From positions 106,717 through 170,716 of the IMG/VR virus record IMGVR_UViG_3300025876_000006: a stretch of DNA of 64,000 nt. One strand, given 5' to 3'. The position numbers and the translations under genes were made by a program. Below the pieces are notes generated by a model. That model saw only the letters and a list, made by a program, of their open reading frames with translations. It had not been told where the DNA came from and did no database searches. This document shows positions 1 through 64,000 of the stretch, piece by piece (the first letter of the stretch is position 1; each line of letters opens with the position of its first letter). Source of the DNA: a virus.

Positions 1-285
1 GCAATTATTGTTGCATGGTTACACGACGTTATTTCAACCACTTCTTACACAAGTGAATTTTTATTAGAGCAATCTTGGGTAACTAAAAGAATGCTTAATG
101 CTATTGAAGAAATTGAAATTGGTTATTTTGAAACATATCAACAGTATGTTAACAGATTAAAAGAAAATAATTTAGCTTGGGTCGTTAAGTTAGCAAAGCT
201 TATGTCTCTTATGGATAATAATCCGACACAAGATGAGCAATTTGAGATTGAAACATTTTGCGATTATCTTGAAGATGAGCCGTAA
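1..285 (+). CDS. HD-domain nucleotide hydrolase, partial (5' end outside window)
   Basis: The frame is open from base 1, so the gene begins upstream. The first visible residues read AIIVAWLHDVISTT, the 'AAWLHDV' helix of the HD phosphohydrolase superfamily with the metal-binding His-Asp pair. The closest style I know is the (p)ppGpp hydrolase/Mesh1-like group, where this motif precedes a helical C-terminus of similar size. The visible 94 residues are helical and acidic near the end. The earlier His ligand and any synthetase part lie outside. It could instead act on other nucleotides. It sits upstream of an early promoter and a nucleotide/sugar gene cluster, which fits nucleotide metabolism, but the substrate is not shown by the sequence. 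Confidence 0.6.
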   Translation, partial: AIIVAWLHDVISTTSYTSEFLLEQSWVTKRMLNAIEEIEIGYFETYQQYVNRLKENNLAWVVKLAKLMSLMDNNPTQDEQFEIETFCDYLEDEP

Positions 286-303
286 AATAACTAAATAAAA
301 AGA

Positions 304-332
304 TTTACATTCTTATTAATATGTGGTATAAT
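304..332 (+). promoter_or_regulatory. early promoter (TTTACA-N17-TATAAT), leaderless for 340 gene
   Basis: TTTACA at 304-309 and TATAAT at 327-332, 17 nt apart. The ATG of the next gene is at 340, about where transcription should begin, so the message is probably leaderless. It is one of eight copies of the same architecture in the window. Confidence 0.8.
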
Positions 333-339
333 TAATCAT

Positions 340-687
340 ATGAATAAGGAAGCTAAAGAAAGTATTAAGGTATTACGAGAGTGTGCCGAATTACAAACTG
401 CTAAATCAAGAGATTATCAAAATCCTAACAGCCGAATTAAACAAGCTGATTATTATCCACGAGGCATCGCATCTATCTTAGATATTATTTACGCCAAAAC
501 TCTTAGAATGTATTCGGTTCTAGAAGCTATGGAATCTGATACTGGATATGAGCCAAACTTTGAATCTCTTGAAGATTCTGGTAAAGATCTTATTAACTAT
601 GCGTCGTTCTTAGTAGCTTATATGAGACATGGCGTAGATGGCCAAGATGTTAATAAAGATTTTTTAAATCGAAACGGAAACAAATAG
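340..687 (+). CDS. DUF1599/Nmad1-like nucleotide-modification-associated protein
   Basis: 115 aa. The layout fits DUF1599 ('nucleotide modification associated domain 1'): an N-terminal helix with a K-S-R-D-Y-x-N motif near residues 22-28 (family: KN.DYG), a middle KTLRM helix, and a C-terminal E-S-x-x-D-x-x-x-D-L-I-N-Y-A segment near residues 75-88. Family members are small all-helical proteins thought to bind nucleotides, and they recur in phages with modified DNA. It starts immediately at an early promoter and leads the operon of glycosyltransferase-like and nucleotidyltransferase genes up to 4313, so a role in modified-nucleotide supply is a reasonable inference. No catalytic activity can be claimed. 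Confidence 0.55.
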   Translation: MNKEAKESIKVLRECAELQTAKSRDYQNPNSRIKQADYYPRGIASILDIIYAKTLRMYSVLEAMESDTGYEPNFESLEDSGKDLINYASFLVAYMRHGVDGQDVNKDFLNRNGNK

Positions 688-694
688 ATATATT

Positions 695-1972
695 ATGAGA
701 ATCGGCATCGGCAAGATTGGTAAGTCTGTATTATTCAATAGTAAAAATTGGGGCGCTGTTGGCGGTGACAATGAAGCTCCTATTTTATATGAACACCTAA
801 TAACACAAAACCCTGAGCATACTTTTGTTATGCTTGGCGCTAGTGACTTTGATAGATTATCTATTGCCGAGCAAGAACGGATTAACGTTCATGGTAATTT
901 CATATATGCTTTCTCTGGGTTTTCCGAATGGCGAAAAAATCAATGGGATAAATCTAAAGCTCAACACCCTTCAAATGATAGGCAAGAGTTTATGGAAAAC
1001 ATTATTATTCCAAATCCAAAATTTGAAATTGATGCTGGTGTTTTTATGTGCGGTCAAGTTGCAACTTCTAATGTTGGGGGTTGGGCTCGTAAACAAACAG
1101 ATCATACTCAATTAGCAAAGCCACTTGATGTTCAACGAAAGTACGCAGGACCAACAATTCATTATCTTAATAAGTATAAAGAAGTACCTTGGTTAATGTT
1201 ATTAAACGATCCTCGCCTTTATCCTGGGAAGATGAGAGACCTAATGAATCCTCCTAGGAAGATCTTTTCACAATATAATCAAAAGTGTTTACACCGTAAT
1301 AGTATTGAATATGATAGCCCTGTTAGGGAAATAACAGAAATAGAACAATTATATAAAGGTATTGAAACTACATTTTTAATTGGAAAAGAAAAGGGTAAAT
1401 CTATTCAAGAAGCACCAAACACATTAGATAGTTTCTTTGGTGAGCCTGAAGAAAAGACAACTGAAAAAGATATTAACTTTATGATTGTTTGTAATGAGGG
1501 CAAACCATCGCGTTATCCTGATTTGAAAAAATATATTTTAGAACATGTCGATGATGTTGATATTTACGGACAATGGAACTCCGATACAATTGGAGATGAC
1601 TCTCGATTCAAAGGACCTAAGAAGTTTAACGATTTAATGAGAATGTTGCCACGAGTTAAATATACTTTTTGTATTCCAATTAAAAAGGGTTGGGTTACCG
1701 CAAAGTTTTGGGAAATGGCTCATTATGGAATTATACCATTCCTGCATCCAACCTATGATCAACAAAAACATTTGGATGTACCTGATTTTATTAGAGTAAA
1801 AGATTCTAAAGATCTTTTTAATAAAATTAAATTCCTTGAAGAAAACCCTAAAGCTTATCAGCAACTTCGCGATCAGTTAGATGATATTCTTAAAGAAGAG
1901 TATTATGATGGGAGTTATCTCAATGATTTGATCCTAGGTAAATTAACTGAACTAAATAAAAGTAATGCATAA
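695..1972 (+). CDS. GT-B fold glycosyltransferase, resembles T4 beta-glucosyltransferase C-domain
   Basis: 425 aa. The N-terminus (MRIGIGKIGKSVLFN) resembles the first Rossmann strand of GT-B enzymes. The C-terminal half (about residues 265-415) has the order seen in T4 DNA beta-glucosyltransferase: a strand (FMIVCNEG), a 'DIYGQW' strand-turn, an 'F-x-G-P' turn, then V-T-A-K-F-W-E-M-A with G-I-I-P, a sugar-nucleotide-binding signature. It ends in a helix L-R-D-Q-L-D-D-I-L comparable to the T4 enzyme's end. The acceptor could be modified DNA or a surface glycan. It overlaps the next gene by 8 nt and is co-transcribed with the HAD/kinase, GT-A and cytidylyltransferase genes. The similarity is judged by eye and needs a structural comparison. 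Confidence 0.55.
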   Translation: MRIGIGKIGKSVLFNSKNWGAVGGDNEAPILYEHLITQNPEHTFVMLGASDFDRLSIAEQERINVHGNFIYAFSGFSEWRKNQWDKSKAQHPSNDRQEFMENIIIPNPKFEIDAGVFMCGQVATSNVGGWARKQTDHTQLAKPLDVQRKYAGPTIHYLNKYKEVPWLMLLNDPRLYPGKMRDLMNPPRKIFSQYNQKCLHRNSIEYDSPVREITEIEQLYKGIETTFLIGKEKGKSIQEAPNTLDSFFGEPEEKTTEKDINFMIVCNEGKPSRYPDLKKYILEHVDDVDIYGQWNSDTIGDDSRFKGPKKFNDLMRMLPRVKYTFCIPIKKGWVTAKFWEMAHYGIIPFLHPTYDQQKHLDVPDFIRVKDSKDLFNKIKFLEENPKAYQQLRDQLDDILKEEYYDGSYLNDLILGKLTELNKSNA

Positions 1973-2987
1973 CAAAAGAATAGTTTTAGACTTTGATGAT
2001 ACACTCGCTTTAACAACAAATCGCGATTGGGAACATGCTGAACCAAACATAGAGTTAATTCAAAAGGTTAATTCTTTATATGACGATGGGTGGGAGGTTG
2101 ATATTTTTACGGCACGAGGATCTATCTCTTGTAAAACTCGAGAAGAAGCTAAAGAAAAGTATGCCGGCCAAATCAAAAAGTGGCTAAAGAAAAACGGAGT
2201 CAAGTATAGGTCTCTAAGTTTTGACAAACCACTCGCTGCATACTATATTGACGATAAAGGTATCTCTCCTGAACTTTTCCTTAAGACTGATATTAGACAA
2301 CTCGATGGAGGTTTGTCTGGTGCTGATATTTTTACTGATGGAACATATGTTCATAAAACAGATAAGAATGCTCACAAAGTTAATGAATGGTATTCACAAG
2401 TAAAGAACTATATTAATACACCTGAAGTTCTAAGACTTGTTGGTGAAACTTTAACAATTGAGTATATACAACATGACAAAAGTTTCTTCAAGAATAATTT
2501 CCACCGTGCAATCGGAATTATTCAAGAAAGTCTTGAAGATTTAAAGGAGATTGATTCGCCTGAAGATTCTCTTGAATTTTCTGATTATGTTGCGCGGATT
2601 TATTCGCACTCTGATATTTCTGGTGAGTCATATTTTAATACCATATGTGATTCTCTTAAGTATTTAAATCTTAAACGTTCATTTTCTCATGGCGACTTTG
2701 GAGTTACAAATATGTTATTTAAGAGTGAGACTCTTTACTTAATTGACCCTATTCCCGATGTGTTTGGCTGTACCGAAATTGATGCAGCTAAATTCTGTGC
2801 GAGCCTTATCGTGAATCAATATGATAACGACATAGTCAATAACTCGATCTCAACATTATCTATGTTTAATTCTATTAATCAGACCGACTTTAAAATTCTT
2901 ATTGCGGCTGAACTCATTCGAGTTTTTAAATATCATCCTAATAACCAAATCATTTCTAAAGCAGTTAAAAACATATGTGTATTATGA
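1965..2987 (+). CDS. HAD phosphatase fused to APH/choline-kinase-like kinase
   Basis: 340 aa with two domains. Residues 1-110 are a small HAD-type phosphatase: the motif D-F-D-D-T at 9-13 gives the nucleophile and general acid, F-T-A-R near 49 fits motif II, and Y-I-D-D-K near 90 fits motif IV. Residues 150-340 are aminoglycoside/choline-kinase-like: H-G-D-F-G-V-T-N at 242-249 is the catalytic loop and L-I-D-P at 259-262 the Mg-binding Asp. One chain would both remove and add phosphate on small molecules. The ATG overlaps the previous gene and the stop overlaps the next start (ATGA), so the genes are translationally coupled. Likely role: preparing a phosphorylated alcohol or sugar for the cytidylyltransferase at 3879. 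Confidence 0.65.
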   Translation: MHNKRIVLDFDDTLALTTNRDWEHAEPNIELIQKVNSLYDDGWEVDIFTARGSISCKTREEAKEKYAGQIKKWLKKNGVKYRSLSFDKPLAAYYIDDKGISPELFLKTDIRQLDGGLSGADIFTDGTYVHKTDKNAHKVNEWYSQVKNYINTPEVLRLVGETLTIEYIQHDKSFFKNNFHRAIGIIQESLEDLKEIDSPEDSLEFSDYVARIYSHSDISGESYFNTICDSLKYLNLKRSFSHGDFGVTNMLFKSETLYLIDPIPDVFGCTEIDAAKFCASLIVNQYDNDIVNNSISTLSMFNSINQTDFKILIAAELIRVFKYHPNNQIISKAVKNICVL

Positions 2988-3892
2988 ACAACATTTTAAT
3001 AATAAGTAACAAACCTGAACGGCTCGAATCGTTCATTAAATATTACAACATTTTCAATGAACCGACTGATATAGTTCTAAATGTAATACTCGATGATCGT
3101 TATCAAACATATGATCTTAGTGATACTATTAAGGATAATTATAACATCTATTATGCGTCTGATGCGGTTAAGCAATTGGTTCCAAGATTATCTGATCCTG
3201 AGACCGCGGAGATTATCCTTGACAAATTCCGTTTGTCAATTAAGCTTCTTGTTATTTTATATGCTCATGAAGTACTAGGTATGGAAAAGGTTTGTATGAT
3301 GGACGATGACACGTTCCTTATTCAACCTATTGATAGTTACTTCGAAAATGATTATGTTTTCTATAATGAAAGAGTACTTGGTCGCATGTCTGTTGCTGTC
3401 GAGAATCTTATGACAGGAATCTACAGTGATCTTGTGGATGTTCATAAAATGAATACTAAGCCCCACTTTACTTTAAACTCAGGTCAGGTAATACATACAA
3501 AAAATCCAAATCTATTCAAGTTTATTGATAGAGCGTTCTGTTCAGACTTACTTAATGTCGTATGTGGAGCTATCGAGAAGTATAAATCAAAGAAGAACTA
3601 CCTGGGTAATATTCATCATCGACCAATTGGTGGAAAGTATTGGATCATGGAACAAAACGTCTATGCTGTTTACTTCAGGTGGTTAACCGAGAATGGTTAT
3701 GCTGTAAAAGAGTTTCCAAGAAATGAGTTTAAGCTATACGAAGGCCTTCTTAAACCAAATTATACAATGGACAGAATTAGAAAACTTCCAAAATTTTTAC
3801 ATTACCTTCCTACAGATAAGTCACCGTTATATGATACGGTCGCAAAGCAGCTTGACAGAATCATAAATAAAGAAATACATGTTCCTAGATAA
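2984..3892 (+). CDS. GT-A fold glycosyltransferase (GT8-like)
   Basis: 302 aa from the ATG at 2984, which overlaps the upstream TGA as ATGA. An ATG at 2975 would add three residues. The key motif is M-D-D-D-T at residues 106-110, the metal-binding DxD of GT-A nucleotide-sugar transferases, preceded by the hydrophobic strand KVCM. The motif T-L-N-S-G-Q further on resembles the NSG element of GT8-like enzymes, and a C-terminal F-L-H-Y-L-P resembles their final metal-ligand His region. It lies between the HAD-kinase fusion and the cytidylyltransferase. Donor and acceptor are unknown. Confidence 0.55.
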   Translation: MNNILIISNKPERLESFIKYYNIFNEPTDIVLNVILDDRYQTYDLSDTIKDNYNIYYASDAVKQLVPRLSDPETAEIILDKFRLSIKLLVILYAHEVLGMEKVCMMDDDTFLIQPIDSYFENDYVFYNERVLGRMSVAVENLMTGIYSDLVDVHKMNTKPHFTLNSGQVIHTKNPNLFKFIDRAFCSDLLNVVCGAIEKYKSKKNYLGNIHHRPIGGKYWIMEQNVYAVYFRWLTENGYAVKEFPRNEFKLYEGLLKPNYTMDRIRKLPKFLHYLPTDKSPLYDTVAKQLDRIINKEIHVPR

Positions 3893-4313
3893 AAATAAAC
3901 TACCAAATGATGCTAAGATTGGCTTCACCTGTTCAACCTTCGATTTATTACACGCCGGTCATATTGTGATGTTGCAAGAAGCAAAATCATTATGCGACTA
4001 TCTTGTATGTGGTCTATTAATTGATCCAACTGTTGACCGCCCTGATTCTAAAAACAAACCGATCCAATCTCCATTTGAAAGGTACGTACAATTATCGTCA
4101 TGCCGATATGTCGATGAAGTTATACCTTTCACGACTGAGCAAGAAATAGTTGACATCATATTAACTATAAATCCTGACATCAGAATTGTTGGCGAAGAAT
4201 ATCGAGACACGGATCACACAGGAAAGGGCTTATGCCCTGTACATTATAATAAAAGAAAACATTCATTCTCTTCGTCAGATCTTAGAGACCGAGTAATAAA
4301 ATCAAATATATAA
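3879..4313 (+). CDS. cytidylyltransferase-like nucleotidyltransferase (TagD/RfaE-C family)
   Basis: 144 aa, the usual size for single-domain glycerol-3-phosphate cytidylyltransferases. G-F-T-C-S-T-F-D-L-L-H-A-G-H at 15-28 contains the HxGH signature (here HAGH, H25 and H28). A late segment with H-S-F-S-S-S-D-L-R near 127-135 matches the family's C-terminal ISSTxLR element. These enzymes join a phosphorylated alcohol or sugar to CTP (or ATP), releasing pyrophosphate. It overlaps the preceding gene by 14 nt and ends the 340-4313 operon. With the kinase-like domain upstream it suggests production of a CDP- or ADP-activated compound for the two transferases. Confidence 0.75.
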   Translation: MFLDKNKLPNDAKIGFTCSTFDLLHAGHIVMLQEAKSLCDYLVCGLLIDPTVDRPDSKNKPIQSPFERYVQLSSCRYVDEVIPFTTEQEIVDIILTINPDIRIVGEEYRDTDHTGKGLCPVHYNKRKHSFSSSDLRDRVIKSNI

Positions 4314-4328
4314 TTATATAAAACACAC

Positions 4329-4358
4329 GCCTATTACATCATGATGATCATGATAGGC
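4329..4358. promoter_or_regulatory. nested inverted repeat in intergenic region before methyltransferase
   Basis: GCCTAT (4329-4334) and ATAGGC (4353-4358) flank a near-centred palindrome CATGAT-G-ATCATG (4340-4352). It could be an operator or an RNA hairpin. No U-tract follows, so it does not look like an intrinsic terminator. The remaining gap (4314-4399) is A-rich with no gene. Confidence 0.4.
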
Positions 4359-4399
4359 AAAGCATAATAAAAATTTAAGTAAAAAAATATTAAAATAAA

Positions 4400-5614
4400 A
4401 TGAAAAGTGAAATAACATATGGCAGTATCGTGCCTTTAATCGGAGGAGAAAGTTTAGGAATTCAAAATGTTCTTGATGGTAAACATCCTGAATGGGTAAT
4501 GTCATATCGAGCTTTTGAAGCTAATGATGCCCATTATATGAATCATATTAGAAACCAAGGGTATGAAGGAGATTATGTATTTCTTGATGAAACTCATGGT
4601 TATAAAGCAAAACAAGTAGATGTAGTAAATACGGTTTGCCCTTGCGCAGGTTTATCATCCTTATCACCAACATCAAATGCTAAGAGTGCTACAAACGATT
4701 GGATGTATCATACGGCCGAGCATGTTCTTGAAAATATTAAACCAAAAGTATTTTGGGGAGAGAACGCGCCAAGACTAGCGATGTCAACAGGAGCTCCGGT
4801 TGTCGATAAATTAAAAGAAATTGCTAAGAAATTTAATTATACATTTAGCATTTACAAAACAAAAAGTCTGGTGCAAGGTTTTTCTCAAGTTCGTGATAGG
4901 ACGTTCTATTTCTTTTGGAAAGACGATTCTGTTCCACTCTTTGATTATATCCATCGACCAAATCAAAAAATTGAAGATTTATTAAACGCCGTTGTAAATG
5001 ATCCGGAAGATCCTATGAGCGAAGTTCTTAATAAAGATATTCCTTCAGAGTTTTGTTTATATAATTATATTCTCAATGAAATTCATGGCGGTATTTCTCA
5101 TGCTGAGTTTGTAGATAAGCATTTAGAAAAATCATCAAATGCGTTTCATTATATTGAAAATAACGATTCATATGATAAACTAATCCCATGGCTACAAGAA
5201 AAGGGAGAAGATCGTTGGGCTGCTACAATTGGTCGAATGAATGAAAAAATTAAAAATGGCAAAGGAGTAATGAGAAGAACTGTTACATGGCCCAAGGATT
5301 ATATTGGTGCTTTTGTTGGCCACCTCCCACAATGGCTTACTCATCCAACTGAAGATCGTTATTTAACGGTTCGCGAGTGTATGGAAATTATGTATTTGCC
5401 TAAAGACTTTCAATTACTTAATACTAAACAATGGAATCATATTTGTCAAAATGTTCCTGTTAAGACAGCCGAAGATATGATGGGCCAAATTGTAAAATAT
5501 TTACAAGGTGATCTTGATAAAGTAAATACCACATATATCTTACAAGATAATAAAAGGCAGAGGTGGGAAGCTGAACAAGAATGTGAAACCGCTTCATTAG
5601 AAGACTTCACATAA
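4400..5614 (+). CDS. divergent C5-cytosine DNA methyltransferase
   Basis: 404 aa. Motifs appear in canonical order: a degenerate motif I (Y-G-S-I-V-P-L-I-G-G) at the N-terminus; motif IV V-C-P-C-A-G at 79-84 with C82 as nucleophile; motif VI as G-E-N-A (120-123) instead of ENV; motif VIII Q-V-R-D-R at 163-167; motif IX R-x-L-T-V-R-E from 320; motif X N-V-P-V-K-T-A from 351. The segment 168-319 would be the target-recognition region. The product should modify C5 of cytosine. The changed motif I and ENA leave room for an altered reaction or specificity. No cognate restriction enzyme is nearby, so it likely protects or marks phage DNA. Confidence 0.75.
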   Translation: MKSEITYGSIVPLIGGESLGIQNVLDGKHPEWVMSYRAFEANDAHYMNHIRNQGYEGDYVFLDETHGYKAKQVDVVNTVCPCAGLSSLSPTSNAKSATNDWMYHTAEHVLENIKPKVFWGENAPRLAMSTGAPVVDKLKEIAKKFNYTFSIYKTKSLVQGFSQVRDRTFYFFWKDDSVPLFDYIHRPNQKIEDLLNAVVNDPEDPMSEVLNKDIPSEFCLYNYILNEIHGGISHAEFVDKHLEKSSNAFHYIENNDSYDKLIPWLQEKGEDRWAATIGRMNEKIKNGKGVMRRTVTWPKDYIGAFVGHLPQWLTHPTEDRYLTVRECMEIMYLPKDFQLLNTKQWNHICQNVPVKTAEDMMGQIVKYLQGDLDKVNTTYILQDNKRQRWEAEQECETASLEDFT

Positions 5615-5630
5615 TAATAATATTTAATGA

Positions 5631-5659
5631 TTTACATTCATTAAAAAATAGATTATAAT
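5631..5659 (+). promoter_or_regulatory. early promoter for the uvsX-helicase operon
   Basis: TTTACA 5631-5636 and TATAAT 5654-5659, spacer 17 nt. The start codon of uvsX follows at 5685, leaving a short A-rich leader without a Shine-Dalgarno sequence. Confidence 0.8.
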
Positions 5660-5684
5660 ATTAACAGCAACAAAATAAAACTAT

Positions 5685-6773
5685 ATGTCATTACTAGATA
5701 AACTAAAAAAGAACTGCCGAGTAAAAGAAGCCGACGTCCTAGCCGATAGCCAATTTTACGCGGAGAAGGATATGATTCCAACACCAGTGCCGATGATTAA
5801 CGTCGCGCTTAGTGGAAAAATGGATGGGGGTTTAACAAGCGGGTTAACCGTATTGGCTGGGCCTTCTAAACACTTTAAAACTTCATTTGCTCTACTAATG
5901 GCAAGTGCTTATTTAAAACAACATAAGGACGCGGTTCTAATGTTTTATGATTCAGAGTTTGGTTCTCCGCAAGCATACTTTGAAAGCTTTGGTATTGATA
6001 TTAACCGAGTACTTCATATTCCTATTAAGAATGTCGAAGAACTGAAGTTCGATATGATTAACCAATTTGAAGATCTAGATCGCAAAGATAAAGTTATTGT
6101 TATTATTGATTCGATTGGTAACCTTGCATCTAAGAAGGAGATGGACGACGCTATTAACGAAAAGAGTGTCGCTGATATGAGCCGAGCAAAATCCATTAAG
6201 GGTTTATTCCGAATGGCTACTCCTTACTTAACAATGAAAGACATTCCTCTGATTGCAGTTAACCATACATATCAAGAGATGGGGCTGTTTCCAAGAGCGG
6301 TTGTATCAGGAGGAACTGGAATTTATTATTCAGCAGATACCATTTGGATTATTGGTCGTTCACAAGATAAAAAAGGAACAGAGATTCAAGGTTATCACTT
6401 TAACGTTGTAGTTGAGAAAAGCAGATTTGTTAAAGAGAAAAGCCGTATTCCAATTACAGTGAGTTGGGAAGGTGGAATTCAAAAATGGAGTGGCCTGCTT
6501 GATGTTGCGATTGACGGAGGTTATGCTACAAAACCAAAGAACGGATGGTACATGGCAAATAACCCAGAGACGGGTGAAGAACTGCATCCTGTTAACCGTC
6601 GTGCCGCCGACACTCTTAATAAAGAGTTTTGGGAACCTATCTTTGAGAAAACTGACTTTGCCGATTTTATTAAAAACAAATTTACGATTGGTTTACATGA
6701 TATGTCAGGTGATGAAGCTGAAGTGGTTGTAGATGCCGCTCTTGAAACTGAAACTATTGAAGAAGATGCTTGA
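5685..6773 (+). CDS. uvsX: UvsX-type RecA-like recombinase
   Basis: 362 aa, close to T4 UvsX (about 390). The Walker A loop is G-P-S-K-H-F-K-T-S at 59-67, the 'GPSKxFKS' form particular to T4-like UvsX rather than cellular RecA. Walker B is the strand V-I-V-I-I-D-S near 138-144. A-V-N-H-T-Y and a G-G-T-G stretch fit the DNA-binding loops. It catalyses strand exchange in recombination-dependent replication, with a gp41-type helicase encoded just downstream as in T4. The last codons overlap the start of the next small gene (ATG 6766), implying coupled translation. It is transcribed from the promoter at 5631. Confidence 0.93.
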   Translation: MSLLDKLKKNCRVKEADVLADSQFYAEKDMIPTPVPMINVALSGKMDGGLTSGLTVLAGPSKHFKTSFALLMASAYLKQHKDAVLMFYDSEFGSPQAYFESFGIDINRVLHIPIKNVEELKFDMINQFEDLDRKDKVIVIIDSIGNLASKKEMDDAINEKSVADMSRAKSIKGLFRMATPYLTMKDIPLIAVNHTYQEMGLFPRAVVSGGTGIYYSADTIWIIGRSQDKKGTEIQGYHFNVVVEKSRFVKEKSRIPITVSWEGGIQKWSGLLDVAIDGGYATKPKNGWYMANNPETGEELHPVNRRAADTLNKEFWEPIFEKTDFADFIKNKFTIGLHDMSGDEAEVVVDAALETETIEEDA

Positions 6774-7068
6774 AGAAGGATCAGACTATGAAATTGTTTC
6801 CCATGGTAAAATTAAAGACCATGCTTCAATTAAAATTCTTAAAGGAGAATATGAAGGCGTCCAATATAGTTATGGGAAAATCTCATTTGAATTAAAGGAC
6901 GTTGATGGTATGGAACTGCCAGTATTAAAGTTCATTTATGAAATTGATAAACATCCTGAAACAATAGAAAAAGAAACCTTAGAAAAAGACCAATATTTTA
7001 CATCTTATATTGGAACTATATTAGATAAAATATTAATAGAACAAGGTCAAACAGATAAGCATGAATAA
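6766..7068 (+). CDS. conserved small protein between uvsX and helicase
   Basis: 100 aa from ATG 6766 (M-L-E-E-G-S), which overlaps the uvsX stop. An in-frame ATG at 6733 would lie well inside uvsX and is less likely. The protein is beta-rich at first (EIVSHGKIKDHASIKIL) and then helical and acidic, with no recognised domain. It occupies the position of T4 gene 40 or similar small genes between uvsX and 41. Its 3' end overlaps the helicase start by 8 nt, so the three proteins are probably made in concert. Confidence 0.75.
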   Translation: MLEEGSDYEIVSHGKIKDHASIKILKGEYEGVQYSYGKISFELKDVDGMELPVLKFIYEIDKHPETIEKETLEKDQYFTSYIGTILDKILIEQGQTDKHE

Positions 7069-8458
7069 ATCTTTCGAGGAAATTATATTAACAAATTTAA
7101 TTAATAATGAGAAGTTTTGTAGAAAATCATTACCTCATATTAAATCAGAATATTTTGATAACCAAGAAAAAGCAGTTTATGATTTAATCGTTAACTTTAT
7201 TTCTAAGTATAACAAACTGCCAACAAGTAACGTTCTTTTAATTGAACTTCAGAATTCTGAATATAGTAATCGTAGCGATGTAAATGAAATATATCAAACA
7301 ATTACTAATTTAGAACAAGCTGATAATAGCGATGAAGATTGGTTGTTAGAAAGTACTGAAACATGGTGTAAAGATCGAGCAGTTCATAATGCAGTAATGG
7401 AAAGTATTTCTATTATTGATGGAAAGAGCCCAGATAAAAACGAAGGTATTATTCCAGAGATTTTAAGTAAAGCTCTTTCCGTAACATTTGATACGGCGGT
7501 TGGCCATGATTATATTGGCGATGCTGAATCTCGATTTGATTTTTATAATAGAGATGAAGAGAAGTTACCATTTGATTTAACAATGTTTAATGAAATCACC
7601 GGCGGTGGTTTACCTAATAAAACATTAAACATTATCCTTGCAGGAACTGGTGTTGGTAAGAGTTTGGCTATGTGCCACCTTGCTGCAGATGGAATTTCTC
7701 AAGGAAAGAATGTTCTTTATATAACAATGGAAATGGCTGAAGAGCGTATCGCTGAACGTATTGATGCTAATTTGTTTGATGTAAGGATTGATCAACTTGA
7801 TACGCTTTCCCGTGAAAACTTTAATTCTAAAATAAAGAAAGTTTCTGATAAAGTTAAAGGTCAGTTGATTATTAAGGAATACCCAACTGCTGGAGCTCAT
7901 GTTGGTCACTTCAGAGCTTTGATAACAGAGCTTAAAATGAAGAAACAATTTGTACCAGATGTTATCTTTATTGATTATCTAAACATTTGTGCTAGTAGCA
8001 GAATTAAAGGTTTAAGCGGAGGCGTTAACACCTATTCTTTAATTAAAAGTATTGCTGAAGAAGTTAGAGGATTGGCCGTTGAGTGTAATGTTCCAATTTG
8101 GAGTGCTACTCAGGTTACTCGTTCTGGATTTAATAATTCCGATGTTGACTTAACTGATACATCAGAAAGTTTCGGCTTACCTGCCACAGCTGACTTAATG
8201 ATTGCTTTAATTAGTAATGAACAGTTAGAAGGAATGAATCAAATAATGGTAAAGCAATTGAAGAATCGTTATAATGATCCAAGTAATAATAAACGGTTTG
8301 TCGTTGGAGTAGATAAATCTAAGATGCGTTTATATGATGTTGCTGACCCAACTCAAGATATATTAGATGATTCTAAAATAGCAGGAGCACAAGTGGGTAA
8401 TAGTGATGCCATGCATAACATTGGTAAGAACGTAGACTTCTCTGGTTTTAAAGTTTGA
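7061..8458 (+). CDS. 41: DnaB-family replicative helicase (T4 gp41-like)
   Basis: 465 aa, matching T4 gp41 (475). An N-terminal helical domain (1-150) is followed by the RecA-like motor. Walker A is A-G-T-G-V-G-K-S at 194-201. I-T-M-E-M-A-E-E-R at 221-229 holds the catalytic Glu of motif 1a, and V-I-F-I-D-Y-L at 301-307 is Walker B. W-S-A-T-Q-V-T-R supplies the sensor Gln of DnaB motif 3. It unwinds DNA 5'-3' as a hexamer ahead of the phage polymerase. No primase or polymerase lies in this window. Confidence 0.93.
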   Translation: MNKSFEEIILTNLINNEKFCRKSLPHIKSEYFDNQEKAVYDLIVNFISKYNKLPTSNVLLIELQNSEYSNRSDVNEIYQTITNLEQADNSDEDWLLESTETWCKDRAVHNAVMESISIIDGKSPDKNEGIIPEILSKALSVTFDTAVGHDYIGDAESRFDFYNRDEEKLPFDLTMFNEITGGGLPNKTLNIILAGTGVGKSLAMCHLAADGISQGKNVLYITMEMAEERIAERIDANLFDVRIDQLDTLSRENFNSKIKKVSDKVKGQLIIKEYPTAGAHVGHFRALITELKMKKQFVPDVIFIDYLNICASSRIKGLSGGVNTYSLIKSIAEEVRGLAVECNVPIWSATQVTRSGFNNSDVDLTDTSESFGLPATADLMIALISNEQLEGMNQIMVKQLKNRYNDPSNNKRFVVGVDKSKMRLYDVADPTQDILDDSKIAGAQVGNSDAMHNIGKNVDFSGFKV

Positions 8459-8463
8459 AACTT

Positions 8464-8471
8464 TATAAATA
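8464..8471 (+). promoter_or_regulatory. late promoter TATAAATA
   Basis: An exact T4-type late motif, 22 nt before the ATG at 8494, marking the change from replication genes to the late block. Confidence 0.65.
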
Positions 8472-8493
8472 ACTAAAATTACTATTACACTAA

Positions 8494-10050
8494 ATGGATA
8501 TTAACAAACTAAGATTTAAGGATTTCGTATTAACTGAAGGTATTTCATCAGGCTCTATTGAGAAAGCTACCTTTTTAATGATTAAGTATTTAAAAAAGAA
8601 GACGGGTTTAAACCTTTTCGCAATGCCAGAGCTAGAGCAATATAAAGGATCTGCTGGTAAAGGATTTGGTTTACGTTTGTTCGCTAATAAGAATGGTATA
8701 TCCGTTCGATTAAACTTCTCTTCAACAAGAGCTCAAACGAATGCATTAACCGGATTTGATGTTTGGTTAGGAGACGGTAAACCATCAACACGAGTTGAGT
8801 TTGCTAATATGACAAGCGTTGTTAAAATCCTTCCTATTGTTGCTGAAATCATTAATAACAAAGGTTCAAACAGTAAAGTAGTTTATACTATTCCAGATGG
8901 AGTTCCTTTAAATGAAGGATACGCATATGGAACAGATTCCATTCTTTTAAAAGAAGCAGCGGGAGCTGGTGATGTTCCAGCAATGTTTGATGATATTGTT
9001 GATATGATTGTATCTCCTAACTTTTCAAAAGGGAAGATCTATAGGAAATATAAAAGTGCTGGAGTTAAAGTATTCGAAGCTCTTGAAGAAGTATATCCAA
9101 AGAACATTACCAAGCAAGGCGTTAAATATGTATTTGACGGTAAGCCTGCAGTAGTACAAAAGATCAAGAAAGATAAATCTAAAATTCTTGAAATGATTGG
9201 CGCTAACGAAGGTAAAGTAACTAAAGGGAGTGCTAAAGAAACATATGCTGATAATTCAAATGCAGATGAGCTTTTAAATGATAGAGAACGATTAAGTTTT
9301 GAAGCTCAGTTAGAAGATCTTGAGAATCTATTGAAACTAACCGTTAATGGCGCAGCGAACGCAATCTTTATTGCTGGGCGTGGCGGAGTTGGTAAAACGT
9401 TTACTACAGAAAAGATTCTTGGTGAAATGGGTTATAGAGATGGAGCTGGTTACTTTAAGAACACTGGTTCTGCTAGTGCGGCTGGAATGTATTCTCTATT
9501 ATTTAAATATAAGAATGAAATTATCTTCTTCGATGATAGTGACGATGCTCTTAAAGACCAAGAAAGCCGTAACCTTTTAAAAGCTGCAACCGATACCAAA
9601 AAGATTCGTAAACTCGTTTGGAACAAGATGGGTAAGAATGTTGCAGAGCCTGATGAAATGACTGACGATGAAATCCTTGATGCTGGATTAATTCCACGTT
9701 ACTTTGAATTCACGGGCAAGATCATCTTTATCTCTAACCTTAAGATGAACAAGCTTGATCCTGATGGCGCACTAAGAACTCGAGCATTTATTATTGATAT
9801 TGATCCAACCGAAGGCGAAATTTACGACTTTATGGATAAGATTGTCGGTAAGATTTCTTTAGAAGAAGGTTTAACTCTTGATTTAACAGAACGTAAACGA
9901 GTAGTTGATCTATTAAGAAAAGGAAAAAGTAAGCAATCATCAAACCTTCGTAAGCTATCCCGTGGTTTAAATATGGCCGCTGGAGCTTTAAAAGCAGGTG
10001 TTGCCGTTGCCGATAAAGAGTTGGCTCGTATGATTGAAATTTACGCTTAA
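8494..10050 (+). CDS. P-loop ATPase with capsid-targeting-like leader
   Basis: 518 aa. The N-terminus reads F-K-D-F-V-L-T-E-G, a leader like those of T4 internal head proteins, with an LTE|G cleavage candidate at 15/16 and a second, L-L-K-E|A, at 154/155. Walker A is A-G-R-G-G-V-G-K-T at 294-302 and Walker B is E-I-I-F-F-D-D-S-D-D near 340, followed by an AAA-type sensor strand K-I-I-F-I-S-N. Similar proteins are conserved, with unknown function, in marine T4-like phages as far as I recall. It follows a late promoter and heads a run of leader-bearing genes. It may be a packaged ATPase released at infection, or may act during assembly. Confidence 0.7.
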   Translation: MDINKLRFKDFVLTEGISSGSIEKATFLMIKYLKKKTGLNLFAMPELEQYKGSAGKGFGLRLFANKNGISVRLNFSSTRAQTNALTGFDVWLGDGKPSTRVEFANMTSVVKILPIVAEIINNKGSNSKVVYTIPDGVPLNEGYAYGTDSILLKEAAGAGDVPAMFDDIVDMIVSPNFSKGKIYRKYKSAGVKVFEALEEVYPKNITKQGVKYVFDGKPAVVQKIKKDKSKILEMIGANEGKVTKGSAKETYADNSNADELLNDRERLSFEAQLEDLENLLKLTVNGAANAIFIAGRGGVGKTFTTEKILGEMGYRDGAGYFKNTGSASAAGMYSLLFKYKNEIIFFDDSDDALKDQESRNLLKAATDTKKIRKLVWNKMGKNVAEPDEMTDDEILDAGLIPRYFEFTGKIIFISNLKMNKLDPDGALRTRAFIIDIDPTEGEIYDFMDKIVGKISLEEGLTLDLTERKRVVDLLRKGKSKQSSNLRKLSRGLNMAAGALKAGVAVADKELARMIEIYA

Positions 10051-10061
10051 TAAATAATAAT

Positions 10062-11444
10062 ATGAAATCATTTCAAACTTTCTTAATTGAGGGAACCAAG
10101 TTAACTCCCCGTGAATTAAAAAAACCAGCTACTGGAGGGCCGAACTCTGGAGTTTCTCGCCTTGAAATTCTTTCTAATAAAATTAGAAAACAAGAACCTT
10201 TAACTTTAGCAAATGGTAAAACGTTTATTGTGACTGATACTGCTGGAGCTTTATCTTCTATTGAACAATTTAGAAAAGACGGAATGGCTTTTAAACTAAT
10301 TGGAAAAAGCGGATCGGAAATTTCATCGTCGGATCTATTAAAAACGCTTGAGTTTGGTGGTGGTACTGGAGCTGGTGGTGGAACAAAAAATACAGCAATT
10401 GGAGAATCTGCTCAATGTGTATGGATGGCCGCAATGGTTGAAATTGGATATGATAAACCAATTGAAAGTTTTACTGATGAAGTATTAACTAAAGCGTTTA
10501 AAAAGGTAAGTGTTGGAAAAACTTCGTTAAAAGATATTTTAAGTATTGATGAGAGTTGGAAAACATCCTCATATTTAACAGCACACTTCGCAATTAAAGA
10601 GCGTCTTATTGAAAGAGGTATGACTTTTCATAGAGATGATTCTCTTATGAAAGAAATTTATAAAGCTAAAAACACAGCTTTTAAAAATAACGATTTTAAA
10701 CCACTTACAGATGATAAATGGAACCCAGGCGATATTTGGGTGGCTGATTCTGACTTTAAATTATCAGAATTAAAAACTGATACACTAGAAGGATTTAATG
10801 ATGATATACTCGACTTATATTTACAAAAGAGACTTGTTGGTATTTCATTAAAGAAAGTTTCTAAAGCAGTAAAAGGAGTTGAAAAAAATGTTACTCGTCC
10901 ACCAGAAACTGAAGATTACAAATTTGTAGCAGGCCATATTAAAGCGTTAACACGAGGAGAATGGTATACAAGTAAAACTAATTATATTACTTATATGGGC
11001 GGGCAACTAGATATTAGAGCAAACACCGGTTTTGGTTCTCATAAAGTAGAAATTAAAGGTAAAGGCGCCAGAGGAGGCGGAGCTTCTTGGGGCGTTATGT
11101 CTGATGCTGCTAAAAGAATTTATCGAAAAGAACTTCCAAAAAATAATAAAATGAAAAAAGATGCTAAACTAATAGCATCTGGTGATAAAAGAGCAGTTCA
11201 AAATTTTACTAAGTTATTACAAACCGTGGATAAAAAAATATCCAATGCAGAAGTAATAGAAAAATTAGCAAGTCTTGGCAAAAACGCTGATATATGGGTT
11301 CACGGTAAACTAGGTGGCCTTTATGTATTACAATTAATATCAAAAGGTGGCCAAAAGGCAAATAAGTTTATTACTCAGATAATTAACTATGCTGGTAGTT
11401 CTACTTCAGACTCAAGCGCATATATTATTCTAAAAGAGAAATAA
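10062..11444 (+). CDS. PD-(D/E)XK-like nuclease with internal-protein leader
   Basis: 460 aa. The leader is MKSFQTFLIEG, with LIE|G as a likely prohead-protease site at 10/11. The body contains N-P-G-D-I-W at 221-226 and, after about 35 residues, G-I-S-L-K-K at 260-265, the D...(S/E)xK spacing of the PD-(D/E)XK nuclease core. A Gly-rich loop lies at 99-107. I recall related proteins in marine T4-like phages without assigned activity. If packaged, it could be injected to cut host DNA or counter defence. The nuclease assignment rests on two short motifs. Confidence 0.5.
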   Translation: MKSFQTFLIEGTKLTPRELKKPATGGPNSGVSRLEILSNKIRKQEPLTLANGKTFIVTDTAGALSSIEQFRKDGMAFKLIGKSGSEISSSDLLKTLEFGGGTGAGGGTKNTAIGESAQCVWMAAMVEIGYDKPIESFTDEVLTKAFKKVSVGKTSLKDILSIDESWKTSSYLTAHFAIKERLIERGMTFHRDDSLMKEIYKAKNTAFKNNDFKPLTDDKWNPGDIWVADSDFKLSELKTDTLEGFNDDILDLYLQKRLVGISLKKVSKAVKGVEKNVTRPPETEDYKFVAGHIKALTRGEWYTSKTNYITYMGGQLDIRANTGFGSHKVEIKGKGARGGGASWGVMSDAAKRIYRKELPKNNKMKKDAKLIASGDKRAVQNFTKLLQTVDKKISNAEVIEKLASLGKNADIWVHGKLGGLYVLQLISKGGQKANKFITQIINYAGSSTSDSSAYIILKEK

Positions 11445-11459
11445 TATTATTAGTATCAA

Positions 11460-11543
11460 ATGAAGATATTAACATTCATACTAATAGTTATAGTACTAAC
11501 CTCATGTGGCATTGCGCCTCCTGAGTGTATGATTGGGCATTAA
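11460..11543 (+). CDS. 27-aa lipoprotein
   Basis: The reading frame encodes a hydrophobic signal (MKILTFILIVIV) ending in a lipobox L-T-S-C, followed by GIAPPECMIGH. This is a bacterial lipoprotein signal with a mature peptide of only 12 residues. It follows the nuclease gene and ends one base before the stop of the convergent gene. Tiny phage lipoproteins can be outer spanins or superinfection-exclusion factors. No inner-spanin partner is visible, so the role stays open. Confidence 0.55.
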   Translation: MKILTFILIVIVLTSCGIAPPECMIGH

Positions 11544-13124
11544 TTAATCTTCGACCCAAACCGCGGCCAAAGATACTCGAGCAAGACTTTCAGTTGATTG
11601 CACAATAAATGAAATGCTGCTATTTGGTGGAACTACAATTCTTAGATCCCCAAGATTAATCGAAGAACTTCCCCCGCCAGGTACTTCAAACATGTAAATT
11701 GGCAGATTGTTGTCAACTGTTGTGCTTACATCTCCTATAGTATCTGAATAATATACAGATGAATTTTCCTCGCTTCTTGTGTTATACTCAAGCTCAGGTA
11801 ATCCATTAAAATTATAATATACTGATACAAGTACAGGCGTTCCAGCTGGATTTGTTAAGAATGCCGAATTAATATTTTTTAATAAAACTTCTCTAGTATT
11901 AATTTTATTCTTATAAATTAATCTATTATGTAAAGTTAATACATGATGATAATCATCTGCAGATAAGTTAGGGTTTTCATCATATGTAATTGATGTAGCA
12001 GTTGGCAGTTTTGTATTTTCTATTAAACCTTCAATTGCGCCTAACATAGAACCACCTGATACATAAATATCAGTTCCAGTTCCACCTAAACTTGCAGCAA
12101 TCCATCCAACCTTTAACGATGGGTTATCAACGTGAACATCATCATAATTATTTGCATATTTTATTTCATGGAAAACAATCATGTCTCCATTTAACGGGTT
12201 TTCAATAGAGAATCTAATTTGCCCAGCACCAAGCCATCTAAAATTAATTTGGAAAACGTTTAATTTAGTTGGATTTAATATTGCTCTACTATAACCATTA
12301 CCATCAAGAGTATCACCATTAAAGTCTTCTTGGTATGTCCAATTATTAGTATGATTTACACCACCTTGAAGAACTGAAAGAGTAGCAGTAACGCCAGTTG
12401 AATCTGTATCAGAAAAAGAAAATGTTCCGGTTTTAGGCCCAACCCCAGTTGATAAAAAACAAACTTTATCAGCAACATATTCTAAAATCCAAAAATCACT
12501 TATAATACCATGATGTATTTTTCTTGCCACATCATTGGCAGTATCTCCTGCTAAGACTGCAATAACAAAATCTTCATCATTTAATGTTACGGTAATATTT
12601 CCAGATGTTGTGGCTGAATTACTAATAACAATATTATGAATATGGGCTTTACCTTTATTCTGTAAAAGAACTCCAAATTTATCACCATCAAAGCCAACCT
12701 GTATAGCTTGCTCTTGCGCAAAGAATCCCGCTCTTTGAGTATAACCGATGGCTCCTTCTGTAAATTGAGCAGTGAACCGTGTTAACGCGCCCTGCCCTGG
12801 TCTATATCTTACTGCTCTTTTTGATCTAATAACGCCATAACCACCCAATGAAGTTCCGGTTCTACATTCTAGTAAAGTGTTTGAGGCTATTGCAGATCCA
12901 CTCTCAGATTCATAAGACTCAAATAGTCTTTCATCTAAACCATATAAACCATCCAATTGAAATACCGGCGTAATAGGAACACTCACATGTTCTCCAAATA
13001 CGCTTACTGCTGAAGCGCTTGATGTTTTAACTGGATTACCATATTCATCAACCGCTAATGACGCCTCAAAAAGCGAGGTATTATCATTAAGATAATTTTG
13101 AGAGGTTCTATTCCACTGGGCCAT
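11544..13124 (-). CDS. virion structural protein, marine-phage type
   Basis: 526 aa from the ATG at 13124 (M-A-Q-W-N-R-T-S-Q), chosen because a TATAAATA late promoter sits 5 nt upstream. A longer reading to 13187 would run through it. The protein is beta-rich and Ser/Thr/Gly-rich, with a middle segment E-D-F-N-G-D...G-N-G-Y-S and F-R-W-L-G-A-G-Q-I-R-F that I know from large structural proteins of marine phages. It has no catalytic motif. It is transcribed against the surrounding late genes, with a divergent metallopeptidase gene upstream. A capsid decoration, tail or fibre component is plausible. Confidence 0.6.
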   Translation of the reverse strand: MAQWNRTSQNYLNDNTSLFEASLAVDEYGNPVKTSSASAVSVFGEHVSVPITPVFQLDGLYGLDERLFESYESESGSAIASNTLLECRTGTSLGGYGVIRSKRAVRYRPGQGALTRFTAQFTEGAIGYTQRAGFFAQEQAIQVGFDGDKFGVLLQNKGKAHIHNIVISNSATTSGNITVTLNDEDFVIAVLAGDTANDVARKIHHGIISDFWILEYVADKVCFLSTGVGPKTGTFSFSDTDSTGVTATLSVLQGGVNHTNNWTYQEDFNGDTLDGNGYSRAILNPTKLNVFQINFRWLGAGQIRFSIENPLNGDMIVFHEIKYANNYDDVHVDNPSLKVGWIAASLGGTGTDIYVSGGSMLGAIEGLIENTKLPTATSITYDENPNLSADDYHHVLTLHNRLIYKNKINTREVLLKNINSAFLTNPAGTPVLVSVYYNFNGLPELEYNTRSEENSSVYYSDTIGDVSTTVDNNLPIYMFEVPGGGSSSINLGDLRIVVPPNSSISFIVQSTESLARVSLAAVWVED

Positions 13125-13129
13125 ACTTT

Positions 13130-13137
13130 TATTTATA
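13130..13137 (-). promoter_or_regulatory. late promoter TATAAATA (minus strand)
   Basis: The exact motif on the minus strand, 5 nt from the ATG at 13124. Transcription would begin at or inside the start codon, giving little or no leader. Confidence 0.65.
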
Positions 13138-13152
13138 CAAATAAATAACTTT

Positions 13153-13587
13153 ATGAAGAGGATACGGGTATATGGTTGTTTGGACAAACCTAAGTTAAAA
13201 AAAGAAATACGTGAAGCTGCGTCTCTTTTTATTCAAGATCTTTTACCACGTAAACGCAAGTATGATATAACAATAACAATATCTTCAGGTTTATCTAAAA
13301 AAGTAGGATCCTTTGGAGAATGCTGGTCATGGTCTCGTAATGAATATACAGTTAAGATCGACGGATCTCAAACAAAGGAAAATATTTTTAAAACACTTGC
13401 TCATGAATTTGTACACGTTAAACAATTCTCAGTTGGAGAATTAAAATTCTTAACTAAATTTGATGTTTGGCAAGGAACCGTATATTACCATGGAGCTAAA
13501 TACGAAACTCTTCCATGGGAAAGGGAAGCAACTCAATATGAAAAAATTCTATATAACAAACATATTGTCAATAAAAGACAATTATAA
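13153..13587 (+). CDS. HExxH zinc metallopeptidase
   Basis: 144 aa. The zinc-binding helix is T-L-A-H-E-F-V-H-V-K at 81-90 (H84, E85, H88), with a likely third ligand in P-W-E-R-E-A at 121-126. Size and layout match small SprT/gluzincin-like peptidases common in phages. No signal peptide is seen. It could process virion proteins or act on host proteins. It lies divergently from the structural gene at 13124 and directly before the ligase-like gene. A late promoter for the latter overlaps its 3' end. Confidence 0.7.
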   Translation: MKRIRVYGCLDKPKLKKEIREAASLFIQDLLPRKRKYDITITISSGLSKKVGSFGECWSWSRNEYTVKIDGSQTKENIFKTLAHEFVHVKQFSVGELKFLTKFDVWQGTVYYHGAKYETLPWEREATQYEKILYNKHIVNKRQL

Positions 13588-13590
13588 ATA
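13583..13590 (+). promoter_or_regulatory. late promoter TATAAATA
   Basis: It overlaps the stop of the metallopeptidase gene and lies 8 nt before the ATG at 13599. Confidence 0.6.
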
Positions 13591-13598
13591 CTAAATAA

Positions 13599-14522
13599 AT
13601 GAAGTCCTTTAAAGAATATATTGGTGAAGCTGCTAAAACACAAAAGCAGTTCATTGCTCACCTTGATAAAATGCCACCACTCAAATTTCTTGAACTTGCA
13701 AAACGTCTTGATAAAGAAATGGGCGGAGTTCTTTCAAAGGATAATGCTGAGATCAGAGAGAAGATGGATGGTTCAGCTCTTCGTATTGGTTTAGATGAGA
13801 AGGGGCGATTCTTTGCTCAAACTTCTACATCGCCTTCATTTTTTAACTTTGGCGATTTTAGAAAGCGTTTTTCTAAGCATGGTGAAGAAGCCGCACTTAT
13901 GGGAGACAAGTGGGATGATATTTTTAAAATGATAAAGAGTGACTCCAAGGTTAATGCCATTCTTAAAAAGTATAATACTAAAAACGGTATTAAGGTTGTT
14001 GGAGAGATTATGTATCCTCCGCTTGGTATTGATTTACTTGATAAAATGCGATTTATTCGTATTGATTATGAGAAGAAAAAACTTGGTTCTGATTATACCT
14101 TCGTTCCTTTTTACGTTATGGATAATGAAAATAACATACATCCAAAAGAAAAAGAAATCTTTAAAGAACTATACAAGATATCAAATTCTAAACGTAAATA
14201 TGTCAATACCGTTGTTTTAAAGGATAAAGACATTAATATTAAAACGGATTTGAGTATTGTAAACAACGATCTTGTTAAGAAATATAAAAATTTAAATGAT
14301 ATATTGGTATCAAGGAAGCATATAGATCGTGAGTTAAAGGAAAAAATTAAAAACGAAATTTTACTTCTACAGCGTAAACTGGCCGCTAAAATTCTTTCAT
14401 ATGTTGATGGTGGTTTATTAGGAAAAGATTTTGAAGGTATTGTAATTAAACTCAGTGACGGATCACTAATCAAAATTATTTCTGATAAGTTTAAGAACAC
14501 CACCTTTGATAAAAACCGCTAA
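13599..14522 (+). CDS. ATP-dependent ligase-like nucleotidyltransferase with capsid leader
   Basis: 307 aa. The leader MKSFKEYIGEAA carries the classical I-G-E|A cleavage motif at 10/11. The covalent nucleotidyltransferase motifs follow: motif I E-K-M-D-G at 54-58 (Lys55 as AMP acceptor), motif III V-V-G-E-I-M-Y-P, motif IV F-E-G-I-V-I-K near 278-284, and motif V L-I-K-I-I. This is the adenylation core of DNA/RNA ligases without an obvious OB fold or DNA-binding domain. It could seal nicks in packaged or injected DNA, or be an RNA ligase. The leader implies the enzyme is carried inside the head. Confidence 0.7.
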   Translation: MKSFKEYIGEAAKTQKQFIAHLDKMPPLKFLELAKRLDKEMGGVLSKDNAEIREKMDGSALRIGLDEKGRFFAQTSTSPSFFNFGDFRKRFSKHGEEAALMGDKWDDIFKMIKSDSKVNAILKKYNTKNGIKVVGEIMYPPLGIDLLDKMRFIRIDYEKKKLGSDYTFVPFYVMDNENNIHPKEKEIFKELYKISNSKRKYVNTVVLKDKDINIKTDLSIVNNDLVKKYKNLNDILVSRKHIDRELKEKIKNEILLLQRKLAAKILSYVDGGLLGKDFEGIVIKLSDGSLIKIISDKFKNTTFDKNR

Positions 14523-14536
14523 TAAATAATAATATA

Positions 14537-15442
14537 ATGCTAGCATATAAACAATTTTTAGAAAATAAACGGCAGCTGTCTGAAGGTGGTAACGCTGTTA
14601 AAGGAGTCGGACCGATTAATCAAGAGAATTCTATTCCTACATATAATAAAATTCTTAGTGAGTTTTTGCCAAAGCTTAAACTTAAAGATAAGCATGTAGC
14701 GAGTCTTGGCTCTACTGGTAAAAAAGGACCAAAGCAAACCTCAGGCGATATTGATATTGCTCTTGATGCTACCGAGCTTTTAAAATCAAATAAGATTGAC
14801 ACATATGCAGATCTAATGGATTTTATTGTTGTTACAGTTAAATCTTTAGGATATGATTATAAAGATATGCGTAGTATTGGTATTGTTAGTATTGCATATC
14901 CAATTGTTAATGACGATAAGTTACAAGCAGATAAACTTGTTCAAGTAGACTTTATGGTTGTTGAAAATCTTAAACATGCAACATGGGCTTTTCACAGTCC
15001 TTCATATCTTGAGTCCAATCTAAAGGGTTTATATAGAAACGAATTAAACTTTGCTGTCGCTAAATATGCTGGATTTAAAGTAACTGAAAGAGACAAAGAA
15101 AGCAAAGAAGCCGTTACATGGCAGCGCTTTTGGTGGGATATTAAACGAGGCTTAAGTAAAGGAACACAAACTCGATTAAGTGCAAAGACTGGTAAAATTG
15201 TAAAAGGCACTAGACCGTTAACAAAAAACGATATTTCTGATGAGCCTGATGATATTGTTAAGTTCCTATATGGAGAGAAATATAAAGCAAGAGATATTTT
15301 AACTTTTGATGATGCTCTTAATGCTATTATGAGTAATGATTTTCCTTATAAGAAACAAAGGAAGACTATTTTAAAAGCTGCATCCGAATCTATACAAAAG
15401 AAAGGCTTCCCTATTCCGAAGCAAATGGCCAAATATATATAA
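14537..15442 (+). CDS. pol-beta-fold nucleotidyltransferase with capsid leader
   Basis: 301 aa. The leader is MLAYKQFLENKRQLSEGG, with L-S-E|G at 16/17. The catalytic signature is L-G-S-T-G (57-61), then G-D-I-D-I (70-74, D71 and D73) and a third Asp in V-Q-V-D-F (D138). These are the hG[G/S]...DxD...D residues of pol-beta-type nucleotidyltransferases (MNT, poly(A) polymerase, CCA enzyme). The C-terminal 130 residues are basic and may bind nucleic acid. The substrate could be protein, tRNA or a small molecule. It is a promising injected effector because this fold includes toxins and antitoxins. Confidence 0.65.
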   Translation: MLAYKQFLENKRQLSEGGNAVKGVGPINQENSIPTYNKILSEFLPKLKLKDKHVASLGSTGKKGPKQTSGDIDIALDATELLKSNKIDTYADLMDFIVVTVKSLGYDYKDMRSIGIVSIAYPIVNDDKLQADKLVQVDFMVVENLKHATWAFHSPSYLESNLKGLYRNELNFAVAKYAGFKVTERDKESKEAVTWQRFWWDIKRGLSKGTQTRLSAKTGKIVKGTRPLTKNDISDEPDDIVKFLYGEKYKARDILTFDDALNAIMSNDFPYKKQRKTILKAASESIQKKGFPIPKQMAKYI

Positions 15443-15455
15443 CATATAACAAACG

Positions 15456-16151
15456 ATGGAAGAATTTCAAAAAAACGATATGGCTGAAGGCCGCTCATGG
15501 AAATCTATAGGACACTATACCGCAGATGGTAAAGAGTGGGCTGGAGATCAACATGCGCATAATGGTCAAATAATGACTGGTAAGACGCATGATAAAAATA
15601 GTGTTTACTTATATCATTATAAAGAATTATCTGCTGAAGTGAGAAAAAAAATCGATGCAGAAATTGAAGAAGCAGAAAAGGATTTACGCTTACGTGACCT
15701 TGAAGTTGTTGATCCAACCGATGGCAGTTGGGGCGATGAAATGGGCTTCTTAAATCGTCGATATATGAAACGTCATAATTCGTATGTTACTGAAGATTCC
15801 GAAGACGAATGCTATAGTGAAGCGTTAACCGCTATTCAACGAATTAAGCGTAGAGCGATAATGCGTAAAAGCAAAGCGGCTATTGCTCGTGGCCGACGTC
15901 GTTCTGAAAAGAAAAAACCAACACTTAAGGTAATGAAGAATAGAGCTTTGAAAGCTGCTAGGAACCTTTTATTTAAAAAGTTGGCGGGTCAACGATCAAA
16001 AGATGAGTTGAGCTTTTCTGAAAGATCTAGAATTGAAAAGGTTCTATCAAAAAAACAAGGGAAGATCAAAGCGATTGCTAAAAAGATTTTACCAAAATTA
16101 ATCCAAAAGGAAAAAGCGAAGCGTGCTAAAAAAGCAGCAGAAAAGAAATAA
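15456..16151 (+). CDS. basic internal virion protein, conserved in T4-like marine phages
   Basis: 231 aa in two parts. Residues 1-120 are mixed and Asp/His-rich, with a possible M-A-E|G cleavage site at 11/12. Residues 120-231 are strongly basic and helical, with R-I-K-R-R, A-R-G-R-R-R and D-E-L-S-F-S-E-R, and a Lys/Ala-rich end. I recognise this C-terminal block from marine T4-like phages, where it is annotated as hypothetical or head-associated. The charge suggests binding to packaged DNA. Its stop overlaps the next start (TAATG). Confidence 0.6.
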   Translation: MEEFQKNDMAEGRSWKSIGHYTADGKEWAGDQHAHNGQIMTGKTHDKNSVYLYHYKELSAEVRKKIDAEIEEAEKDLRLRDLEVVDPTDGSWGDEMGFLNRRYMKRHNSYVTEDSEDECYSEALTAIQRIKRRAIMRKSKAAIARGRRRSEKKKPTLKVMKNRALKAARNLLFKKLAGQRSKDELSFSERSRIEKVLSKKQGKIKAIAKKILPKLIQKEKAKRAKKAAEKK

Positions 16152-16954
16152 TGAAATCATTTAAAACATTTATTAAAGAAAAGGAAGTCAAAACATTGGT
16201 GACTACCTTTGGCCGTTTTAACCCGCCACATGTTGGACACGCCGTAAACTTTAAAGAGTTAGCAGCAGCAGCTAAAAAAGAAAAAGCGGATTATAGAATT
16301 TACTCTTCGCAGTCGCAGGACGCTAAAAGGAATCCATTAGGATATGAAGAAAAAATTAAATTTCTTAGAAAGCTTTTTCCTCAACACGCTCGTAGTATTT
16401 ACTTAGACAAAAAGGTTAAAAACCCATTTGATGTTGCTAAACAAGCTTATGCAGATGGTTATGAGAAACTTGTTATTGCGGTTGGGCCAGATCGTGCGAA
16501 CGAATTTAAAGATATGTTATTGAAATATAACAAAGAAGGTGGTATATTTTATTTTCCTGCCGGTATTGAAATTGTTGATACTGGAAAGGGTAAAAGGATT
16601 TCAAGCGCCACTCTTATGAGAAAGTCTGCAGAAAATAATGACCTTGCAACCTTTGCTAAAAATCTTCCTAAAACCTTTAAAGAAGTTGAAAAGTTATTTA
16701 ATGCAGTAAGGAAAGGAATGGGTTTAAAAGAATCTACCAACTTCCGCAAACATATTGATATAAATCCAAATGAAGCGCGTGAGCGTTTTTTCAATAAGGA
16801 AATCTTTAATGAAAATGATAAAGTTATAAGTATAAAGGATAATAAAACTTATACTATTAAAGAGCGCTTTAGTAATTACGTTAGCGCAGCTGATGGCACC
16901 ACTATTAAAAAGTTTTTTATAACAGATATAATCCCTATTAATGAAAACCCTTAA
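16151..16954 (+). CDS. NMN-adenylyltransferase-like nucleotidyltransferase with capsid leader
   Basis: 267 aa. The leader MKSFKTFIKEK is followed by T-T-F-G-R-F-N-P-P-H-V-G-H at 18-30, the HxGH nucleotidyltransferase motif in the 'GRFNPPHxGH' form typical of NadM/NadR and many phage homologues. R-I-S-S-A-T-L-M-R matches the ISSTxLR motif. The C-terminal 70 residues are a separate beta-rich domain. It may make NAD+ or another dinucleotide. In the context of anti-phage NAD depletion this could matter, but the substrate is not determined by motif. Confidence 0.7.
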   Translation: MKSFKTFIKEKEVKTLVTTFGRFNPPHVGHAVNFKELAAAAKKEKADYRIYSSQSQDAKRNPLGYEEKIKFLRKLFPQHARSIYLDKKVKNPFDVAKQAYADGYEKLVIAVGPDRANEFKDMLLKYNKEGGIFYFPAGIEIVDTGKGKRISSATLMRKSAENNDLATFAKNLPKTFKEVEKLFNAVRKGMGLKESTNFRKHIDINPNEARERFFNKEIFNENDKVISIKDNKTYTIKERFSNYVSAADGTTIKKFFITDIIPINENP

Positions 16955-17084
16955 ACTTATAATTTTATCTAGCTATATTTTTATTGGGACGTCGTGTGTT
17001 CGTCCTCACTCAATAAACCTGCAAATGGAACAACTTCCAGCCGAAGAATTAGAAACAACTTTAAACCTTAAATGGAAACTTTAA
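16941..17084 (+). CDS. 47-aa lipoprotein
   Basis: It begins inside the end of the preceding gene (ATG 16941, overlap 14 nt). Residues 1-18 form a signal peptide (MKTLKLIILSSYIFIG) ending in the lipobox G-T-S-C, followed by a 29-residue mature tail with Q-M-E-Q-L-P-A-E-E. It is the second tiny lipoprotein in the same block as 11460-11543. Candidate roles are outer spanin or surface exclusion. No homologue is recognised. Confidence 0.55.
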   Translation: MKTLKLIILSSYIFIGTSCVRPHSINLQMEQLPAEELETTLNLKWKL

Positions 17085-17096
17085 CAAACAAATAAA

Positions 17097-18971
17097 ATGA
17101 AAAAACTAACAGATATTTTAGAAAACAAAAATGTTATCTTAGACGAGAATAGCGACGCTAGCTTAGAAATCCTATTAAACGAAGCCGAGGCAAAACCGCC
17201 AGAAAATACTGACGTTGGTATTGTTCTTTCAAGACTATCAGATATGATTTCAATGTCAGATGATTTGTATGATACTGCATCTTCCCTTGAAGAAATTGAT
17301 AAGGAAACCGCCGATACTGTTGAATCCACATATAATTCTATTGATGAGTTATACGCGATGTTTGATGATAAGTATGATATCTTTAGATCTGATTTTGATA
17401 TGGGAGATATTGAAATGGATGAAGATTTCCGTATTAGTTTAGATGATCTATTAAATGAAGCAACTGATGAGTTATCAGAAGCATTTTTACGTTTGCCTGG
17501 CCATTTTATTAATAATGAATTATATGGAGTAGAACGAGATCTTAATACTTTTATTAAGGGTTTGCAAAATGGTAATGATGTTAATATGAAAGAGCTTAAT
17601 AAAATCATTAAGATATTACAAAGCGCTAAGAAGGAAGTTAAGAAATTCAATAAGCCTGAAGATGTTCCTGTTAGTTTTCAATATAAAAAAGAATCTATTG
17701 ACATTAATGAGTATTTCTCTAAAGCTGACTTGAAACTTATTGATAAGATGTATGACAAGAAGGGTAACCTTACTCCATTCGGAAGAAAGGTAATGAATCA
17801 TGGTAAGAAGCCAGGTGATAAAGGTTATATCGAAGAAGCAACCCGTCGAAACCAAGGGCTTACTGATTTATTCCATAACCTTGCTGCAGTTGAAAGACAA
17901 CTACGTCCTAACAGCCCTATTCACAGGTTAGTTGAAAAGACTGCTGAGGGTAATTATACTGCAGAATTTAAGAAGATGCAAAAATTGGTTGCTCCTCTTG
18001 TTAAAATGTGGGATGACATTGAAGCGGACTTAGACACAGACTACCCTCGTGAATCTATTGAAGAAGCTGGAGGTGATTGGGTTGTCGTTGATTTAAATAC
18101 TAAGAAGGTTACGTATGTTAAATCATATGACGCTGCTTCAAAGTATGTGAAGAAGAACGGTGGAGTAATTGCAAGCGCTGAATATTATGTTGATAACAAA
18201 AAGAAGTTTGAAGATACCTCGTTTGAAGGAGAGCCTCTTGATGAAGCAAAACAAAAAACAATTGAGGAAGACAAGTATACTGATCTTGGTTTAAGCGTAT
18301 CCCATACTCTAAACATGGCTCAAACCTTTTGGTATAAGTTAGGCGGTAAAGCTCAAATTGATCAAAAGAAATATGCTAAGCTTGAAGCTGATTATGTTAA
18401 AAGAGGTAAAGTAAAAGTAAAGCTTGATGATATTGGTAAAGTTACATTCAAGAATGTAACACACCATCTGACATTTAAAGATAAGAGTAAAGCAATGTTC
18501 CACGTTTCTGATAAACCTGGCACACCAACCGTAATCGGAAACTTCGATGCTCTTGGTGTTAACGGTAAGCGCGGTAATATGTTCCATTCTGCTATTAAAG
18601 ATAGAGATCTTGATTTAACATTTACAGAATCCATCGAAGAAGCCGTTTCTAGTTCAGCACTTTCCATTCTAAAGAAGGTCGGTTTTAAAGAAGCTCCAGT
18701 AGATAAGACAACAACAAAGGTCGTTAATTCTCTTTCTGGTAAAAAACTTAAACTGACTCAACTGTTTGGTATATCAATGCGAGCTGGTAAGTGGGCCGAT
18801 ATCTTTGTCGGGACTACCGAAGATGGCAAATATTTTGTGGTTGATCCATCTGGAACTACTATCTTTAATAAAGAATCTGAGTTAGTAACTGCTTTAAAGT
18901 CTGCCGCACTTGGTGAATCTATCAACCATTTTTTAAAGGGTGGTAAAGACCTTAATGACATCGTTGGTTAA
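17097..18971 (+). CDS. large acidic internal-head protein, putative protease-processed polyprotein
   Basis: 624 aa. There is no known enzyme motif. The striking trait is repeated (I/L)xE|A tetrads typical of T4 gp21-type cleavage sites: LLNE|A at 29 and 121, YIEE|A near 246, SIEE|A near 323, PLDE|A near 383 and SIEE|A near 515. They divide the chain into segments of about 60-130 residues, several of which look like small separate domains (for example 324-383 and 516-624). The N-terminal third is very acidic (Asp/Glu). I infer a scaffold or internal-protein precursor cut during head maturation. It ends just before a hairpin that overlaps the next gene's leader. Confidence 0.55.
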   Translation: MKKLTDILENKNVILDENSDASLEILLNEAEAKPPENTDVGIVLSRLSDMISMSDDLYDTASSLEEIDKETADTVESTYNSIDELYAMFDDKYDIFRSDFDMGDIEMDEDFRISLDDLLNEATDELSEAFLRLPGHFINNELYGVERDLNTFIKGLQNGNDVNMKELNKIIKILQSAKKEVKKFNKPEDVPVSFQYKKESIDINEYFSKADLKLIDKMYDKKGNLTPFGRKVMNHGKKPGDKGYIEEATRRNQGLTDLFHNLAAVERQLRPNSPIHRLVEKTAEGNYTAEFKKMQKLVAPLVKMWDDIEADLDTDYPRESIEEAGGDWVVVDLNTKKVTYVKSYDAASKYVKKNGGVIASAEYYVDNKKKFEDTSFEGEPLDEAKQKTIEEDKYTDLGLSVSHTLNMAQTFWYKLGGKAQIDQKKYAKLEADYVKRGKVKVKLDDIGKVTFKNVTHHLTFKDKSKAMFHVSDKPGTPTVIGNFDALGVNGKRGNMFHSAIKDRDLDLTFTESIEEAVSSSALSILKKVGFKEAPVDKTTTKVVNSLSGKKLKLTQLFGISMRAGKWADIFVGTTEDGKYFVVDPSGTTIFNKESELVTALKSAALGESINHFLKGGKDLNDIVG

Positions 18972-18980
18972 TCTCTAATA

Positions 18981-19006
18981 AGCCTTATATATAATTATAT
19001 AAGGTT
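18981..19006 (+). promoter_or_regulatory. stable hairpin covering the start region of the 19010 gene
   Basis: An 11-bp stem (one G.U) with loop TAAT. Its 3' arm contains AAGG, one of very few SD-like tetramers in the window, 5 nt before ATG 19010. It may hide the ribosome site or end or process the upstream transcript. No U-tract follows. Confidence 0.55.
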
Positions 19007-19009
19007 AAT

Positions 19010-19381
19010 ATGACAAAGGAAAATAAAAAATTAAATTTAAACAATTTCTCATTATACGCAGCTCAACATTATACTAATCCAAGAGTATTAAACGTTGACG
19101 AATTTTATGAAGATTTGAATAAATTTAAATATGTAAAAAAATTATTTACCAAATATAAAACTTCTGGCGACTTAAAAGAAAGATTAATATTAAATCATAT
19201 AATTTCAATATATAATGTTTTTAACATTGAGGCGGCAACTAAAATGTGCTTTTTTAAAATGGATGAAGAATCTTATCCTGCGTTAAAAACATTCTTGTTA
19301 TACTTAAACTATATTCAAGAGCATGAATTTATAAATATTCAATGTGATCTATACGTTGTAAAAAAACTAAATAAAATATAA
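19010..19381 (+). CDS. conserved T4-like marine phage protein
   Basis: 123 aa, helical, with N-L-N-N-F-S-L-Y-A-A near the start and K-E-R-L-I-L-N-H-I-I-S-I-Y-N-V-F in the middle. I recognise this pattern from a small conserved protein of marine T4-like phages encoded near head and neck genes. Its function is unknown. It has no leader-type cleavage motif and no membrane segment. Translation may depend on the hairpin immediately upstream. It is followed 5 nt later by another conserved gene. Confidence 0.6.
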   Translation: MTKENKKLNLNNFSLYAAQHYTNPRVLNVDEFYEDLNKFKYVKKLFTKYKTSGDLKERLILNHIISIYNVFNIEAATKMCFFKMDEESYPALKTFLLYLNYIQEHEFINIQCDLYVVKKLNKI

Positions 19382-19386
19382 AACTA

Positions 19387-19968
19387 GTGGGATTCTTATT
19401 CAAAGCAGCCGATACATTTTTTGCCTTACGATTTTTAAGGTTATTAACCATGCCCTGGACAAAAACTGGAGCGTTTCAAAATGGTATTATAGACAAAGAT
19501 GGTCGGGTAATTAAAAAGCCAGAGACTCCTAAGGAAAAGGAAGTGTATAACTTGTTTCATAAATTAGTTTTTAATATTAAACGGTTATTAAATAAACTTC
19601 CATTTGGAAAATCAACTATTGCCAGTTATGCAGCCGGATTATATTTGATTAAGGAACATACCGGAATGTCAGAGCTATTAATGGGAGAGCTTCTAGAAGA
19701 AGCGTTTGGTTATAATCCAACAACCAATATTGATTTAAACGAAACCATTGAAGACTGCCAAATTCAATCTGGTAATTATATTTTAAATGAAAATTTGTTT
19801 TTTGCCAATGGCGATATGCTTGCTCCAATGGGAAATGCAACGCTGACAATTAATGAAAGCTCTACTAATATGATTGGAACTATATTTAATATTCCAATTT
19901 ATAAAGCAAAGGATAATAAAACCGACCAATTCGTTTTGGTTACCACTAACAACATAACAAAAATATAA
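19387..19968 (+). CDS. conserved T4-like phage protein, GTG start
   Basis: 193 aa starting at GTG 19387 (M-G-F-L-F-K-A-A-D-T). An ATG in the same frame at 19450 would remove a hydrophobic segment that resembles homologues. The segment L-T-M-P-W-T-K-T-G-A-F-Q-N-G-I-I-D is, as I recall, conserved among marine T4-like phages. The protein has a basic helical centre and a beta-rich C-terminus. It is probably virion-associated given its position, but no function can be assigned. Confidence 0.6.
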   Translation: MGFLFKAADTFFALRFLRLLTMPWTKTGAFQNGIIDKDGRVIKKPETPKEKEVYNLFHKLVFNIKRLLNKLPFGKSTIASYAAGLYLIKEHTGMSELLMGELLEEAFGYNPTTNIDLNETIEDCQIQSGNYILNENLFFANGDMLAPMGNATLTINESSTNMIGTIFNIPIYKAKDNKTDQFVLVTTNNITKI

Positions 19969-19970
19969 AA

Positions 19971-20303
19971 ATGAATATTAACGAGACAAACGAAGATACG
20001 CCAAGTATGACGACATCTACTACAGCAACCACCGATGGAGGACCTTCTAAGAAAGGCTCATATAATCAATATAACCAAGGTGATAATTGGAAAATTTTTG
20101 ATGTTGATACGGATTGCTTTGAAAAATTTAGAAGTGGACGTAAGAAGTTCGAAAGATGGGCCCGATTTTTAAACATGGACAATGAAACACATAAATCAAT
20201 TTATGACTATGCTTCAAAGCATTCAAAAAATACTATAGTTTTGCGTTGTTCAGAATCAGGCGCTCTTCGTGCAATCAGGCGTCGTTCTAGCAACGGTCTG
20301 TAA
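19971..20303 (+). CDS. small basic protein of unknown function
   Basis: 110 aa. A low-complexity Thr/Ser/Gly N-terminus (1-35) precedes a compact domain with F-R-S-G-R-K-K-F-E-R-W and a C-terminal G-A-L-R-A-I-R-R-R. The basic tail suggests nucleic-acid contact. It is the last gene before the nrd promoter and follows the two conserved genes closely, so it is likely co-transcribed with them. Confidence 0.6.
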   Translation: MNINETNEDTPSMTTSTTATTDGGPSKKGSYNQYNQGDNWKIFDVDTDCFEKFRSGRKKFERWARFLNMDNETHKSIYDYASKHSKNTIVLRCSESGALRAIRRRSSNGL

Positions 20304-20320
20304 ATAACTACAGTTTGTTA

Positions 20321-20348
20321 TTTACAAATCGCTCAGTTATGATATAAT
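20321..20348 (+). promoter_or_regulatory. early promoter for nrdBA
   Basis: TTTACA 20321-20326, TATAAT 20343-20348, spacer 16 nt. A leader of about 60 nt precedes nrdB. The leader (20349-20416) holds no obvious structure. Confidence 0.7.
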
Positions 20349-20416
20349 TATACTATCATAACGAAATCAACCCGTGCCTGTAATAAGCACAAAACCACAA
20401 AACTATAGTAACCTAA

Positions 20417-21400
20417 ATGAGCAATCCCACAATCTTTGATGAGCAGGTAAGCAGAAAGCCTAATCATTATCCATGGACCGAAGCCTTTATTGAAAGCATG
20501 CACAATGGCTTTTGGACTGATAAAGAATTTAGTTTTAAAAGCGATATCCATCAATTTAAAACGGTCCTAACCGAACAAGAACAAGAGATTATTATTCGTG
20601 ATCTAAGCGCGATTGGTCAAATTGAAGTTGCTGTAAAAACATTTTGGGCTAAGCTTGGAGAGAACCTTCCACACCCATCTCTACAGGATCTTGGTTATGT
20701 TATGGCCAATACTGAGGTTATTCATAACAATGCTTATGAACGTCTTATTTCTATTTTAGATATGGAGGATGTGTTTGAAGAAAATCTTAAATTAGATTTT
20801 ATTCAAGGACGAGTTAATTATCTTAAGAAGTATACTCACCGGTTCTATAAAGATAGTAAAAAACAATACTTATATGCTATTACCTTATTTACTTTGTTTG
20901 TTGAGAACGTTTCGTTGTTTAGTCAATTCTACGTTATTAACTGGTTTGCTCGTTATAGAAACGTTTTAAAAGACACTGATCAACAAGTAAAATATACTCG
21001 TAACGAAGAGCGTATTCACGCAATGGTTGGCATAAAAATCATTAATACTATTCGTGAAGAACTTCCTGAGTTATTTGATGAAGAACTTGAAGAGCGTATT
21101 GTTGCTGCAGCGCATGAAGCATTTAAAGCTGAATCTAAAATTATTGATTGGGTTGTTAATGGTATTGACGAAGAAGGTTTATCTGCTCCACTTCTAAAAG
21201 AGTTTATTAAGAATAGAATTAATGCAAGCATGGGTGATATTGGTTTTCAAAAGCCATTTGAAATTGACGAAAAATTGCTTGAATCTACTATGTGGTTTGA
21301 AGAAGAACTTCATGGTAATAATATGACTGACTTCTTCCATAGCAGACCTGTTGAATATTCTAAAAAGAGCCAATCTTTTGATGAAAGCGACTTGTTTTAA
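20417..21400 (+). CDS. nrdB: class I ribonucleotide reductase beta subunit
   Basis: 327 aa. Metal ligands fall in order: E70 in I-G-Q-I-E-V (a Glu where E. coli has Asp84), E100 and H103 in A-N-T-E-V-I-H, Glu in F-V-E-N-V-S, and Glu/His in N-E-E-R-I-H. A Tyr follows at 107 in the position of the radical Tyr122. The C-terminal tail (D-E-S-D-L-F) is the peptide that docks to the alpha subunit. It supplies the radical for dNTP synthesis during infection. The gene order is nrdB-nrdA, opposite to many bacteria, with 21 nt between the genes. Confidence 0.92.
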   Translation: MSNPTIFDEQVSRKPNHYPWTEAFIESMHNGFWTDKEFSFKSDIHQFKTVLTEQEQEIIIRDLSAIGQIEVAVKTFWAKLGENLPHPSLQDLGYVMANTEVIHNNAYERLISILDMEDVFEENLKLDFIQGRVNYLKKYTHRFYKDSKKQYLYAITLFTLFVENVSLFSQFYVINWFARYRNVLKDTDQQVKYTRNEERIHAMVGIKIINTIREELPELFDEELEERIVAAAHEAFKAESKIIDWVVNGIDEEGLSAPLLKEFIKNRINASMGDIGFQKPFEIDEKLLESTMWFEEELHGNNMTDFFHSRPVEYSKKSQSFDESDLF

Positions 21401-21421
21401 TATGTATATATAATTTAACAA

Positions 21422-23086
21422 ATGATTGATAACGAATTAAACATTGAATGGCTAAATCGCGATTCTCGTAAATTTCTTGAAAGAGGTTACTTAATTGAAG
21501 GCGAAACACCAGAACAAAGGATGCGTGATATTTCTACTCACGCTGAAACACTTTTAGGTATTAAAGGGTTTGCTCTTAAATTTGAAGATTACTTACATAA
21601 AGGCTTTTATTCTCTTTCCAGCCCTATTTGGAGTAACTTTGGTAGAACTCGTGGTTTACCTATTAGTTGTTTTGGATCTTATATTGAAGATACTCTTGAA
21701 TCTATAACAGGCCATAAGCTTGCTGAAATTTCAATGATGACAAAACATGGCGGAGGTACATCTGCTTACTTTGGCGCATTACGTGGACGAGGCGCAAAGA
21801 TTGGCGAAGATCAAGGGACAAGCACAGGCGCTGTTCACTTCATGGAACTATATGATAAGTTGATGAATGTCGTATCACAAGGGAATGTCCGCCGTGGATC
21901 CTTTGCAGCATATCTTCCAATTGATCATCCAGATGTTGAAGAGTTTCTTAAGATCAGAGGAGACGGCCATGAGATTCAAGATATGTCAATTGGCGTTTGT
22001 GTATCAGACGACTTTATGAAAACAATGGTCGAAGGCGACAAAGAGAAACGTCGTATCTGGGGATTGGTTATCAAGAAACGTTTTGAAAGTGGTTATCCAT
22101 ATATCTTCTTTACGGATAACGTAGAAAATCAAAAGCCACAAGTTTATAAAGATAAAGATAAACACATCCATGCAAGTAACCTTTGTAATGAAATTTACTT
22201 AAGTGCTGATAAAGATGAAAGTTTTGTATGTAACCTCAGTTCATTGAACTTAGAAAAATGGGATGAGATTCAAGAGACTGATGCTATCGAAACATTGATT
22301 TATTTCCTTGACGCAGTAATGACAGAGTTCATTGATAAAACCGAAGGAATGCCATTTATGGATTGCGCCAGAAGATTTGCTAAAAACCAACGAGCTCTTG
22401 GATTGGGTGTATTGGGATGGCATAGTTATCTTCAATCTAAAATGATTGCATTTGAAAGTCTTGAAGCTCAGTTACACAATACTCAGGTATGGTCAACGAT
22501 TCGAACAAAGGCTGATAAAGCAACTGCCGAACTTGCTGAGATATTTGGTGAACCTAAACTACTTGAAGGTTATGGTAAAAGAAACTCAACGACATTGGCG
22601 GTTGCTCCAACGACTTCTTCTAGCTTTATTCTTGGGCAAACCAGTCCAAGCATTGAACCACTTAATAGTAATTACTTTACAAAGGATTTGGCCAAGGGTA
22701 AATTCACATTTAAGAATTCACATCTAAAAGAATTACTAAGACAAAAGGGTATGGATACTCTTCAGGTTTGGAAAGACATCTTAGAGCACGGCGGATCTGT
22801 TCAACATATTGAAGGATTAACCGAAGAAGAAAAGGACGTATTTAAAACGTTCGGAGAAATAAGCCAAAGAGAGATTGTTCTTCAGGCAGCTCAACGCCAA
22901 CAATTTATAGATCAAGGACAAAGTTTAAATATTATGATTCACCCTAAAGCGAAACCAAAGGACGTAAACGAACTAATGATATTTGCATGGGAGAATGGGA
23001 TTAAAGGTATGTACTATCAACGAAGTGCAAACCCTGCTCAGGAACTGGCTAGATCGTTAATGACATGCAAAACGTGCGAAGGATAA
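21422..23086 (+). CDS. nrdA: class I ribonucleotide reductase alpha subunit, short form
   Basis: 554 aa, about 200 shorter than E. coli or T4 NrdA: the N-terminal ATP-cone and nearby helices are absent, so dATP inhibition is probably lost. The catalytic set is present: P-I-S-C-F (redox Cys), N-L-C-N-E-I (thiyl Cys and catalytic Glu), V-C-N-L-S-S (redox partner), G-M-Y-Y-Q (radical-transfer tyrosines) and a C-terminal C-K-T-C-E-G reductant pair. It reduces NDPs to dNDPs with NrdB. The thioredoxin-like gene at 31184 could supply electrons. Confidence 0.92.
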   Translation: MIDNELNIEWLNRDSRKFLERGYLIEGETPEQRMRDISTHAETLLGIKGFALKFEDYLHKGFYSLSSPIWSNFGRTRGLPISCFGSYIEDTLESITGHKLAEISMMTKHGGGTSAYFGALRGRGAKIGEDQGTSTGAVHFMELYDKLMNVVSQGNVRRGSFAAYLPIDHPDVEEFLKIRGDGHEIQDMSIGVCVSDDFMKTMVEGDKEKRRIWGLVIKKRFESGYPYIFFTDNVENQKPQVYKDKDKHIHASNLCNEIYLSADKDESFVCNLSSLNLEKWDEIQETDAIETLIYFLDAVMTEFIDKTEGMPFMDCARRFAKNQRALGLGVLGWHSYLQSKMIAFESLEAQLHNTQVWSTIRTKADKATAELAEIFGEPKLLEGYGKRNSTTLAVAPTTSSSFILGQTSPSIEPLNSNYFTKDLAKGKFTFKNSHLKELLRQKGMDTLQVWKDILEHGGSVQHIEGLTEEEKDVFKTFGEISQREIVLQAAQRQQFIDQGQSLNIMIHPKAKPKDVNELMIFAWENGIKGMYYQRSANPAQELARSLMTCKTCEG

Positions 23087-23092
23087 AATAAA

Positions 23093-23293
23093 ATGACAAC
23101 AGACAAATATAGATGTATTAAGTGTAAAATTTCTTACGACGTCTTTTGGGACGATCATGTTGAGATTTATTATTCAGGAGTAGAAGACACTGACGAAGAC
23201 ATCAGTGACTTAACTGAATGCCACGAACCTGAGCATTGCCCATTCTGCGGATCTCACCTTCATGACGATATGGTTAGTGATTTTGATGAATAA
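23093..23293 (+). CDS. small zinc-ribbon protein downstream of nrdA
   Basis: 66 aa with two CxxC pairs: C-I-K-C at 8-11 and C-P-F-C at about 49-52, a typical zinc ribbon, and a very acidic remainder. It is 6 nt from nrdA and so shares its transcript. Its function is unknown. It could regulate or support the reductase, or bind nucleic acid or protein. Confidence 0.7.
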   Translation: MTTDKYRCIKCKISYDVFWDDHVEIYYSGVEDTDEDISDLTECHEPEHCPFCGSHLHDDMVSDFDE

Positions 23294-23382
23294 ATGCATT
23301 TTCCTCTTATTTTAAGGAAAGCTGGGGTATAATATCCCATTATTATTTGGTCTTCAAACCCTTATTCTACGGGGGTTCCAGA

Positions 23383-23400
23383 ACAAAATGCACATTTTGT
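23383..23400. promoter_or_regulatory. 18-bp palindrome (operator-like) upstream of early promoter
   Basis: ACAAAATG-CA-CATTTTGT, a perfect inverted repeat with a 2-nt centre, lies 12 bp before the -35 box at 23412. It is a candidate binding site for a dimeric regulator. As RNA it would form an 8-bp stem and could also end the nrd transcript. The rest of the 23294-23486 gap holds only a weak AACCC/GGGTT hairpin (23357-23377) and the promoter. Confidence 0.45.
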
Positions 23401-23411
23401 GAATTATTTTA

Positions 23412-23440
23412 TTTACAAATGTGCCTTTTTATGGTATAAT
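23412..23440 (+). promoter_or_regulatory. early promoter for small-gene operon
   Basis: TTTACA 23412-23417, TATAAT 23435-23440, spacer 17 nt. It should drive the run of tiny genes from 23487 through the tmRNA-like RNA at 25006 to the terminator at 25088. Confidence 0.8.
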
Positions 23441-23486
23441 ATAACTACAGAGAGGGACACCAACCAACCCGATCAACCACCACAAA

Positions 23487-23711
23487 ATGTACAAATACAC
23501 TTATACCGAACACCAGCAGAATCCCCCTTCACTTGGAGGCGATTGGGAATGCGGCACCGAGACCACGATCTGCTTCTCAAGAAGCCCAAAGAAGGCATGC
23601 AGCCTTAAGGGTATCGTTTCCCGCAAATTCGAGGGCGCTGACGGGTGTCCAATCATGAGCTCCGAAAAGCTCGAGTTTAACGGTAAGGTCATTTTCGATC
23701 GCACTCACTAA
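23487..23711 (+). CDS. small early protein, unknown
   Basis: 74 aa with four Cys, including E-C-G-T and G-C-P-I, and no recognised domain. Chosen over overlapping frames because it is the first ATG after the promoter with an A-rich CACAAAATG context and because it ends just before the next small gene. Base composition here is more GC-rich than the phage average, suggesting recent acquisition. It is possibly an anti-host early protein. Confidence 0.5.
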   Translation: MYKYTYTEHQQNPPSLGGDWECGTETTICFSRSPKKACSLKGIVSRKFEGADGCPIMSSEKLEFNGKVIFDRTH

Positions 23712-23726
23712 TAACCAAAAACGACC

Positions 23727-23807
23727 ATGATTCATATAGCCGAACTTTTTACCGCCATTCTCATCCTCGCCGCATCATTCATTACTTTGATCGCTTTCAC
23801 GGCCTAA
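23727..23807 (+). CDS. 26-aa membrane peptide
   Basis: A short frame encoding MIHIAELFTAILILAASFIT followed by six more residues, a single hydrophobic helix of about 18 residues. It is spaced regularly between neighbours at 23711 and 23828 in the same operon, which supports it being a real gene. Its role is unknown. Confidence 0.4.
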   Translation: MIHIAELFTAILILAASFITLIAFTA

Positions 23808-23827
23808 CCACAACCAACTAATATATT

Positions 23828-24076
23828 ATGACAATAAAACCAAATCGCACTCACTGCTACAGATTTACTGTAGAGATGGACAATGAAGAAGATATGAAAT
23901 CTCTGGCCACGTTCAGAAAATCATTCTATGGGACTAACCAATATGTAAAATGTCAAGGCCGTTGGGGTGAGAATAACCCCAATTATAAAAGAAGCCACAA
24001 CTTCCTAGGACATTCGAGATCGTTCTGCCCAGTTTCACTCGCCAAATATTGCGACGTTTATGTTTACTTTCGATAA
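23828..24076 (+). CDS. small early protein, unknown
   Basis: 82 aa, mixed alpha/beta with many aromatic and basic residues and C-x(n)-C spacing not typical of a zinc site (Cys at 10, 42 and 67 and one near the end). No family is recognised. It is a member of the early operon after 23412. Confidence 0.5.
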   Translation: MTIKPNRTHCYRFTVEMDNEEDMKSLATFRKSFYGTNQYVKCQGRWGENNPNYKRSHNFLGHSRSFCPVSLAKYCDVYVYFR

Positions 24077-24079
24077 GAT

Positions 24080-24166
24080 ATGAATTTAATAAGAATCACT
24101 CTTATGATGTTAGCCTGTACCGTCTGTTGGTACTGGTCAGTGAGATTAGTTTTAATAATTTTTTAA
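24080..24166 (+). CDS. 28-aa membrane peptide
   Basis: It encodes one transmembrane-like helix rich in Leu, Met, Trp and Val (MNLIRITLMMLACTVCWYW...). It is spaced 3 nt after one gene's stop and 1 nt before the next start, so the operon geometry supports it. It is the second tiny membrane peptide in this operon. Confidence 0.4.
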   Translation: MNLIRITLMMLACTVCWYWSVRLVLIIF

Positions 24167-24167
24167 G

Positions 24168-24383
24168 ATGAAACCAAACCTATTACAAAAACTATTAACC
24201 CAATTTCCTAACACTCAAAATGTTGAAATTCGTGGTGAGATTCAAAGTGTTCCAGAACTAACCGAGGAAAACTTTTGGACCTTAATTAAAAGCCACAACG
24301 AACTTGTTGAAAAGTTCAATTACGCCATTCACAACCTAAATGCAGAGTGCGAAGAACTAAGAAATAAACTAAATCAAAAATAA
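24168..24383 (+). CDS. small coiled-coil early protein
   Basis: 71 aa, mainly helical. The C-terminal half (E-L-V-E-K-F-N-Y-A-I...L-R-N-K-L) looks like a short coiled coil. No family is recognised. Tight operon spacing suggests co-expression with its neighbours. Confidence 0.55.
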   Translation: MKPNLLQKLLTQFPNTQNVEIRGEIQSVPELTEENFWTLIKSHNELVEKFNYAIHNLNAECEELRNKLNQK

Positions 24384-24400
24384 AAACCATTAATTATATT

Positions 24401-24619
24401 ATGAAAAAAACAACCAGCGCTAAATTCGAAAAACTGAAAGCCAATATTGCTAAACTTGAACTTCAAAAGGGAGATAAAACTAACTTTGGCTCAGTTGTTA
24501 AAGTAGGCGAAACAGGAATCACTTTTAAGAATACATACTCACCAAAGACAAGAATCCTGTTTATCCAACGCAAGTTTGGAAGAAACGAATATGTATTGAA
24601 TGACCTAATTAAACTTTAA
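24401..24619 (+). CDS. small basic early protein
   Basis: 72 aa, Lys-rich. The first 25 residues are helical (K-F-E-K-L-K-A-N-I-A-K-L), followed by a small beta domain (G-S-V-V-K-V-G-E-T-G-I-T-F). No family is recognised. The basic character would suit nucleic-acid or ribosome binding. Confidence 0.55.
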   Translation: MKKTTSAKFEKLKANIAKLELQKGDKTNFGSVVKVGETGITFKNTYSPKTRILFIQRKFGRNEYVLNDLIKL

Positions 24620-24621
24620 TT

Positions 24622-24795
24622 ATGAAAGAAACAAATTACACTACAAACATTAAGGCCGGTGATTCTGTGATGGTTAACGGTATGCAAATTATCGTTAATG
24701 AGAATTGCGGAAACGGCTGCTTTTATGGAACAGATTGTGATGGCGATGAGATCGAATTCGCCACCGAAGAAATCTTAGCAGTTGTTCCAGATTAA
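24622..24795 (+). CDS. 57-aa small early protein
   Basis: The frame begins 3 nt after the previous stop. The product is a small beta-type protein (I-K-A-G-D-S-V-M-V-N-G) with three Cys in a Gly-rich acidic stretch (residues 29-42), possibly an SH3-like barrel. It resembles short phage proteins that read like 'GDxVxVxGxxxxV', but no family is certain. Confidence 0.5.
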   Translation: MKETNYTTNIKAGDSVMVNGMQIIVNENCGNGCFYGTDCDGDEIEFATEEILAVVPD

Positions 24796-24804
24796 TATAA
24801 TAAT

Positions 24805-25002
24805 ATGGAAAAGATAGAAGAGCTAAAACAAAAGTATATTTTTGACCGTTTGGAATGCCTTAAGTGGGATTCAAAATATTACAAATATAAAAACACAAAG
24901 CTATCATCAGAGCTTGAAAAGAGCGAAGCTAAGCTCGTTGATATTTTAAAAGAGATTCGTGAACTTGAAAGTCTCCGTGTTAGACCAAAGAAAAATAAAT
25001 AA
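24805..25002 (+). CDS. small coiled-coil early protein
   Basis: 65 aa, almost entirely helical, with a coiled-coil heptad region L-S-S-E-L-E-K-S-E-A-K-L and a basic C-terminus R-V-R-P-K-K-N-K. Its stop codon lies 3 nt before the tmRNA-like RNA, so both share a transcript. Confidence 0.55.
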   Translation: MEKIEELKQKYIFDRLECLKWDSKYYKYKNTKLSSELEKSEAKLVDILKEIRELESLRVRPKKNK

Positions 25003-25005
25003 AAC

Positions 25006-25074
25006 GGGGGTGTAAAAGAATTCGACGCTAGTTTCGGCTAACGGACCCGGGCGCGATACCCGGCACCTCCACCA
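25006..25074 (+). ncRNA. tmRNA-like RNA reduced to its tRNA-like domain (mini-tmRNA)
   Basis: 69 nt. The 5' arm GGGGGTG (25006-25012) pairs with CACCTCC (25064-25070), leaving A-CCA (25071-25074) encoded. The only wobble is G3.U70, the alanyl-tRNA synthetase identity pair of tRNA-Ala and tmRNA. AATTCGACG at 25019-25027 matches the hallmark tmRNA 5' segment (E. coli GATTCGACG) at the same distance from the acceptor. GGAC then a 5-bp T stem CCGGG/CCCGG with a 7-nt loop CGCGATA reproduces the tmRNA 3' end. Between them, only about 15 nt (a TAGT-TTCG-GCTA hairpin) replaces the hundreds of nt holding tag and pseudoknots. The T-loop lacks the usual TT at 54/55. A real tRNA-like RNA is well supported; its function is not. 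Confidence 0.8.
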
Positions 25075-25087
25075 TTTAAAATAAAAA

Positions 25088-25122
25088 ACCCGCTCTGAAT
25101 TAAACCAGGGCGGGTGTTTTTC
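25088..25122. terminator. bidirectional intrinsic terminator
   Basis: A 10-bp stem (ACCCGCTCTG, 25088-25097, with CAGGGCGGGT, 25106-25115, one G.U), an 8-nt loop, then GTTTTT. An A-tract on the left arm gives a U-tract on the other strand. It ends the mini-tmRNA operon and the convergent minus-strand cassette. Confidence 0.85.
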
Positions 25123-25138
25123 TAAATATATATATATC

Positions 25139-25492
25139 TTACTTAACGTTTGGCTCGTCTTTTTCTGTTGAGTATTCTGCTAAAAACTCTCTTAATTCAT
25201 TAATGTCATTTGCGTTTAAGCTCATAAATGTTCTTCGGGCCGCACCAGATGTGCGGCTTTCACTAACCTTTTCAATCTCTAAACATTTACGAGTGCCTAA
25301 CTTTGATTCCAATTCATCAGGGCCAATAAATTCAAGAAGCTTAAACGTGGAATTTGCATGTGTTCCTCCATCTTCCCATCCAGCCAATTCGGTTTTTTCA
25401 AGCAGAACCTTTGCTTCTTCTTTAATGGGTTTACCCTCAAGAATCGCCTTCGCGGCATCTTCAAGTTCTTTATTTTTGTTTGATAGATTCAT
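25139..25492 (-). CDS. MNLSN-leader internal protein D
   Basis: 117 aa. Residues 1-20 follow the family leader MNLSN(K/R)xxxLEDAA(K/R)xI with the I-L-E|G cleavage motif at 19/20. The remaining body carries F-I-G-P-D-E-L-E and L-N-A-N-D-I-N-E-L-R-E-F-L, which align with F-T-G-P-A-E-L and L-N-A-R-D-L-E-I-L-I-K in the protein at 26364, so these two are full paralogues. I infer a small protein packaged in the head and released on infection. It is last in the minus-strand cassette. Confidence 0.65.
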   Translation of the reverse strand: MNLSNKNKELEDAAKAILEGKPIKEEAKVLLEKTELAGWEDGGTHANSTFKLLEFIGPDELESKLGTRKCLEIEKVSESRTSGAARRTFMSLNANDINELREFLAEYSTEKDEPNVK

Positions 25493-25495
25493 ATA

Positions 25496-25834
25496 TTAAA
25501 TTTTTTCTATTGAAGTAATGTTTGGATAGTTTGGTTTATTACTTAGAACTACTTTAACTTTATCTCCTGCTTTATACTTCTTACTAAGCTTTGGATCAAA
25601 CCCAAATTCAGCTTTCATGCCGCTCTTGTTTTTCTTGTCATGACCTTTGAAAGTCATAACCCATGCTTTGCCAAACTTACCAGGCGATCTTTGAACTTGT
25701 GAAACGCTAGAAATTGTAAGATCCAATTCCTTTCCGAGATTCTTATTAAGAAAATCATCGTGAATAATTGCATTCTCACTCATAATTGCCTTTGCCGCTT
25801 CTTCAAGGCTGTTATTTCTATTTGATAAATTCAT
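25496..25834 (-). CDS. MNLSN-leader internal protein C
   Basis: 112 aa. It has the family leader at 1-20 (variant end I-M-S-E-N, without Gly after the Glu). The body is different from its neighbours: a compact beta domain with D-L-T-I-S-S-V, W-V-M-T-F-K-G-H, a K-A-G-D-K-V-K-V-V-L turn and a Tyr/Pro end. It resembles a small OB- or SH3-like barrel. A leader swapped onto an unrelated body supports a targeting role for the leader. Its start overlaps the stop of the upstream gene. Confidence 0.6.
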   Translation of the reverse strand: MNLSNRNNSLEEAAKAIMSENAIIHDDFLNKNLGKELDLTISSVSQVQRSPGKFGKAWVMTFKGHDKKNKSGMKAEFGFDPKLSKKYKAGDKVKVVLSNKPNYPNITSIEKI

Positions 25835-26367
25835 TATTTTCCAAAGTACTGGGTTTGTAGAATTTTACCAATTGCTTTGATAAGATCTTTACCGTCAGCA
25901 TTAGCTTCCCAGTCTTTAATAGCATCTTTGTATGTGGAATGGTTCATGGCATCTTTTAAATATTCAACATCATTAGCAAGACCTTCAAACATCTTTGCAG
26001 CTTGGGTTTTTACCGTGCCTTTTAATTTTGCTTCATCAAGTTCAATGCTTTCAACAATTTTACCTTTACTTAAATCTAAGATGGTTGGATAACCAATTTC
26101 CTTTGAAGTGCTTCTGTTAAACTCTGCTGCATGTTGCCTCGCTTTCTCAAGGGTTGGCGCAGTATGATAAATCTGACCTTTGTTATTAAATATATAGAAA
26201 TTGTTTTTTGATTTAGTTGTCTTGGCAGTATCAATCATTTTATCAAGACTTGCAGAGCCATTTCGAACTGCCTTCCAGTTTGATCCTCTAGTAGCACCGT
26301 AACCATATCCTTCAAGGATTCCCCTTGCAGCATCCTCTAATGCTTGACTTTTATTTGATAAGTTCAT
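25834..26367 (-). CDS. MNLSN-leader internal protein B
   Basis: 177 aa. Leader with I-L-E|G at 19/20, then a beta-rich region (F-Y-I-F-N-N-K-G-Q-I-Y-H), then a second possible cleavage site E-L-D-E|A at about 114-117, and a helical C-terminus. Prohead-protease action could yield two mature peptides. No homologue is recognised. The gene overlaps both neighbours (ATGA-type junctions), so the cassette is translated as a coupled unit. Confidence 0.6.
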   Translation of the reverse strand: MNLSNKSQALEDAARGILEGYGYGATRGSNWKAVRNGSASLDKMIDTAKTTKSKNNFYIFNNKGQIYHTAPTLEKARQHAAEFNRSTSKEIGYPTILDLSKGKIVESIELDEAKLKGTVKTQAAKMFEGLANDVEYLKDAMNHSTYKDAIKDWEANADGKDLIKAIGKILQTQYFGK

Positions 26368-26669
26368 TTTAAAGAAATCTTCTTTAGATTTTTAATAAGA
26401 ATTTCAAGATCACGCGCATTCAATTCAATATATTTTTTACCAATCGTGATTTGTACCATTTTACGATTTCCAATCTGACCATGCCCAAGCTCGGCGGGTC
26501 CAGTAAATTGTGTTAATTCGGCATATTCTTTACCACTTTTACCCGCGCTTGTCCAAGCTTTAATTTTAGTAGCTTCACTCAGCTCTTCGGTTTCAAGCTC
26601 CTCATAAGTTCCTTCAAGGATTCCCCTTGCAGCATCCTCTATCGTTTTACTTTTATTTGATAAGTTCAT
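26364..26669 (-). CDS. MNLSN-leader internal protein A
   Basis: 101 aa. Leader with I-L-E|G at 19/20 and a further E-L-S-E|A site near 30-33, so the mature protein may start around residue 33. The body is a small alpha/beta domain paralogous to the protein at 25139. The nucleotide sequence encoding the last part of the leader is almost identical to that of 25834-26367, pointing to recent duplication or gene conversion of the leader. Confidence 0.65.
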   Translation of the reverse strand: MNLSNKSKTIEDAARGILEGTYEELETEELSEATKIKAWTSAGKSGKEYAELTQFTGPAELGHGQIGNRKMVQITIGKKYIELNARDLEILIKNLKKISLK

Positions 26670-26675
26670 TGTGTT

Positions 26676-27017
26676 TTATTTTTTTAAATATGAAGACCAT
26701 GAACTCCATTCTGGAGCATCGTTGGTATTTGAATATTGATTTGATTTTAATTTGTCTTGTTGATCTAATTGAGATTTTTTACCGTTGGTTACCATAAACG
26801 CGAATTTTTCTTTGGTATTAACAGCGAATAAACCGGCGGGTAATGAAACTAAAAAGGTTCCTTTTGGTAATTCAACATACCCTTGAGATGAGAATTGTAA
26901 ACCATTGCTTGATTGGCCATCACGAAAACTCGCTGGTTTTTTATTATATTTTACTTCGGCACTTTTGGTTAATACAAACCCTGTTGCTTCTGAAATAAAG
27001 TGTTTAAATGAAATCAT
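26676..27017 (-). CDS. FxxFI-leader internal protein
   Basis: 113 aa. The leader MISFKHFISEATG has the canonical I-S-E|A site at 10/11, the T4 internal-protein type rather than the MNLSN type. The body is beta-rich (F-V-L-T-K-S-A-E-V, L-P-K-G-T-F-L-V) with a Lys-rich, Trp-containing end. A late promoter lies 17 nt upstream on the minus strand. I recall related small proteins in marine T4-like phages, but the function is unknown. Confidence 0.6.
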   Translation of the reverse strand: MISFKHFISEATGFVLTKSAEVKYNKKPASFRDGQSSNGLQFSSQGYVELPKGTFLVSLPAGLFAVNTKEKFAFMVTNGKKSQLDQQDKLKSNQYSNTNDAPEWSSWSSYLKK

Positions 27018-27034
27018 AATTTTAGTTGTATTGT

Positions 27035-27042
27035 TATTTATA
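27035..27042 (-). promoter_or_regulatory. late promoter TATAAATA (minus strand)
   Basis: The exact motif, 17 nt before the ATG at 27017. It likely drives the five downstream minus-strand genes. Confidence 0.6.
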
Positions 27043-27046
27043 AAAG

Positions 27047-27418
27047 TTAATCCTTTTCCAAATCCGCTTCACGTGTTTTCTTAGACATCTTAATAGCCCA
27101 ATCGACACCAGCATCGCCACCCCAACCTAGCCAGGCCATATATCCATTATCTGTCCATGGGCGGTCTTTCTTTTCAGGGGAAATTTTAGAGTTTTTTCTA
27201 TGCCTATTAAATGATGCCATTCTTTTTAATATATCATAAGAGATCTCATCTCCATCAGCAAGTTGGCGAGCTCTTACCCATCCAGTGCGAGTCATTGCTT
27301 TAACTTCATTAGGGTATTGCTCTTTCCATTTAATAGCTTTTTTCGCTGCGGCAACCGCACCAGCAGGAGGCTGAAACTTTCTTTCTTCCTCTTTAATAAA
27401 ATCTTTAAACGGGATCAT
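27047..27418 (-). CDS. FxxFI-leader protein with phage 'RMASF...WGGDAG' domain
   Basis: 123 aa. The leader is MIPFKDFIKEEE. The rest contains A-K-K-A-I-K-W-K-E, G-W-V-R-A-R-Q-L-A, R-M-A-S-F-N-R-H and W-L-G-W-G-G-D-A-G-V-D-W-A, a domain I know from many unrelated phages and prophages, often encoded near head-maturation genes. Its function is unknown. The leader suggests packaging into the capsid. It has its own TATAAATA promoter 8 nt upstream. Confidence 0.65.
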   Translation of the reverse strand: MIPFKDFIKEEERKFQPPAGAVAAAKKAIKWKEQYPNEVKAMTRTGWVRARQLADGDEISYDILKRMASFNRHRKNSKISPEKKDRPWTDNGYMAWLGWGGDAGVDWAIKMSKKTREADLEKD

Positions 27419-27426
27419 ATTAATGT

Positions 27427-27434
27427 TATTTATA
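27427..27434 (-). promoter_or_regulatory. late promoter TATAAATA (minus strand)
   Basis: 8 nt from the ATG at 27418. The divergent gene at 27458 has a near match (TATAAATT, 27445-27452) on the plus strand. Confidence 0.6.
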
Positions 27435-27457
27435 ATGTTGTATATATAAATTAGAAA

Positions 27458-27880
27458 ATGAAGAGTGATTGGACATATGAAGGTAAAGAGTTTACAACTG
27501 AGATGATCGAGGATTATGTTGGATTTGTTTACTTGGTAACTTTTGATGATGGAATGAAATACATCGGAAAAAAACGGTTTTGGAGTAAGGTGACTCGCCC
27601 TCCGTTAAAAGGAAAGAAAAGAAAGCGCAGATCTTTAAAGGAATCTGATTGGAAAACTTACTGTGGATCAAGTGAAGCTGTTAAAGAATTGATAGAAGAG
27701 AATGGCTTAGATTCTGTCAAACGAGAGATATTACACTTATGTAAAGGAGCAGGAGAACTCTCCTACATGGAAACAAAGGAACAATTTGATAGAGAAGTTT
27801 TATTACGCGAGGATTATCACAATGGCATTATCGGCTGTCGTATTCATCATTCTCATGTAAAGCGGCTTAAAAAACAATGA
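27458..27880 (+). CDS. GIY-YIG-like endonuclease (SegE-like phage family)
   Basis: 140 aa. V-G-F-V-Y-L-V-T (21-28) and M-K-Y-I-G-K-K-R-F-W (33-42) are the two strands of a GIY-YIG fold as found in T4-like Seg proteins. Y-C-G-S-S and R-E-I-L-H-L-C continue it, and E-A/T-K-E-Q-F matches the metal-binding Glu region (A-x-E-x-x). It may be a homing nuclease or a domesticated repair or segregation protein. No adjacent intron or duplicated target is visible. Confidence 0.65.
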   Translation: MKSDWTYEGKEFTTEMIEDYVGFVYLVTFDDGMKYIGKKRFWSKVTRPPLKGKKRKRRSLKESDWKTYCGSSEAVKELIEENGLDSVKREILHLCKGAGELSYMETKEQFDREVLLREDYHNGIIGCRIHHSHVKRLKKQ

Positions 27881-27900
27881 AATATAATGCAATAATAGTA

Positions 27901-27929
27901 TTTACAAACCCTCAATTTTAGTATATAAT
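27901..27929 (+). promoter_or_regulatory. early promoter for rnh operon
   Basis: TTTACA 27901-27906, TATAAT 27924-27929, spacer 17 nt. The next ATG is 27953. It is likely to transcribe seven genes to 31411. Confidence 0.8.
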
Positions 27930-27952
27930 ATTAATAACAAAGTAAACAATAT

Positions 27953-28822
27953 ATGATAATTATCGACTTCTCAGCAATATCAATCGCATCAGTATTTTCT
28001 CAACCAGCAAATACTTTAGATGAATCCATGATTCGCCACTTTATTCTTAATTCATTAAGGATGTATAATGTAAAATACAGATCAGAATATGGCGAGATGG
28101 TTATCGCCTGCGACCATAAAAGTTGGCGCAAATCCGTTTATCCAGAATATAAAGCGTCTCGTAAAAAAACCCGAGAGAAAAGTAATATTGATTGGACAGA
28201 AGTTTTTGGTATGATTGATAAAGTAAAACAAGAGCTTATGGAGTTTTTCCCTTATCCTGTGGTTCATGTTAATGGTGCAGAAGCAGATGATATTATTGCT
28301 ACACTTGTTGAAAGCACTCAGGAGTTTGGTAAACATGAAAAGGTAATGATTGTTAGTTCTGATAAAGACTTTATTCAATTGCAGAAATATTCAAATGTTA
28401 AACAGTTTAGCCCAGGCCAAAAGAAAGCAGTTACCGATCCTTCTCCTGCGATGTATTTGTTCGAGCATGTTCTTAGAGGCGACGCTGGTGACGGCGTTCC
28501 AAACGTTCTATCAAGCGATGATACTTTTGTTACAGCAAAACGCCAAACTCCTTTAAGTAAAGTTAAGATTAAAAAATGGCATGAAGAATCAAAGACTAAA
28601 GATCTAAAAGATGTCCTTGACGAAAATACATATAGGAATTACATACGTAACCAAACTATGATTGACCTATCAAAGATTCCCAGCGAAGTAGTGCAAGATA
28701 TCCAAGCCGAGTATCAAAAAGAAGAAAACCAAAAAAATGATAATTCAAAGATACTGAATTATCTAATTCAAAATAGATGCAACCAGCTCGTAAATTGTGC
28801 TGATGAATTCTTTATAAAATAA
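27953..28822 (+). CDS. rnh: T4 RNase H-like 5'-3' exonuclease (FEN family)
   Basis: 289 aa, close to T4 RNase H (305). The acidic metal sites of the FEN/PIN fold are visible: D5 in I-I-D-F-S, C-D-H-K-S-W-R near 54-60, Y-P-E-Y-K-A-S-R, A-E-A-D-D-I-I near 105-111, S-S-D-K-D-F, and G-D-A-G-D-G-V-P-N, the helix-hairpin loop. It removes RNA primers and flaps from lagging strands, working with the gp41 helicase and the phage polymerase. It is first in the operon behind the early promoter at 27901. Confidence 0.9.
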   Translation: MIIIDFSAISIASVFSQPANTLDESMIRHFILNSLRMYNVKYRSEYGEMVIACDHKSWRKSVYPEYKASRKKTREKSNIDWTEVFGMIDKVKQELMEFFPYPVVHVNGAEADDIIATLVESTQEFGKHEKVMIVSSDKDFIQLQKYSNVKQFSPGQKKAVTDPSPAMYLFEHVLRGDAGDGVPNVLSSDDTFVTAKRQTPLSKVKIKKWHEESKTKDLKDVLDENTYRNYIRNQTMIDLSKIPSEVVQDIQAEYQKEENQKNDNSKILNYLIQNRCNQLVNCADEFFIK

Positions 28823-28832
28823 TATAACAACT

Positions 28833-29294
28833 ATGAAAAACCAAACATCGAAAAAATTTGTAACGCGTTTACCGCATGAAACTCTTGAAAAAGTTCAGGC
28901 GTCCAATAATGTTAAAGATCGAGTAAAAATCCTACAAGAGGATGCTACCTTTGCTTTGAAGACAATTCTTCAAGTTAACTTTAGAGAGGATATTACTTTT
29001 GATTTTCCAGAAGGAGCACCTCCTTATAAGAAAGATGAAAGCAATGTCCCTGGGCAACAATATAGATCTATTGAAAAATCAATTTCATCATTAAAAAATC
29101 TAGTAGCACAAAATAAAGCAGTTCCTACTTTTAAAAAAGAAGCAGGCCTTATTAGATTGCTAGAATCAGTTCATCCAAAAGATGCAGAGATTCTAATTGC
29201 AATGAAAGATAAAGATCTTAAAAGTCTATATAAAGGTATTACTTTGTCAACCGTTCAAAAGGCATTTCCTAATTTAAAGTTAGTTGCAGAATAA
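28833..29294 (+). CDS. DUF6433-like marine phage protein
   Basis: 153 aa, all helical. The order of motifs (V-K-I-L-Q-E-D-A-T-F-A-L-K-T-I-L-Q, then P-P-Y-K-K-D-E, then R-L-L-E-S-V-H-P-K-D-A, then a terminal K-A-F-P-N-L) matches the DUF6433 family I know from cyanophages and other marine T4-like phages. Its function is unknown. It is co-transcribed with rnh, which suggests a replication or nucleotide role. Confidence 0.65.
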   Translation: MKNQTSKKFVTRLPHETLEKVQASNNVKDRVKILQEDATFALKTILQVNFREDITFDFPEGAPPYKKDESNVPGQQYRSIEKSISSLKNLVAQNKAVPTFKKEAGLIRLLESVHPKDAEILIAMKDKDLKSLYKGITLSTVQKAFPNLKLVAE

Positions 29295-29295
29295 T

Positions 29296-29553
29296 ATGAC
29301 ATATGAATATACATGTTTAAGCTGTGAAGAACGATGGGATGGCCGTTATCCTGTAGATGATAGAGATATACCTTTAAGTGAGCCTTGCCCAAAATGCGGA
29401 GTTGAAGGACAGGTTAAAAGAGTTCCAACCGCGGTTCGAGTTTCATATGAAGGTTTTCAAAGCCCTATTACAAGAGCTGGTGGAGAATGGAATGACGTGC
29501 TTAAATCTATTAAAAAGGGAGCAGGTAAAAAATCCACTATTGAAACTAAATAA
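29296..29553 (+). CDS. FmdB-like zinc-ribbon protein
   Basis: 85 aa from the ATG at 29296, which lies 1 nt after the upstream stop. A TTG at 29284 would overlap the previous gene and is less likely. M-T-Y-E-Y-T-C-L-S-C and C-P-K-C-G give the two CxxC zinc knuckles, with the 'YEY.C..C' opening of the FmdB/zinc-ribbon family. The tail is basic. It may bind nucleic acid or act as a transcription accessory. Confidence 0.7.
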   Translation: MTYEYTCLSCEERWDGRYPVDDRDIPLSEPCPKCGVEGQVKRVPTAVRVSYEGFQSPITRAGGEWNDVLKSIKKGAGKKSTIETK

Positions 29554-30266
29554 TGTCTCTACGATCTTTATTATCAAAACCAATTAGAGGGACTACTTTT
29601 AATCATTTACCTACTTCAATTGGTTATGATGATTTGATTTGCGAAACTAAAACATCTGGCAGAAAATATATAACTCCAGAAGGAACCGCATATCCAAGTA
29701 TTACAACTGTTCTCGGTTCTTTAAGTAAAGAAGGAATCGAAGCTTGGAAGAAACGAGTGGGCGAAGAAGAAGCTAATCGAATTTGTCAACATGCATGCAC
29801 TCGTGGAACAGCTATGCATGAAGCTATTGAGAGATATCTTAATAATGAAGAAGACTGGTTTACTCCAAATGAGATGCCAAACGTTAAAGCGCTGTTTAAT
29901 GCGGTTCGCCCGATTCTTGATGAAAGAGTAACTAATATATATTTACAGGAAGGCGCTCTTTATTCTGATCATTTAAAACTTGCGGGCCGTGTTGATTGTA
30001 TCGCTGAGTTTGATGGAAAGCTTTCAATCATTGATTTTAAAACCGCAAGACAAGCTAAGAAGAAAGAATATATTAGTAGTTACTTTATGCAAGCTTCTGC
30101 ATATGCTATTATGTTTGAAGAAAGAACTGGTATACCAATAACACAAACAGTAATTCTAATGGCTGTTGATGATTCGCCCACACCAATCGTATTTAAAGAG
30201 AAACGCGATAACTATACAAAACAATTAATTGAAACTATACAAAACTACTATGACACAACCCGATAA
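29553..30266 (+). CDS. PD-(D/E)XK exonuclease (MGME1/Cas4/RecB-like)
   Basis: 237 aa. Motifs: R-G-T-A-M-H-E near 86-92 (RecB-like His/Glu), L-A-G-R-V-D-C-I near 140-147 (the Asp of the core), I-I-D-F-K-T-A near 156-162 (the D-x-K) and Y-F-M-Q-A-S-A-Y (the Q-x-x-x-Y motif). This is the RecB-nuclease order, typical of phage ssDNA exonucleases and MGME1. It likely processes recombination or replication intermediates. Its start overlaps the previous stop. Confidence 0.8.
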   Translation: MSLRSLLSKPIRGTTFNHLPTSIGYDDLICETKTSGRKYITPEGTAYPSITTVLGSLSKEGIEAWKKRVGEEEANRICQHACTRGTAMHEAIERYLNNEEDWFTPNEMPNVKALFNAVRPILDERVTNIYLQEGALYSDHLKLAGRVDCIAEFDGKLSIIDFKTARQAKKKEYISSYFMQASAYAIMFEERTGIPITQTVILMAVDDSPTPIVFKEKRDNYTKQLIETIQNYYDTTR

Positions 30267-30915
30267 CAATAAAAGAAATGAAAGTGAACCATCATTAAAA
30301 GAAATAATATCGCCACGCCGTAACGATCCATTCGTTACTGACTATGGTACAATTTCTGATTTTTATATTTCATCTCAGATCGGTCCAGCTTCAGATTATA
30401 TTGATTGGTTTCAAAGGATTCGTGCATCTCGTGAATCGGATATTCTTCGCTTCCATATTAATTGCACCGGTGGGGATTTATTTACAACCATTCAATTTAT
30501 ACAAGTTCTTTCAGAGACTAAAGCAACAGTTGTTATGTGTGTTGAAGGTTCGTGTATGTCAGCCGCAACTCTTCTATTTTTAATGGGAGACGAATTTACA
30601 GTATCTGATCATAGTGTATTTCTTTTCCATAACTACTCAGGTGGTGTTGTTGGAAAGGGCGCAGAAATTTATCATGGAGTAATGCATGAAAGAAAATGGA
30701 CTGAAAAGCTATTACGTGAAGCTTATGAAAACTTTCTTACTGAGGAAGAAATTTCCCAACTTCTTGAAGATAAAGATATTTGGATGGATGCTCAAACCGT
30801 CGTTACCAGGTTAAAAGAAAAAGGAACAAAGAGTGATGATACACTAGTCAAGCCAAAAAAGAAAACGTCTAAAAAGAAAACCACTAAGAGAAAAACAATT
30901 AAAAAGAAATCATAA
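30250..30915 (+). CDS. ClpP-like serine protease
   Basis: 221 aa from M-T-Q-P-D (ATG 30250, overlap 17 nt). An upstream ATG at 30229 is possible. The ClpP/SppA crotonase-like fold shows H-I-N-C-T-G-G-D at 69-76 (oxyanion region), G-S-C-M-S-A-A at 100-106 with catalytic Ser104, and L-F-H-N-Y at 125-129 with His127. The last 25 residues are a Lys/Thr-rich tail (K-K-K-T-S type). It could be a non-classical peptidase for host or phage proteins. No Clp ATPase partner is visible. Confidence 0.8.
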   Translation: MTQPDNNKRNESEPSLKEIISPRRNDPFVTDYGTISDFYISSQIGPASDYIDWFQRIRASRESDILRFHINCTGGDLFTTIQFIQVLSETKATVVMCVEGSCMSAATLLFLMGDEFTVSDHSVFLFHNYSGGVVGKGAEIYHGVMHERKWTEKLLREAYENFLTEEEISQLLEDKDIWMDAQTVVTRLKEKGTKSDDTLVKPKKKTSKKKTTKRKTIKKKS

Positions 30916-31184
30916 TGAAACATACAAATATTAATAAACCAGATTACCACTTTAAACGGCGCTTAGCTTTTGGTATATTGGATGCAGTTGGCAAAGAAGA
31001 GTTAGATGAATTTCAAAAGGAGATTATGATTGATATTTCGGCTGAGTATGAATTTATTAAAAACAAAACTAGCAATTTATCAAAAATGCAACGCGATCAA
31101 ATTGAACAAGCATATGTGGGTATTCAAAATACTTTAGCAAATCAAGAAGAAGACCAATTAAAAGAGGTGGAGGAAGAAGAGTAA
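30915..31184 (+). CDS. small acidic helical protein, unknown
   Basis: 89 aa, wholly helical, with a strongly acidic C-terminus (E-E-E-D-Q-L-K-E-V-E-E-E-E). Its start abuts the protease stop (TAATG) and its end abuts the thioredoxin-like start. No family is recognised. The acidic tail may pair with the basic tail of the ClpP-like protein, but that is speculation from charge alone. Confidence 0.55.
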   Translation: MKHTNINKPDYHFKRRLAFGILDAVGKEELDEFQKEIMIDISAEYEFIKNKTSNLSKMQRDQIEQAYVGIQNTLANQEEDQLKEVEEEE

Positions 31185-31411
31185 TGAAAACTTTAATATT
31201 AGCAACAAGTAAATTTTGCGGTCCTTGTAAACTTTTAAAAAGTGAGTTTGAAAAGAAAGGTATCGATATAGAATATAAAGATTCTATTGAAGATGTAAAC
31301 TTTTTTATTGAAAATAAAATTAAAAGTGTGCCGACATTAGTGTTAATAAACGGTGATAAAATTATTGGAGCTGAAGCTATTATGAAAAGTTTGAAGGAAC
31401 ATTATATTTGA
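31184..31411 (+). CDS. thioredoxin/glutaredoxin-like protein (NrdC-like)
   Basis: 75 aa. The thioredoxin active site is F-C-G-P-C at residues 11-15, and S-V-P-T-L at about 48-52 provides the cis-Pro. It is shorter than cellular thioredoxin (about 105), like phage mini-redoxins. It is probably the electron donor for the phage ribonucleotide reductase encoded at 20417-23086. It is last in the 27901 operon. Confidence 0.8.
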   Translation: MKTLILATSKFCGPCKLLKSEFEKKGIDIEYKDSIEDVNFFIENKIKSVPTLVLINGDKIIGAEAIMKSLKEHYI

Positions 31412-31460
31412 TAAATAATATTATATCAAAGGTGACGTTGATATATTAATTCACTTATAA

Positions 31461-31468
31461 TATAAATA
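31461..31468 (+). promoter_or_regulatory. late promoter TATAAATA for fibre gene
   Basis: The exact motif, 5 nt from the ATG at 31474, opening the tail-fibre region. Confidence 0.7.
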
Positions 31469-31473
31469 ATACT

Positions 31474-34400
31474 ATGTCAACCAATATCGATTTGCATGCC
31501 GACAAAGGCAGCACTTTTTCTGTGGCCGTCAATGTTGAAAACAAAGACGGCTCTGCTTTTGATTGTACCGGCTACAATGTTAGAGGACAAGTTAGGAAAA
31601 CTTATAAATCCGAATATGGAGTAAACCTTTCATGTGATTATATTGATCAAGCTGATGGTCTTATAGGTTTATCATTGACCTCAGAAGAAACCGCTGCTAT
31701 GAAGGCCGGGCGGTATTATTATGATGCTGAGATTTTTAGTGACAGCGGCACAGTAATTAGAGTTTTAGAAGGTATCTTCGAAGTTAGCCCACGTGTTATT
31801 AGTGAGACTTCGGACTTGGGGCTGGGCGATAATACCGATCCAGTACCCGATTCGCATGCACTTAGGAGAGACAATCCTCATCAAGTTGCTCCCGATCAAA
31901 TTGGACTAGGCAACGTAGATAATACAGCCGATGCAACCAAACCCGTATCTGGACCAACACAAGCTGCTTTAAATTTAAAAGCAGATCAATTAACTACATA
32001 TACTAAAACAGAAGTTGATACAAAAGTTACTAATTTAATTGATTCCGCGCCCGGTGCATTAAATACTCTTAATGAATTGGCTGAGGCTCTTGGCGATGAC
32101 GAGAATTTTGCATCTACTGTCAACTCGGCTATTGCTAGTAATTCAAGTGGAATAACAGCTTTAAACAGTCATGCCTTAAGTAAAACCAATCCGCATGATG
32201 TTTCTTTAGAACAGTTAACTGATGTTGATTTTCTTTCAAATCCGCCGGCGCAGGGCCAAGGTATTCTCTATGATACAGATTCTCAAACATGGGTAGCTGC
32301 AGATATTGAGGGTGGTACAGGAACAGGTGGCCCAGTAGAATTAACTGACCAAACTCATTCTATATATGTTTCTAAGACTGGTAATAATATTAACCAGGGT
32401 TTAAATATTGATGATGCAAAATTAACAATAACCAGTGCTGTGAATGCAGCGCAAACTTTAATAGCTGAACCAGGGTTTGTAGGAAGTGTAAGAATTGATG
32501 TTTTAGATGGTGGCAGATACTTTGAAGGAAATGTAAACATTTCAGATAACATTCACGTGTTTGCGCCAACATCAACATTTATTGGAAACCTTACTATTGG
32601 TAATAATTCATCCTGTGTTATTGATACTCATTATGCCGACACAAACACACCTGGCTCCACTTTAGTTAATTTTGTTAATGCAACAAATTCTTACTATACT
32701 GCTAATACTTTAGATATGCGAGGTGAAGCCGGTTCACAAACCGGTGGCATTGGTATTAGGTCTGAACAGAGTATTAACAGGTGTAAAGTAAATATTGGCG
32801 AGATTTATATTCCAACTGACGCAAAAGGATATCAAAGTGATGAAGACGGTAATTTAACTTTCGGCAGAGTAAATCTTACAGGCGATAACTCATTCGCGTT
32901 TTACTTATTTGGCGTAGATGGAAATGCAAAAACTGATATAACATGCGGGGAAATTATTGCATCTCCAATAGGCAGTAATACTATGGCCGTTTACTGTAAT
33001 ACTGATAATTCAAAAACAACTTTAATATGTGGCCAGATAGATGTAGCTAAAGTTTATTCTATACCAAAGGCAACAGCTGAACTTTATATAATTTGCCCTA
33101 AAATTAGTGGTGATAGAACTCAAAATATTATTGGAGTTGTAAAAGAAATTTCAGATATTACTTTTGATTTAAAAGCAGATCAAACCGCGTTGACCGCACA
33201 CGTTTCTGATGCAACCAATCCTCATAGCGTAACTGCTACTCAAGTTGGTTTAGGCAACGTAGATAATACATCTGATGCAACCAAACCCGTATCTGGACCA
33301 ACTCAAAATGTTTTAAGTTTAAAGGCAAATTTATCTGATTTATCTAATCACATTAATGATTTAACCAATCCTCATAGCGTAACTGCTGCTCAAGTTGGAC
33401 TTGGTAACGTAGATAATACATCTGATATTAATAAACCAGTTAGTACAGCAACACAAACTGCTTTAAATTCAAAGGCCAATTCATCTGATTTAACAACTCA
33501 CATTAATGATTTAACCAATCCTCATAGCGTAACTGCTACTCAAGTTGGACTTGGTAACGTAGATAATACATCTGATGCAACCAAACCCGTATCTGGACCA
33601 ACTCAAACTGCTTTAAATTTAAAGGCCAATTCATCTGATTTAACAACTCACATTAATGATTTAACTAATCCTCATAGCGTAACTGCTGCTCAAGTTGGTT
33701 TAGGAAATGTTAATAATACATCTGATATTAATAAACCAGTTAGTACAGCAACACAAACTGCTTTAAATTTAAAAGCAGATCAATTAACTACATATACTAA
33801 AACAGAAGTTGATGCTGCTATAGGTGATGGGGGTGGAGGTGATTTAACCGCTGATGTTACATCTGATGTTAATGTTGGAAGTATTTCAACGGCTGATGTT
33901 GTTACAAGCGGCACGACTTTGCAAGAGTTTGTAGAGCAGTTATTGAAACAAACATATTTTCCAACTTTCGTAAACCCCTCTGCATCCCTTACTGATAATC
34001 TAGCCTCATCAGTAGAAGCTGGTACAACGGGAATTAATCTATCGGCCGGCTTTAATGCAGGCGCAATTAACGGAGCTCTCACTGATAATATTTGGGATCC
34101 AGGCCTAAAGCAAGCAAACAGAGCCGGGGCAGCAAACTCATACGAATTTAGTGGAACTTCTATAATTACAACAACACAGGGCGGATCTACTTTAAGTCAA
34201 CCCGCTGTTGTAATTACAGATGGTGCTAATACTTTTAATGTTTCTATTGATTACGCAGAAGGCCCGCAACCACTTGACAGCGTGGGCAGCAATTATTTAA
34301 GCCCACTGCCAGCTGGAAGCGTGGTGAAGTCGCTAACTGTAAATGGAAGACGAAGAGCTTTTTATGGAACTAACCTCAGTGATAATACTAGTGCTGGTAT

Positions 34401-34689
34401 AAGAGCTTTATCTAATAGTGTTTTAAACCCAGGGAATGGCTCGTCTTTCACAATTAACATTCCTGCTGGTGCAGTAAGTGTTAATTTCTCTTACCCAAAT
34501 ACTCTTCGAAATGTTACTAGTGTTCTTTATGCAGAAGGTCTTAATGCAGATGTTAAGGGATCTTTTGGATCACCCACTCTGGTTGATGTAGAAGGAGCCA
34601 ATGGATTTAGTGCCATATCTTATAAAGTATATTCATTCACACCACCTTCACCATTTGAAGCTAGCGCAACTTACACCGTAACAATTTAA
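31474..34689 (+). CDS. tail fibre with NPHxVT repeats and beta-helix module
   Basis: 1071 aa. An N-terminal beta domain (1-110) that probably attaches to the baseplate or tail. The repeat N-P-H-x-V-T-x-x-Q-V-G-L-G-N-V-D-N-T occurs five times: once near residue 135 and four times at about 575-760 with 50-residue spacing. In between (290-560), S-I-Y-V-S-K-T-G-N-N opens a parallel beta-helix like that in the gene at 50518. The last 300 residues form a distinct receptor-binding-type end. Repeat number can change by recombination. It is under its own late promoter. Confidence 0.8.
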   Translation: MSTNIDLHADKGSTFSVAVNVENKDGSAFDCTGYNVRGQVRKTYKSEYGVNLSCDYIDQADGLIGLSLTSEETAAMKAGRYYYDAEIFSDSGTVIRVLEGIFEVSPRVISETSDLGLGDNTDPVPDSHALRRDNPHQVAPDQIGLGNVDNTADATKPVSGPTQAALNLKADQLTTYTKTEVDTKVTNLIDSAPGALNTLNELAEALGDDENFASTVNSAIASNSSGITALNSHALSKTNPHDVSLEQLTDVDFLSNPPAQGQGILYDTDSQTWVAADIEGGTGTGGPVELTDQTHSIYVSKTGNNINQGLNIDDAKLTITSAVNAAQTLIAEPGFVGSVRIDVLDGGRYFEGNVNISDNIHVFAPTSTFIGNLTIGNNSSCVIDTHYADTNTPGSTLVNFVNATNSYYTANTLDMRGEAGSQTGGIGIRSEQSINRCKVNIGEIYIPTDAKGYQSDEDGNLTFGRVNLTGDNSFAFYLFGVDGNAKTDITCGEIIASPIGSNTMAVYCNTDNSKTTLICGQIDVAKVYSIPKATAELYIICPKISGDRTQNIIGVVKEISDITFDLKADQTALTAHVSDATNPHSVTATQVGLGNVDNTSDATKPVSGPTQNVLSLKANLSDLSNHINDLTNPHSVTAAQVGLGNVDNTSDINKPVSTATQTALNSKANSSDLTTHINDLTNPHSVTATQVGLGNVDNTSDATKPVSGPTQTALNLKANSSDLTTHINDLTNPHSVTAAQVGLGNVNNTSDINKPVSTATQTALNLKADQLTTYTKTEVDAAIGDGGGGDLTADVTSDVNVGSISTADVVTSGTTLQEFVEQLLKQTYFPTFVNPSASLTDNLASSVEAGTTGINLSAGFNAGAINGALTDNIWDPGLKQANRAGAANSYEFSGTSIITTTQGGSTLSQPAVVITDGANTFNVSIDYAEGPQPLDSVGSNYLSPLPAGSVVKSLTVNGRRRAFYGTNLSDNTSAGIRALSNSVLNPGNGSSFTINIPAGAVSVNFSYPNTLRNVTSVLYAEGLNADVKGSFGSPTLVDVEGANGFSAISYKVYSFTPPSPFEASATYTVTI
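33208..33780 (+). repeat. tandem repeats of about 150 bp in tail-fibre gene
   Basis: Four in-frame copies begin near 33208, 33361, 33511 and 33661. The core AATCCTCATAGCGTAACTGC and the following GGTAACGTAGATAATACATC are nearly unchanged. A further copy of the core lies in the next gene near 34990. Confidence 0.85.
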
Positions 34690-34697
34690 TATAAATA
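34690..34697 (+). promoter_or_regulatory. late promoter TATAAATA for giant fibre gene
   Basis: The exact motif, 5 nt before the ATG at 34703. Confidence 0.7.
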
Positions 34698-34702
34698 GCA
34701 AT

Positions 34703-37700
34703 ATGGCATCCATAGAATTTCCTCTTTCATTCACACGACAATTTGTCGGGCCACTTGATACATCATCAGTATATGATTCATTAATAGATCTTCAAGACTA
34801 TGTTAATAATAATCCTATTGCATATCTTGGTCAAGTTCTTAGTATAGCCAGTGGTGATGACGCTGGCATTTACATCGTTGGTGATGATGGTGCTGGCGGT
34901 TTTAATGTTGAAAAATATAGTAACGAAACAGATCTTAGTTCTAAAGCTAATTCATCTGATTTAACAACTCACATTAATGATGCAACAAATCCTCATAGCG
35001 TAACTGCTACTCAAGTTGGTTTAGGTAGCGTAGAAAATACCGCTTTATCAACCTGGCCTGGAAGCGGTGCAATTACTACAGTGGGAACACTTGGTAGTTT
35101 AACTGTATCTGGCCAAACTACATTTACTAACAATTTCCCGTTCTTACCTTCTGGTCCTCCAACAGACTCAAATCATGCAGTACCTAAAAGTTACGTTGAT
35201 ACTTTATCAGAGGGTTTACATACACACGATCAAGTTCATGCTTTAGCGCTCAGTGAATTAAGCGGTTTAATTGATGGAAATGCTGGGCCTTCTACAGTGA
35301 GTTATGATAATGGAACCAATGGCGTTGGTGCCACACTTACTATTGTTTCTGCCGGTGAATTTAACTTTTTATCACCAATCGTATGGGACAATGACCCTGA
35401 TATTTTACTTACAAATAGAGTATTGGTTATTAATCAGGGAAATACTTTTGAGAATGGAATATATGAGATAACATCATCCACCGTTTTAACTAGAGCGAGT
35501 GACTTTGATACCCCAGCAGAAATGGCAGGTGGTGATTTTGTATTTGTTACTCACGGCGATACTTACAATAATACTGGGTGGGTTCTTTCTGAACCTGTTA
35601 ATACAGTTGGAACTGACGAAGTTCACTTCATTCAATTCTCTGGTGCGGGTTCATTTATTGGCGGGCATGGTATTACAATCAATGGTAACGAAGTTTCTAT
35701 TCCAAAGAACGAATTAATAGAACTTCAAGATCTAACTATATCCGGTGATTTTAAATTAATAAGCGATCCATTACCACAGGCAAATTATATATTAACAACT
35801 GATGCCGCTGGTATTGGTACATGGCAAGAACCGTTTCAATCGACTCTTAATTCAGTCACAACAAACGGAGCAACTACCCTCAACGATATTAGTGTAGGCA
35901 GGATTGTAACATTACATCCAACTAATCCAGTCAACAACAACATAGCCTCTGGTAATAGCAGTGCGTCTATTGGAGGAGTTGCAAATGTAGTAAGCGGGAA
36001 TGGCTCAGTCAGTTATGGAGGTATCGGCCAAGAAGTTAAAGGGCTAGAGTCTTCGGCAATAGGTGGAATAAACACAATTCTAAACACTAGATACACCTCT
36101 GCTATTGGAGGAACTGGCAGTGTGGTTGGTTTAGGAACGTCGCCAATAGATGATATAGATGCACAAAATTCGATTGCATTAGGGGGCAACGGTAATATAA
36201 TTGAATCCGCACAAGCAGCGGCAACAGTAGGTGGAGACACAAATAGGATTTTAACAACTCATCACAGATCCGTTATTTTAGGAGGTCAAAACATTATAAC
36301 AGATGCCGCGGATACTGCATACGTTCCCAATTTAAATGTCGGCGCAGGATTCAAAATGCCAACAGGCGCAATTGATACCTACGTGCTGACCACTGATGCA
36401 ACTGGTGTAGGCACATGGCAAGAAGCGGCGGGAGGCGCTGTATCGGATTTAGAGTATTCAGGTGATTGGGATAGTGCTACGAACCCCGCTTCTGCTACTA
36501 CGGCACCAAGTAAAAATGCTGTATATGATAAGATTGAATTATTAGTAGCTGCTAGCACAGGTACAACAGATTTAAGTATTGGTAATGTAACTGCGTCTTC
36601 TTTAGATATACAATCTAACACAGGAAACAATGCGACAATTCCAGCAGCAACAACAGTATCTGCTGGATTATTAACAAACGCTCAATTTGATAAGTTGTCC
36701 AGCATTACTGTAACAAGTGCGATTAACCTTGATACCTTAACATCTAACATACAATCAAATTTATCCTATACATCAAGTGCAACAAACGGAGTTGTAACAA
36801 ATAGTGATGGAAGCGGTTTTATAATTCCTGCGGCAACAGCAGTAGCTGGCACTAACATCGCTGGATTATTAACTCCAACTCAATTTGATAAATTAGATTT
36901 AATTAGTATTGTTACTGATCCGGTTGATCTTAATGCTTTATCGAGCGATCTTAATACTTTATCGGGTGATCTTACTACTTTATCAACCGGCGTTTCAACA
37001 ATTGCGGGGCGGGTTGATAATTTAGAAATAAACGTTAGTGCAATAACATCTAACGTATCGACAGATTTAGGTATTGGTACTCATAATGATATATCTTTAC
37101 ATATAACAAGCAGCGATGGAGAAAATGCGATACTTCCTTTAGCAACAGCGTCAACTGACACTAACCTCGCTGGATTATTAAGCCCAACTCAATTTGATAA
37201 GTTGGACAACATTACAGTTGCATCGCCCGTTAATCTTGATACCTTATCATCCACAGTTGGCGGAATAACATCTAACATACAATCAAATTTATCCTATACA
37301 TCAAGTGCAATACAAGGCGTTATAGCAAATAGTGATGGAAGTGGTTTTATAATTCCTGCAGCGGATACCAACCTTGCTGGATTATTAACGAACGCTCAAT
37401 TTGATAAGTTGGACAACATTACTGTAACAAGTCCGATTAATCTTAATACCTTATCATCCACCGTTGATGGAATAACATCTAACATACAATCAAATTTATC
37501 CTATACATCAAGTGCAATAGACGGAGTTATAGCAAATAGTGATGGAAGTGGTTTTATAATTCCTTTAGCAACAGCAGTGGAGGATACCAACATTGCTGGA
37601 TTATTAAGCCCAACTCAATTTAATAAATTAAATTTAATTAGTATTGTTACTGATTCGGTTGATCTTAATGCTTTATCAACCACCGTTGATGGAATAACAT

Positions 37701-40585
37701 CTAACGTATCGACAGATTTAGGTATTGGTACTCATAATGCAACATCTTTACATATAACAAGCAGCGATGGAGACAACGCAATACTTCCTTTAGCAACGGC
37801 GTCAACTGACACTAACCTTGCTGGATTATTAAGCCCAACTCAATTTGATAAATTAGATTTAATTAGTGTAACAAACACAATTGACCTTGATAACATTGTT
37901 GGGTCTGGTGACATAACAACAGATGATGCATGGGTAGCTGCTGGAGACTTGATTGTTGGCTCTGGAACAAACACGGCATCAATATTACCCAAATCAGATA
38001 ACAATTTTCTACATACGACAGCAGCAGGAGTTGTGCAATGGAAGTCGGCTATAGATGGAATTTCTAAGAATGGCACAGGTGCATTTAATAGCCGTAGAAC
38101 TATTAATCTCATAGAGGGAACTAACATAACCCTAACGTTTGTCGATGATCCTTTGGGCAAGGTAGATGTTACTATAGATGCCGCTGGTGGTGGAGGAGTT
38201 ACAGATTTAGGTATTGGTACTCGTAATGATATATCATTACAGATAACGAGTAGCGATGGAGAAAATGCGACAATTCCTTTAGCAACGGCGTCAACTGATA
38301 CTAACCTTGCTGGATTATTAAGCCCAACGCAATTTGATAAGTTGGACAACATTACTGTAACAGGTCCGATTGACCTTGACAATCTCCCAACCGGTAGCGG
38401 TGATATGTTAAAGGCTGATTATGACCCAAATAATACAGCTCAAGATATCTATGATATTCGGTGGATGGTAGAGCACACAGACCCCTTGGCAACACCCAAT
38501 AGAATTTTTACTAAATTAGAAAGAGACAAAGTTAATAATCTTTGGGTTGGAATTAATGAATTGGCCGCCAACGTAGCGCCAGTTGTTACTAATGACTCAT
38601 CCCAAGGTTATTCGGTTGGTTCACTTTGGATAGACATCACTTCTGGAGAAGTATATAGGTGCGTTGATAATACCGTTGGAGCCGCGGTATGGGCCGAAAC
38701 TTCACTATCAGGGCTAGCGCCAGTTGCTACTAGTGGCAGTGCTACTGACTTAACTACTGGAACTCTTTCAATCCTTAGGATTGGTGATGAATCAATAACA
38801 AGCGGTAAGCTAGAAAGTACTATTACTACTTCGTTAGGAAAAGCCGATACCGCATTACAACCGGTGGATGTTGGAATTAGCGTCCAAGGGTGGTCTTCGG
38901 TATTATCTGCAACCACAGCTAGTTTCTTAGTAGCAGATAAAGATAAACTTGACAACATTATATTTGATGATCCTCGGGATCCTGATATTCCAATTAACCT
39001 TGATACATTATTAAGTAACGTTACAACGAACAACAGTAAAGTATCTGCTGATGGTAGTGTAACAACGCATTCTGATATTAACGATGCGGGTTCTGGTAGT
39101 ATCATTACTTTAAATGAAAGAGAGAAACTTTCATTAATCGCGTTTAATGCGGGACAAACTGCTCCTGATGATACTATAAATTTAACTGATTTAGCATCAG
39201 CCGTTGCTGTTAATACGACAAAAGTATCTAACATACAATCAAATTTATCCTATACATCAAGTGCAATACAAGGCGTTATAGTTAATTCTGATGGAAACGA
39301 TGCTGTAATTCCTTTAGCAACAGCGTCAACTGGCACTAACATCGCTGGATTATTAACTCCAACTCAATTTGATAAATTAGGTAACATTACAATAAATCAG
39401 GCCGTTGATCTAGACGATCTAGAGACTAGGGTTAATAATATCGATGCTTCCGTTGTTCTAAAAGGAATTTGGGATCCTAATAGTGGAAGTTTCCCAGCAA
39501 GTACCTTAGCAGGATTTAGTTACATCGTTGAAGCTGATGGAACAGTTGATAATATAACATTCAATGTTAATGACAGACTTATAGCATTAGTTGATGCTGC
39601 TTCAACTACTACTTATAGTCCTGATTGGTATAAAGCTGACTATACAGACCAAGTTTTATCGGTTAATGGTTTTACTGGAACCGTTGTTTTAAATACAGAT
39701 AATATAAGTGCAGCCGGCACCAATAAGTATGTAACTGCTGATGATGTTACTAAGTTGTCCAGCATTACTGTAACAAGTGCGATTAACCTTGATACCTTAT
39801 TAAGTAACGTTACAACGAACAATAGTAAAGTATCTAACGTATCGACAGATTTATCCTATACATCAAGTGCAATACAAGGCGTTATAGTTAGTTCTGATGG
39901 AAACAATGCTATAATTCCTACGGCGGATACCAACATTGCTGGATTATTAAGCCCAGCTCAATTTGATAAGTTGGGTAACATTACAGTTACATCGCCAGTT
40001 AATCTTAACGATGTAATAGCAGCCCAAATAATTAACAATTCAAAGGAAGGAAACGCTACACACACTGGAGAAGTTACTGGCAATCTTGATCTGACGCTGC
40101 AGCCTTCGGCGATAAGTAATAGAGGCACCGTGACTGCATTAGCTGATAATGACTTTATTTTGATTGGTGATACAGATGATAATGCCAGTCTTAAGAAAAC
40201 GACCGCTCAATCTATTGCAGATTTGGCAACTCAAACTCCTGGTTTAAATACAGATGTTCAAACTATAACTTCTAGTGCAAATGCTGTTTCCTTTGATACT
40301 TCTAACGGGTGTAATGCTAGAATTATATTAACAGAAGATGTTTTATCGCTAGCAATAACTAAAGGCGGCGGAGCTTTAGATAATGGAGATACTGGAATTA
40401 TATTCATAAAGCAAAATGACCCAGGTGGCCACACATTTGCAGTTTCCACTCCTTCTACAATTAGAGTATATTCTGGTGACTTGGCCAAGATCCCAGATAT
40501 AACGATAAATAGTGTTGGCTCGGCTACTATCGGGTATGCATTTGATAGCGGCGAATTACATTTATATGTAAGTGAAACAACTTAA
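34703..40585 (+). CDS. giant repeat-rich tail fibre (1960 aa)
   Basis: The N-terminus has a short anchor, one N-P-H-S-V-T-A-T-Q repeat near residue 96 and G-L-H-T-H-D-Q. Residues 200-330 form a beta domain. About 400-560 has I-G-G-x-x-N-x-V YadA-like head repeats. From 640 to 1760 the chain is built from imperfect units such as L-S-Y-T-S-S-A-I-Q-G-V-I and L-A-G-L-L-S-P-T-Q-F-D-K-L, spaced irregularly. A beta-structured tip closes it at 1790-1960. Long antisense frames here are composition shadows. It likely forms a long trimeric side fibre. Confidence 0.8.
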   Translation: MASIEFPLSFTRQFVGPLDTSSVYDSLIDLQDYVNNNPIAYLGQVLSIASGDDAGIYIVGDDGAGGFNVEKYSNETDLSSKANSSDLTTHINDATNPHSVTATQVGLGSVENTALSTWPGSGAITTVGTLGSLTVSGQTTFTNNFPFLPSGPPTDSNHAVPKSYVDTLSEGLHTHDQVHALALSELSGLIDGNAGPSTVSYDNGTNGVGATLTIVSAGEFNFLSPIVWDNDPDILLTNRVLVINQGNTFENGIYEITSSTVLTRASDFDTPAEMAGGDFVFVTHGDTYNNTGWVLSEPVNTVGTDEVHFIQFSGAGSFIGGHGITINGNEVSIPKNELIELQDLTISGDFKLISDPLPQANYILTTDAAGIGTWQEPFQSTLNSVTTNGATTLNDISVGRIVTLHPTNPVNNNIASGNSSASIGGVANVVSGNGSVSYGGIGQEVKGLESSAIGGINTILNTRYTSAIGGTGSVVGLGTSPIDDIDAQNSIALGGNGNIIESAQAAATVGGDTNRILTTHHRSVILGGQNIITDAADTAYVPNLNVGAGFKMPTGAIDTYVLTTDATGVGTWQEAAGGAVSDLEYSGDWDSATNPASATTAPSKNAVYDKIELLVAASTGTTDLSIGNVTASSLDIQSNTGNNATIPAATTVSAGLLTNAQFDKLSSITVTSAINLDTLTSNIQSNLSYTSSATNGVVTNSDGSGFIIPAATAVAGTNIAGLLTPTQFDKLDLISIVTDPVDLNALSSDLNTLSGDLTTLSTGVSTIAGRVDNLEINVSAITSNVSTDLGIGTHNDISLHITSSDGENAILPLATASTDTNLAGLLSPTQFDKLDNITVASPVNLDTLSSTVGGITSNIQSNLSYTSSAIQGVIANSDGSGFIIPAADTNLAGLLTNAQFDKLDNITVTSPINLNTLSSTVDGITSNIQSNLSYTSSAIDGVIANSDGSGFIIPLATAVEDTNIAGLLSPTQFNKLNLISIVTDSVDLNALSTTVDGITSNVSTDLGIGTHNATSLHITSSDGDNAILPLATASTDTNLAGLLSPTQFDKLDLISVTNTIDLDNIVGSGDITTDDAWVAAGDLIVGSGTNTASILPKSDNNFLHTTAAGVVQWKSAIDGISKNGTGAFNSRRTINLIEGTNITLTFVDDPLGKVDVTIDAAGGGGVTDLGIGTRNDISLQITSSDGENATIPLATASTDTNLAGLLSPTQFDKLDNITVTGPIDLDNLPTGSGDMLKADYDPNNTAQDIYDIRWMVEHTDPLATPNRIFTKLERDKVNNLWVGINELAANVAPVVTNDSSQGYSVGSLWIDITSGEVYRCVDNTVGAAVWAETSLSGLAPVATSGSATDLTTGTLSILRIGDESITSGKLESTITTSLGKADTALQPVDVGISVQGWSSVLSATTASFLVADKDKLDNIIFDDPRDPDIPINLDTLLSNVTTNNSKVSADGSVTTHSDINDAGSGSIITLNEREKLSLIAFNAGQTAPDDTINLTDLASAVAVNTTKVSNIQSNLSYTSSAIQGVIVNSDGNDAVIPLATASTGTNIAGLLTPTQFDKLGNITINQAVDLDDLETRVNNIDASVVLKGIWDPNSGSFPASTLAGFSYIVEADGTVDNITFNVNDRLIALVDAASTTTYSPDWYKADYTDQVLSVNGFTGTVVLNTDNISAAGTNKYVTADDVTKLSSITVTSAINLDTLLSNVTTNNSKVSNVSTDLSYTSSAIQGVIVSSDGNNAIIPTADTNIAGLLSPAQFDKLGNITVTSPVNLNDVIAAQIINNSKEGNATHTGEVTGNLDLTLQPSAISNRGTVTALADNDFILIGDTDDNASLKKTTAQSIADLATQTPGLNTDVQTITSSANAVSFDTSNGCNARIILTEDVLSLAITKGGGALDNGDTGIIFIKQNDPGGHTFAVSTPSTIRVYSGDLAKIPDITINSVGSATIGYAFDSGELHLYVSETT
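36740..39970 (+). repeat. imperfect repeats within the giant fibre gene
   Basis: Units containing TTATCCTATACATCAAGTGC and GCTGGATTATTAAGCCCAAC recur many times, often nearly identical over 40-100 bp. They are in frame and share codon usage, which points to internal duplication and a potential for length variation. Confidence 0.8.
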
Positions 40586-40595
40586 AATAAAAATA

Positions 40596-41099
40596 ATGAA
40601 AAAATATAGATTAATAAAAAAATCTCCTTTAGAACTTTATAATAGAAACCTTGGTGGGTTCCCTTGGACATTAACAAGAAATACATCACCGCCTGAGACA
40701 TTAGATGGATTTAAATATGTTGAAGAATTACCATACCCAGGAAATAATCTACTGGCTGAAGGAAAGGTTTGGGTAAGAGAATTAACAGAAGACGCTTACA
40801 TATGGGTTCAAGCCGATGAACCAACGCTTGATGTAGATAACCGAACCGTTGAAGCTTGGAGAATTAGAGCTATAGCTAAAACTACTCCATTTTTAGATGA
40901 AATGCTAATTGATAAAATCAACAAAGAAATCTCTCTCATACAAGATCCATTAAATAAAGCCGTGGCCGAAGAAGTATTTTTCGGGGGAAATACGATAGAC
41001 AGAGAATCTACATTATTAAATACTATGGCAAATAGTATTGGGTTAACGAGCAGTCAAATTGATGACCTGTTTATACAGGCTATAAATATAACTGTATAA
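40596..41099 (+). CDS. fibre-accessory (assembly-type) protein
   Basis: 167 aa from M-K-K-Y-R-L-I-K-K (ATG 40596). The upstream frame to 40572 overlaps the fibre gene end. The protein has a basic N-terminus, a W/E-rich middle (W-V-R-E-L-T-E-D-A-Y-I-W-V) and a helical C-terminus with E-A-W-R-I-R-A-I-A, similar in position and size to tail-fibre assembly proteins. Comparable small genes follow other fibres at 50040 and 56481. It may chaperone the preceding fibre. Confidence 0.55.
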   Translation: MKKYRLIKKSPLELYNRNLGGFPWTLTRNTSPPETLDGFKYVEELPYPGNNLLAEGKVWVRELTEDAYIWVQADEPTLDVDNRTVEAWRIRAIAKTTPFLDEMLIDKINKEISLIQDPLNKAVAEEVFFGGNTIDRESTLLNTMANSIGLTSSQIDDLFIQAINITV

Positions 41100-41106
41100 A
41101 TTAACT

Positions 41107-44100
41107 ATGAGTGTAAATTTTCCATTAGAATTAATTGGAGTAGGTGACGCCCCGTCTTCATCTGCTGAGACGGTAATAAGAAGAATAGATATTGGTACTA
41201 AGTTCGCTGAACTCCCCATTACCGTTGATGGTCTAGGGAACACTATAACTAACCCGCAGGAATATTGGTATAGATGCGGTGGTGGCTCTACTCAAACGGG
41301 CAATAGTATATGGTATGTTAATACAGGGGGCTCGCAAGTTTATGAAGGCAAAACCACTGCGTTCACTCCTGGTAATATACCTAGTTATGTTCCAGCCGTG
41401 GTCCAACAAACCGAGAGATATAGACAATCCGGTACCAACCTTGAATATACAATTCCAAACCTTGCATCAGAATCGCCCCTGCCTAGTGGAACATATAGAG
41501 TGAATCTTATTTTTAGTGATAACTATAGAAACTTTAGAGTTGTAAATATTTTTATTAATAATATTTTTGTAGGTGAGCTTAGAGAGGAAAGCACCGATGG
41601 AACGACATTTGTAGGTGAATTTCAATCATATGATGTTGAAGTATCAACTGGTGTCATAGAGATACGGTTTGAAAAAGTGCAAGAAAACCCCAAAATCCAT
41701 GGAATTGAAATCATAAAGTTAGGTACTACTGATGAGACTGCTTTTGTTACAATAGGAAATATTAATAACACTAATGATAATACCGGCTTCGGTTCAGTTC
41801 CATATGTATATGAAATTGCAAAATATGAAACGTTTAGAAGAAAGATAGATGATTATAATGCAGATCCTGTAAATGTAAATAGACAAATAACTGCAGGCGA
41901 TCCTAGATTTACAGATGATCTGCATCCTGCATATAGTGTATTTGGAAACAGAGCTTTTCGCTTTGTTAACTGGTTAAATGAAAGAGAAGGCTACCAGCCA
42001 GCATATAAAATTTTAGGTGGCGGTTCAAATGATCCTATTTCTCTTTGGAGTAGTGCTGAAGCGTGGCAACTCGGTGGTGAAAACAGATTTAGACATAAGG
42101 CCGCAAAATATTTCTTACCATCTTATAATGAATGGTATAAAGCAGCTTATTATGATCCTATTAATACTGTTTATTACGATTATGCAACTGGAAGTGACAC
42201 TCCTCCAATTTCTACACCTGGTGGTAAAGTTGAAGGAACCGCGGTGTATAATCAAGACATCAATACTGGTCTTGCGGTTGTAACTAATGCGGGTGGGGAA
42301 AGTCCTTATGGTATAGTTGGAGGAAACGGCAATGTTAGTGAGTTTTTAGAAACGGCGGTAGGGCTGGTTAATGATGACCCTTTGGAAAATAGAATATCTG
42401 TTGGTGGTACTTATTCTGATACTACTATTCAACCAGCTACGGCGACTCCTCCTGGAGCTTCAACCACTTTATTTACCGTTGATGATGCTATTACATTTAG
42501 ACTCGCTCGTAATCCTAATGCATTTTTCTATACATCATATTTTGAAGAGTTCGTACCTATTAACAATCCTGGTAACGATGCAGATACTGTAAATGGTGGT
42601 TATGGTGATGTTAGTTATACATATCAAATTGCAAAATATAGTGTTGCTGAAGAACAGATCGCTGCTTACAATACAGCCAACCCTTCATTACAAATATCAA
42701 TAGATTCTCGTGGTGAAAGTAAACCAGCTACAAGTGTATCGTGGAATGAAGCTGCTCGTTATATTAATTGGCTTAATATAAGAGAAGGGTTTCAACCCGC
42801 TTATAAATTTACTACAAACGGAGTTAATGATAACATTACTCTTTGGAGTAGTGCTGAAGCTTGGCAAACCGACGGCGAGAATCTTTATCGCCATAAAGAT
42901 GCAAAATACTTCTTACCTTCAGAAGATGAGTGGTATAAGGCAGCTTATTATGATAGTCAAGCAGATGTTTATTACACTTATCCAACAGGAAGCGATACTA
43001 CTCCAGTAAAAACAGCTGGTAGTACAATAACAGGAGAGGCTGTTTATGACGGTCAAAGTGGTCCTGCTGATGTTACTAACGCTGGTGGTCTTAGTCCTTA
43101 TGGAACGATGGGTCAAGGAGGTAATACATATGAATGGACTGAAAATGCCCTTGATGGTACAAATGATTCTACTACTGAGTTGCGGGGGTTCCGCGGCGGC
43201 AGCTGGTTCAGCGGCTCCAGCGGCTTGCAGTCGTCCTCCCGCGACGGCGACTTCCCGTTCGGCGGGGACATCGCCCTCGGTTTTCGTGTCGCCTGTAACG
43301 TGAATGCTAATCCTATATCAGCCTCGCTCATCACCATTGGCGATGCTAGTAATAATCCCGATGGTGACACCGCCTTTGGATCAGTTCCATATACATATCA
43401 GATCGGTAAGTATGAAGTTAATGAAAAAGAAATTGATGAGTTTAATAAAATAAATGAAAACGCCATTTTTAAGTTTGATGATGGTGAAGATAAACCCGCT
43501 AGAGAATTAACATGGAACTCAGCAGCACGATTTATTAATTGGCTTAATTCTAAAGAAGGTTATTTTGAAGCTTACTCCTTTGCGTCAGCAGGCCAATTCA
43601 GTGATGATTGGCCGCTTGATCAATCTTGGGATCTTGGTGGAGAAGTAAATCGTCTAAGACATAAACATGCAAAGTATTTCCTACCAAGCGAAGATGAATG
43701 GTATAAAGCGGCTTACTGGGATCAGCCCTTATCTAAGTATTGGTTATATTCAACAGGAAGCGATACTCCTCCAGCAGATGTTCCAGGCGGGGTAGATCCA
43801 AATACTGCTGTTTATAACCAAACTGCCACGGCTTCAGTTATTCGGGCGGGTGGGGAAAGTCCTTATGGTATAGTTGGAGGAAACGGTAATGTGAAGGAGT
43901 GGCTTGAAGGTGCGCCAGCTGGAAACACAACTCAAAAGTGGGCTGCTGGTGAATCCTATGAAGCGACGACGTTAGGAACAAAAAATTCTTTTCCAAATTT
44001 ATTCCTGAATAACTCAGGAGATGATAAGATAGGTTTTCGTTGCGCCGCTAACCCCGATACGAAAACGCCAACAATTCTTTTTGATCAATTTGGAGATGAA

Positions 44101-45804
44101 CTCGTTAAGTATAATGGTGATATACCACCCGATTATAATGATGGTAATTTTTTATACCCGCCCGTGAGTATTCTTATAGGAGAATCTGCTTCTGAAATTG
44201 GCGGACGTGCATTTAGAAATAATACTAATTTAGAATCTTTAAATTTAGGGCTGAGTGTTGGTGAGATTCGAGGCAGTGCATTTGAAGGTTGTACCAACCT
44301 AACAGGGCCTCTTAATATTCCAGATAGTATAACTGCTATACGAGATCTAGCTTTTCGAAATTGCTCTTCTTTACAGAGTTTAGATCTTGGTAACACCATT
44401 GCCTTTATTGGTGATAATGCATTTGATGGTTGTACCAACCTAACAGGACCTCTTAATATTCCAGATACTGTATTTGTGATTGATCCCAGGGCATTTCTTA
44501 ATTGTTCTGGAATTTCTTCTTTAAAAATCTCGAATAATATGTCTATACTTAAAATTGGCACCTTTCAAAATTGTTCTGGAATACTGGGGGAAGTGATCAT
44601 CCCAGATATTGTAACCGAGATAGGTAATAACGTTTTTAAGAATTGTTCTAATGTAACATCGTTTAATATCCCGACCGGCTTGGAATCTATTGGCAGTTCT
44701 GCTTTTTCTCAATGCTCTTCATGGGTTGGTCCATTAGTCCTTCCAGATACTTTAACTACTTTTGGAACATTTACTTTTATTGGCTGTTCGGGATTAACTA
44801 GTTTTAATTTTCCAAATAACCCAAACTTTACCAGCATACCATCTGGTTTATTTAATAATTGTCCTAATCTAGCTGGTCCACTAATCATTCCAGATTCGGT
44901 GACTTCGATCGGAAACGCTCCTTTTCGTGATTGCAATAAATTAACAGGTCCACTAATCATTCCAGATAAAGTGACTTCTATTGGCGGTTCTGCTTTTATT
45001 GATTGCTCTGGCTTAGAATCTCTTACGCTTGGTTCTGGACTTACTAATATTGAAGTTGCAACATTTAACCGCTGCAGCGGAATGATTGGAACTCTTAGTA
45101 TACCCGCCACTATAACTGAAATTGGCGGTAATGCATTTAGAGCTTGCTCTTTTGATAGAATTGAATACTACGCCGTTGTAAAACCGAGCGAAGACGGCAA
45201 TGTGTTTTCTTCAAATAATACAACAGAAATACACGTTCCTAGCGAAGCTCCTTTTAATGCTAGACCAAATGCATGGGTGGGAGGAGAAGTTTGGAATGGA
45301 TTAACAGTAGTAGCCGATTTAGACAATTCTTTAAATACTACACTATATGATGTTAATAATTTAGCTTTAATATCTATTGATATAGATATACCAAATAATT
45401 GGAATGAAAATGAAACTCTATTTGCGGCCGATACTATTAAGATTGGAAGTTCTTGTGCAGCAATAGGAGACCAGGCCTTTATTAATAATACATCTTTAAC
45501 AGATATTGCATATGGTATTATTCCAGCAACCGTTCAAACGATTGGCAGTGGTTCTTTTCAAAATTGTACTTTCTTAGCCGGTTCATTAACTATATCAAGT
45601 GGCATTACATCTATTGGAGATTTTGCTTTTCAAAATTGCTCTTCTATTACTTCAGTTAACATTGAAGCGACAACCGCGCCAATAATTGGTATTAATACAT
45701 TTTCTGGTATGACCTCAGTATTTCCAGCAGAGATTCATGTTCCAACTGGCGCAACAGGGTATGCTGCATCATATAACGGACTAACAGTAGTTGCAGACTT
45801 ATAA
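41107..45804 (+). CDS. adhesin: malectin-like + three FGE/C-lectin-fold domains + BspA LRR, with DGR-like variable region
   Basis: 1565 aa mosaic. Residues about 55-205 are malectin-like (Y-R-C-G-G-G at the start, I-H-G-I-E-I at the end). Three formylglycine-generating-enzyme (FGE-sulfatase) / C-type-lectin-fold domains follow at about 213-469, 481-734 and 736-984, each with W-S-S-A-E-A-W, Y-F-L-P-S...E-W-Y-K-A-A-Y and an ending like G-F-R-V-A. Cysteine residues of true FGE enzymes are not obvious, so they are binding modules. Residues 995-1565 are BspA-type leucine-rich repeats (F-x-x-C-x-x-L-x-G-x-L-x-I-P-D). Only the second FGE domain ends in the GC-rich stretch at 43180-43305. Likely a receptor-binding tail adhesin. 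Confidence 0.75.
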   Translation: MSVNFPLELIGVGDAPSSSAETVIRRIDIGTKFAELPITVDGLGNTITNPQEYWYRCGGGSTQTGNSIWYVNTGGSQVYEGKTTAFTPGNIPSYVPAVVQQTERYRQSGTNLEYTIPNLASESPLPSGTYRVNLIFSDNYRNFRVVNIFINNIFVGELREESTDGTTFVGEFQSYDVEVSTGVIEIRFEKVQENPKIHGIEIIKLGTTDETAFVTIGNINNTNDNTGFGSVPYVYEIAKYETFRRKIDDYNADPVNVNRQITAGDPRFTDDLHPAYSVFGNRAFRFVNWLNEREGYQPAYKILGGGSNDPISLWSSAEAWQLGGENRFRHKAAKYFLPSYNEWYKAAYYDPINTVYYDYATGSDTPPISTPGGKVEGTAVYNQDINTGLAVVTNAGGESPYGIVGGNGNVSEFLETAVGLVNDDPLENRISVGGTYSDTTIQPATATPPGASTTLFTVDDAITFRLARNPNAFFYTSYFEEFVPINNPGNDADTVNGGYGDVSYTYQIAKYSVAEEQIAAYNTANPSLQISIDSRGESKPATSVSWNEAARYINWLNIREGFQPAYKFTTNGVNDNITLWSSAEAWQTDGENLYRHKDAKYFLPSEDEWYKAAYYDSQADVYYTYPTGSDTTPVKTAGSTITGEAVYDGQSGPADVTNAGGLSPYGTMGQGGNTYEWTENALDGTNDSTTELRGFRGGSWFSGSSGLQSSSRDGDFPFGGDIALGFRVACNVNANPISASLITIGDASNNPDGDTAFGSVPYTYQIGKYEVNEKEIDEFNKINENAIFKFDDGEDKPARELTWNSAARFINWLNSKEGYFEAYSFASAGQFSDDWPLDQSWDLGGEVNRLRHKHAKYFLPSEDEWYKAAYWDQPLSKYWLYSTGSDTPPADVPGGVDPNTAVYNQTATASVIRAGGESPYGIVGGNGNVKEWLEGAPAGNTTQKWAAGESYEATTLGTKNSFPNLFLNNSGDDKIGFRCAANPDTKTPTILFDQFGDELVKYNGDIPPDYNDGNFLYPPVSILIGESASEIGGRAFRNNTNLESLNLGLSVGEIRGSAFEGCTNLTGPLNIPDSITAIRDLAFRNCSSLQSLDLGNTIAFIGDNAFDGCTNLTGPLNIPDTVFVIDPRAFLNCSGISSLKISNNMSILKIGTFQNCSGILGEVIIPDIVTEIGNNVFKNCSNVTSFNIPTGLESIGSSAFSQCSSWVGPLVLPDTLTTFGTFTFIGCSGLTSFNFPNNPNFTSIPSGLFNNCPNLAGPLIIPDSVTSIGNAPFRDCNKLTGPLIIPDKVTSIGGSAFIDCSGLESLTLGSGLTNIEVATFNRCSGMIGTLSIPATITEIGGNAFRACSFDRIEYYAVVKPSEDGNVFSSNNTTEIHVPSEAPFNARPNAWVGGEVWNGLTVVADLDNSLNTTLYDVNNLALISIDIDIPNNWNENETLFAADTIKIGSSCAAIGDQAFINNTSLTDIAYGIIPATVQTIGSGSFQNCTFLAGSLTISSGITSIGDFAFQNCSSITSVNIEATTAPIIGINTFSGMTSVFPAEIHVPTGATGYAASYNGLTVVADL
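42830..42960 (+). repeat. FGE module duplicated at 58890-59020
   Basis: This segment (W-S-S-A-E-A-W...E-D-E-W-Y-K-A-A-Y) is almost base-for-base the same as 58890-59020 in another gene. A second shared block, GGTGGGGAAAGTCCTTATGG with its flank, occurs at about 42292 and 43852 within this gene. Confidence 0.75.
43180..43305 (+). other. candidate DGR variable region (VR)
   Basis: 126 bp of strongly GC-rich DNA inside an AT-rich gene, encoding residues 692-733 at the end of an FGE/C-lectin domain. It runs from R-G-F-R-G-G-S-W to G-F-R-V-A. All 24 codons between the Trp and the GFRVA motif end in G or C, and 19 end in C (ttc, agc, ggc, tcc, gac, atc, gcc...). This is what results when AAC codons in a template repeat are mutagenised at adenines. 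The stable 3' end TCGGTTTTCGTGTCGC would be the homing (IMH-like) site. No template repeat or reverse transcriptase is in the window. Confidence 0.75.
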
Positions 45805-45808
45805 AAAG

Positions 45809-46720
45809 ATGAGTATAGAAAATACAAAGTTAAATACAAAGTTAAACATAGAAACGTTTGATAATATTAAAGCTACTATAAAGAACGAAGACAAGACAAC
45901 AGTATCGGTTGATCATAATTTTTTAGTTCCAGATTATACACCTCCTACTAATGCCATAATAGCATGGAATAGTTATATGGAGGTTGGCGCAATATTTGGC
46001 GATCAAATATTAACTGAATTTGTTAAAAACGATGCAGGCATTCCACTTTCAATGTCAATCTTTAGAAATGATATTGAAGTTTATATAGATGATAATTTAA
46101 TAGGTATTCAAATAGATGATATGCCAGAACAATTTGGTTTTGATAATCCAAACAACCCTAACTTTAAATATGATAGTTCTTATATAGATTTTACTGAGGT
46201 TGAACCCGGTATTGTGAAATACTCATCAAGCGTTAGATATTTAAGTGGCCTGCCTAAACAAAATAGTAGTAATGGTTTAGATGGAAGAAAGCCAAGTAGA
46301 AGACAGACAAATGCGCCACAAGCAGGCAGCTTAGATTTTAGATCAGAGGATATATTTGTTTCTGGAGTTTATCCATATTATTATGGATTAAGCAATGCAC
46401 CAATGACTAAAGAAGAAATACAAGAACTAATAGATAGCAATGACTCTTCTTTAAATTTTGTTGTGGCTGATAGCATGGGTGATGTAACTATTAGATATGA
46501 CTCAAACGAACAATATCTATGGTTTGCTCATGCTAGTATATATGATCAAAAAAATAGTTGGCTTAACAGCGATACAACAAACGGCGAAATAACAAGCGGG
46601 GGTTTTATAGAGAAAACTGGGCAATTCCAGCTTTCAAATACTTTTTGGGTTAACATTGATTTTACAATATATCAAAGTAATGCAGTAAGCACCACTTACG
46701 AACTTACTTACCTTGTTTAA
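45809..46720 (+). CDS. putative virion protein
   Basis: 303 aa from the ATG at 45809 (M-S-I-E-N-T-K-L-N), just after the adhesin stop. It starts with a short helical tract, then a beta-rich body with V-Y-P-Y-Y-Y-G-L-S-N-A-P-M-T, a pattern I know from phage tail or fibre proteins of unknown role. It has no signal or enzyme motif. It is next to the fucosyltransferase-like gene in the fibre region, so a structural role is likely. Confidence 0.55.
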   Translation: MSIENTKLNTKLNIETFDNIKATIKNEDKTTVSVDHNFLVPDYTPPTNAIIAWNSYMEVGAIFGDQILTEFVKNDAGIPLSMSIFRNDIEVYIDDNLIGIQIDDMPEQFGFDNPNNPNFKYDSSYIDFTEVEPGIVKYSSSVRYLSGLPKQNSSNGLDGRKPSRRQTNAPQAGSLDFRSEDIFVSGVYPYYYGLSNAPMTKEEIQELIDSNDSSLNFVVADSMGDVTIRYDSNEQYLWFAHASIYDQKNSWLNSDTTNGEITSGGFIEKTGQFQLSNTFWVNIDFTIYQSNAVSTTYELTYLV

Positions 46721-46738
46721 GTTTAATAATACAAAAAT

Positions 46739-47632
46739 ATGTTAGTTAATGTATATGCAATAAATAAAGAATTACCAATGGGATTTGGAGATTTTATTCG
46801 AGGGTGCGTTACGTGTCACCAACTGTCTTTAAAAAATAAGTTTGATTTTGATTTTGATCTTAAAAAGTTTTCTAAGTTTTATAAATCAGAAGAAGTTTTA
46901 TTAAAAAAGAGTATATACACTGAAGCATTACCTAAAGCGATCAATATAAACCTCCTTGAAAAAAATTTAAATTCATTGTTGCGTTTTAAGCGGCAATCTA
47001 ATTTAAATGATACAGATTTATTTGTTTTAACAAATGCATGGCCAAAAGGCACTGCTGAAAAACATGAAAAAATAGAAGATAGGCTTAAACAAAAAACTTG
47101 GGGTAAAATATCTAAAGAAACAAAAGACTTTATTAAATCACGATTAATACCAATTGATTTTCAGTCTGAGTTTATTAAAAACTTACCGAAAAAATACGAA
47201 GTTGTTCATATAAGAGCAGGCGATCATATATCTTTTATAAATGCAATTAATAAAAAATCTTTAGATATTCATAATAAGTTAATAGAGGTTAATTCTTTTG
47301 ATGAACTTATTAAAGCGGCGGTATCAAGAATTTCTAAAATACTAAAAAAGACAAAGCATCCGTTAATAATTCTTTCTGACTCAGACAAAGTTAAAGACGA
47401 TATGGGTATCGCCTATGCTGAACTTATTACTAAAGGCAAAATATTTATTTCTGAGGTTAATGCAAAACATTCAGGCGTGGATGGTTTACAAGAAACGTTT
47501 CATGATTTAACAATTTTAAATAATGCAAAAGAAATTCACCAATTATCAGTATATAATTGGGGATCTGGTTTTAGTAATATAGCACATCACATTTATGATG
47601 TTCCTATTAAAAGATATCCTAAATTAAAATAA
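46739..47632 (+). CDS. fucosyltransferase-like glycosyltransferase
   Basis: 297 aa. Y-E-V-V-H-I-R-A-G-D-H (174-184) is the H-x-R-x-G-D motif I of alpha-1,2/alpha-1,6/O-fucosyltransferases, where the Arg binds GDP-fucose. P-L-I-I-L-S-D-S-D-K (217-226) matches their motif of a strand and D-S-D. G-S-G-F-S-N-I-A-H (284-292) fits motif III. The enzyme is soluble. Placed in the middle of the tail-fibre cluster, it may glycosylate a fibre protein or a host glycan. The donor remains a guess. Confidence 0.6.
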   Translation: MLVNVYAINKELPMGFGDFIRGCVTCHQLSLKNKFDFDFDLKKFSKFYKSEEVLLKKSIYTEALPKAININLLEKNLNSLLRFKRQSNLNDTDLFVLTNAWPKGTAEKHEKIEDRLKQKTWGKISKETKDFIKSRLIPIDFQSEFIKNLPKKYEVVHIRAGDHISFINAINKKSLDIHNKLIEVNSFDELIKAAVSRISKILKKTKHPLIILSDSDKVKDDMGIAYAELITKGKIFISEVNAKHSGVDGLQETFHDLTILNNAKEIHQLSVYNWGSGFSNIAHHIYDVPIKRYPKLK

Positions 47633-47638
47633 TATTTT

Positions 47639-47824
47639 ATGTATGTTGCACAAAACATAGAGCGCCCACAGCGGTATGTGGTAGACCCACAGAATGAAGA
47701 GCTCTGGACAACTGATGAACATCTAGCTTATAAGTGGAAGCTTGTGGCCGGTTGTAAGGTTTGGTGCAACTGTATAGGAATGGGCCAGTGGGTTCCTATT
47801 GAAATTTCTACCATTGAAAAATAA
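47639..47824 (+). CDS. small protein, unknown
   Basis: 61 aa, W/C-rich (W-C-N-C-I-G-M-G-Q-W-V-P-I), with a likely short beta fold. It is 6 nt downstream of the fucosyltransferase-like gene and co-transcribed with it. No family is recognised. The three-Cys pattern (V-A-G-C...W-C-N-C) could bind metal. Confidence 0.45.
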   Translation: MYVAQNIERPQRYVVDPQNEELWTTDEHLAYKWKLVAGCKVWCNCIGMGQWVPIEISTIEK

Positions 47825-47843
47825 TTGTTTAGTTTTAATATAT

Positions 47844-47851
47844 TATAAATA
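47844..47851 (+). promoter_or_regulatory. late promoter TATAAATA
   Basis: The exact motif, 9 nt before the ATG at 47861. Confidence 0.7.
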
Positions 47852-47860
47852 AAAGTAGAC

Positions 47861-50017
47861 ATGGCCACAAATGAAATAAAATTTAAAAGTGACGTTTCAG
47901 TTCTTGGTAACTTTAACGTTGATTCATTTAGTATATCGCGACTAGAAACTGCAAACCTTCCAGCATTAACTACTGATGGATCAGTTGCGTATGATACTAT
48001 AAAACAAAGTTTAATTGTTTATGATTTAAATAATACTGAATGGAAAATTTCTAATGGTAGTATTCTTCAAGAAGATAATCTTTCTATTAGACCTCAAGGG
48101 CAAGTTCAATTTAGTGATGGTAATCCTCGTGGCTCTAATTCGGTTGACCTTCAAACGGTCAGAGACGCCGTTGACCAAGTTGCTGGTGGAGATTACGATG
48201 TTATTAGTGGTGGAAAAAATAATAAAACCGATTCCGTTAACGCGTGGGCGACTTCAAACACTATTGGTGGAGGAGAAGATAATACAATAGTTGCAAGTTA
48301 TGTTTCAACTATTGGTGGCGGACAAGGTAATGTATTAAGTACCGAAGCTGGAGTCATTGGCGGAGGTTCTTACAACGAGATTTATGCCGGGTGGCAAAAC
48401 TCAATTTTTTCTGGGCAAAATAATTATATAGGGAATGAAGGTGATAATCATGAAGGTAATTACATTGCTTCAGGTAACTTTAACACAATTGCGTTTCTGC
48501 AAAACGGATCTGGAGATTATAACTCAATTTGTGGAGGAGGATCTGACAATGCGATTAATTTTGGTGATTATAATACATTAGGCGGCGGAAGGAACAACAT
48601 AATAAAACGTTCAGCCGACCTTAACAACGAGTTACCATCATATAATACGATGCCGGGTGGTCATGATAATGAAATATTTGATGGTGATTATAATACAATT
48701 TTAGGTGGTCGTAATAATGCTGTTACTGGCAGTTATTCTGTTGCTTTTGGAAGAAGAGCTGTTACAGTTAATGAAAGTGTTGTTTTATTCGCAGATGAAA
48801 CAACCAACGTCTTTAGTGATGTCGCAGCAAACTCATTTAACATTCAAGCAAGCGGCGGATTAAGATTAGTTGATGGTAATGAAGGCGTTGGTAAAGTTCT
48901 AACATGCGACGCTAATGGAACTGGTCATTGGAACCCACGCGGCGTTGATTCTATTACAGTTGGCGAAGGATTATCAATTGATAACGCTGATGCTCAAGTA
49001 CCGATAATTACTTTAACTGGTGGAGCTGTCGTATCACAAGAAACCGCGCCGACTAGTCCTTCAGAAGGAGACCTTTGGTTTGATACTGTCGAAGGATTAC
49101 TATATGTATATTATGACGATGGTAATGACTCACCACAGTGGGTTAGTTCTTCTACAGGTTCTGTTGGTCCTCAAGGCGAGGATGGTGCAGTAGGTGCAAC
49201 TGGTCCTCAAGGCGAGGATGGTGCAGTAGGTGCAACTGGTCCAAATGGTAATATTGACGGAGTGGGCGACAGCGTAACAGGCACAGCAACCTTTACCAAC
49301 TCCGATAACAACATCAACCTCACGGGCATCGGTAACTTAGGTGGGTTGACAGAGGCGGGTGATGTAATACAGGTGACTGGATCTACTGGTAACAATAAGC
49401 TCTATACTGTAGAGTTTAGGTCTGGTGTTAATGACGTTATTGTTAACGAAGCACACGCCGCTGATGATTCATGGGATACCGTACCATATTCAGAACTTGA
49501 CGAGGTTATTGAGTCCGGACGCTATTACATCTGCCTCATTGCGCACACGGGGGCTGTATTCGCAACCGATCTAGCCGCCGGCAAATGGTTGCTTGTTGAA
49601 TATGAGGGTAACAAAAGACTGGCAGCCGAGAACACTGGCACGCAGACGATCACGCTGGTGTGCAAGGCTAAGAACGCGCCACTAGGCTACGGGCAGGGAT
49701 GGGTAGGCGTTGGCGCAGATCGAGCTCCTAATGGTACCTTTGACGTCGTAACCACTAATAGTACAGGCAGATCTATTAGTGTGGCCGTCTCCGTGAGTGC
49801 CTTTACGGTAACCACAAACAACGAGCCTGCATTTGTACAAGTCTACGTAGACGGAAGAAAAATAACGCGGGCCGGTGTTGATGATACTCAGAATGCTTTA
49901 AACCGCATGACGCCTGTGGACTTTATTGTTCCCCCCGGCAGTGAGTATAAAGTTGATGCCAGTGCTCCAGGAGGGTTGAGGGATTTGTCGATAACTCAGT
50001 GGGTAGAACTTAGATAA
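47861..50017 (+). CDS. tail fibre with YadA-like head, collagen-like linker and GC-rich tip
   Basis: 718 aa. The N-terminal module M-A-T-N-E-I-K-F-K-S-D-V (1-70) is paralogous to that at 50518. Residues about 100-290 contain I-G-G-G-x-x-N-x-I repeats of trimeric-autotransporter head type. After a beta domain, a collagen-like G-P-Q-G-E-D-G-A-V-G-A-T repeat at about 430-456 precedes the C-terminal domain 460-718. This last domain (49258 onward) is clearly more GC-rich than the rest, with many C- and G-ending codons, suggesting a module acquired from another phage. Confidence 0.75.
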   Translation: MATNEIKFKSDVSVLGNFNVDSFSISRLETANLPALTTDGSVAYDTIKQSLIVYDLNNTEWKISNGSILQEDNLSIRPQGQVQFSDGNPRGSNSVDLQTVRDAVDQVAGGDYDVISGGKNNKTDSVNAWATSNTIGGGEDNTIVASYVSTIGGGQGNVLSTEAGVIGGGSYNEIYAGWQNSIFSGQNNYIGNEGDNHEGNYIASGNFNTIAFLQNGSGDYNSICGGGSDNAINFGDYNTLGGGRNNIIKRSADLNNELPSYNTMPGGHDNEIFDGDYNTILGGRNNAVTGSYSVAFGRRAVTVNESVVLFADETTNVFSDVAANSFNIQASGGLRLVDGNEGVGKVLTCDANGTGHWNPRGVDSITVGEGLSIDNADAQVPIITLTGGAVVSQETAPTSPSEGDLWFDTVEGLLYVYYDDGNDSPQWVSSSTGSVGPQGEDGAVGATGPQGEDGAVGATGPNGNIDGVGDSVTGTATFTNSDNNINLTGIGNLGGLTEAGDVIQVTGSTGNNKLYTVEFRSGVNDVIVNEAHAADDSWDTVPYSELDEVIESGRYYICLIAHTGAVFATDLAAGKWLLVEYEGNKRLAAENTGTQTITLVCKAKNAPLGYGQGWVGVGADRAPNGTFDVVTTNSTGRSISVAVSVSAFTVTTNNEPAFVQVYVDGRKITRAGVDDTQNALNRMTPVDFIVPPGSEYKVDASAPGGLRDLSITQWVELR

Positions 50018-50039
50018 TATTAGCAATTAACTTTTAAAA

Positions 50040-50462
50040 ATGAAATTATACATCAACCCGCAAGGGCAAAAATACGGTATTGACAACAACCAAAACCATC
50101 TTATCAAAGAAGATTGGATTGAATGTCAGAAGAAAGAAGATGGCACTTGGGCTATGAACTATAACGTAGATGGCACACCAGCTCCAGATGCTCCAATAAG
50201 CTCAGGCTCAGTAAAGGGTGAAGCTGGTCGTAGAATATTAGCCATCTGCCCTGAATGGCAACAACGTAACTATATTGCTACATCTTTAACATTCACAGAT
50301 ATGATTCAAGATGGAGAAACGCTTACTGCTGAACAAGAAACTCAACGATCAGAAATTAAAGCAATTTGGAATACAATTCAAGGTATTCGTACTAAGTCTG
50401 ATGAGATTGAAGCTATGTCTCCTATTCCTGCAGATTATAAAGATGACTCTTATTGGGTCTAA
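50040..50462 (+). CDS. fibre-accessory (assembly-type) protein
   Basis: 140 aa with E-A-G-R-R-I-L-A-I-C-P-E-W-Q-Q-R-N-Y-I-A near residues 61-80, the 'R..A...W.QRN' pattern common in T4-like tail-fibre accessory proteins, followed by an acidic helical region and the ending Y-K-D-D-S-Y-W-V. It sits directly after a fibre gene, with a late promoter for the next one downstream. Confidence 0.6.
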   Translation: MKLYINPQGQKYGIDNNQNHLIKEDWIECQKKEDGTWAMNYNVDGTPAPDAPISSGSVKGEAGRRILAICPEWQQRNYIATSLTFTDMIQDGETLTAEQETQRSEIKAIWNTIQGIRTKSDEIEAMSPIPADYKDDSYWV

Positions 50463-50470
50463 ATTAAAAA

Positions 50471-50478
50471 TATAAATA
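50471..50478 (+). promoter_or_regulatory. late promoter TATAAATA
   Basis: The exact motif, 39 nt before the ATG at 50518, a longer leader than at the other late promoters. Confidence 0.55.
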
Positions 50479-50517
50479 ATTATTATACGAACTATCGTAA
50501 ATATAGAACATTAAAAT

Positions 50518-53280
50518 ATGGCAAACGAATTAAAATTTAAAAGTAACGTTAATATAACGGGAAACTTAAACTCCGCAAGTTTTTCAATTGATAAATTTGC
50601 CGAAAATGATTTACCAACCGTTGATCTTGTTGACGGTTCACTTATTTACAACTCTGATAGGAATAGTATATTAATTTGGGATATTGTTGAGGGTGAATGG
50701 CAAAACATTCTGCCTTCTCAAGGCAGTGGAACGATTCAAGGAGTAAGTGCAACACAAGATATTAGAGCTACTAATGAAGGTGGCACCATAGCTGGAAATG
50801 CTCGAGGAGAGAACAGCGTTGACCTGCAAACATCTCGAGTTTTAAGCACACAGGTGGCAGCAGCAGCGCGATCTGGTTTATTTGCAGGAAAAGAAAATGC
50901 GATACTTCAAAATTTTGGTCTATCAAATCAAAGCGTAATTATTGGAGGCCAGAAAAATGCCTTAGATTCCGTTAATAACAGTGCAATAGCTGGAGGCCTT
51001 GAAAACTACGTCGGTTACCCTGGAGGAGGTTTATTTGTTGGCGGAGGAACAAAGAACTTTGTTAGAGGAATTGACGGCACAACCAATTGTAATTATGGCG
51101 CAATAATCGGTGGTAATAATAACCTTGTTACAGGAAATAACTCAGTTATATTAGGCGGTTCTCAAAATGAAGCCGATGGTAACAATTCTGTTATATTAAG
51201 TGGAACTGAAAATTTAGCAAACGCGCCATATTCACTAGCATCTGGCAACTTTGCAGATTGTAATGGCTTTATTGGAGCTAGGGTTTTTGCAGATCAAACT
51301 AATGAACCACTCGTTGCAGCACATAATCAAGAGTTTGCTGTTCAAACACAGGAATTTACAATTATGGGTGGCACAAACCCTACAACAGCCAAACTTGGTA
51401 TTGGCACTCAATCCCCAACTCAAACAATAGAAGCACGTGGTAATATTTTATCAACAATCGCTAATGGTACGGAATCCACTTTAATAAGAGAGGGTATTAT
51501 TGAATTAAGAAGAGATACTGGGATTTCTTATATTGACTTTAAGCATGGAGATTATGATTATGATGCTCGTATTTCAAGTTCAATAGATGGCGGATTTAAT
51601 TTAGACGTTGGCGGCGATGGTAATATTATTAATAATGCTTTTGTAATACGGCCTGATGGTAATGTTGGTATTGGAAAAAGTTTGCCAACAAGTAAACTTC
51701 AAATTTTAGATGGTAATATAGCACTGGAAACAACGGGTGGCAGCAGAGGATTTATAACACAAGAATTTACCGGTGATACTGAACTTCTTCCTGGTGAAGG
51801 TATAGGTTTTTGCGGCAGTAGTGCTAGATTACCTAGCGAAGGTGGCACGGGTGGCGCTGATTTATTTGTTAGAGACACTGGTGAAACTCTCGTAAGAAAG
51901 AAATTATTCGCTCTTACTGATGTTCAAATAAAAGGGCAACTTCAAATTGAAGGAGGAAACCCTGGCCTTAATAAAGTTTTAACATGTGATGCTGCAGGCG
52001 TTGCTACATGGGAAGCTTCTGGAGGAATTGGATCATCATTAACAGATTTACAAACAATTTATGTATCTAAAGATGGTAACGATCTAAACGGCGGAACAAA
52101 TATAGGTGAGCCAAAACTTACAATTTCATCAGCTATATCAGCTGCTTTGGTAGAACAAACCGTTGGAGTTCCTGCTTATACTATTCAAGTTCTTGATGAC
52201 GGAATATATGAGGAGGAAATAACGTTAACGCGTTCCTTAAGTTTACACGCTCCTTTTGCTACGATAGTAGGCCAAATTGAACTTGGTGCATTTTCTCGCG
52301 TAAAGGTTGATAAACATTATTGGGGAGCTTCAACTTCAACAGATTTAGTAGTCTTAGGTACAAATGCGTCAGTAGGTGTTGGAATCACCGCTTCTTATGA
52401 AGCTAACTTGATGGATACACGAGGTATTACCGGAGGAGAAGGCAACACTAATTCGACGGCTATAAAACTATCCCAGGTTGGACAGCCAACACAATTCCAT
52501 GTAAAAGTTGACACAATACGTCTTGGAGATCATCGAGGAATAACGATAACAGGAACCGGCACTGATCTGCATACTTTATATTTTAATATTGATACTATTG
52601 AATTATACGCTACTAATGCTAAAGGAATTTTTACAGGATCGACCGATACGTTTGGAGCTCAATATATTGGTACTATTGGAAACATTATAACTAAGAGTGG
52701 AAATAGTCATGCTGGCATATATATGGTTACAACTGCTAATGCTACAGTTAATGTTAAATGTAATGAACTTAGGATATCTGGCAATTCTTATAGAATTTTA
52801 GATTCCTTTAGTGGATCTCCAGACGAAGGCGAGCTATATATTAGTTGTAATAATATAGTCACTGACAATCGAGAAGGAACGCCTGCATATGAAAATTCTA
52901 ATTTAAGTTCTGGAGGAACGCCTGGAACGGCTCTTTCAGGAACTGTTGCTGGAGGTTCAGGTTCAACTGAAATCTTTGTTAATGGTGATGGTTCTACAAG
53001 AATGATTGTTCCAATTGATACTACATGGATGTTCACTACTTTAATTGCGGGAAGGTCTGCAACAGAAAGCGCAGGATATAAAATTGAAGGAGTTATTAAA
53101 AACGACGGAGGTACAACAAGTTTAGTTGGAACTGCGATTAAGACTGTGTTTGGTGAAGATGATCCTGCATGGGATGTAACAGTGAATGCTAATAACACTG
53201 CACTAACATTTCTTGTAACTGGTGACAGCACTGATTCTGTTAACTGGTCTGCAACCGTTAATAAAACAGAAGTTAATTAA
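50518..53280 (+). CDS. tail fibre with YadA-like and beta-helix modules
   Basis: 920 aa. The N-terminal module M-A-N-E-L-K-F-K-S-N-V is paralogous to 47861. YadA-like I-I-G-G-x-x-N repeats lie at about 140-240. A beta domain follows, then at about 510 the start T-I-Y-V-S-K-D-G-N-D of a parallel beta-helix shared with the gene at 31474, and a C-terminal beta domain (I-F-V-N-G-D-G-S-T-R). It is probably another side fibre of the same virion. The stop abuts the ATG of the LRR adhesin at 53281 directly. Confidence 0.75.
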   Translation: MANELKFKSNVNITGNLNSASFSIDKFAENDLPTVDLVDGSLIYNSDRNSILIWDIVEGEWQNILPSQGSGTIQGVSATQDIRATNEGGTIAGNARGENSVDLQTSRVLSTQVAAAARSGLFAGKENAILQNFGLSNQSVIIGGQKNALDSVNNSAIAGGLENYVGYPGGGLFVGGGTKNFVRGIDGTTNCNYGAIIGGNNNLVTGNNSVILGGSQNEADGNNSVILSGTENLANAPYSLASGNFADCNGFIGARVFADQTNEPLVAAHNQEFAVQTQEFTIMGGTNPTTAKLGIGTQSPTQTIEARGNILSTIANGTESTLIREGIIELRRDTGISYIDFKHGDYDYDARISSSIDGGFNLDVGGDGNIINNAFVIRPDGNVGIGKSLPTSKLQILDGNIALETTGGSRGFITQEFTGDTELLPGEGIGFCGSSARLPSEGGTGGADLFVRDTGETLVRKKLFALTDVQIKGQLQIEGGNPGLNKVLTCDAAGVATWEASGGIGSSLTDLQTIYVSKDGNDLNGGTNIGEPKLTISSAISAALVEQTVGVPAYTIQVLDDGIYEEEITLTRSLSLHAPFATIVGQIELGAFSRVKVDKHYWGASTSTDLVVLGTNASVGVGITASYEANLMDTRGITGGEGNTNSTAIKLSQVGQPTQFHVKVDTIRLGDHRGITITGTGTDLHTLYFNIDTIELYATNAKGIFTGSTDTFGAQYIGTIGNIITKSGNSHAGIYMVTTANATVNVKCNELRISGNSYRILDSFSGSPDEGELYISCNNIVTDNREGTPAYENSNLSSGGTPGTALSGTVAGGSGSTEIFVNGDGSTRMIVPIDTTWMFTTLIAGRSATESAGYKIEGVIKNDGGTTSLVGTAIKTVFGEDDPAWDVTVNANNTALTFLVTGDSTDSVNWSATVNKTEVN

Positions 53281-54888
53281 ATGGCAGCATATTTAAAAGG
53301 AGTAGAAACAAATGGTGTTGTCGAGTTTAGTTTAAAAGATGACGCTAAAACTAATACAACTGTCATTAGAAATAACGGTATTATAACAACTATTAGAGCT
53401 GCGGAAATATTAGAAGGCGACGGTTTTACAGCAGATTCTACTGTAAAAAAGTTAATTATAGGATCGGATGTAAAAGAACTTGAAACTAGATGTTTTCAAA
53501 ATTGTGCAGGTCTTACAGGAAGTTTAACTATACCTAATTCGGTTTATACTATTGCCGGCAATGCCTTTCAAAATTGTTCAGGTCTTACAGGAAATTTAAA
53601 TATTCCAAGCAGTGTTAAATACCTAAAAAGAGTTTGCTTTGACGGATGCACTGGTTTTGATGGAACTTTAACTTTTGAAGGTTCTAATATTGATATAATA
53701 AACGAGTATGCTTTTCGCGATTGCACTGGCTTCACTGGTTCATTAACTATCCCAGATAGTGTTACGCGTATTGAAAGAGATGCCTTTAACAATTGCGGTG
53801 GCTTCACTGGCGATTTAGTAATTCCAGATGGTGTTGAGTATCTTGGGGCTAGGTGTTTTCAAAATGCAGGTTTTGATGGAACTTTAACTCTTCCAAGTAC
53901 TTTAAAAGAAATCTACATTTCCGCCTTCTTCGGCACTTCTTATACTGGCGATTTAGTAATTCCAGAAGGCGTAGAATCTATTGGTAATACTTCTTTTAGG
54001 GATTCCGCATTCACTAATAGTTCGCTTACTATACCAAGTACTGTTACATATGTTGGCAACGGAGCATTTCGAAATTCAGGATTCTCTGAGTTATATATTA
54101 ATTGCCCAGCCGCAATTTTTAACAACCCAGGCCCGGTAGAGACTCGTAACACCTTCCTTGACATGTCCAACCTCACCAACATATATGTGGATTATCAATA
54201 TTTTTCAGAATACACTACCGAATTTAGTCAGACTACTGCAAATGTAAGTTTTTATAATTTGCCTTTAACGCCAACAATATTTTATGATAATAACAATATT
54301 GAAATTGGATCTATAACAACAGATATTCCAGCCAACTTCATCGGCGCTGGACAAAACCCTAATATATTTTATATATCAATTGGAACAACATGTACAAGTA
54401 TTGGTGAGAATGCTTTTAGTGACGGTCCTTTAAGCGGAGACTTAATAATTCCTTTAACGGTGACTGATCTTTATGATAATTGTTTTAGAAACTGCTTTAA
54501 TATTACATCATTAACTTTAAATGAGGGTTTAATAAATATAGGTGAAGGCGCGTTTGCATTAAACGAACAATTCACTAATACTGTGGTAACCATTCCAAAT
54601 AGCGTTGAAACTATTGGCATTGGTTCTTTCTATCAATGCACAAACCTTACATCAGTGACTATTGGAACTGGTGTGCAGACTATTGGTCCGGTCGCATTTC
54701 TAGGTTGTTCAAGCTTAACTACATTTAATTGTTATGTAAGTAAGACAATTGTTGATGCTGCCACCCAAATATTAGATAATTGCACATCTTTAACAGAGAT
54801 TCATGTTCGTTCAAGCGATGCTTCATGGACTGCAGGACCTGGGCTTGTTATTGGTAATATAACCGTTGAAGTAATTAAAGATTTATAA
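53281..54888 (+). CDS. BspA-like leucine-rich-repeat adhesin
   Basis: 535 aa. N-terminal attachment segment (E-T-N-G-V-V-E-F) shared with the genes at 54898 and 57067. About twenty BspA/LRR_5-type repeats (F-Q-N-C-x-G-L-T-G-S-L-T-I-P-N) fill residues 60-320 and 350-510. The end I-H-V-R-S-S-D-A-S-W is repeated in the neighbour. BspA LRRs are known in bacterial and parasite surface proteins that bind fibronectin and cells. Here the likely role is receptor binding. It starts immediately after the stop of the preceding fibre. Confidence 0.75.
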   Translation: MAAYLKGVETNGVVEFSLKDDAKTNTTVIRNNGIITTIRAAEILEGDGFTADSTVKKLIIGSDVKELETRCFQNCAGLTGSLTIPNSVYTIAGNAFQNCSGLTGNLNIPSSVKYLKRVCFDGCTGFDGTLTFEGSNIDIINEYAFRDCTGFTGSLTIPDSVTRIERDAFNNCGGFTGDLVIPDGVEYLGARCFQNAGFDGTLTLPSTLKEIYISAFFGTSYTGDLVIPEGVESIGNTSFRDSAFTNSSLTIPSTVTYVGNGAFRNSGFSELYINCPAAIFNNPGPVETRNTFLDMSNLTNIYVDYQYFSEYTTEFSQTTANVSFYNLPLTPTIFYDNNNIEIGSITTDIPANFIGAGQNPNIFYISIGTTCTSIGENAFSDGPLSGDLIIPLTVTDLYDNCFRNCFNITSLTLNEGLINIGEGAFALNEQFTNTVVTIPNSVETIGIGSFYQCTNLTSVTIGTGVQTIGPVAFLGCSSLTTFNCYVSKTIVDAATQILDNCTSLTEIHVRSSDASWTAGPGLVIGNITVEVIKDL

Positions 54889-54897
54889 TATAAAGAA

Positions 54898-56460
54898 ATG
54901 AGTAATCTATTTAGAGGCGAAATAACAAATGGTGTAGCTGAATTTAACTTTGGTGAAGAGCTTAAAGGCGAATTTCCAACAACGGTATTTCTTAATGGTG
55001 TGGTTGATCAAACTTTTTTTGGCGAAGAACACCCTGATGGAGGAGTATTAAATCCGATTGATCATGGTAACGTTGGAGATAAAGTTACATTTGTTATAGG
55101 TAATAAAGTTAAAACTCTTAACAAGATTAATTCTGGAGGAGGAGTTTTTGATTCTGACATTACAATACCAGCTGGTATTCCAGATAGCGTTGAGAATATT
55201 GGGAGTAGTGCTTTTCTTGATTGCTCTTTCTTTTCTGGTTCATTAACAATTCCAGATAGCGTTAAGATTATTGGGGCTGAGTCTTTTAAGGGTTGCTTTG
55301 GCTTCACTGGTTCATTAACAATTCCAGATAGTGTTACAACTATTGGGGATTTTGCTTTTAATGGTTGCTCTGGCTTCACTGGTTCATTAACTATCCCAGA
55401 TAGTGTTACAACTATTGGGCAATTTGCTTTTGCGAGCTGTAACTTTACAGGTTCATTAACAATTCCAGAAGGTGTTACAACTATTAGAGGTTATACGTTT
55501 TATCAATGTAATTTTACAGGTTCATTAATAATCCCAGAAGGTGTTACAACTATTGAGACTGACGCTTTTTTTAATTGCACTGGCTTCACTGGTTCATTAA
55601 CCATTCCGAATAGTGTTACGAGTATTGGGGATTATGCTTTTAATGGTATGTTTGGAATCAATGGCCCATTAACATTACCATCCATACTACCATTGGAACT
55701 AGGCTTAGCTGCATTTGCGGGTACCCCTTTAAACGGCGCCCTTTCATTAACAGGCAACATATCAAAGATAGGCCGATCCGCTTTTAATAATACTGATATT
55801 ACGAGCTTAAATATTGATTCTAATTTTGATATTTCGGCTGTGTTGGGTTATGCATCATTTGAGAATATGGAATTTTGTACTAGTATTAATGTAGATGTTG
55901 CAAATACAACTTTAAAATCAATAAATGGCATTTTATTTAGTGCAGATGAAAGCATTTTGATTCGTTATCCAGAAGGTAAAACCAATACTTCTTATACTAT
56001 TCCTAATAGTGTTACAACAATTGATGCTGGCGCTTTTAATGCTGATTCCGTTGGCGGGGGCCCAACCATTACAGCGTTACCTACAAGCTTAAATATCATT
56101 GGGAATGATGCTTTTGAGAAATCTTCTTTAACGGTAAATAATTTAGTTCTTCCAAATACAGTAACAAGTATTGGTGAAGGAGCTTTTTATAATTGTCATA
56201 GTCTCACTGGTTTGGTAACAATACCGAATAGTGTTACAAGTATTGGAAATTTCGCGTTTTTGCGAAACTTAAATATAACAGGTGTAAATTGCTATATAGA
56301 TAAAAGTATTATTGATGCCGCAGCCGCGGTATTCCAATTTTCAGCAGAGAATACAGCATTTACTATTCATGCTCGTTCAAGTGACGCTTCATGGACGGCT
56401 GGTTCTGGTCAAACTATTGGAGGGCGATTATCTACAGTAATTAAAGATTTACCAGGTTAA
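54898..56460 (+). CDS. BspA-like leucine-rich-repeat adhesin
   Basis: 520 aa. Start M-S-N-L-F-R-G-E-I-T-N-G-V-A-E-F. Tight tandem repeats of F-N-G-C-S-G-F-T-G-S-L-T-I-P-D-S-V-T-T-I-G follow in the middle (95-260), then diverged repeats, and an end similar to 53281-54888 (I-H-A-R-S-S-D-A-S-W). The two genes are paralogues with different repeat numbers, consistent with gene duplication and repeat recombination. Confidence 0.75.
   Translation: MSNLFRGEITNGVAEFNFGEELKGEFPTTVFLNGVVDQTFFGEEHPDGGVLNPIDHGNVGDKVTFVIGNKVKTLNKINSGGGVFDSDITIPAGIPDSVENIGSSAFLDCSFFSGSLTIPDSVKIIGAESFKGCFGFTGSLTIPDSVTTIGDFAFNGCSGFTGSLTIPDSVTTIGQFAFASCNFTGSLTIPEGVTTIRGYTFYQCNFTGSLIIPEGVTTIETDAFFNCTGFTGSLTIPNSVTSIGDYAFNGMFGINGPLTLPSILPLELGLAAFAGTPLNGALSLTGNISKIGRSAFNNTDITSLNIDSNFDISAVLGYASFENMEFCTSINVDVANTTLKSINGILFSADESILIRYPEGKTNTSYTIPNSVTTIDAGAFNADSVGGGPTITALPTSLNIIGNDAFEKSSLTVNNLVLPNTVTSIGEGAFYNCHSLTGLVTIPNSVTSIGNFAFLRNLNITGVNCYIDKSIIDAAAAVFQFSAENTAFTIHARSSDASWTAGSGQTIGGRLSTVIKDLPG
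55230..55640 (+). repeat. tandem LRR-coding repeats
   Basis: Near-identical units of about 66-72 bp containing GGTTCATTAACAATTCCAGA and GTTACAACTATTGG recur in frame about six times. Such arrays can gain or lose units. Confidence 0.8.
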
Positions 56461-56480
56461 TAAAATAAATAAATAATAAT

Positions 56481-57065
56481 ATGAAATATGCTATAACAAG
56501 TTCTTACGATGACGAACCAGAAAAGTTAATTGTAATTGTACAAGATACGCCTTTACCTGAAGAAGATGGTTTGGAATCATATGAAATTTCTGATGAAGAA
56601 GCGACAACAATAGAAAACTCAAATAGTTCTCGATGGTTTATATATGAAGGAGTTTTAAAAAGTCTTCAGGAAATAATTGAAATACAACAAGCTAATATTA
56701 TTTCTAATAAAGTGGCTGAAGTTGGAGTTGAAGCTGGTAAAGAATATCTTAGAGAATTTTTTGCTCGTAAGAGATATCAAGTAGAGGTTGGGGGTATTAC
56801 TGTTAGCGACCTCGATGTTAGAACAGACCGCTTTACCGTTGATCGTATTTACCAATCACGAGTTCTTGCTAAAGAAGACGCTACATTTACTACAGATTGG
56901 AAACTAGGAGATAACAATTTTGTATCATTAGATGCGCCAACGCTTATTAGTATTGCAGATGGAGTAACTCAACATCTTAAAGATTCATTTACTAGAGAAA
57001 AAGAAATTAATGATTTAATTAATAGTGCAGTTACGGTTGAAGACTTACAGGCTATAACGTGGTAA
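56481..57065 (+). CDS. DUF4376-like fibre-accessory protein
   Basis: 194 aa. The C-terminal 95 residues (V-R-T-D-R-F-T-V-D-R-I, D-W-K-L-G-D-N-N-F-V-S-L, I-S-I-A-D-G-V-T-Q-H) match the layout of DUF4376, a domain usual in phage tail-fibre accessory or assembly proteins. The middle has a coiled-coil region. It lies between two LRR adhesins and 1 nt before the next start, so it may help their folding or attachment. Confidence 0.65.
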   Translation: MKYAITSSYDDEPEKLIVIVQDTPLPEEDGLESYEISDEEATTIENSNSSRWFIYEGVLKSLQEIIEIQQANIISNKVAEVGVEAGKEYLREFFARKRYQVEVGGITVSDLDVRTDRFTVDRIYQSRVLAKEDATFTTDWKLGDNNFVSLDAPTLISIADGVTQHLKDSFTREKEINDLINSAVTVEDLQAITW

Positions 57066-57066
57066 T

Positions 57067-59757
57067 ATGAGTAATAGAGTATTTAAAGCAGGGCCTGCTG
57101 TTGATGGCGTATCCGAGCTCAACTTGGGTTATGACACTCTAACGCCTACTATTGTTTTTAATGGAACAGATCATCCTACGATTTATAATGGAGACATTCC
57201 TGCCGATGCGCATAATGAAGGTGTTTCTGGCCCAAATTTCGTAACAAGTTTAATCCTTGGTACTTCTTGTACATCTATAGGCGATAACGCATTTAAATGG
57301 TGTAATAACTTAGCCATGACGAATTTAATTATTCCTGATAGCGTTACATACATTGGCGTAAATGCATTTACTGACAGCCCTTTAATAACAGGAAATATTT
57401 TTATTCCTGATAGCGTTACATTTATTGGTACGGGTTCATTCAACCAATTGGGAATAAATGGATCTATAACTTTAAGTAATAATATAGAAAGTATTGGGCC
57501 TTCTACTTTTTATGGAAATAATACTATAACAGGAGATCTTATTATTCCTGATAGTGTTAAAAATATAGGTTCCTTTGCTTTTCGAAACCCAGCCTTGCCT
57601 GGTCAATCAAAATTACAAAATGAATTAATTTTAGGAAATTCTTTAGAATCTTTGGGTAGCAATGCATTTGCCGGTAGAGGTTGGTCAGGCAATTTAGATA
57701 TACCTGACACAATTACATCTTTGAATGTTAACTGTTTTGGCGAGAATTATTTTTCATCTATTAATATTAATATACCAGCGTTTGGTTTTGGTACCTTTAA
57801 CAACTTAACTTCTCTTAAATATATTAATGTTGGCACCGATCATATTTCTGGATATGACGCTGCATGGAGAGCTAATAACGATATAGCCGCATCAGTTGAA
57901 ATAAGAGATTTAAATAAATTTCATATTACTTGGAATTCGGGTGGAGCTCCGCTTGCAGTAATACCACTATTTAATAATGAAGACTTAACCGCTGAAAGTG
58001 TTAGGTATGAATGGTTATGGGATAGTACAGGCACAACTGTTACGGAAGGTAGTAACCTTCTTTCACCGAAATTTTTAGGAGCAGGAGATGTTATATCAGA
58101 ACATTGGCTTCAAACTACGATTAGCGACCAAACTCCAAGCTATACTGGCTTAACTACTATTGATTTAAATGGATCTGGAGCAGCTGTTAAAAGTTTAGAT
58201 ATAAGTCAAGTTCGATGGCCGCTTAAAAGAATAATATTAGAAGATGTTTCTAATTGGATTCCTGAAGAACCATTTATGAAAGTCAAGATAATAGACGGCT
58301 TTAAAAACTTTACTATTACCAACAATCCTTCTTTAACAGAATTAAAATTTGATTTAAAAGGTGGCGCTGATATTAGGGACAACTCTTCTGCAGATAATGG
58401 CGTAATAAAAATAAGTGGGATGAGCGCTTTAACTGATATATCCTTTTCAAACCCAGTAAAACATTGGGAGGATAAGAGCTATGATGGTTTAGAGGTTAAC
58501 ACTTTTGAAATATCAAATTGTAATGCACTAACTGGAACATTAGATTTACGGCAAATTACAGTAGATGTAAATCCTGCAGATACGCCTACGGCTGCACCGC
58601 CCACACCCCTGACAGAATTTGTAACTATTAGAGATCCTGGTAACACAACTGATACCACCGGTTATGGAGATGTTAGTTATACATATGATATTGGTAAGTA
58701 TGAAATTAGTGAAGGCGACATTGCCACTTATAATGCAGACTCTGCCAATAGTACTCGTCTGATTGTAACAAGCAGCAGAGGTACTAATAAACCAGCTACA
58801 AACATAAGTCGGAATGAAATGGCTCGTTATGTTAACTGGCTTAATACAAGAGAAGGCGAGCAGGCCGCATATAAATTTACTACAAACGGAGTTAATGATA
58901 ATATTGCTCTTTGGAGTAGTGCTGAAGCTTGGCAAACCGACGGCGAAAATCTATTCAGACATAAAGATGCAAAATACTTCTTACCAAGTGAAGATGAGTG
59001 GTATAAAGCAGCTTATTATAAAAGTGGTAGTGCTAACGCTGGTTATTGGTCATATCCAACAGGATCCGATACTGCTCCTGCGATTATACCCTTCTCCTCC
59101 GGAGGTACAGTTGGAGCCGTTTACGGATTTAAATCAAGCCCTGCTGATGTAGATAATTGTGGCAGTCTTAGTCCTTATGGGACTATGGGCCAAGGCGGTA
59201 ATGTATATGAATTGTTAGAGAGTGCTTTTGATGGTATAAATGATTTTGATGATCCGGATGATGTGCGTGTTGCGCGTGGCGGAGGTTATGCAAGTAGCAA
59301 TAACGCCACCACTCTTTTAAAAGGTACCAGAACCTTTATTGAAGCTAATAAAATATACACGGGTGCGGATACCTTCGGTTTTCGTGTCGCAAAAGTATAT
59401 GACAGATTTACTTCAGAGTTTGGAATGAATCTTACCGATAATACTGGAATAACTTACCTAGCTTTAGGCAGCGGATATAATACAAAGCATACTTTAAACT
59501 TAAGAGGTTGTACTAACCTTACTGGTTTTTATTCTTTATATCCAAAGACGCTTACTATATCAGGAGTAAATGATTGGTCTGATTGTAATTTTTCTGAGGG
59601 ACAGATTCTTAATATTGCCGAATTTGTTAAAGGAGATCCTGCAAACTCCGCTTCTGCAAATCAAGTTAAATTGGGAGGCAACCCTATTTGGGTCAGCGGA
59701 TTAACCTCACAAATTATAGCAACCGCATTAGCAAATAACTTCACGTTTGTTGAGTAA
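57067..59757 (+). CDS. adhesin with BspA LRR and FGE/C-lectin-fold domain
   Basis: 896 aa. BspA-like repeats at 40-270 (I-P-D-S-V-T-Y-I-G), a beta linker (270-510), then one FGE-type domain at about 515-780 with W-S-S-A-E-A-W and E-D-E-W-Y-K-A-A-Y, ending in F-G-F-R-V-A-K. The last 110 residues are another LRR-like tail. The 3' end of the FGE domain shares 16 identical bases with the DGR-like region at 43180-43305, though here the codons are not NNC-biased. It is the last gene of the fibre region. Confidence 0.75.
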   Translation: MSNRVFKAGPAVDGVSELNLGYDTLTPTIVFNGTDHPTIYNGDIPADAHNEGVSGPNFVTSLILGTSCTSIGDNAFKWCNNLAMTNLIIPDSVTYIGVNAFTDSPLITGNIFIPDSVTFIGTGSFNQLGINGSITLSNNIESIGPSTFYGNNTITGDLIIPDSVKNIGSFAFRNPALPGQSKLQNELILGNSLESLGSNAFAGRGWSGNLDIPDTITSLNVNCFGENYFSSININIPAFGFGTFNNLTSLKYINVGTDHISGYDAAWRANNDIAASVEIRDLNKFHITWNSGGAPLAVIPLFNNEDLTAESVRYEWLWDSTGTTVTEGSNLLSPKFLGAGDVISEHWLQTTISDQTPSYTGLTTIDLNGSGAAVKSLDISQVRWPLKRIILEDVSNWIPEEPFMKVKIIDGFKNFTITNNPSLTELKFDLKGGADIRDNSSADNGVIKISGMSALTDISFSNPVKHWEDKSYDGLEVNTFEISNCNALTGTLDLRQITVDVNPADTPTAAPPTPLTEFVTIRDPGNTTDTTGYGDVSYTYDIGKYEISEGDIATYNADSANSTRLIVTSSRGTNKPATNISRNEMARYVNWLNTREGEQAAYKFTTNGVNDNIALWSSAEAWQTDGENLFRHKDAKYFLPSEDEWYKAAYYKSGSANAGYWSYPTGSDTAPAIIPFSSGGTVGAVYGFKSSPADVDNCGSLSPYGTMGQGGNVYELLESAFDGINDFDDPDDVRVARGGGYASSNNATTLLKGTRTFIEANKIYTGADTFGFRVAKVYDRFTSEFGMNLTDNTGITYLALGSGYNTKHTLNLRGCTNLTGFYSLYPKTLTISGVNDWSDCNFSEGQILNIAEFVKGDPANSASANQVKLGGNPIWVSGLTSQIIATALANNFTFVE

Positions 59758-59774
59758 ATATAGTCATTTTATTA

Positions 59775-59803
59775 TTTACAAATGCTAGTTTATGTGATAT
59801 AAT
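59775..59803 (+). promoter_or_regulatory. early promoter, leaderless for uvdE
   Basis: TTTACA 59775-59780, TATAAT 59798-59803, spacer 17 nt. The ATG at 59810 is 6 nt after the -10 box, at the expected transcription start. Confidence 0.8.
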
Positions 59804-59809
59804 AGTCAT

Positions 59810-60739
59810 ATGAGATTAGGTTTAGTATGTATTAGTGAGATCCTCCGTTCAAAAGAAAAACTGCATAGTCGAGCAATGACTCGTAAAAGGTTTTTAACTG
59901 AAGATAGAGCCGTAAGTATGGTTGAGCTATCGGCTCGTATTGCACATAATGTTTTAGTCTTATCTAAAACGATTCAGACATGCCATGAAAATGGAATTGG
60001 TCATCTTCGTGTAAGCAGCAGTATATTTCCTCTTGTCACGGATGAGACTTTAAAATTATCATATGAAGATCTTCCAGATATTGATTCTATTATATCAGGG
60101 TTAGGAAAAGCAGGAGATCTTGCTCGACAATATGATATTACTTTAAGTTGCCATCCTTCTCAATTTAACGTATTAGCAAGTCTTAGTGAAGATACTATTC
60201 GTCGAAGTATACTTCAATTAAATCATGAGAGTCAAGTTCTTGATTGGCTAGGTTGCAAATCTGATTATAGTTCGCCAATGTGTTTACATCTAAATAGATC
60301 GCCAAGCGTAGAAGAATTTACCACTCAGTATTTTGATAGATTTTGTGAAGGCTTTTCACGGTGTTCCAAAGGAGTTCAGAATCGTTTAGTATTAGAAAAC
60401 GAAGACAAAGGGTATTGGTCATGCGAAAACTTATATAATACGTTTAATGGTTTTATTCCATTTGTTTATGATAACCTTCATGACCAATGTAATCCTTCGT
60501 CAATACCATATTCAGATCATTGGGCTAAGTTATTCAAAGAAACTTGGGGAGTACATACACCAGTTTTCCATTGGAGCGAAGGTATAGATGGATCTAATAA
60601 GCACGCAGATTATTTTACTCATGTCCCAGTTGTTGTTCAATTAAACAAAGATGTTACTTGGGAATGTGAAGTAAAATCTAAAGATAAAGCTATCTGTAAA
60701 ATTAAAGATGATAAGAAATTTCTGGAAGCTGAAGTATAA
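59810..60739 (+). CDS. UV damage endonuclease (UvdE/UvsE family)
   Basis: 309 aa, the usual size for bacterial UvsE. The TIM-barrel features are M-R-L-G-L-V-C at the start, H-L-R-V-S-S-S-I-F-P in the middle strand, S-C-H-P-S-Q-F-N near 121-128, L-E-N-E-D-K-G near 200-206, and V-Y-D-N-L-H near 225-230, the metal-binding His, Glu and Asp of UvdE. It nicks DNA 5' of UV photoproducts. It replaces T4 DenV in function and fits a sunlit marine habitat. It is expressed early from its own leaderless promoter. Confidence 0.88.
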   Translation: MRLGLVCISEILRSKEKLHSRAMTRKRFLTEDRAVSMVELSARIAHNVLVLSKTIQTCHENGIGHLRVSSSIFPLVTDETLKLSYEDLPDIDSIISGLGKAGDLARQYDITLSCHPSQFNVLASLSEDTIRRSILQLNHESQVLDWLGCKSDYSSPMCLHLNRSPSVEEFTTQYFDRFCEGFSRCSKGVQNRLVLENEDKGYWSCENLYNTFNGFIPFVYDNLHDQCNPSSIPYSDHWAKLFKETWGVHTPVFHWSEGIDGSNKHADYFTHVPVVVQLNKDVTWECEVKSKDKAICKIKDDKKFLEAEV

Positions 60740-60742
60740 ATA
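60735..60742 (+). promoter_or_regulatory. late promoter TATAAATA
   Basis: It overlaps the uvdE stop, 5 nt before the ATG at 60748. Confidence 0.65.
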
Positions 60743-60747
60743 AGTTT

Positions 60748-60918
60748 ATGTGGGAATTATGGTGTAAATCAATTGGGCAGAAAGCTTATACTGATAATCG
60801 TAAAGCCGATCGCGTTGCTATTGTAAGAAGTGTATGGATATTACTTAATATGATTACATGTGTCTTTATTATATTAAACGCTATTGCTACACACGGTTGG
60901 TCACTGTTTGGTATATAA
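60748..60918 (+). CDS. 56-aa membrane protein
   Basis: The product has a basic N-terminal segment (D-N-R-K-A-D-R-V) and one hydrophobic helix of about 20 residues (W-I-L-L-N-M-I-T-C-V-F-I-I-L). It is preceded by a late motif and ends inside another. Candidate roles are holin-like or inner-membrane virion protein. Nothing in the sequence settles this. Confidence 0.55.
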   Translation: MWELWCKSIGQKAYTDNRKADRVAIVRSVWILLNMITCVFIILNAIATHGWSLFGI

Positions 60919-60921
60919 ATA
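60914..60921 (+). promoter_or_regulatory. late promoter TATAAATA
   Basis: The exact motif, 9 nt before the ATG at 60931. Confidence 0.65.
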
Positions 60922-60930
60922 TATTTAGTT

Positions 60931-61680
60931 ATGGCAACATTATATGAATTAGTAGAATCCGTTTATAATGAAAATGATGCGGCATATCCGTATAGGACAT
61001 TAAACGTCCCGCTTAATAATTTAAAAAGCGTAAGCACATCAAAAATCGGTATTTTTACAAATGGTTTATTTGGAGGAGAACCACCAAACACAACGGTGAT
61101 TGATGCTATTGACGCTTATCATAATGAGATTGGTTTTTTAGGAGATACCATTGATGATATGAATGCTGCAGCACAACTTCATTATAATGATTGGTGGAAA
61201 GAAAATCCTAGTACTGACAACTTTAGTAGTTATAAAATTACACCCAATGTTTTAACTGGCGGAGATAAGACAAAAATAAAGATACTTACAGAAAGTAACT
61301 TACCGCTACCAGATGAACAAGACACCTTTTTTTATAAAGGCAGACAAACTTGGGCGGACGACGTAGGAAACTTAGCAGGTTGGATATCTCAGATAAATGC
61401 GCAAGAGCCTTTAGTTAGCGCTATCTCTAATGGTGGTACGGCTTCGCAAACAACCACAACAAACATAAATGCCGCAAAAGCAATTATAACTGCAGCGAAA
61501 AACTTAGTATCTTCAATAAATAGTAGCTTTGACGGTTTCGCCGCTCAGGAACGCGTTGCTTGGGATGAAGCTATTAGATATAACCAAGCTTATTCATATG
61601 TTGCATTTTTAGAAAATAATGCGGATGATCCTGCGGTTCAGGATTTAAGAAGTAAATTTTCTGATAATTTACCAACATAA
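60931..61680 (+). CDS. late virion protein, unknown
   Basis: 249 aa. Largely helical, with L-Y-E-L-V-E-S-V near the start, a repeated Asn/Ala/Asp-rich coiled-coil-like middle (N-A-A-K-A-I-I-T-A-A-K-N-L-V-S-S-I-N) and no enzyme motif. Late promoter control supports a structural role. No family is recognised. Confidence 0.55.
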   Translation: MATLYELVESVYNENDAAYPYRTLNVPLNNLKSVSTSKIGIFTNGLFGGEPPNTTVIDAIDAYHNEIGFLGDTIDDMNAAAQLHYNDWWKENPSTDNFSSYKITPNVLTGGDKTKIKILTESNLPLPDEQDTFFYKGRQTWADDVGNLAGWISQINAQEPLVSAISNGGTASQTTTTNINAAKAIITAAKNLVSSINSSFDGFAAQERVAWDEAIRYNQAYSYVAFLENNADDPAVQDLRSKFSDNLPT

Positions 61681-61685
61681 TATTA

Positions 61686-61714
61686 TTTACATTTGCGTAA
61701 AAATAGTATATAAT
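61686..61714 (+). promoter_or_regulatory. early promoter
   Basis: TTTACA 61686-61691, TATAAT 61709-61714, spacer 17 nt. It drives the gene at 61751 and probably the tRNA at 61989. Confidence 0.8.
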
Positions 61715-61750
61715 ATATCTATGGTTAGCCAAGTGGTTTAACTTTTAATT

Positions 61751-61978
61751 ATGAATAAGTCAGAAGTAAATAAGCGATTGGAGTCAATTGACAAGTATGC
61801 AAAGTCAATTCAAGAATTAGGCGATCTTCAGGAAAAGTTGTATGGTGAACTGCTTCTTGAATTGCAAGATACCAATGAACATTATTTAGATTTAGTGTTT
61901 GATTATTGTTATAATGGAGGTCCTTATACAAAGAAGGTGTTGCAAAATTATATTCTAAAAGAATTTGTAAATGAATAA
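61751..61978 (+). CDS. small acidic helical early protein
   Basis: 75 aa, helical (S-I-D-K-Y-A-K-S-I-Q-E-L-G-D-L-Q-E-K-L), then Y-N-G-G-P-Y-T-K near the end. No family is recognised. It lies between an early promoter and a tRNA gene with no terminator between, so they are likely transcribed together. Confidence 0.55.
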   Translation: MNKSEVNKRLESIDKYAKSIQELGDLQEKLYGELLLELQDTNEHYLDLVFDYCYNGGPYTKKVLQNYILKEFVNE

Positions 61979-61988
61979 TTTAAAAAAA

Positions 61989-62062
61989 GGGGGTGTAGCT
62001 CAGTTGGTTAGAGCAGAGAACTCATAATTCTTTGGCCGTAGGTTCAAGTCCTACCGCCCCTA
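61989..62062 (+). tRNA. tRNA with CAT anticodon, tRNA-Ile2 type
   Basis: The cloverleaf is complete: acceptor GGGGGTG/CGCCCCT (two wobbles), D arm GCTC-AGTTGGTTA-GAGC, anticodon stem GAGAA/TTCTT with loop CTCATAA (anticodon CAT at 34-36), variable TGGCC, T arm GTAGG-TTCAAGT-CCTAC, discriminator A at 62062. CCA is not fully encoded. The TTGG.CG..GGTTCAAGTCC part resembles bacterial tRNA-Ile2, read as AUA after lysidine modification, more than elongator Met. This suits the ATA-rich phage. Confidence 0.85.
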
Positions 62063-62084
62063 CCTTTTAATAAATAGATATATA

Positions 62085-62357
62085 ATGCAGCCTGAAAAAC
62101 AAAAATATTATTGTGGAGCTTGGTGGGTACCAAAATTTATTAGAAAGATTTTAAGTTTTAAGTTTAATGCCAGTTGTAAAATTCATGATTTGGATTATAT
62201 ATCTAAAGACATTACTAGAGAAGAATCTGATGTTAAGTTTTTATTAAATATGATAAGGCAATCAAATGGAAGTGCATTCTTCGAAATTTGTGCTACGTTT
62301 TTTTATATCTTTGTCAGAATATTGGGAAAGCTATCTTGGGGAAAACATAAAAAATAA
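62085..62357 (+). CDS. phospholipase A2-like small protein
   Basis: 90 aa. C-K-I-H-D-L-D-Y at 31-38 has the His-Asp pair of the PLA2 catalytic helix, followed by E-E-S-D-V-K-F-L-L-N-M (46-56), like the 'ADxxFxxxM' of parvoviral and phage PLA2-type domains. A hydrophobic segment (66-80) and a basic end follow. It lacks a clear Ca-binding loop (a C-G-A-W-W stretch at 10-14 might substitute). It could act on host membranes during entry or lysis. Confidence 0.5.
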   Translation: MQPEKQKYYCGAWWVPKFIRKILSFKFNASCKIHDLDYISKDITREESDVKFLLNMIRQSNGSAFFEICATFFYIFVRILGKLSWGKHKK

Positions 62358-62539
62358 TGAGTAAAGAAAAAGTAAAGTCGGCTTGGGTATATGTTAAAAA
62401 GAAAAACACATGGGTTGATGTAGATGACGTTGAGTTTTTAAATATCAGCGAAAATATATTTGGTCATGATGAAATGAACTTTAAATATAAAGGTAAACAA
62501 TATTCTTCCACAATTGCAATAGGAAGTAAACCTAGTTAA
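62357..62539 (+). CDS. small protein, unknown
   Basis: 60 aa, beta-rich (W-V-Y-V-K-K-K-N-T-W-V-D-V), with a start overlapping the previous stop (TAATG). It may be an SH3-like fold. No family is recognised. Confidence 0.5.
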   Translation: MSKEKVKSAWVYVKKKNTWVDVDDVEFLNISENIFGHDEMNFKYKGKQYSSTIAIGSKPS

Positions 62540-62557
62540 TATTAAAACTATTTTATT

Positions 62558-63166
62558 ATGAAAACAATCGAAGATTATATTATTGTTCTTGATAACGTTC
62601 TACCAAAGAAGTTATGTAAAGATATTATCGGTACATATGATTCTATTAATGATGATGACGATTTAAAAGTAAGTCGTGATACTGATTTTATGAGGTTCTC
62701 TGAAATCAATATGATAGACCATCCAGCATATAATGAGAATATTACTTCTAAGTTTATTCAATATATGCAACATGCAAACTTTAAGTATTTTGATGAGACG
62801 TGCGATAACCTTAAACAAAGATTCTCTTGTTATGAAAGGTTTAATGATTATGAAGCGCCAAGAGTTAAACGATATGAACCTAATAAAGGTAAATTTGATT
62901 GGCATATTGATAGCGCAAGTGTTGAATCAATGAGACGTGCTCTCGTTATGTTTTGGTATCTTAATGATGTAGAAGAAGGCGGCGAAACTATATTTGATCT
63001 TGGAGATGGAAAAACGTTAAGCGTTAAACCAAAAGCTGGGAGCGTTGTATGCTTTCCGCCATTCTTTATGTTTCCTCATATGGGAGCAACTCCTATCTCT
63101 GGTCCAAAATATGTAGTATCCTCTTATGTATGTTTACCCGAAGTTTATGGCCAATCGTGCGATTAA
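62558..63166 (+). CDS. 2OG-Fe(II) oxygenase, prolyl-4-hydroxylase-like
   Basis: 202 aa. The iron site is H-I-D at 116-118 with H174 in M-F-P-H-M-G-A. K184 in G-P-K-Y-V-V-S-S-Y is the 2-oxoglutarate contact (often Arg/Lys). F-W-Y-L-N-D-V-E-E-G-G-E-T (132-144) is a strong match to the P4H family as found in cyanophages and other marine T4-like phages. It may hydroxylate a protein residue, possibly Pro in virion proteins, or act on nucleic acid. The substrate is unknown. Confidence 0.8.
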   Translation: MKTIEDYIIVLDNVLPKKLCKDIIGTYDSINDDDDLKVSRDTDFMRFSEINMIDHPAYNENITSKFIQYMQHANFKYFDETCDNLKQRFSCYERFNDYEAPRVKRYEPNKGKFDWHIDSASVESMRRALVMFWYLNDVEEGGETIFDLGDGKTLSVKPKAGSVVCFPPFFMFPHMGATPISGPKYVVSSYVCLPEVYGQSCD

Positions 63167-63178
63167 TAATTTTTATTG

Positions 63179-63207
63179 TTTACATATGTATAAATTTATG
63201 ATATAAT
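63179..63207 (+). promoter_or_regulatory. early promoter, leaderless
   Basis: TTTACA 63179-63184, TATAAT 63202-63207, spacer 17 nt. The ATG at 63214 is 6 nt beyond the -10 box. Confidence 0.8.
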
Positions 63208-63213
63208 AATTCT

Positions 63214-63450
63214 ATGAACGAGAATAAAGTATTTAAAAAAAGAAAATGGATAATTAAAGATGGTAATAAAGAAACCATCGTTGAAGGCCTTACCGAAAGA
63301 GGAGTCCTTGGTGTTTATTATAAGGTTGGCCGATTTGGTTTGGGTAAAGATTGGCAATTTACGAAACTAAAAACTGGATGGATTATTGCTGCAGATGCAA
63401 GTGAAAAACCATTCTATAGAAGAAAAATTAAGTTAAAAGAAATTGAATAA
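63214..63450 (+). CDS. small early protein, unknown
   Basis: 78 aa, basic, beta-rich (K-W-I-I-K-D-G-N-K-E-T-I-V-E-G), with a W-x-F-T-K-L-K-T-G-W pattern. No family is recognised. It is made from a leaderless early message. Confidence 0.5.
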   Translation: MNENKVFKKRKWIIKDGNKETIVEGLTERGVLGVYYKVGRFGLGKDWQFTKLKTGWIIAADASEKPFYRRKIKLKEIE

Positions 63451-63460
63451 ATAATTTGAA

Positions 63461-63718
63461 ATGACAAACTATAATCATTCAGACGCAGGAAAGGGTTCTC
63501 AAGATAGAAGCAGTGTTGCGGCTCGTTCAGCTTCGCCATTATGGAAACAAGTTCGATTAGAAAACGGCGCAGCTTTAGAGCCTATGGAAGCAGCATCAGC
63601 ATTAAATAAAATAATTTCTATTATTCAAGAACACGTGATTGATAACGTTGAAATTGACCATGAAATAAAATCTAAATTTGTTGATTGGGATCACACATAT
63701 ATTAATAGCAAATTATAA
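63461..63718 (+). CDS. small protein, unknown
   Basis: 85 aa. It is polar at the start (N-H-S-D-A-G-K-G-S-Q-D-R), then an amphipathic helix (A-S-A-L-N-K-I-I-S-I-I-Q-E). No family is recognised. A late promoter for the next gene overlaps its stop. Confidence 0.5.
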   Translation: MTNYNHSDAGKGSQDRSSVAARSASPLWKQVRLENGAALEPMEAASALNKIISIIQEHVIDNVEIDHEIKSKFVDWDHTYINSKL

Positions 63719-63721
63719 ATA
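63714..63721 (+). promoter_or_regulatory. late promoter TATAAATA
   Basis: The exact motif, 8 nt before the ATG at 63730. Confidence 0.6.
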
Positions 63722-63729
63722 AAATAGAT

Positions 63730-64000
63730 ATGAAAAAAGAAAAAAATAATAAAGGTATTAAAGGCCTATGGAAACGGATGTCACGTGCGATCTTTGGTAG
63801 AGGATGGGCTGATATAAATGTTGAACAAGAGGTATTTGAATGTTCTGTTTGCGGTGCGCATTTATTGGTAAATCCGGCAGAACTTAGTAAAGAGCTAAAC
63901 GGCGGATGCGAATTTTGTAAAGGAGTTGATCCTAAAGCAAAAAAGAAATCTACTAAAAAGAAATCTACTAAAAAGAAATCTACTAAAAAGAAATCTACTA
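63730..64000 (+). CDS. zinc-ribbon protein with Lys-rich repeat tail, partial
   Basis: It runs off the window end. A basic start (L-W-K-R-M-S-R-A-I-F-G) is followed by C-S-V-C-G (42-46) and C-E-F-C-K (64-68), a zinc ribbon, then a tail of repeated K-K-K-S-T units encoded by exact 15-bp repeats (from about 63940). The tail resembles that of the ClpP-like protein. A role in binding DNA or RNA is likely given the charge. Confidence 0.6.
   Translation, partial: MKKEKNNKGIKGLWKRMSRAIFGRGWADINVEQEVFECSVCGAHLLVNPAELSKELNGGCEFCKGVDPKAKKKSTKKKSTKKKSTKKKST
63937..64000 (+). repeat. 15-bp tandem repeats encoding KKKST
   Basis: Exact copies of AAAAAGAAATCTACT repeat about four times to the end of the window. 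Copy number is likely to vary. Confidence 0.8.

Follow-up and report, generated by a model that had tools for sequence, protein, structure and literature searches.

Can the tRNA-like half of tmRNA stand in a phage genome as a gene of its own, and what might such an RNA do to the host? Trans-translation is near-universal in bacteria and is an antibiotic target, and natural inhibitors of it are, to our knowledge, hardly known. The question was raised by a 69-nt locus at positions 25006-25074 on the plus strand of the window, the whole 64,000-nt stretch of DNA analysed here. This stretch closes a virus record of 170,716 bases, which encodes a T4-type prohead protease and a DnaB-like helicase ~60% identical to cyanomyovirus homologues; the source is a marine T4-like phage. 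The locus is a gene for a tagless tmRNA made up of the tRNA-like domain (TLD) only, and its RNA reads GGGGGUG UAAAAGAA UUCGAC GCUAGUUUCGGCUAAC GGAC CCGGG CGCGAUA CCCGG CACCUCC ACCA. The features of the locus are as follows.

23412-23440 (+): sigma-70-type promoter match with TG, 11 of 12 consensus bases; a putative transcript start
24805-25002 (+): gene for a 65-aa protein with no family match (family search), its stop 3 nt before the RNA; replaced in the relative L037 (comparison)
25006-25074 (+): 69-nt TLD-only (tagless) tmRNA gene; Rfam RF00023, 46.2 bits, model positions 1-374; family covariation
25006-25012 (+): 5' strand of the acceptor stem, G3 at 25008; 7 of 7 pairs with 25064-25070
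25013-25026 (+): D-like region and UUCGAC (RNA positions 16-21, numbered as in E. coli tmRNA)
25026-25043 (+): P2 hairpin with a UUCG loop (25033-25036), replacing the whole mRNA-like part; six pairs and one C x A mismatch
25043-25046 (+): GGAC, its A equivalent to E. coli A334 (sequence; PMC8363625)
25047-25063 (+): T arm, 5-bp stem (5 of 5 pairs) and loop CGCGAUA; compensatory C-G to U-A change in L037
25064-25074 (+): 3' strand of the acceptor stem (U70 at 25068), discriminator A and encoded CCA
25088-25115 (+): intrinsic terminator, 10 pairs (7 of them G-C) and a T run

The window RNA matched the Rfam tmRNA model with an E value of 3.2e-17 over 501 bases, and the alignment reached both ends of the model while skipping ~308 of its positions. 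The gathering score of the model is 47 bits, which leaves the window RNA 0.8 bit short, and therefore nothing was reported at this locus by a default Rfam scan or by ARAGORN. An earlier note had described an acceptor stem with the alanine identity pair and an encoded CCA, UUCGAC at the same distance from the acceptor as in E. coli tmRNA, and a 3' end of GGAC plus T arm. All of these were borne out: the acceptor stem has 7 bp, G3.U70 (25008/25068), the discriminator A and CCA are all present, the spacing of UUCGAC is that of E. coli, and GGAC is followed by a 5-bp T stem. The contacts of SmpB in E. coli tmRNA are A15, U17, G19 and A334 (PMC8363625). The mini hairpin proposed in place of the mRNA-like part was also found, whereas its proposed length of 15 nt was not; the segment from TTCGAC to GGAC is only 16 nt and contains neither a tag reading frame nor pseudoknots.

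A full tmRNA was rejected because the window RNA has no resume codon and no tag reading frame with a stop. An ordinary tRNA was rejected because the sequence has no anticodon arm, and no match at this locus was given by ARAGORN or, at its cut-off, by the tRNA family; a permuted two-piece tmRNA was rejected because the 5' half precedes the 3' half, and its model (RF04321) gave just 24.4 bits for a partial match. With the tmRNA model matching end to end and the tRNA searches empty, the earlier assignment to a TLD-only tmRNA rather than an ordinary tRNA held, and membership of the window RNA in this class is near certain. The folding check went the other way, since the minimum-energy structure of the naked RNA (-25.6 kcal/mol) was not the tRNA-like fold (-22.1 kcal/mol). 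Hence, the structural claim rests on comparison and covariation.

In order to compare related RNAs, viral contigs were scanned with the pattern GGGG-N8-15-TTCGAC-N5-35-GGAC-N20-CTCCACCA. This natural form gave at least 120 matches, and 121 of the 125 viral contigs among the matches listed passed stem tests independent of the pattern (acceptor at least 6 of 7 pairs, T stem at least 4 of 5), so that the same compact form is indeed found in phage genomes, as the earlier note had proposed to look for. L018, L040, L043 and L102 failed these tests, as did about half of the bacterial pattern matches. Among the matches listed, the 121 viral and 14 genuine bacterial-genome copies correspond to 99 distinct RNAs of 64-85 nt. 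Since the acceptor pairs 1:72, 2:71 and 4:69 as well as TTCGAC, GGAC and CCA were set by the pattern, they were excluded from the conservation evidence. P2, about which the pattern says nothing, provided an independent test. The numbers of standard P2 pairs, counted outward from the pair beside C21-G38, were 98/99, 92/99, 95/99, 89/99 and 85/98, compared with maxima of 61, 60, 70, 62 and 56 in 500 shuffles; these counts were block-anchored and were taken as decisive. Covariance in related phages, on which the reading had beforehand been staked, was thus very strong. The elbow covaried as well: a D-loop GG occurred with U (34) or C (5) at T-loop position 55 and AG with G (27), while the combination of AG with U occurred in two cases only. 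The mutual information between D loop and T loop was 0.71, and no shuffle exceeded 0.42 (78 distinct combinations); shuffles ignore relatedness, but shared ancestry by itself hardly accounts for the variety of pair types seen at most of the variable positions. Judged by the covariation of P2, the T stem and the D and T loops, the TLD fold is conserved.

Two architectures were observed. In that of the window RNA, a short loop directly caps P2 (66 contigs, 38 distinct RNAs, a complete listing); in the other, P2 is interrupted by an internal loop rich in A and topped by a small apical hairpin, with inserts of ~25-34 nt. Longer forms of ~88-117 nt were also found, with 19 of 20 matches genuine. 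The tmRNA gathering score was exceeded in 25 of 31 related records, and no copy was found on plasmids when five representatives were searched. The permuted (acceptor-first) tmRNAs of S-CAM1, S-SSM7, S-CAM3, Sf-FS3, AG-345-P14, S-CRM01 and Tunturi_4 were set aside, and so were a Moorella phage match inside an integrase gene and a Pseudomonas phage match at attR, which contain the 3' part only and are att-type fragments. In the Tunturiibacter phage Tunturi_4 (L239:219-980), a 115-aa RF-1-domain protein of ArfB-like size lies directly before the permuted tmRNA, so that, as read from the sequence, two ribosome-rescue components are adjacent in one phage. ARAGORN called several mini-tmRNAs tRNA-Glu or tmRNAs with doubtful tags (L101:8486-8576, L020:2976-3318, L088:5905-6228), and further copies may therefore sit unrecognised in existing annotations. 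Standard annotation overlooks or misnames these RNAs, and the phage family is mostly unannotated.

Because the pattern itself required G3.U70, controls were run at pair 3:70. Changing U70 to C (G3-C70) gave no match in all viral contigs, and changing G3 to A (A3-U70) gave four matches there, all of which had no T stem and none of which was genuine. The matches to the natural form, at least 120, are therefore not a product of chance. A pattern with G3.U70 and U4-A69 gave one genuine copy of 66 nt. BLAST-derived copies in the Streptomyces phages GiJojo, LuckySocke, pSt2308 and BRock kept G3.U70 while 4:69 and other acceptor pairs varied, and all four scored above the Rfam cut-off. A fifth Streptomyces phage, Alone3, no longer has a matching T stem, and its UUCGAC motif is incomplete. 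Since G3.U70 is kept and genuine G3-C70 and A3-U70 forms were absent, alanine charging, as predicted from the identity pair, appears to be under selection. An SmpB sponge alone would not need alanine charging.

The setting of the window RNA agreed with the earlier description of a gene stop 3 nt upstream and a terminator just downstream. Promoter-like matches overall were not above chance expectation; with the 11/12 match upstream and the terminator downstream, transcription of the window RNA, which the earlier note had called very likely, is plausible. Eleven other contigs carry the identical 69 nt. In the more distant relative L037, the upstream gene is another one, and the RNA and terminator are kept; its RNA differs from the window RNA at three positions, namely one base of the P2 mismatch and the two of the compensatory T-stem change. 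Nearby, at 25139-26669 on the minus strand, adjacent small genes share a near-identical N-terminus (MNLSNKxxxLEDAAxxIL.G) and otherwise encode different proteins; this repeated leader is perhaps a targeting or processing signal.

In L013, L031, L048, L068, L083, L114 and L120, a tRNA gene is 1-14 nt away from the mini-tmRNA; in the cultured Streptomyces phages the copies stand inside tRNA arrays, and many copies abut a stop codon. Such positions are consistent with release of the RNA from longer transcripts through tRNA enzymes. Searches for SmpB turned up no gene in the virus record of the window or in 34 phage records, many of them fragments, and in 31 records the tmRNA model gave strong matches that were all short, none of them to a full tmRNA. 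As many of the phage records are fragmentary, this absence is not proof; taken as it stands, host partners must be used, and host AlaRS, EF-Tu and SmpB would serve the mini-tmRNA.

Several observations were made around bacterial and cyanobacterial copies. Victivallales/Lentisphaeria-type genomes contain mini-tmRNAs with unusual T-loops (L141:4393-4820, L142:2030-2368 and L154:502-889, the last on the minus strand). About 30 nt downstream of each lies a small ORF rich in glycine, whose N-terminus (MNVKCxKC...) resembles a zinc ribbon; in L142 this ORF is degenerate. Five mini matches and a full tmRNA are present in the genome of L141. In L142, the region directly downstream of the mini (L142:2562-7421) encodes a Cas13b-like protein of 1094 aa (PADLOC E value 6e-15) and Cas1 and contains 38-nt direct repeats, and in L154 a Csm3/Cas7-like 762-aa protein adjoins the mini; both are possibly mere co-location of defence genes. 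A Pseudanabaenaceae contig (L130:3249-5450) encodes, downstream of its mini, a VWA-domain protein together with a Tpt1/KptA RNA 2'-phosphotransferase, a setting suggestive of RNA repair. A VWA protein is near the minis of L141 too.

From these data, we infer transcription, processing, charging, SmpB binding and an effect of the mini-tmRNA in the following way. The phage transcript would be cut in a tRNA-like manner to release the mini-tmRNA, which host AlaRS would charge with alanine through G3.U70. Host SmpB and EF-Tu would bind the charged RNA, and it would enter ribosomes stalled on broken mRNAs and accept the nascent chain. Offering neither resume codon nor tag, it would compete with and divert the tagging trans-translation of the host during infection. 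An alanylated decoy that binds SmpB and EF-Tu and enters stalled ribosomes without a tag is the best explanation in our view, with a probability of about 0.6, and phages probably divert or block host ribosome rescue with it. The decoy reading, which the earlier note had offered as one possibility, agrees with the conserved alanine pair and with published work on the TLD-only RNA of mycobacteriophage DS6A; a DS6A-like RNA is reported to inhibit tmRNA strongly in E. coli (PMC4131195, PMC11915505), and TLD together with SmpB acts on ribosomes in vitro without a template (PMC3929946). According to PMC4131195, the inhibition does not require alanylation, whereas the alanine pair is conserved across the family; titration of SmpB alone therefore falls short as an explanation. 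Against the decoy stand the deviating minimum-energy fold of the naked window RNA and the chromosomal copies beside full tmRNA genes in bacteria, by which some copies do not serve a phage.

The conserved charging also keeps alive, beside inhibition, a productive rescue without a tag. Alanyl-mini-tmRNA and SmpB would take over the peptide, eject the broken mRNA and add at least one alanine before another factor releases the chain, and the phage would recycle ribosomes rather than block their rescue. We consider this rather unlikely: the selection on alanine identity, the polyalanine made in vitro by TLD and SmpB on ribosomes without a template (PMC3929946) and the retention of mitochondrial tagless tmRNAs together with SmpB (PMC11915505) speak for it, but the release step is not encoded, and the DS6A-type RNA has been reported to inhibit tmRNA. 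The broader version, in which a widespread tag-free trans-translation of phages gives nascent chains one or more untemplated alanines and replaces host tagging while the bacterial branch near defence genes uses the RNA otherwise, is similarly doubtful.

A role away from ribosome rescue, such as distracting an RNA-cleaving defence of the host or providing phage mRNA with a tRNA-like element for 3' processing and stability, seems improbable. Several copies do lie at stop codons or in tRNA arrays, and CRISPR-Cas genes are near some bacterial ones; however, a processing element needs neither G3.U70 nor the SmpB-contact positions, and no defence or neighbour gene is common to the phages. That the window RNA is a remnant without function, either an att fragment or a decayed tmRNA, can be given hardly any credence, although ssrA is a frequent integration site (PMC11915505) and the contig-end match L018, with its non-matching acceptor, resembles an att-type fragment. 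The window RNA has both halves, contiguous, compensatory change across the family is massive, and L037 keeps the RNA, with its compensatory T-stem change, beside a different upstream gene. By the covariation the remnant is already contradicted, and the earlier judgement that an att fragment is unlikely stands.

Among the closest known systems is the TLD-only tmRNA of DS6A (Mao et al. 2009, cited in PMC4131195 and PMC11915505), and the novelty of kind implied by the earlier note was overstated, since this phage example is already known. As described in the citing papers, the DS6A RNA is likewise phage-encoded, comprises little beyond the tmRNA TLD and inhibits endogenous tmRNA in E. coli; it differs in coming from a single mycobacteriophage, whereas the present RNAs form a large family, drawn mostly from environmental contigs, with covariation and elbow variants. 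The Thermus thermophilus TLD crystallised with SmpB (PDB 2CZJ, PMC3929946) consists of the 5' 25 nt, a UUCG loop and the 3' 34 nt and is almost the window RNA, but it was engineered, unlike the phage RNA, which occurs naturally and is under selection. The CDS-less tmRNAs of mitochondria and Mallomonadaceae plastids (the latter ~65 bp) also have no tag frame; unlike the phage RNA they are organellar, and the mitochondrial ones are mostly permuted (PMC11915505). Full-length or permuted tmRNAs of phages such as Bxz1, Melnitz and Synechococcus phage S-CRM01 contain a phage TLD too, often near tRNA genes, but carry the tag-coding part that the mini form lacks. A 2025 database has nine 'standard, no CDS' entries among 97,179 tmRNAs, and no description of a large phage family of TLD-only tmRNAs was found in the literature searched, most subscription journals lying outside its scope. 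New here are the family size, the covariation and the alanine-identity evidence, the kind itself being known from DS6A. As compact natural RNAs, mini-tmRNAs can be used for studying SmpB-dependent ribosome entry, and the copies in culturable phages, together with the family, open a direct way to ask if phages suppress the ribosome rescue of the host or circumvent it. Compared with the single phage oddity DS6A, these RNAs form a large and diverse family, present also in culturable Streptomyces phages, whose fold and alanine identity appear strongly selected.
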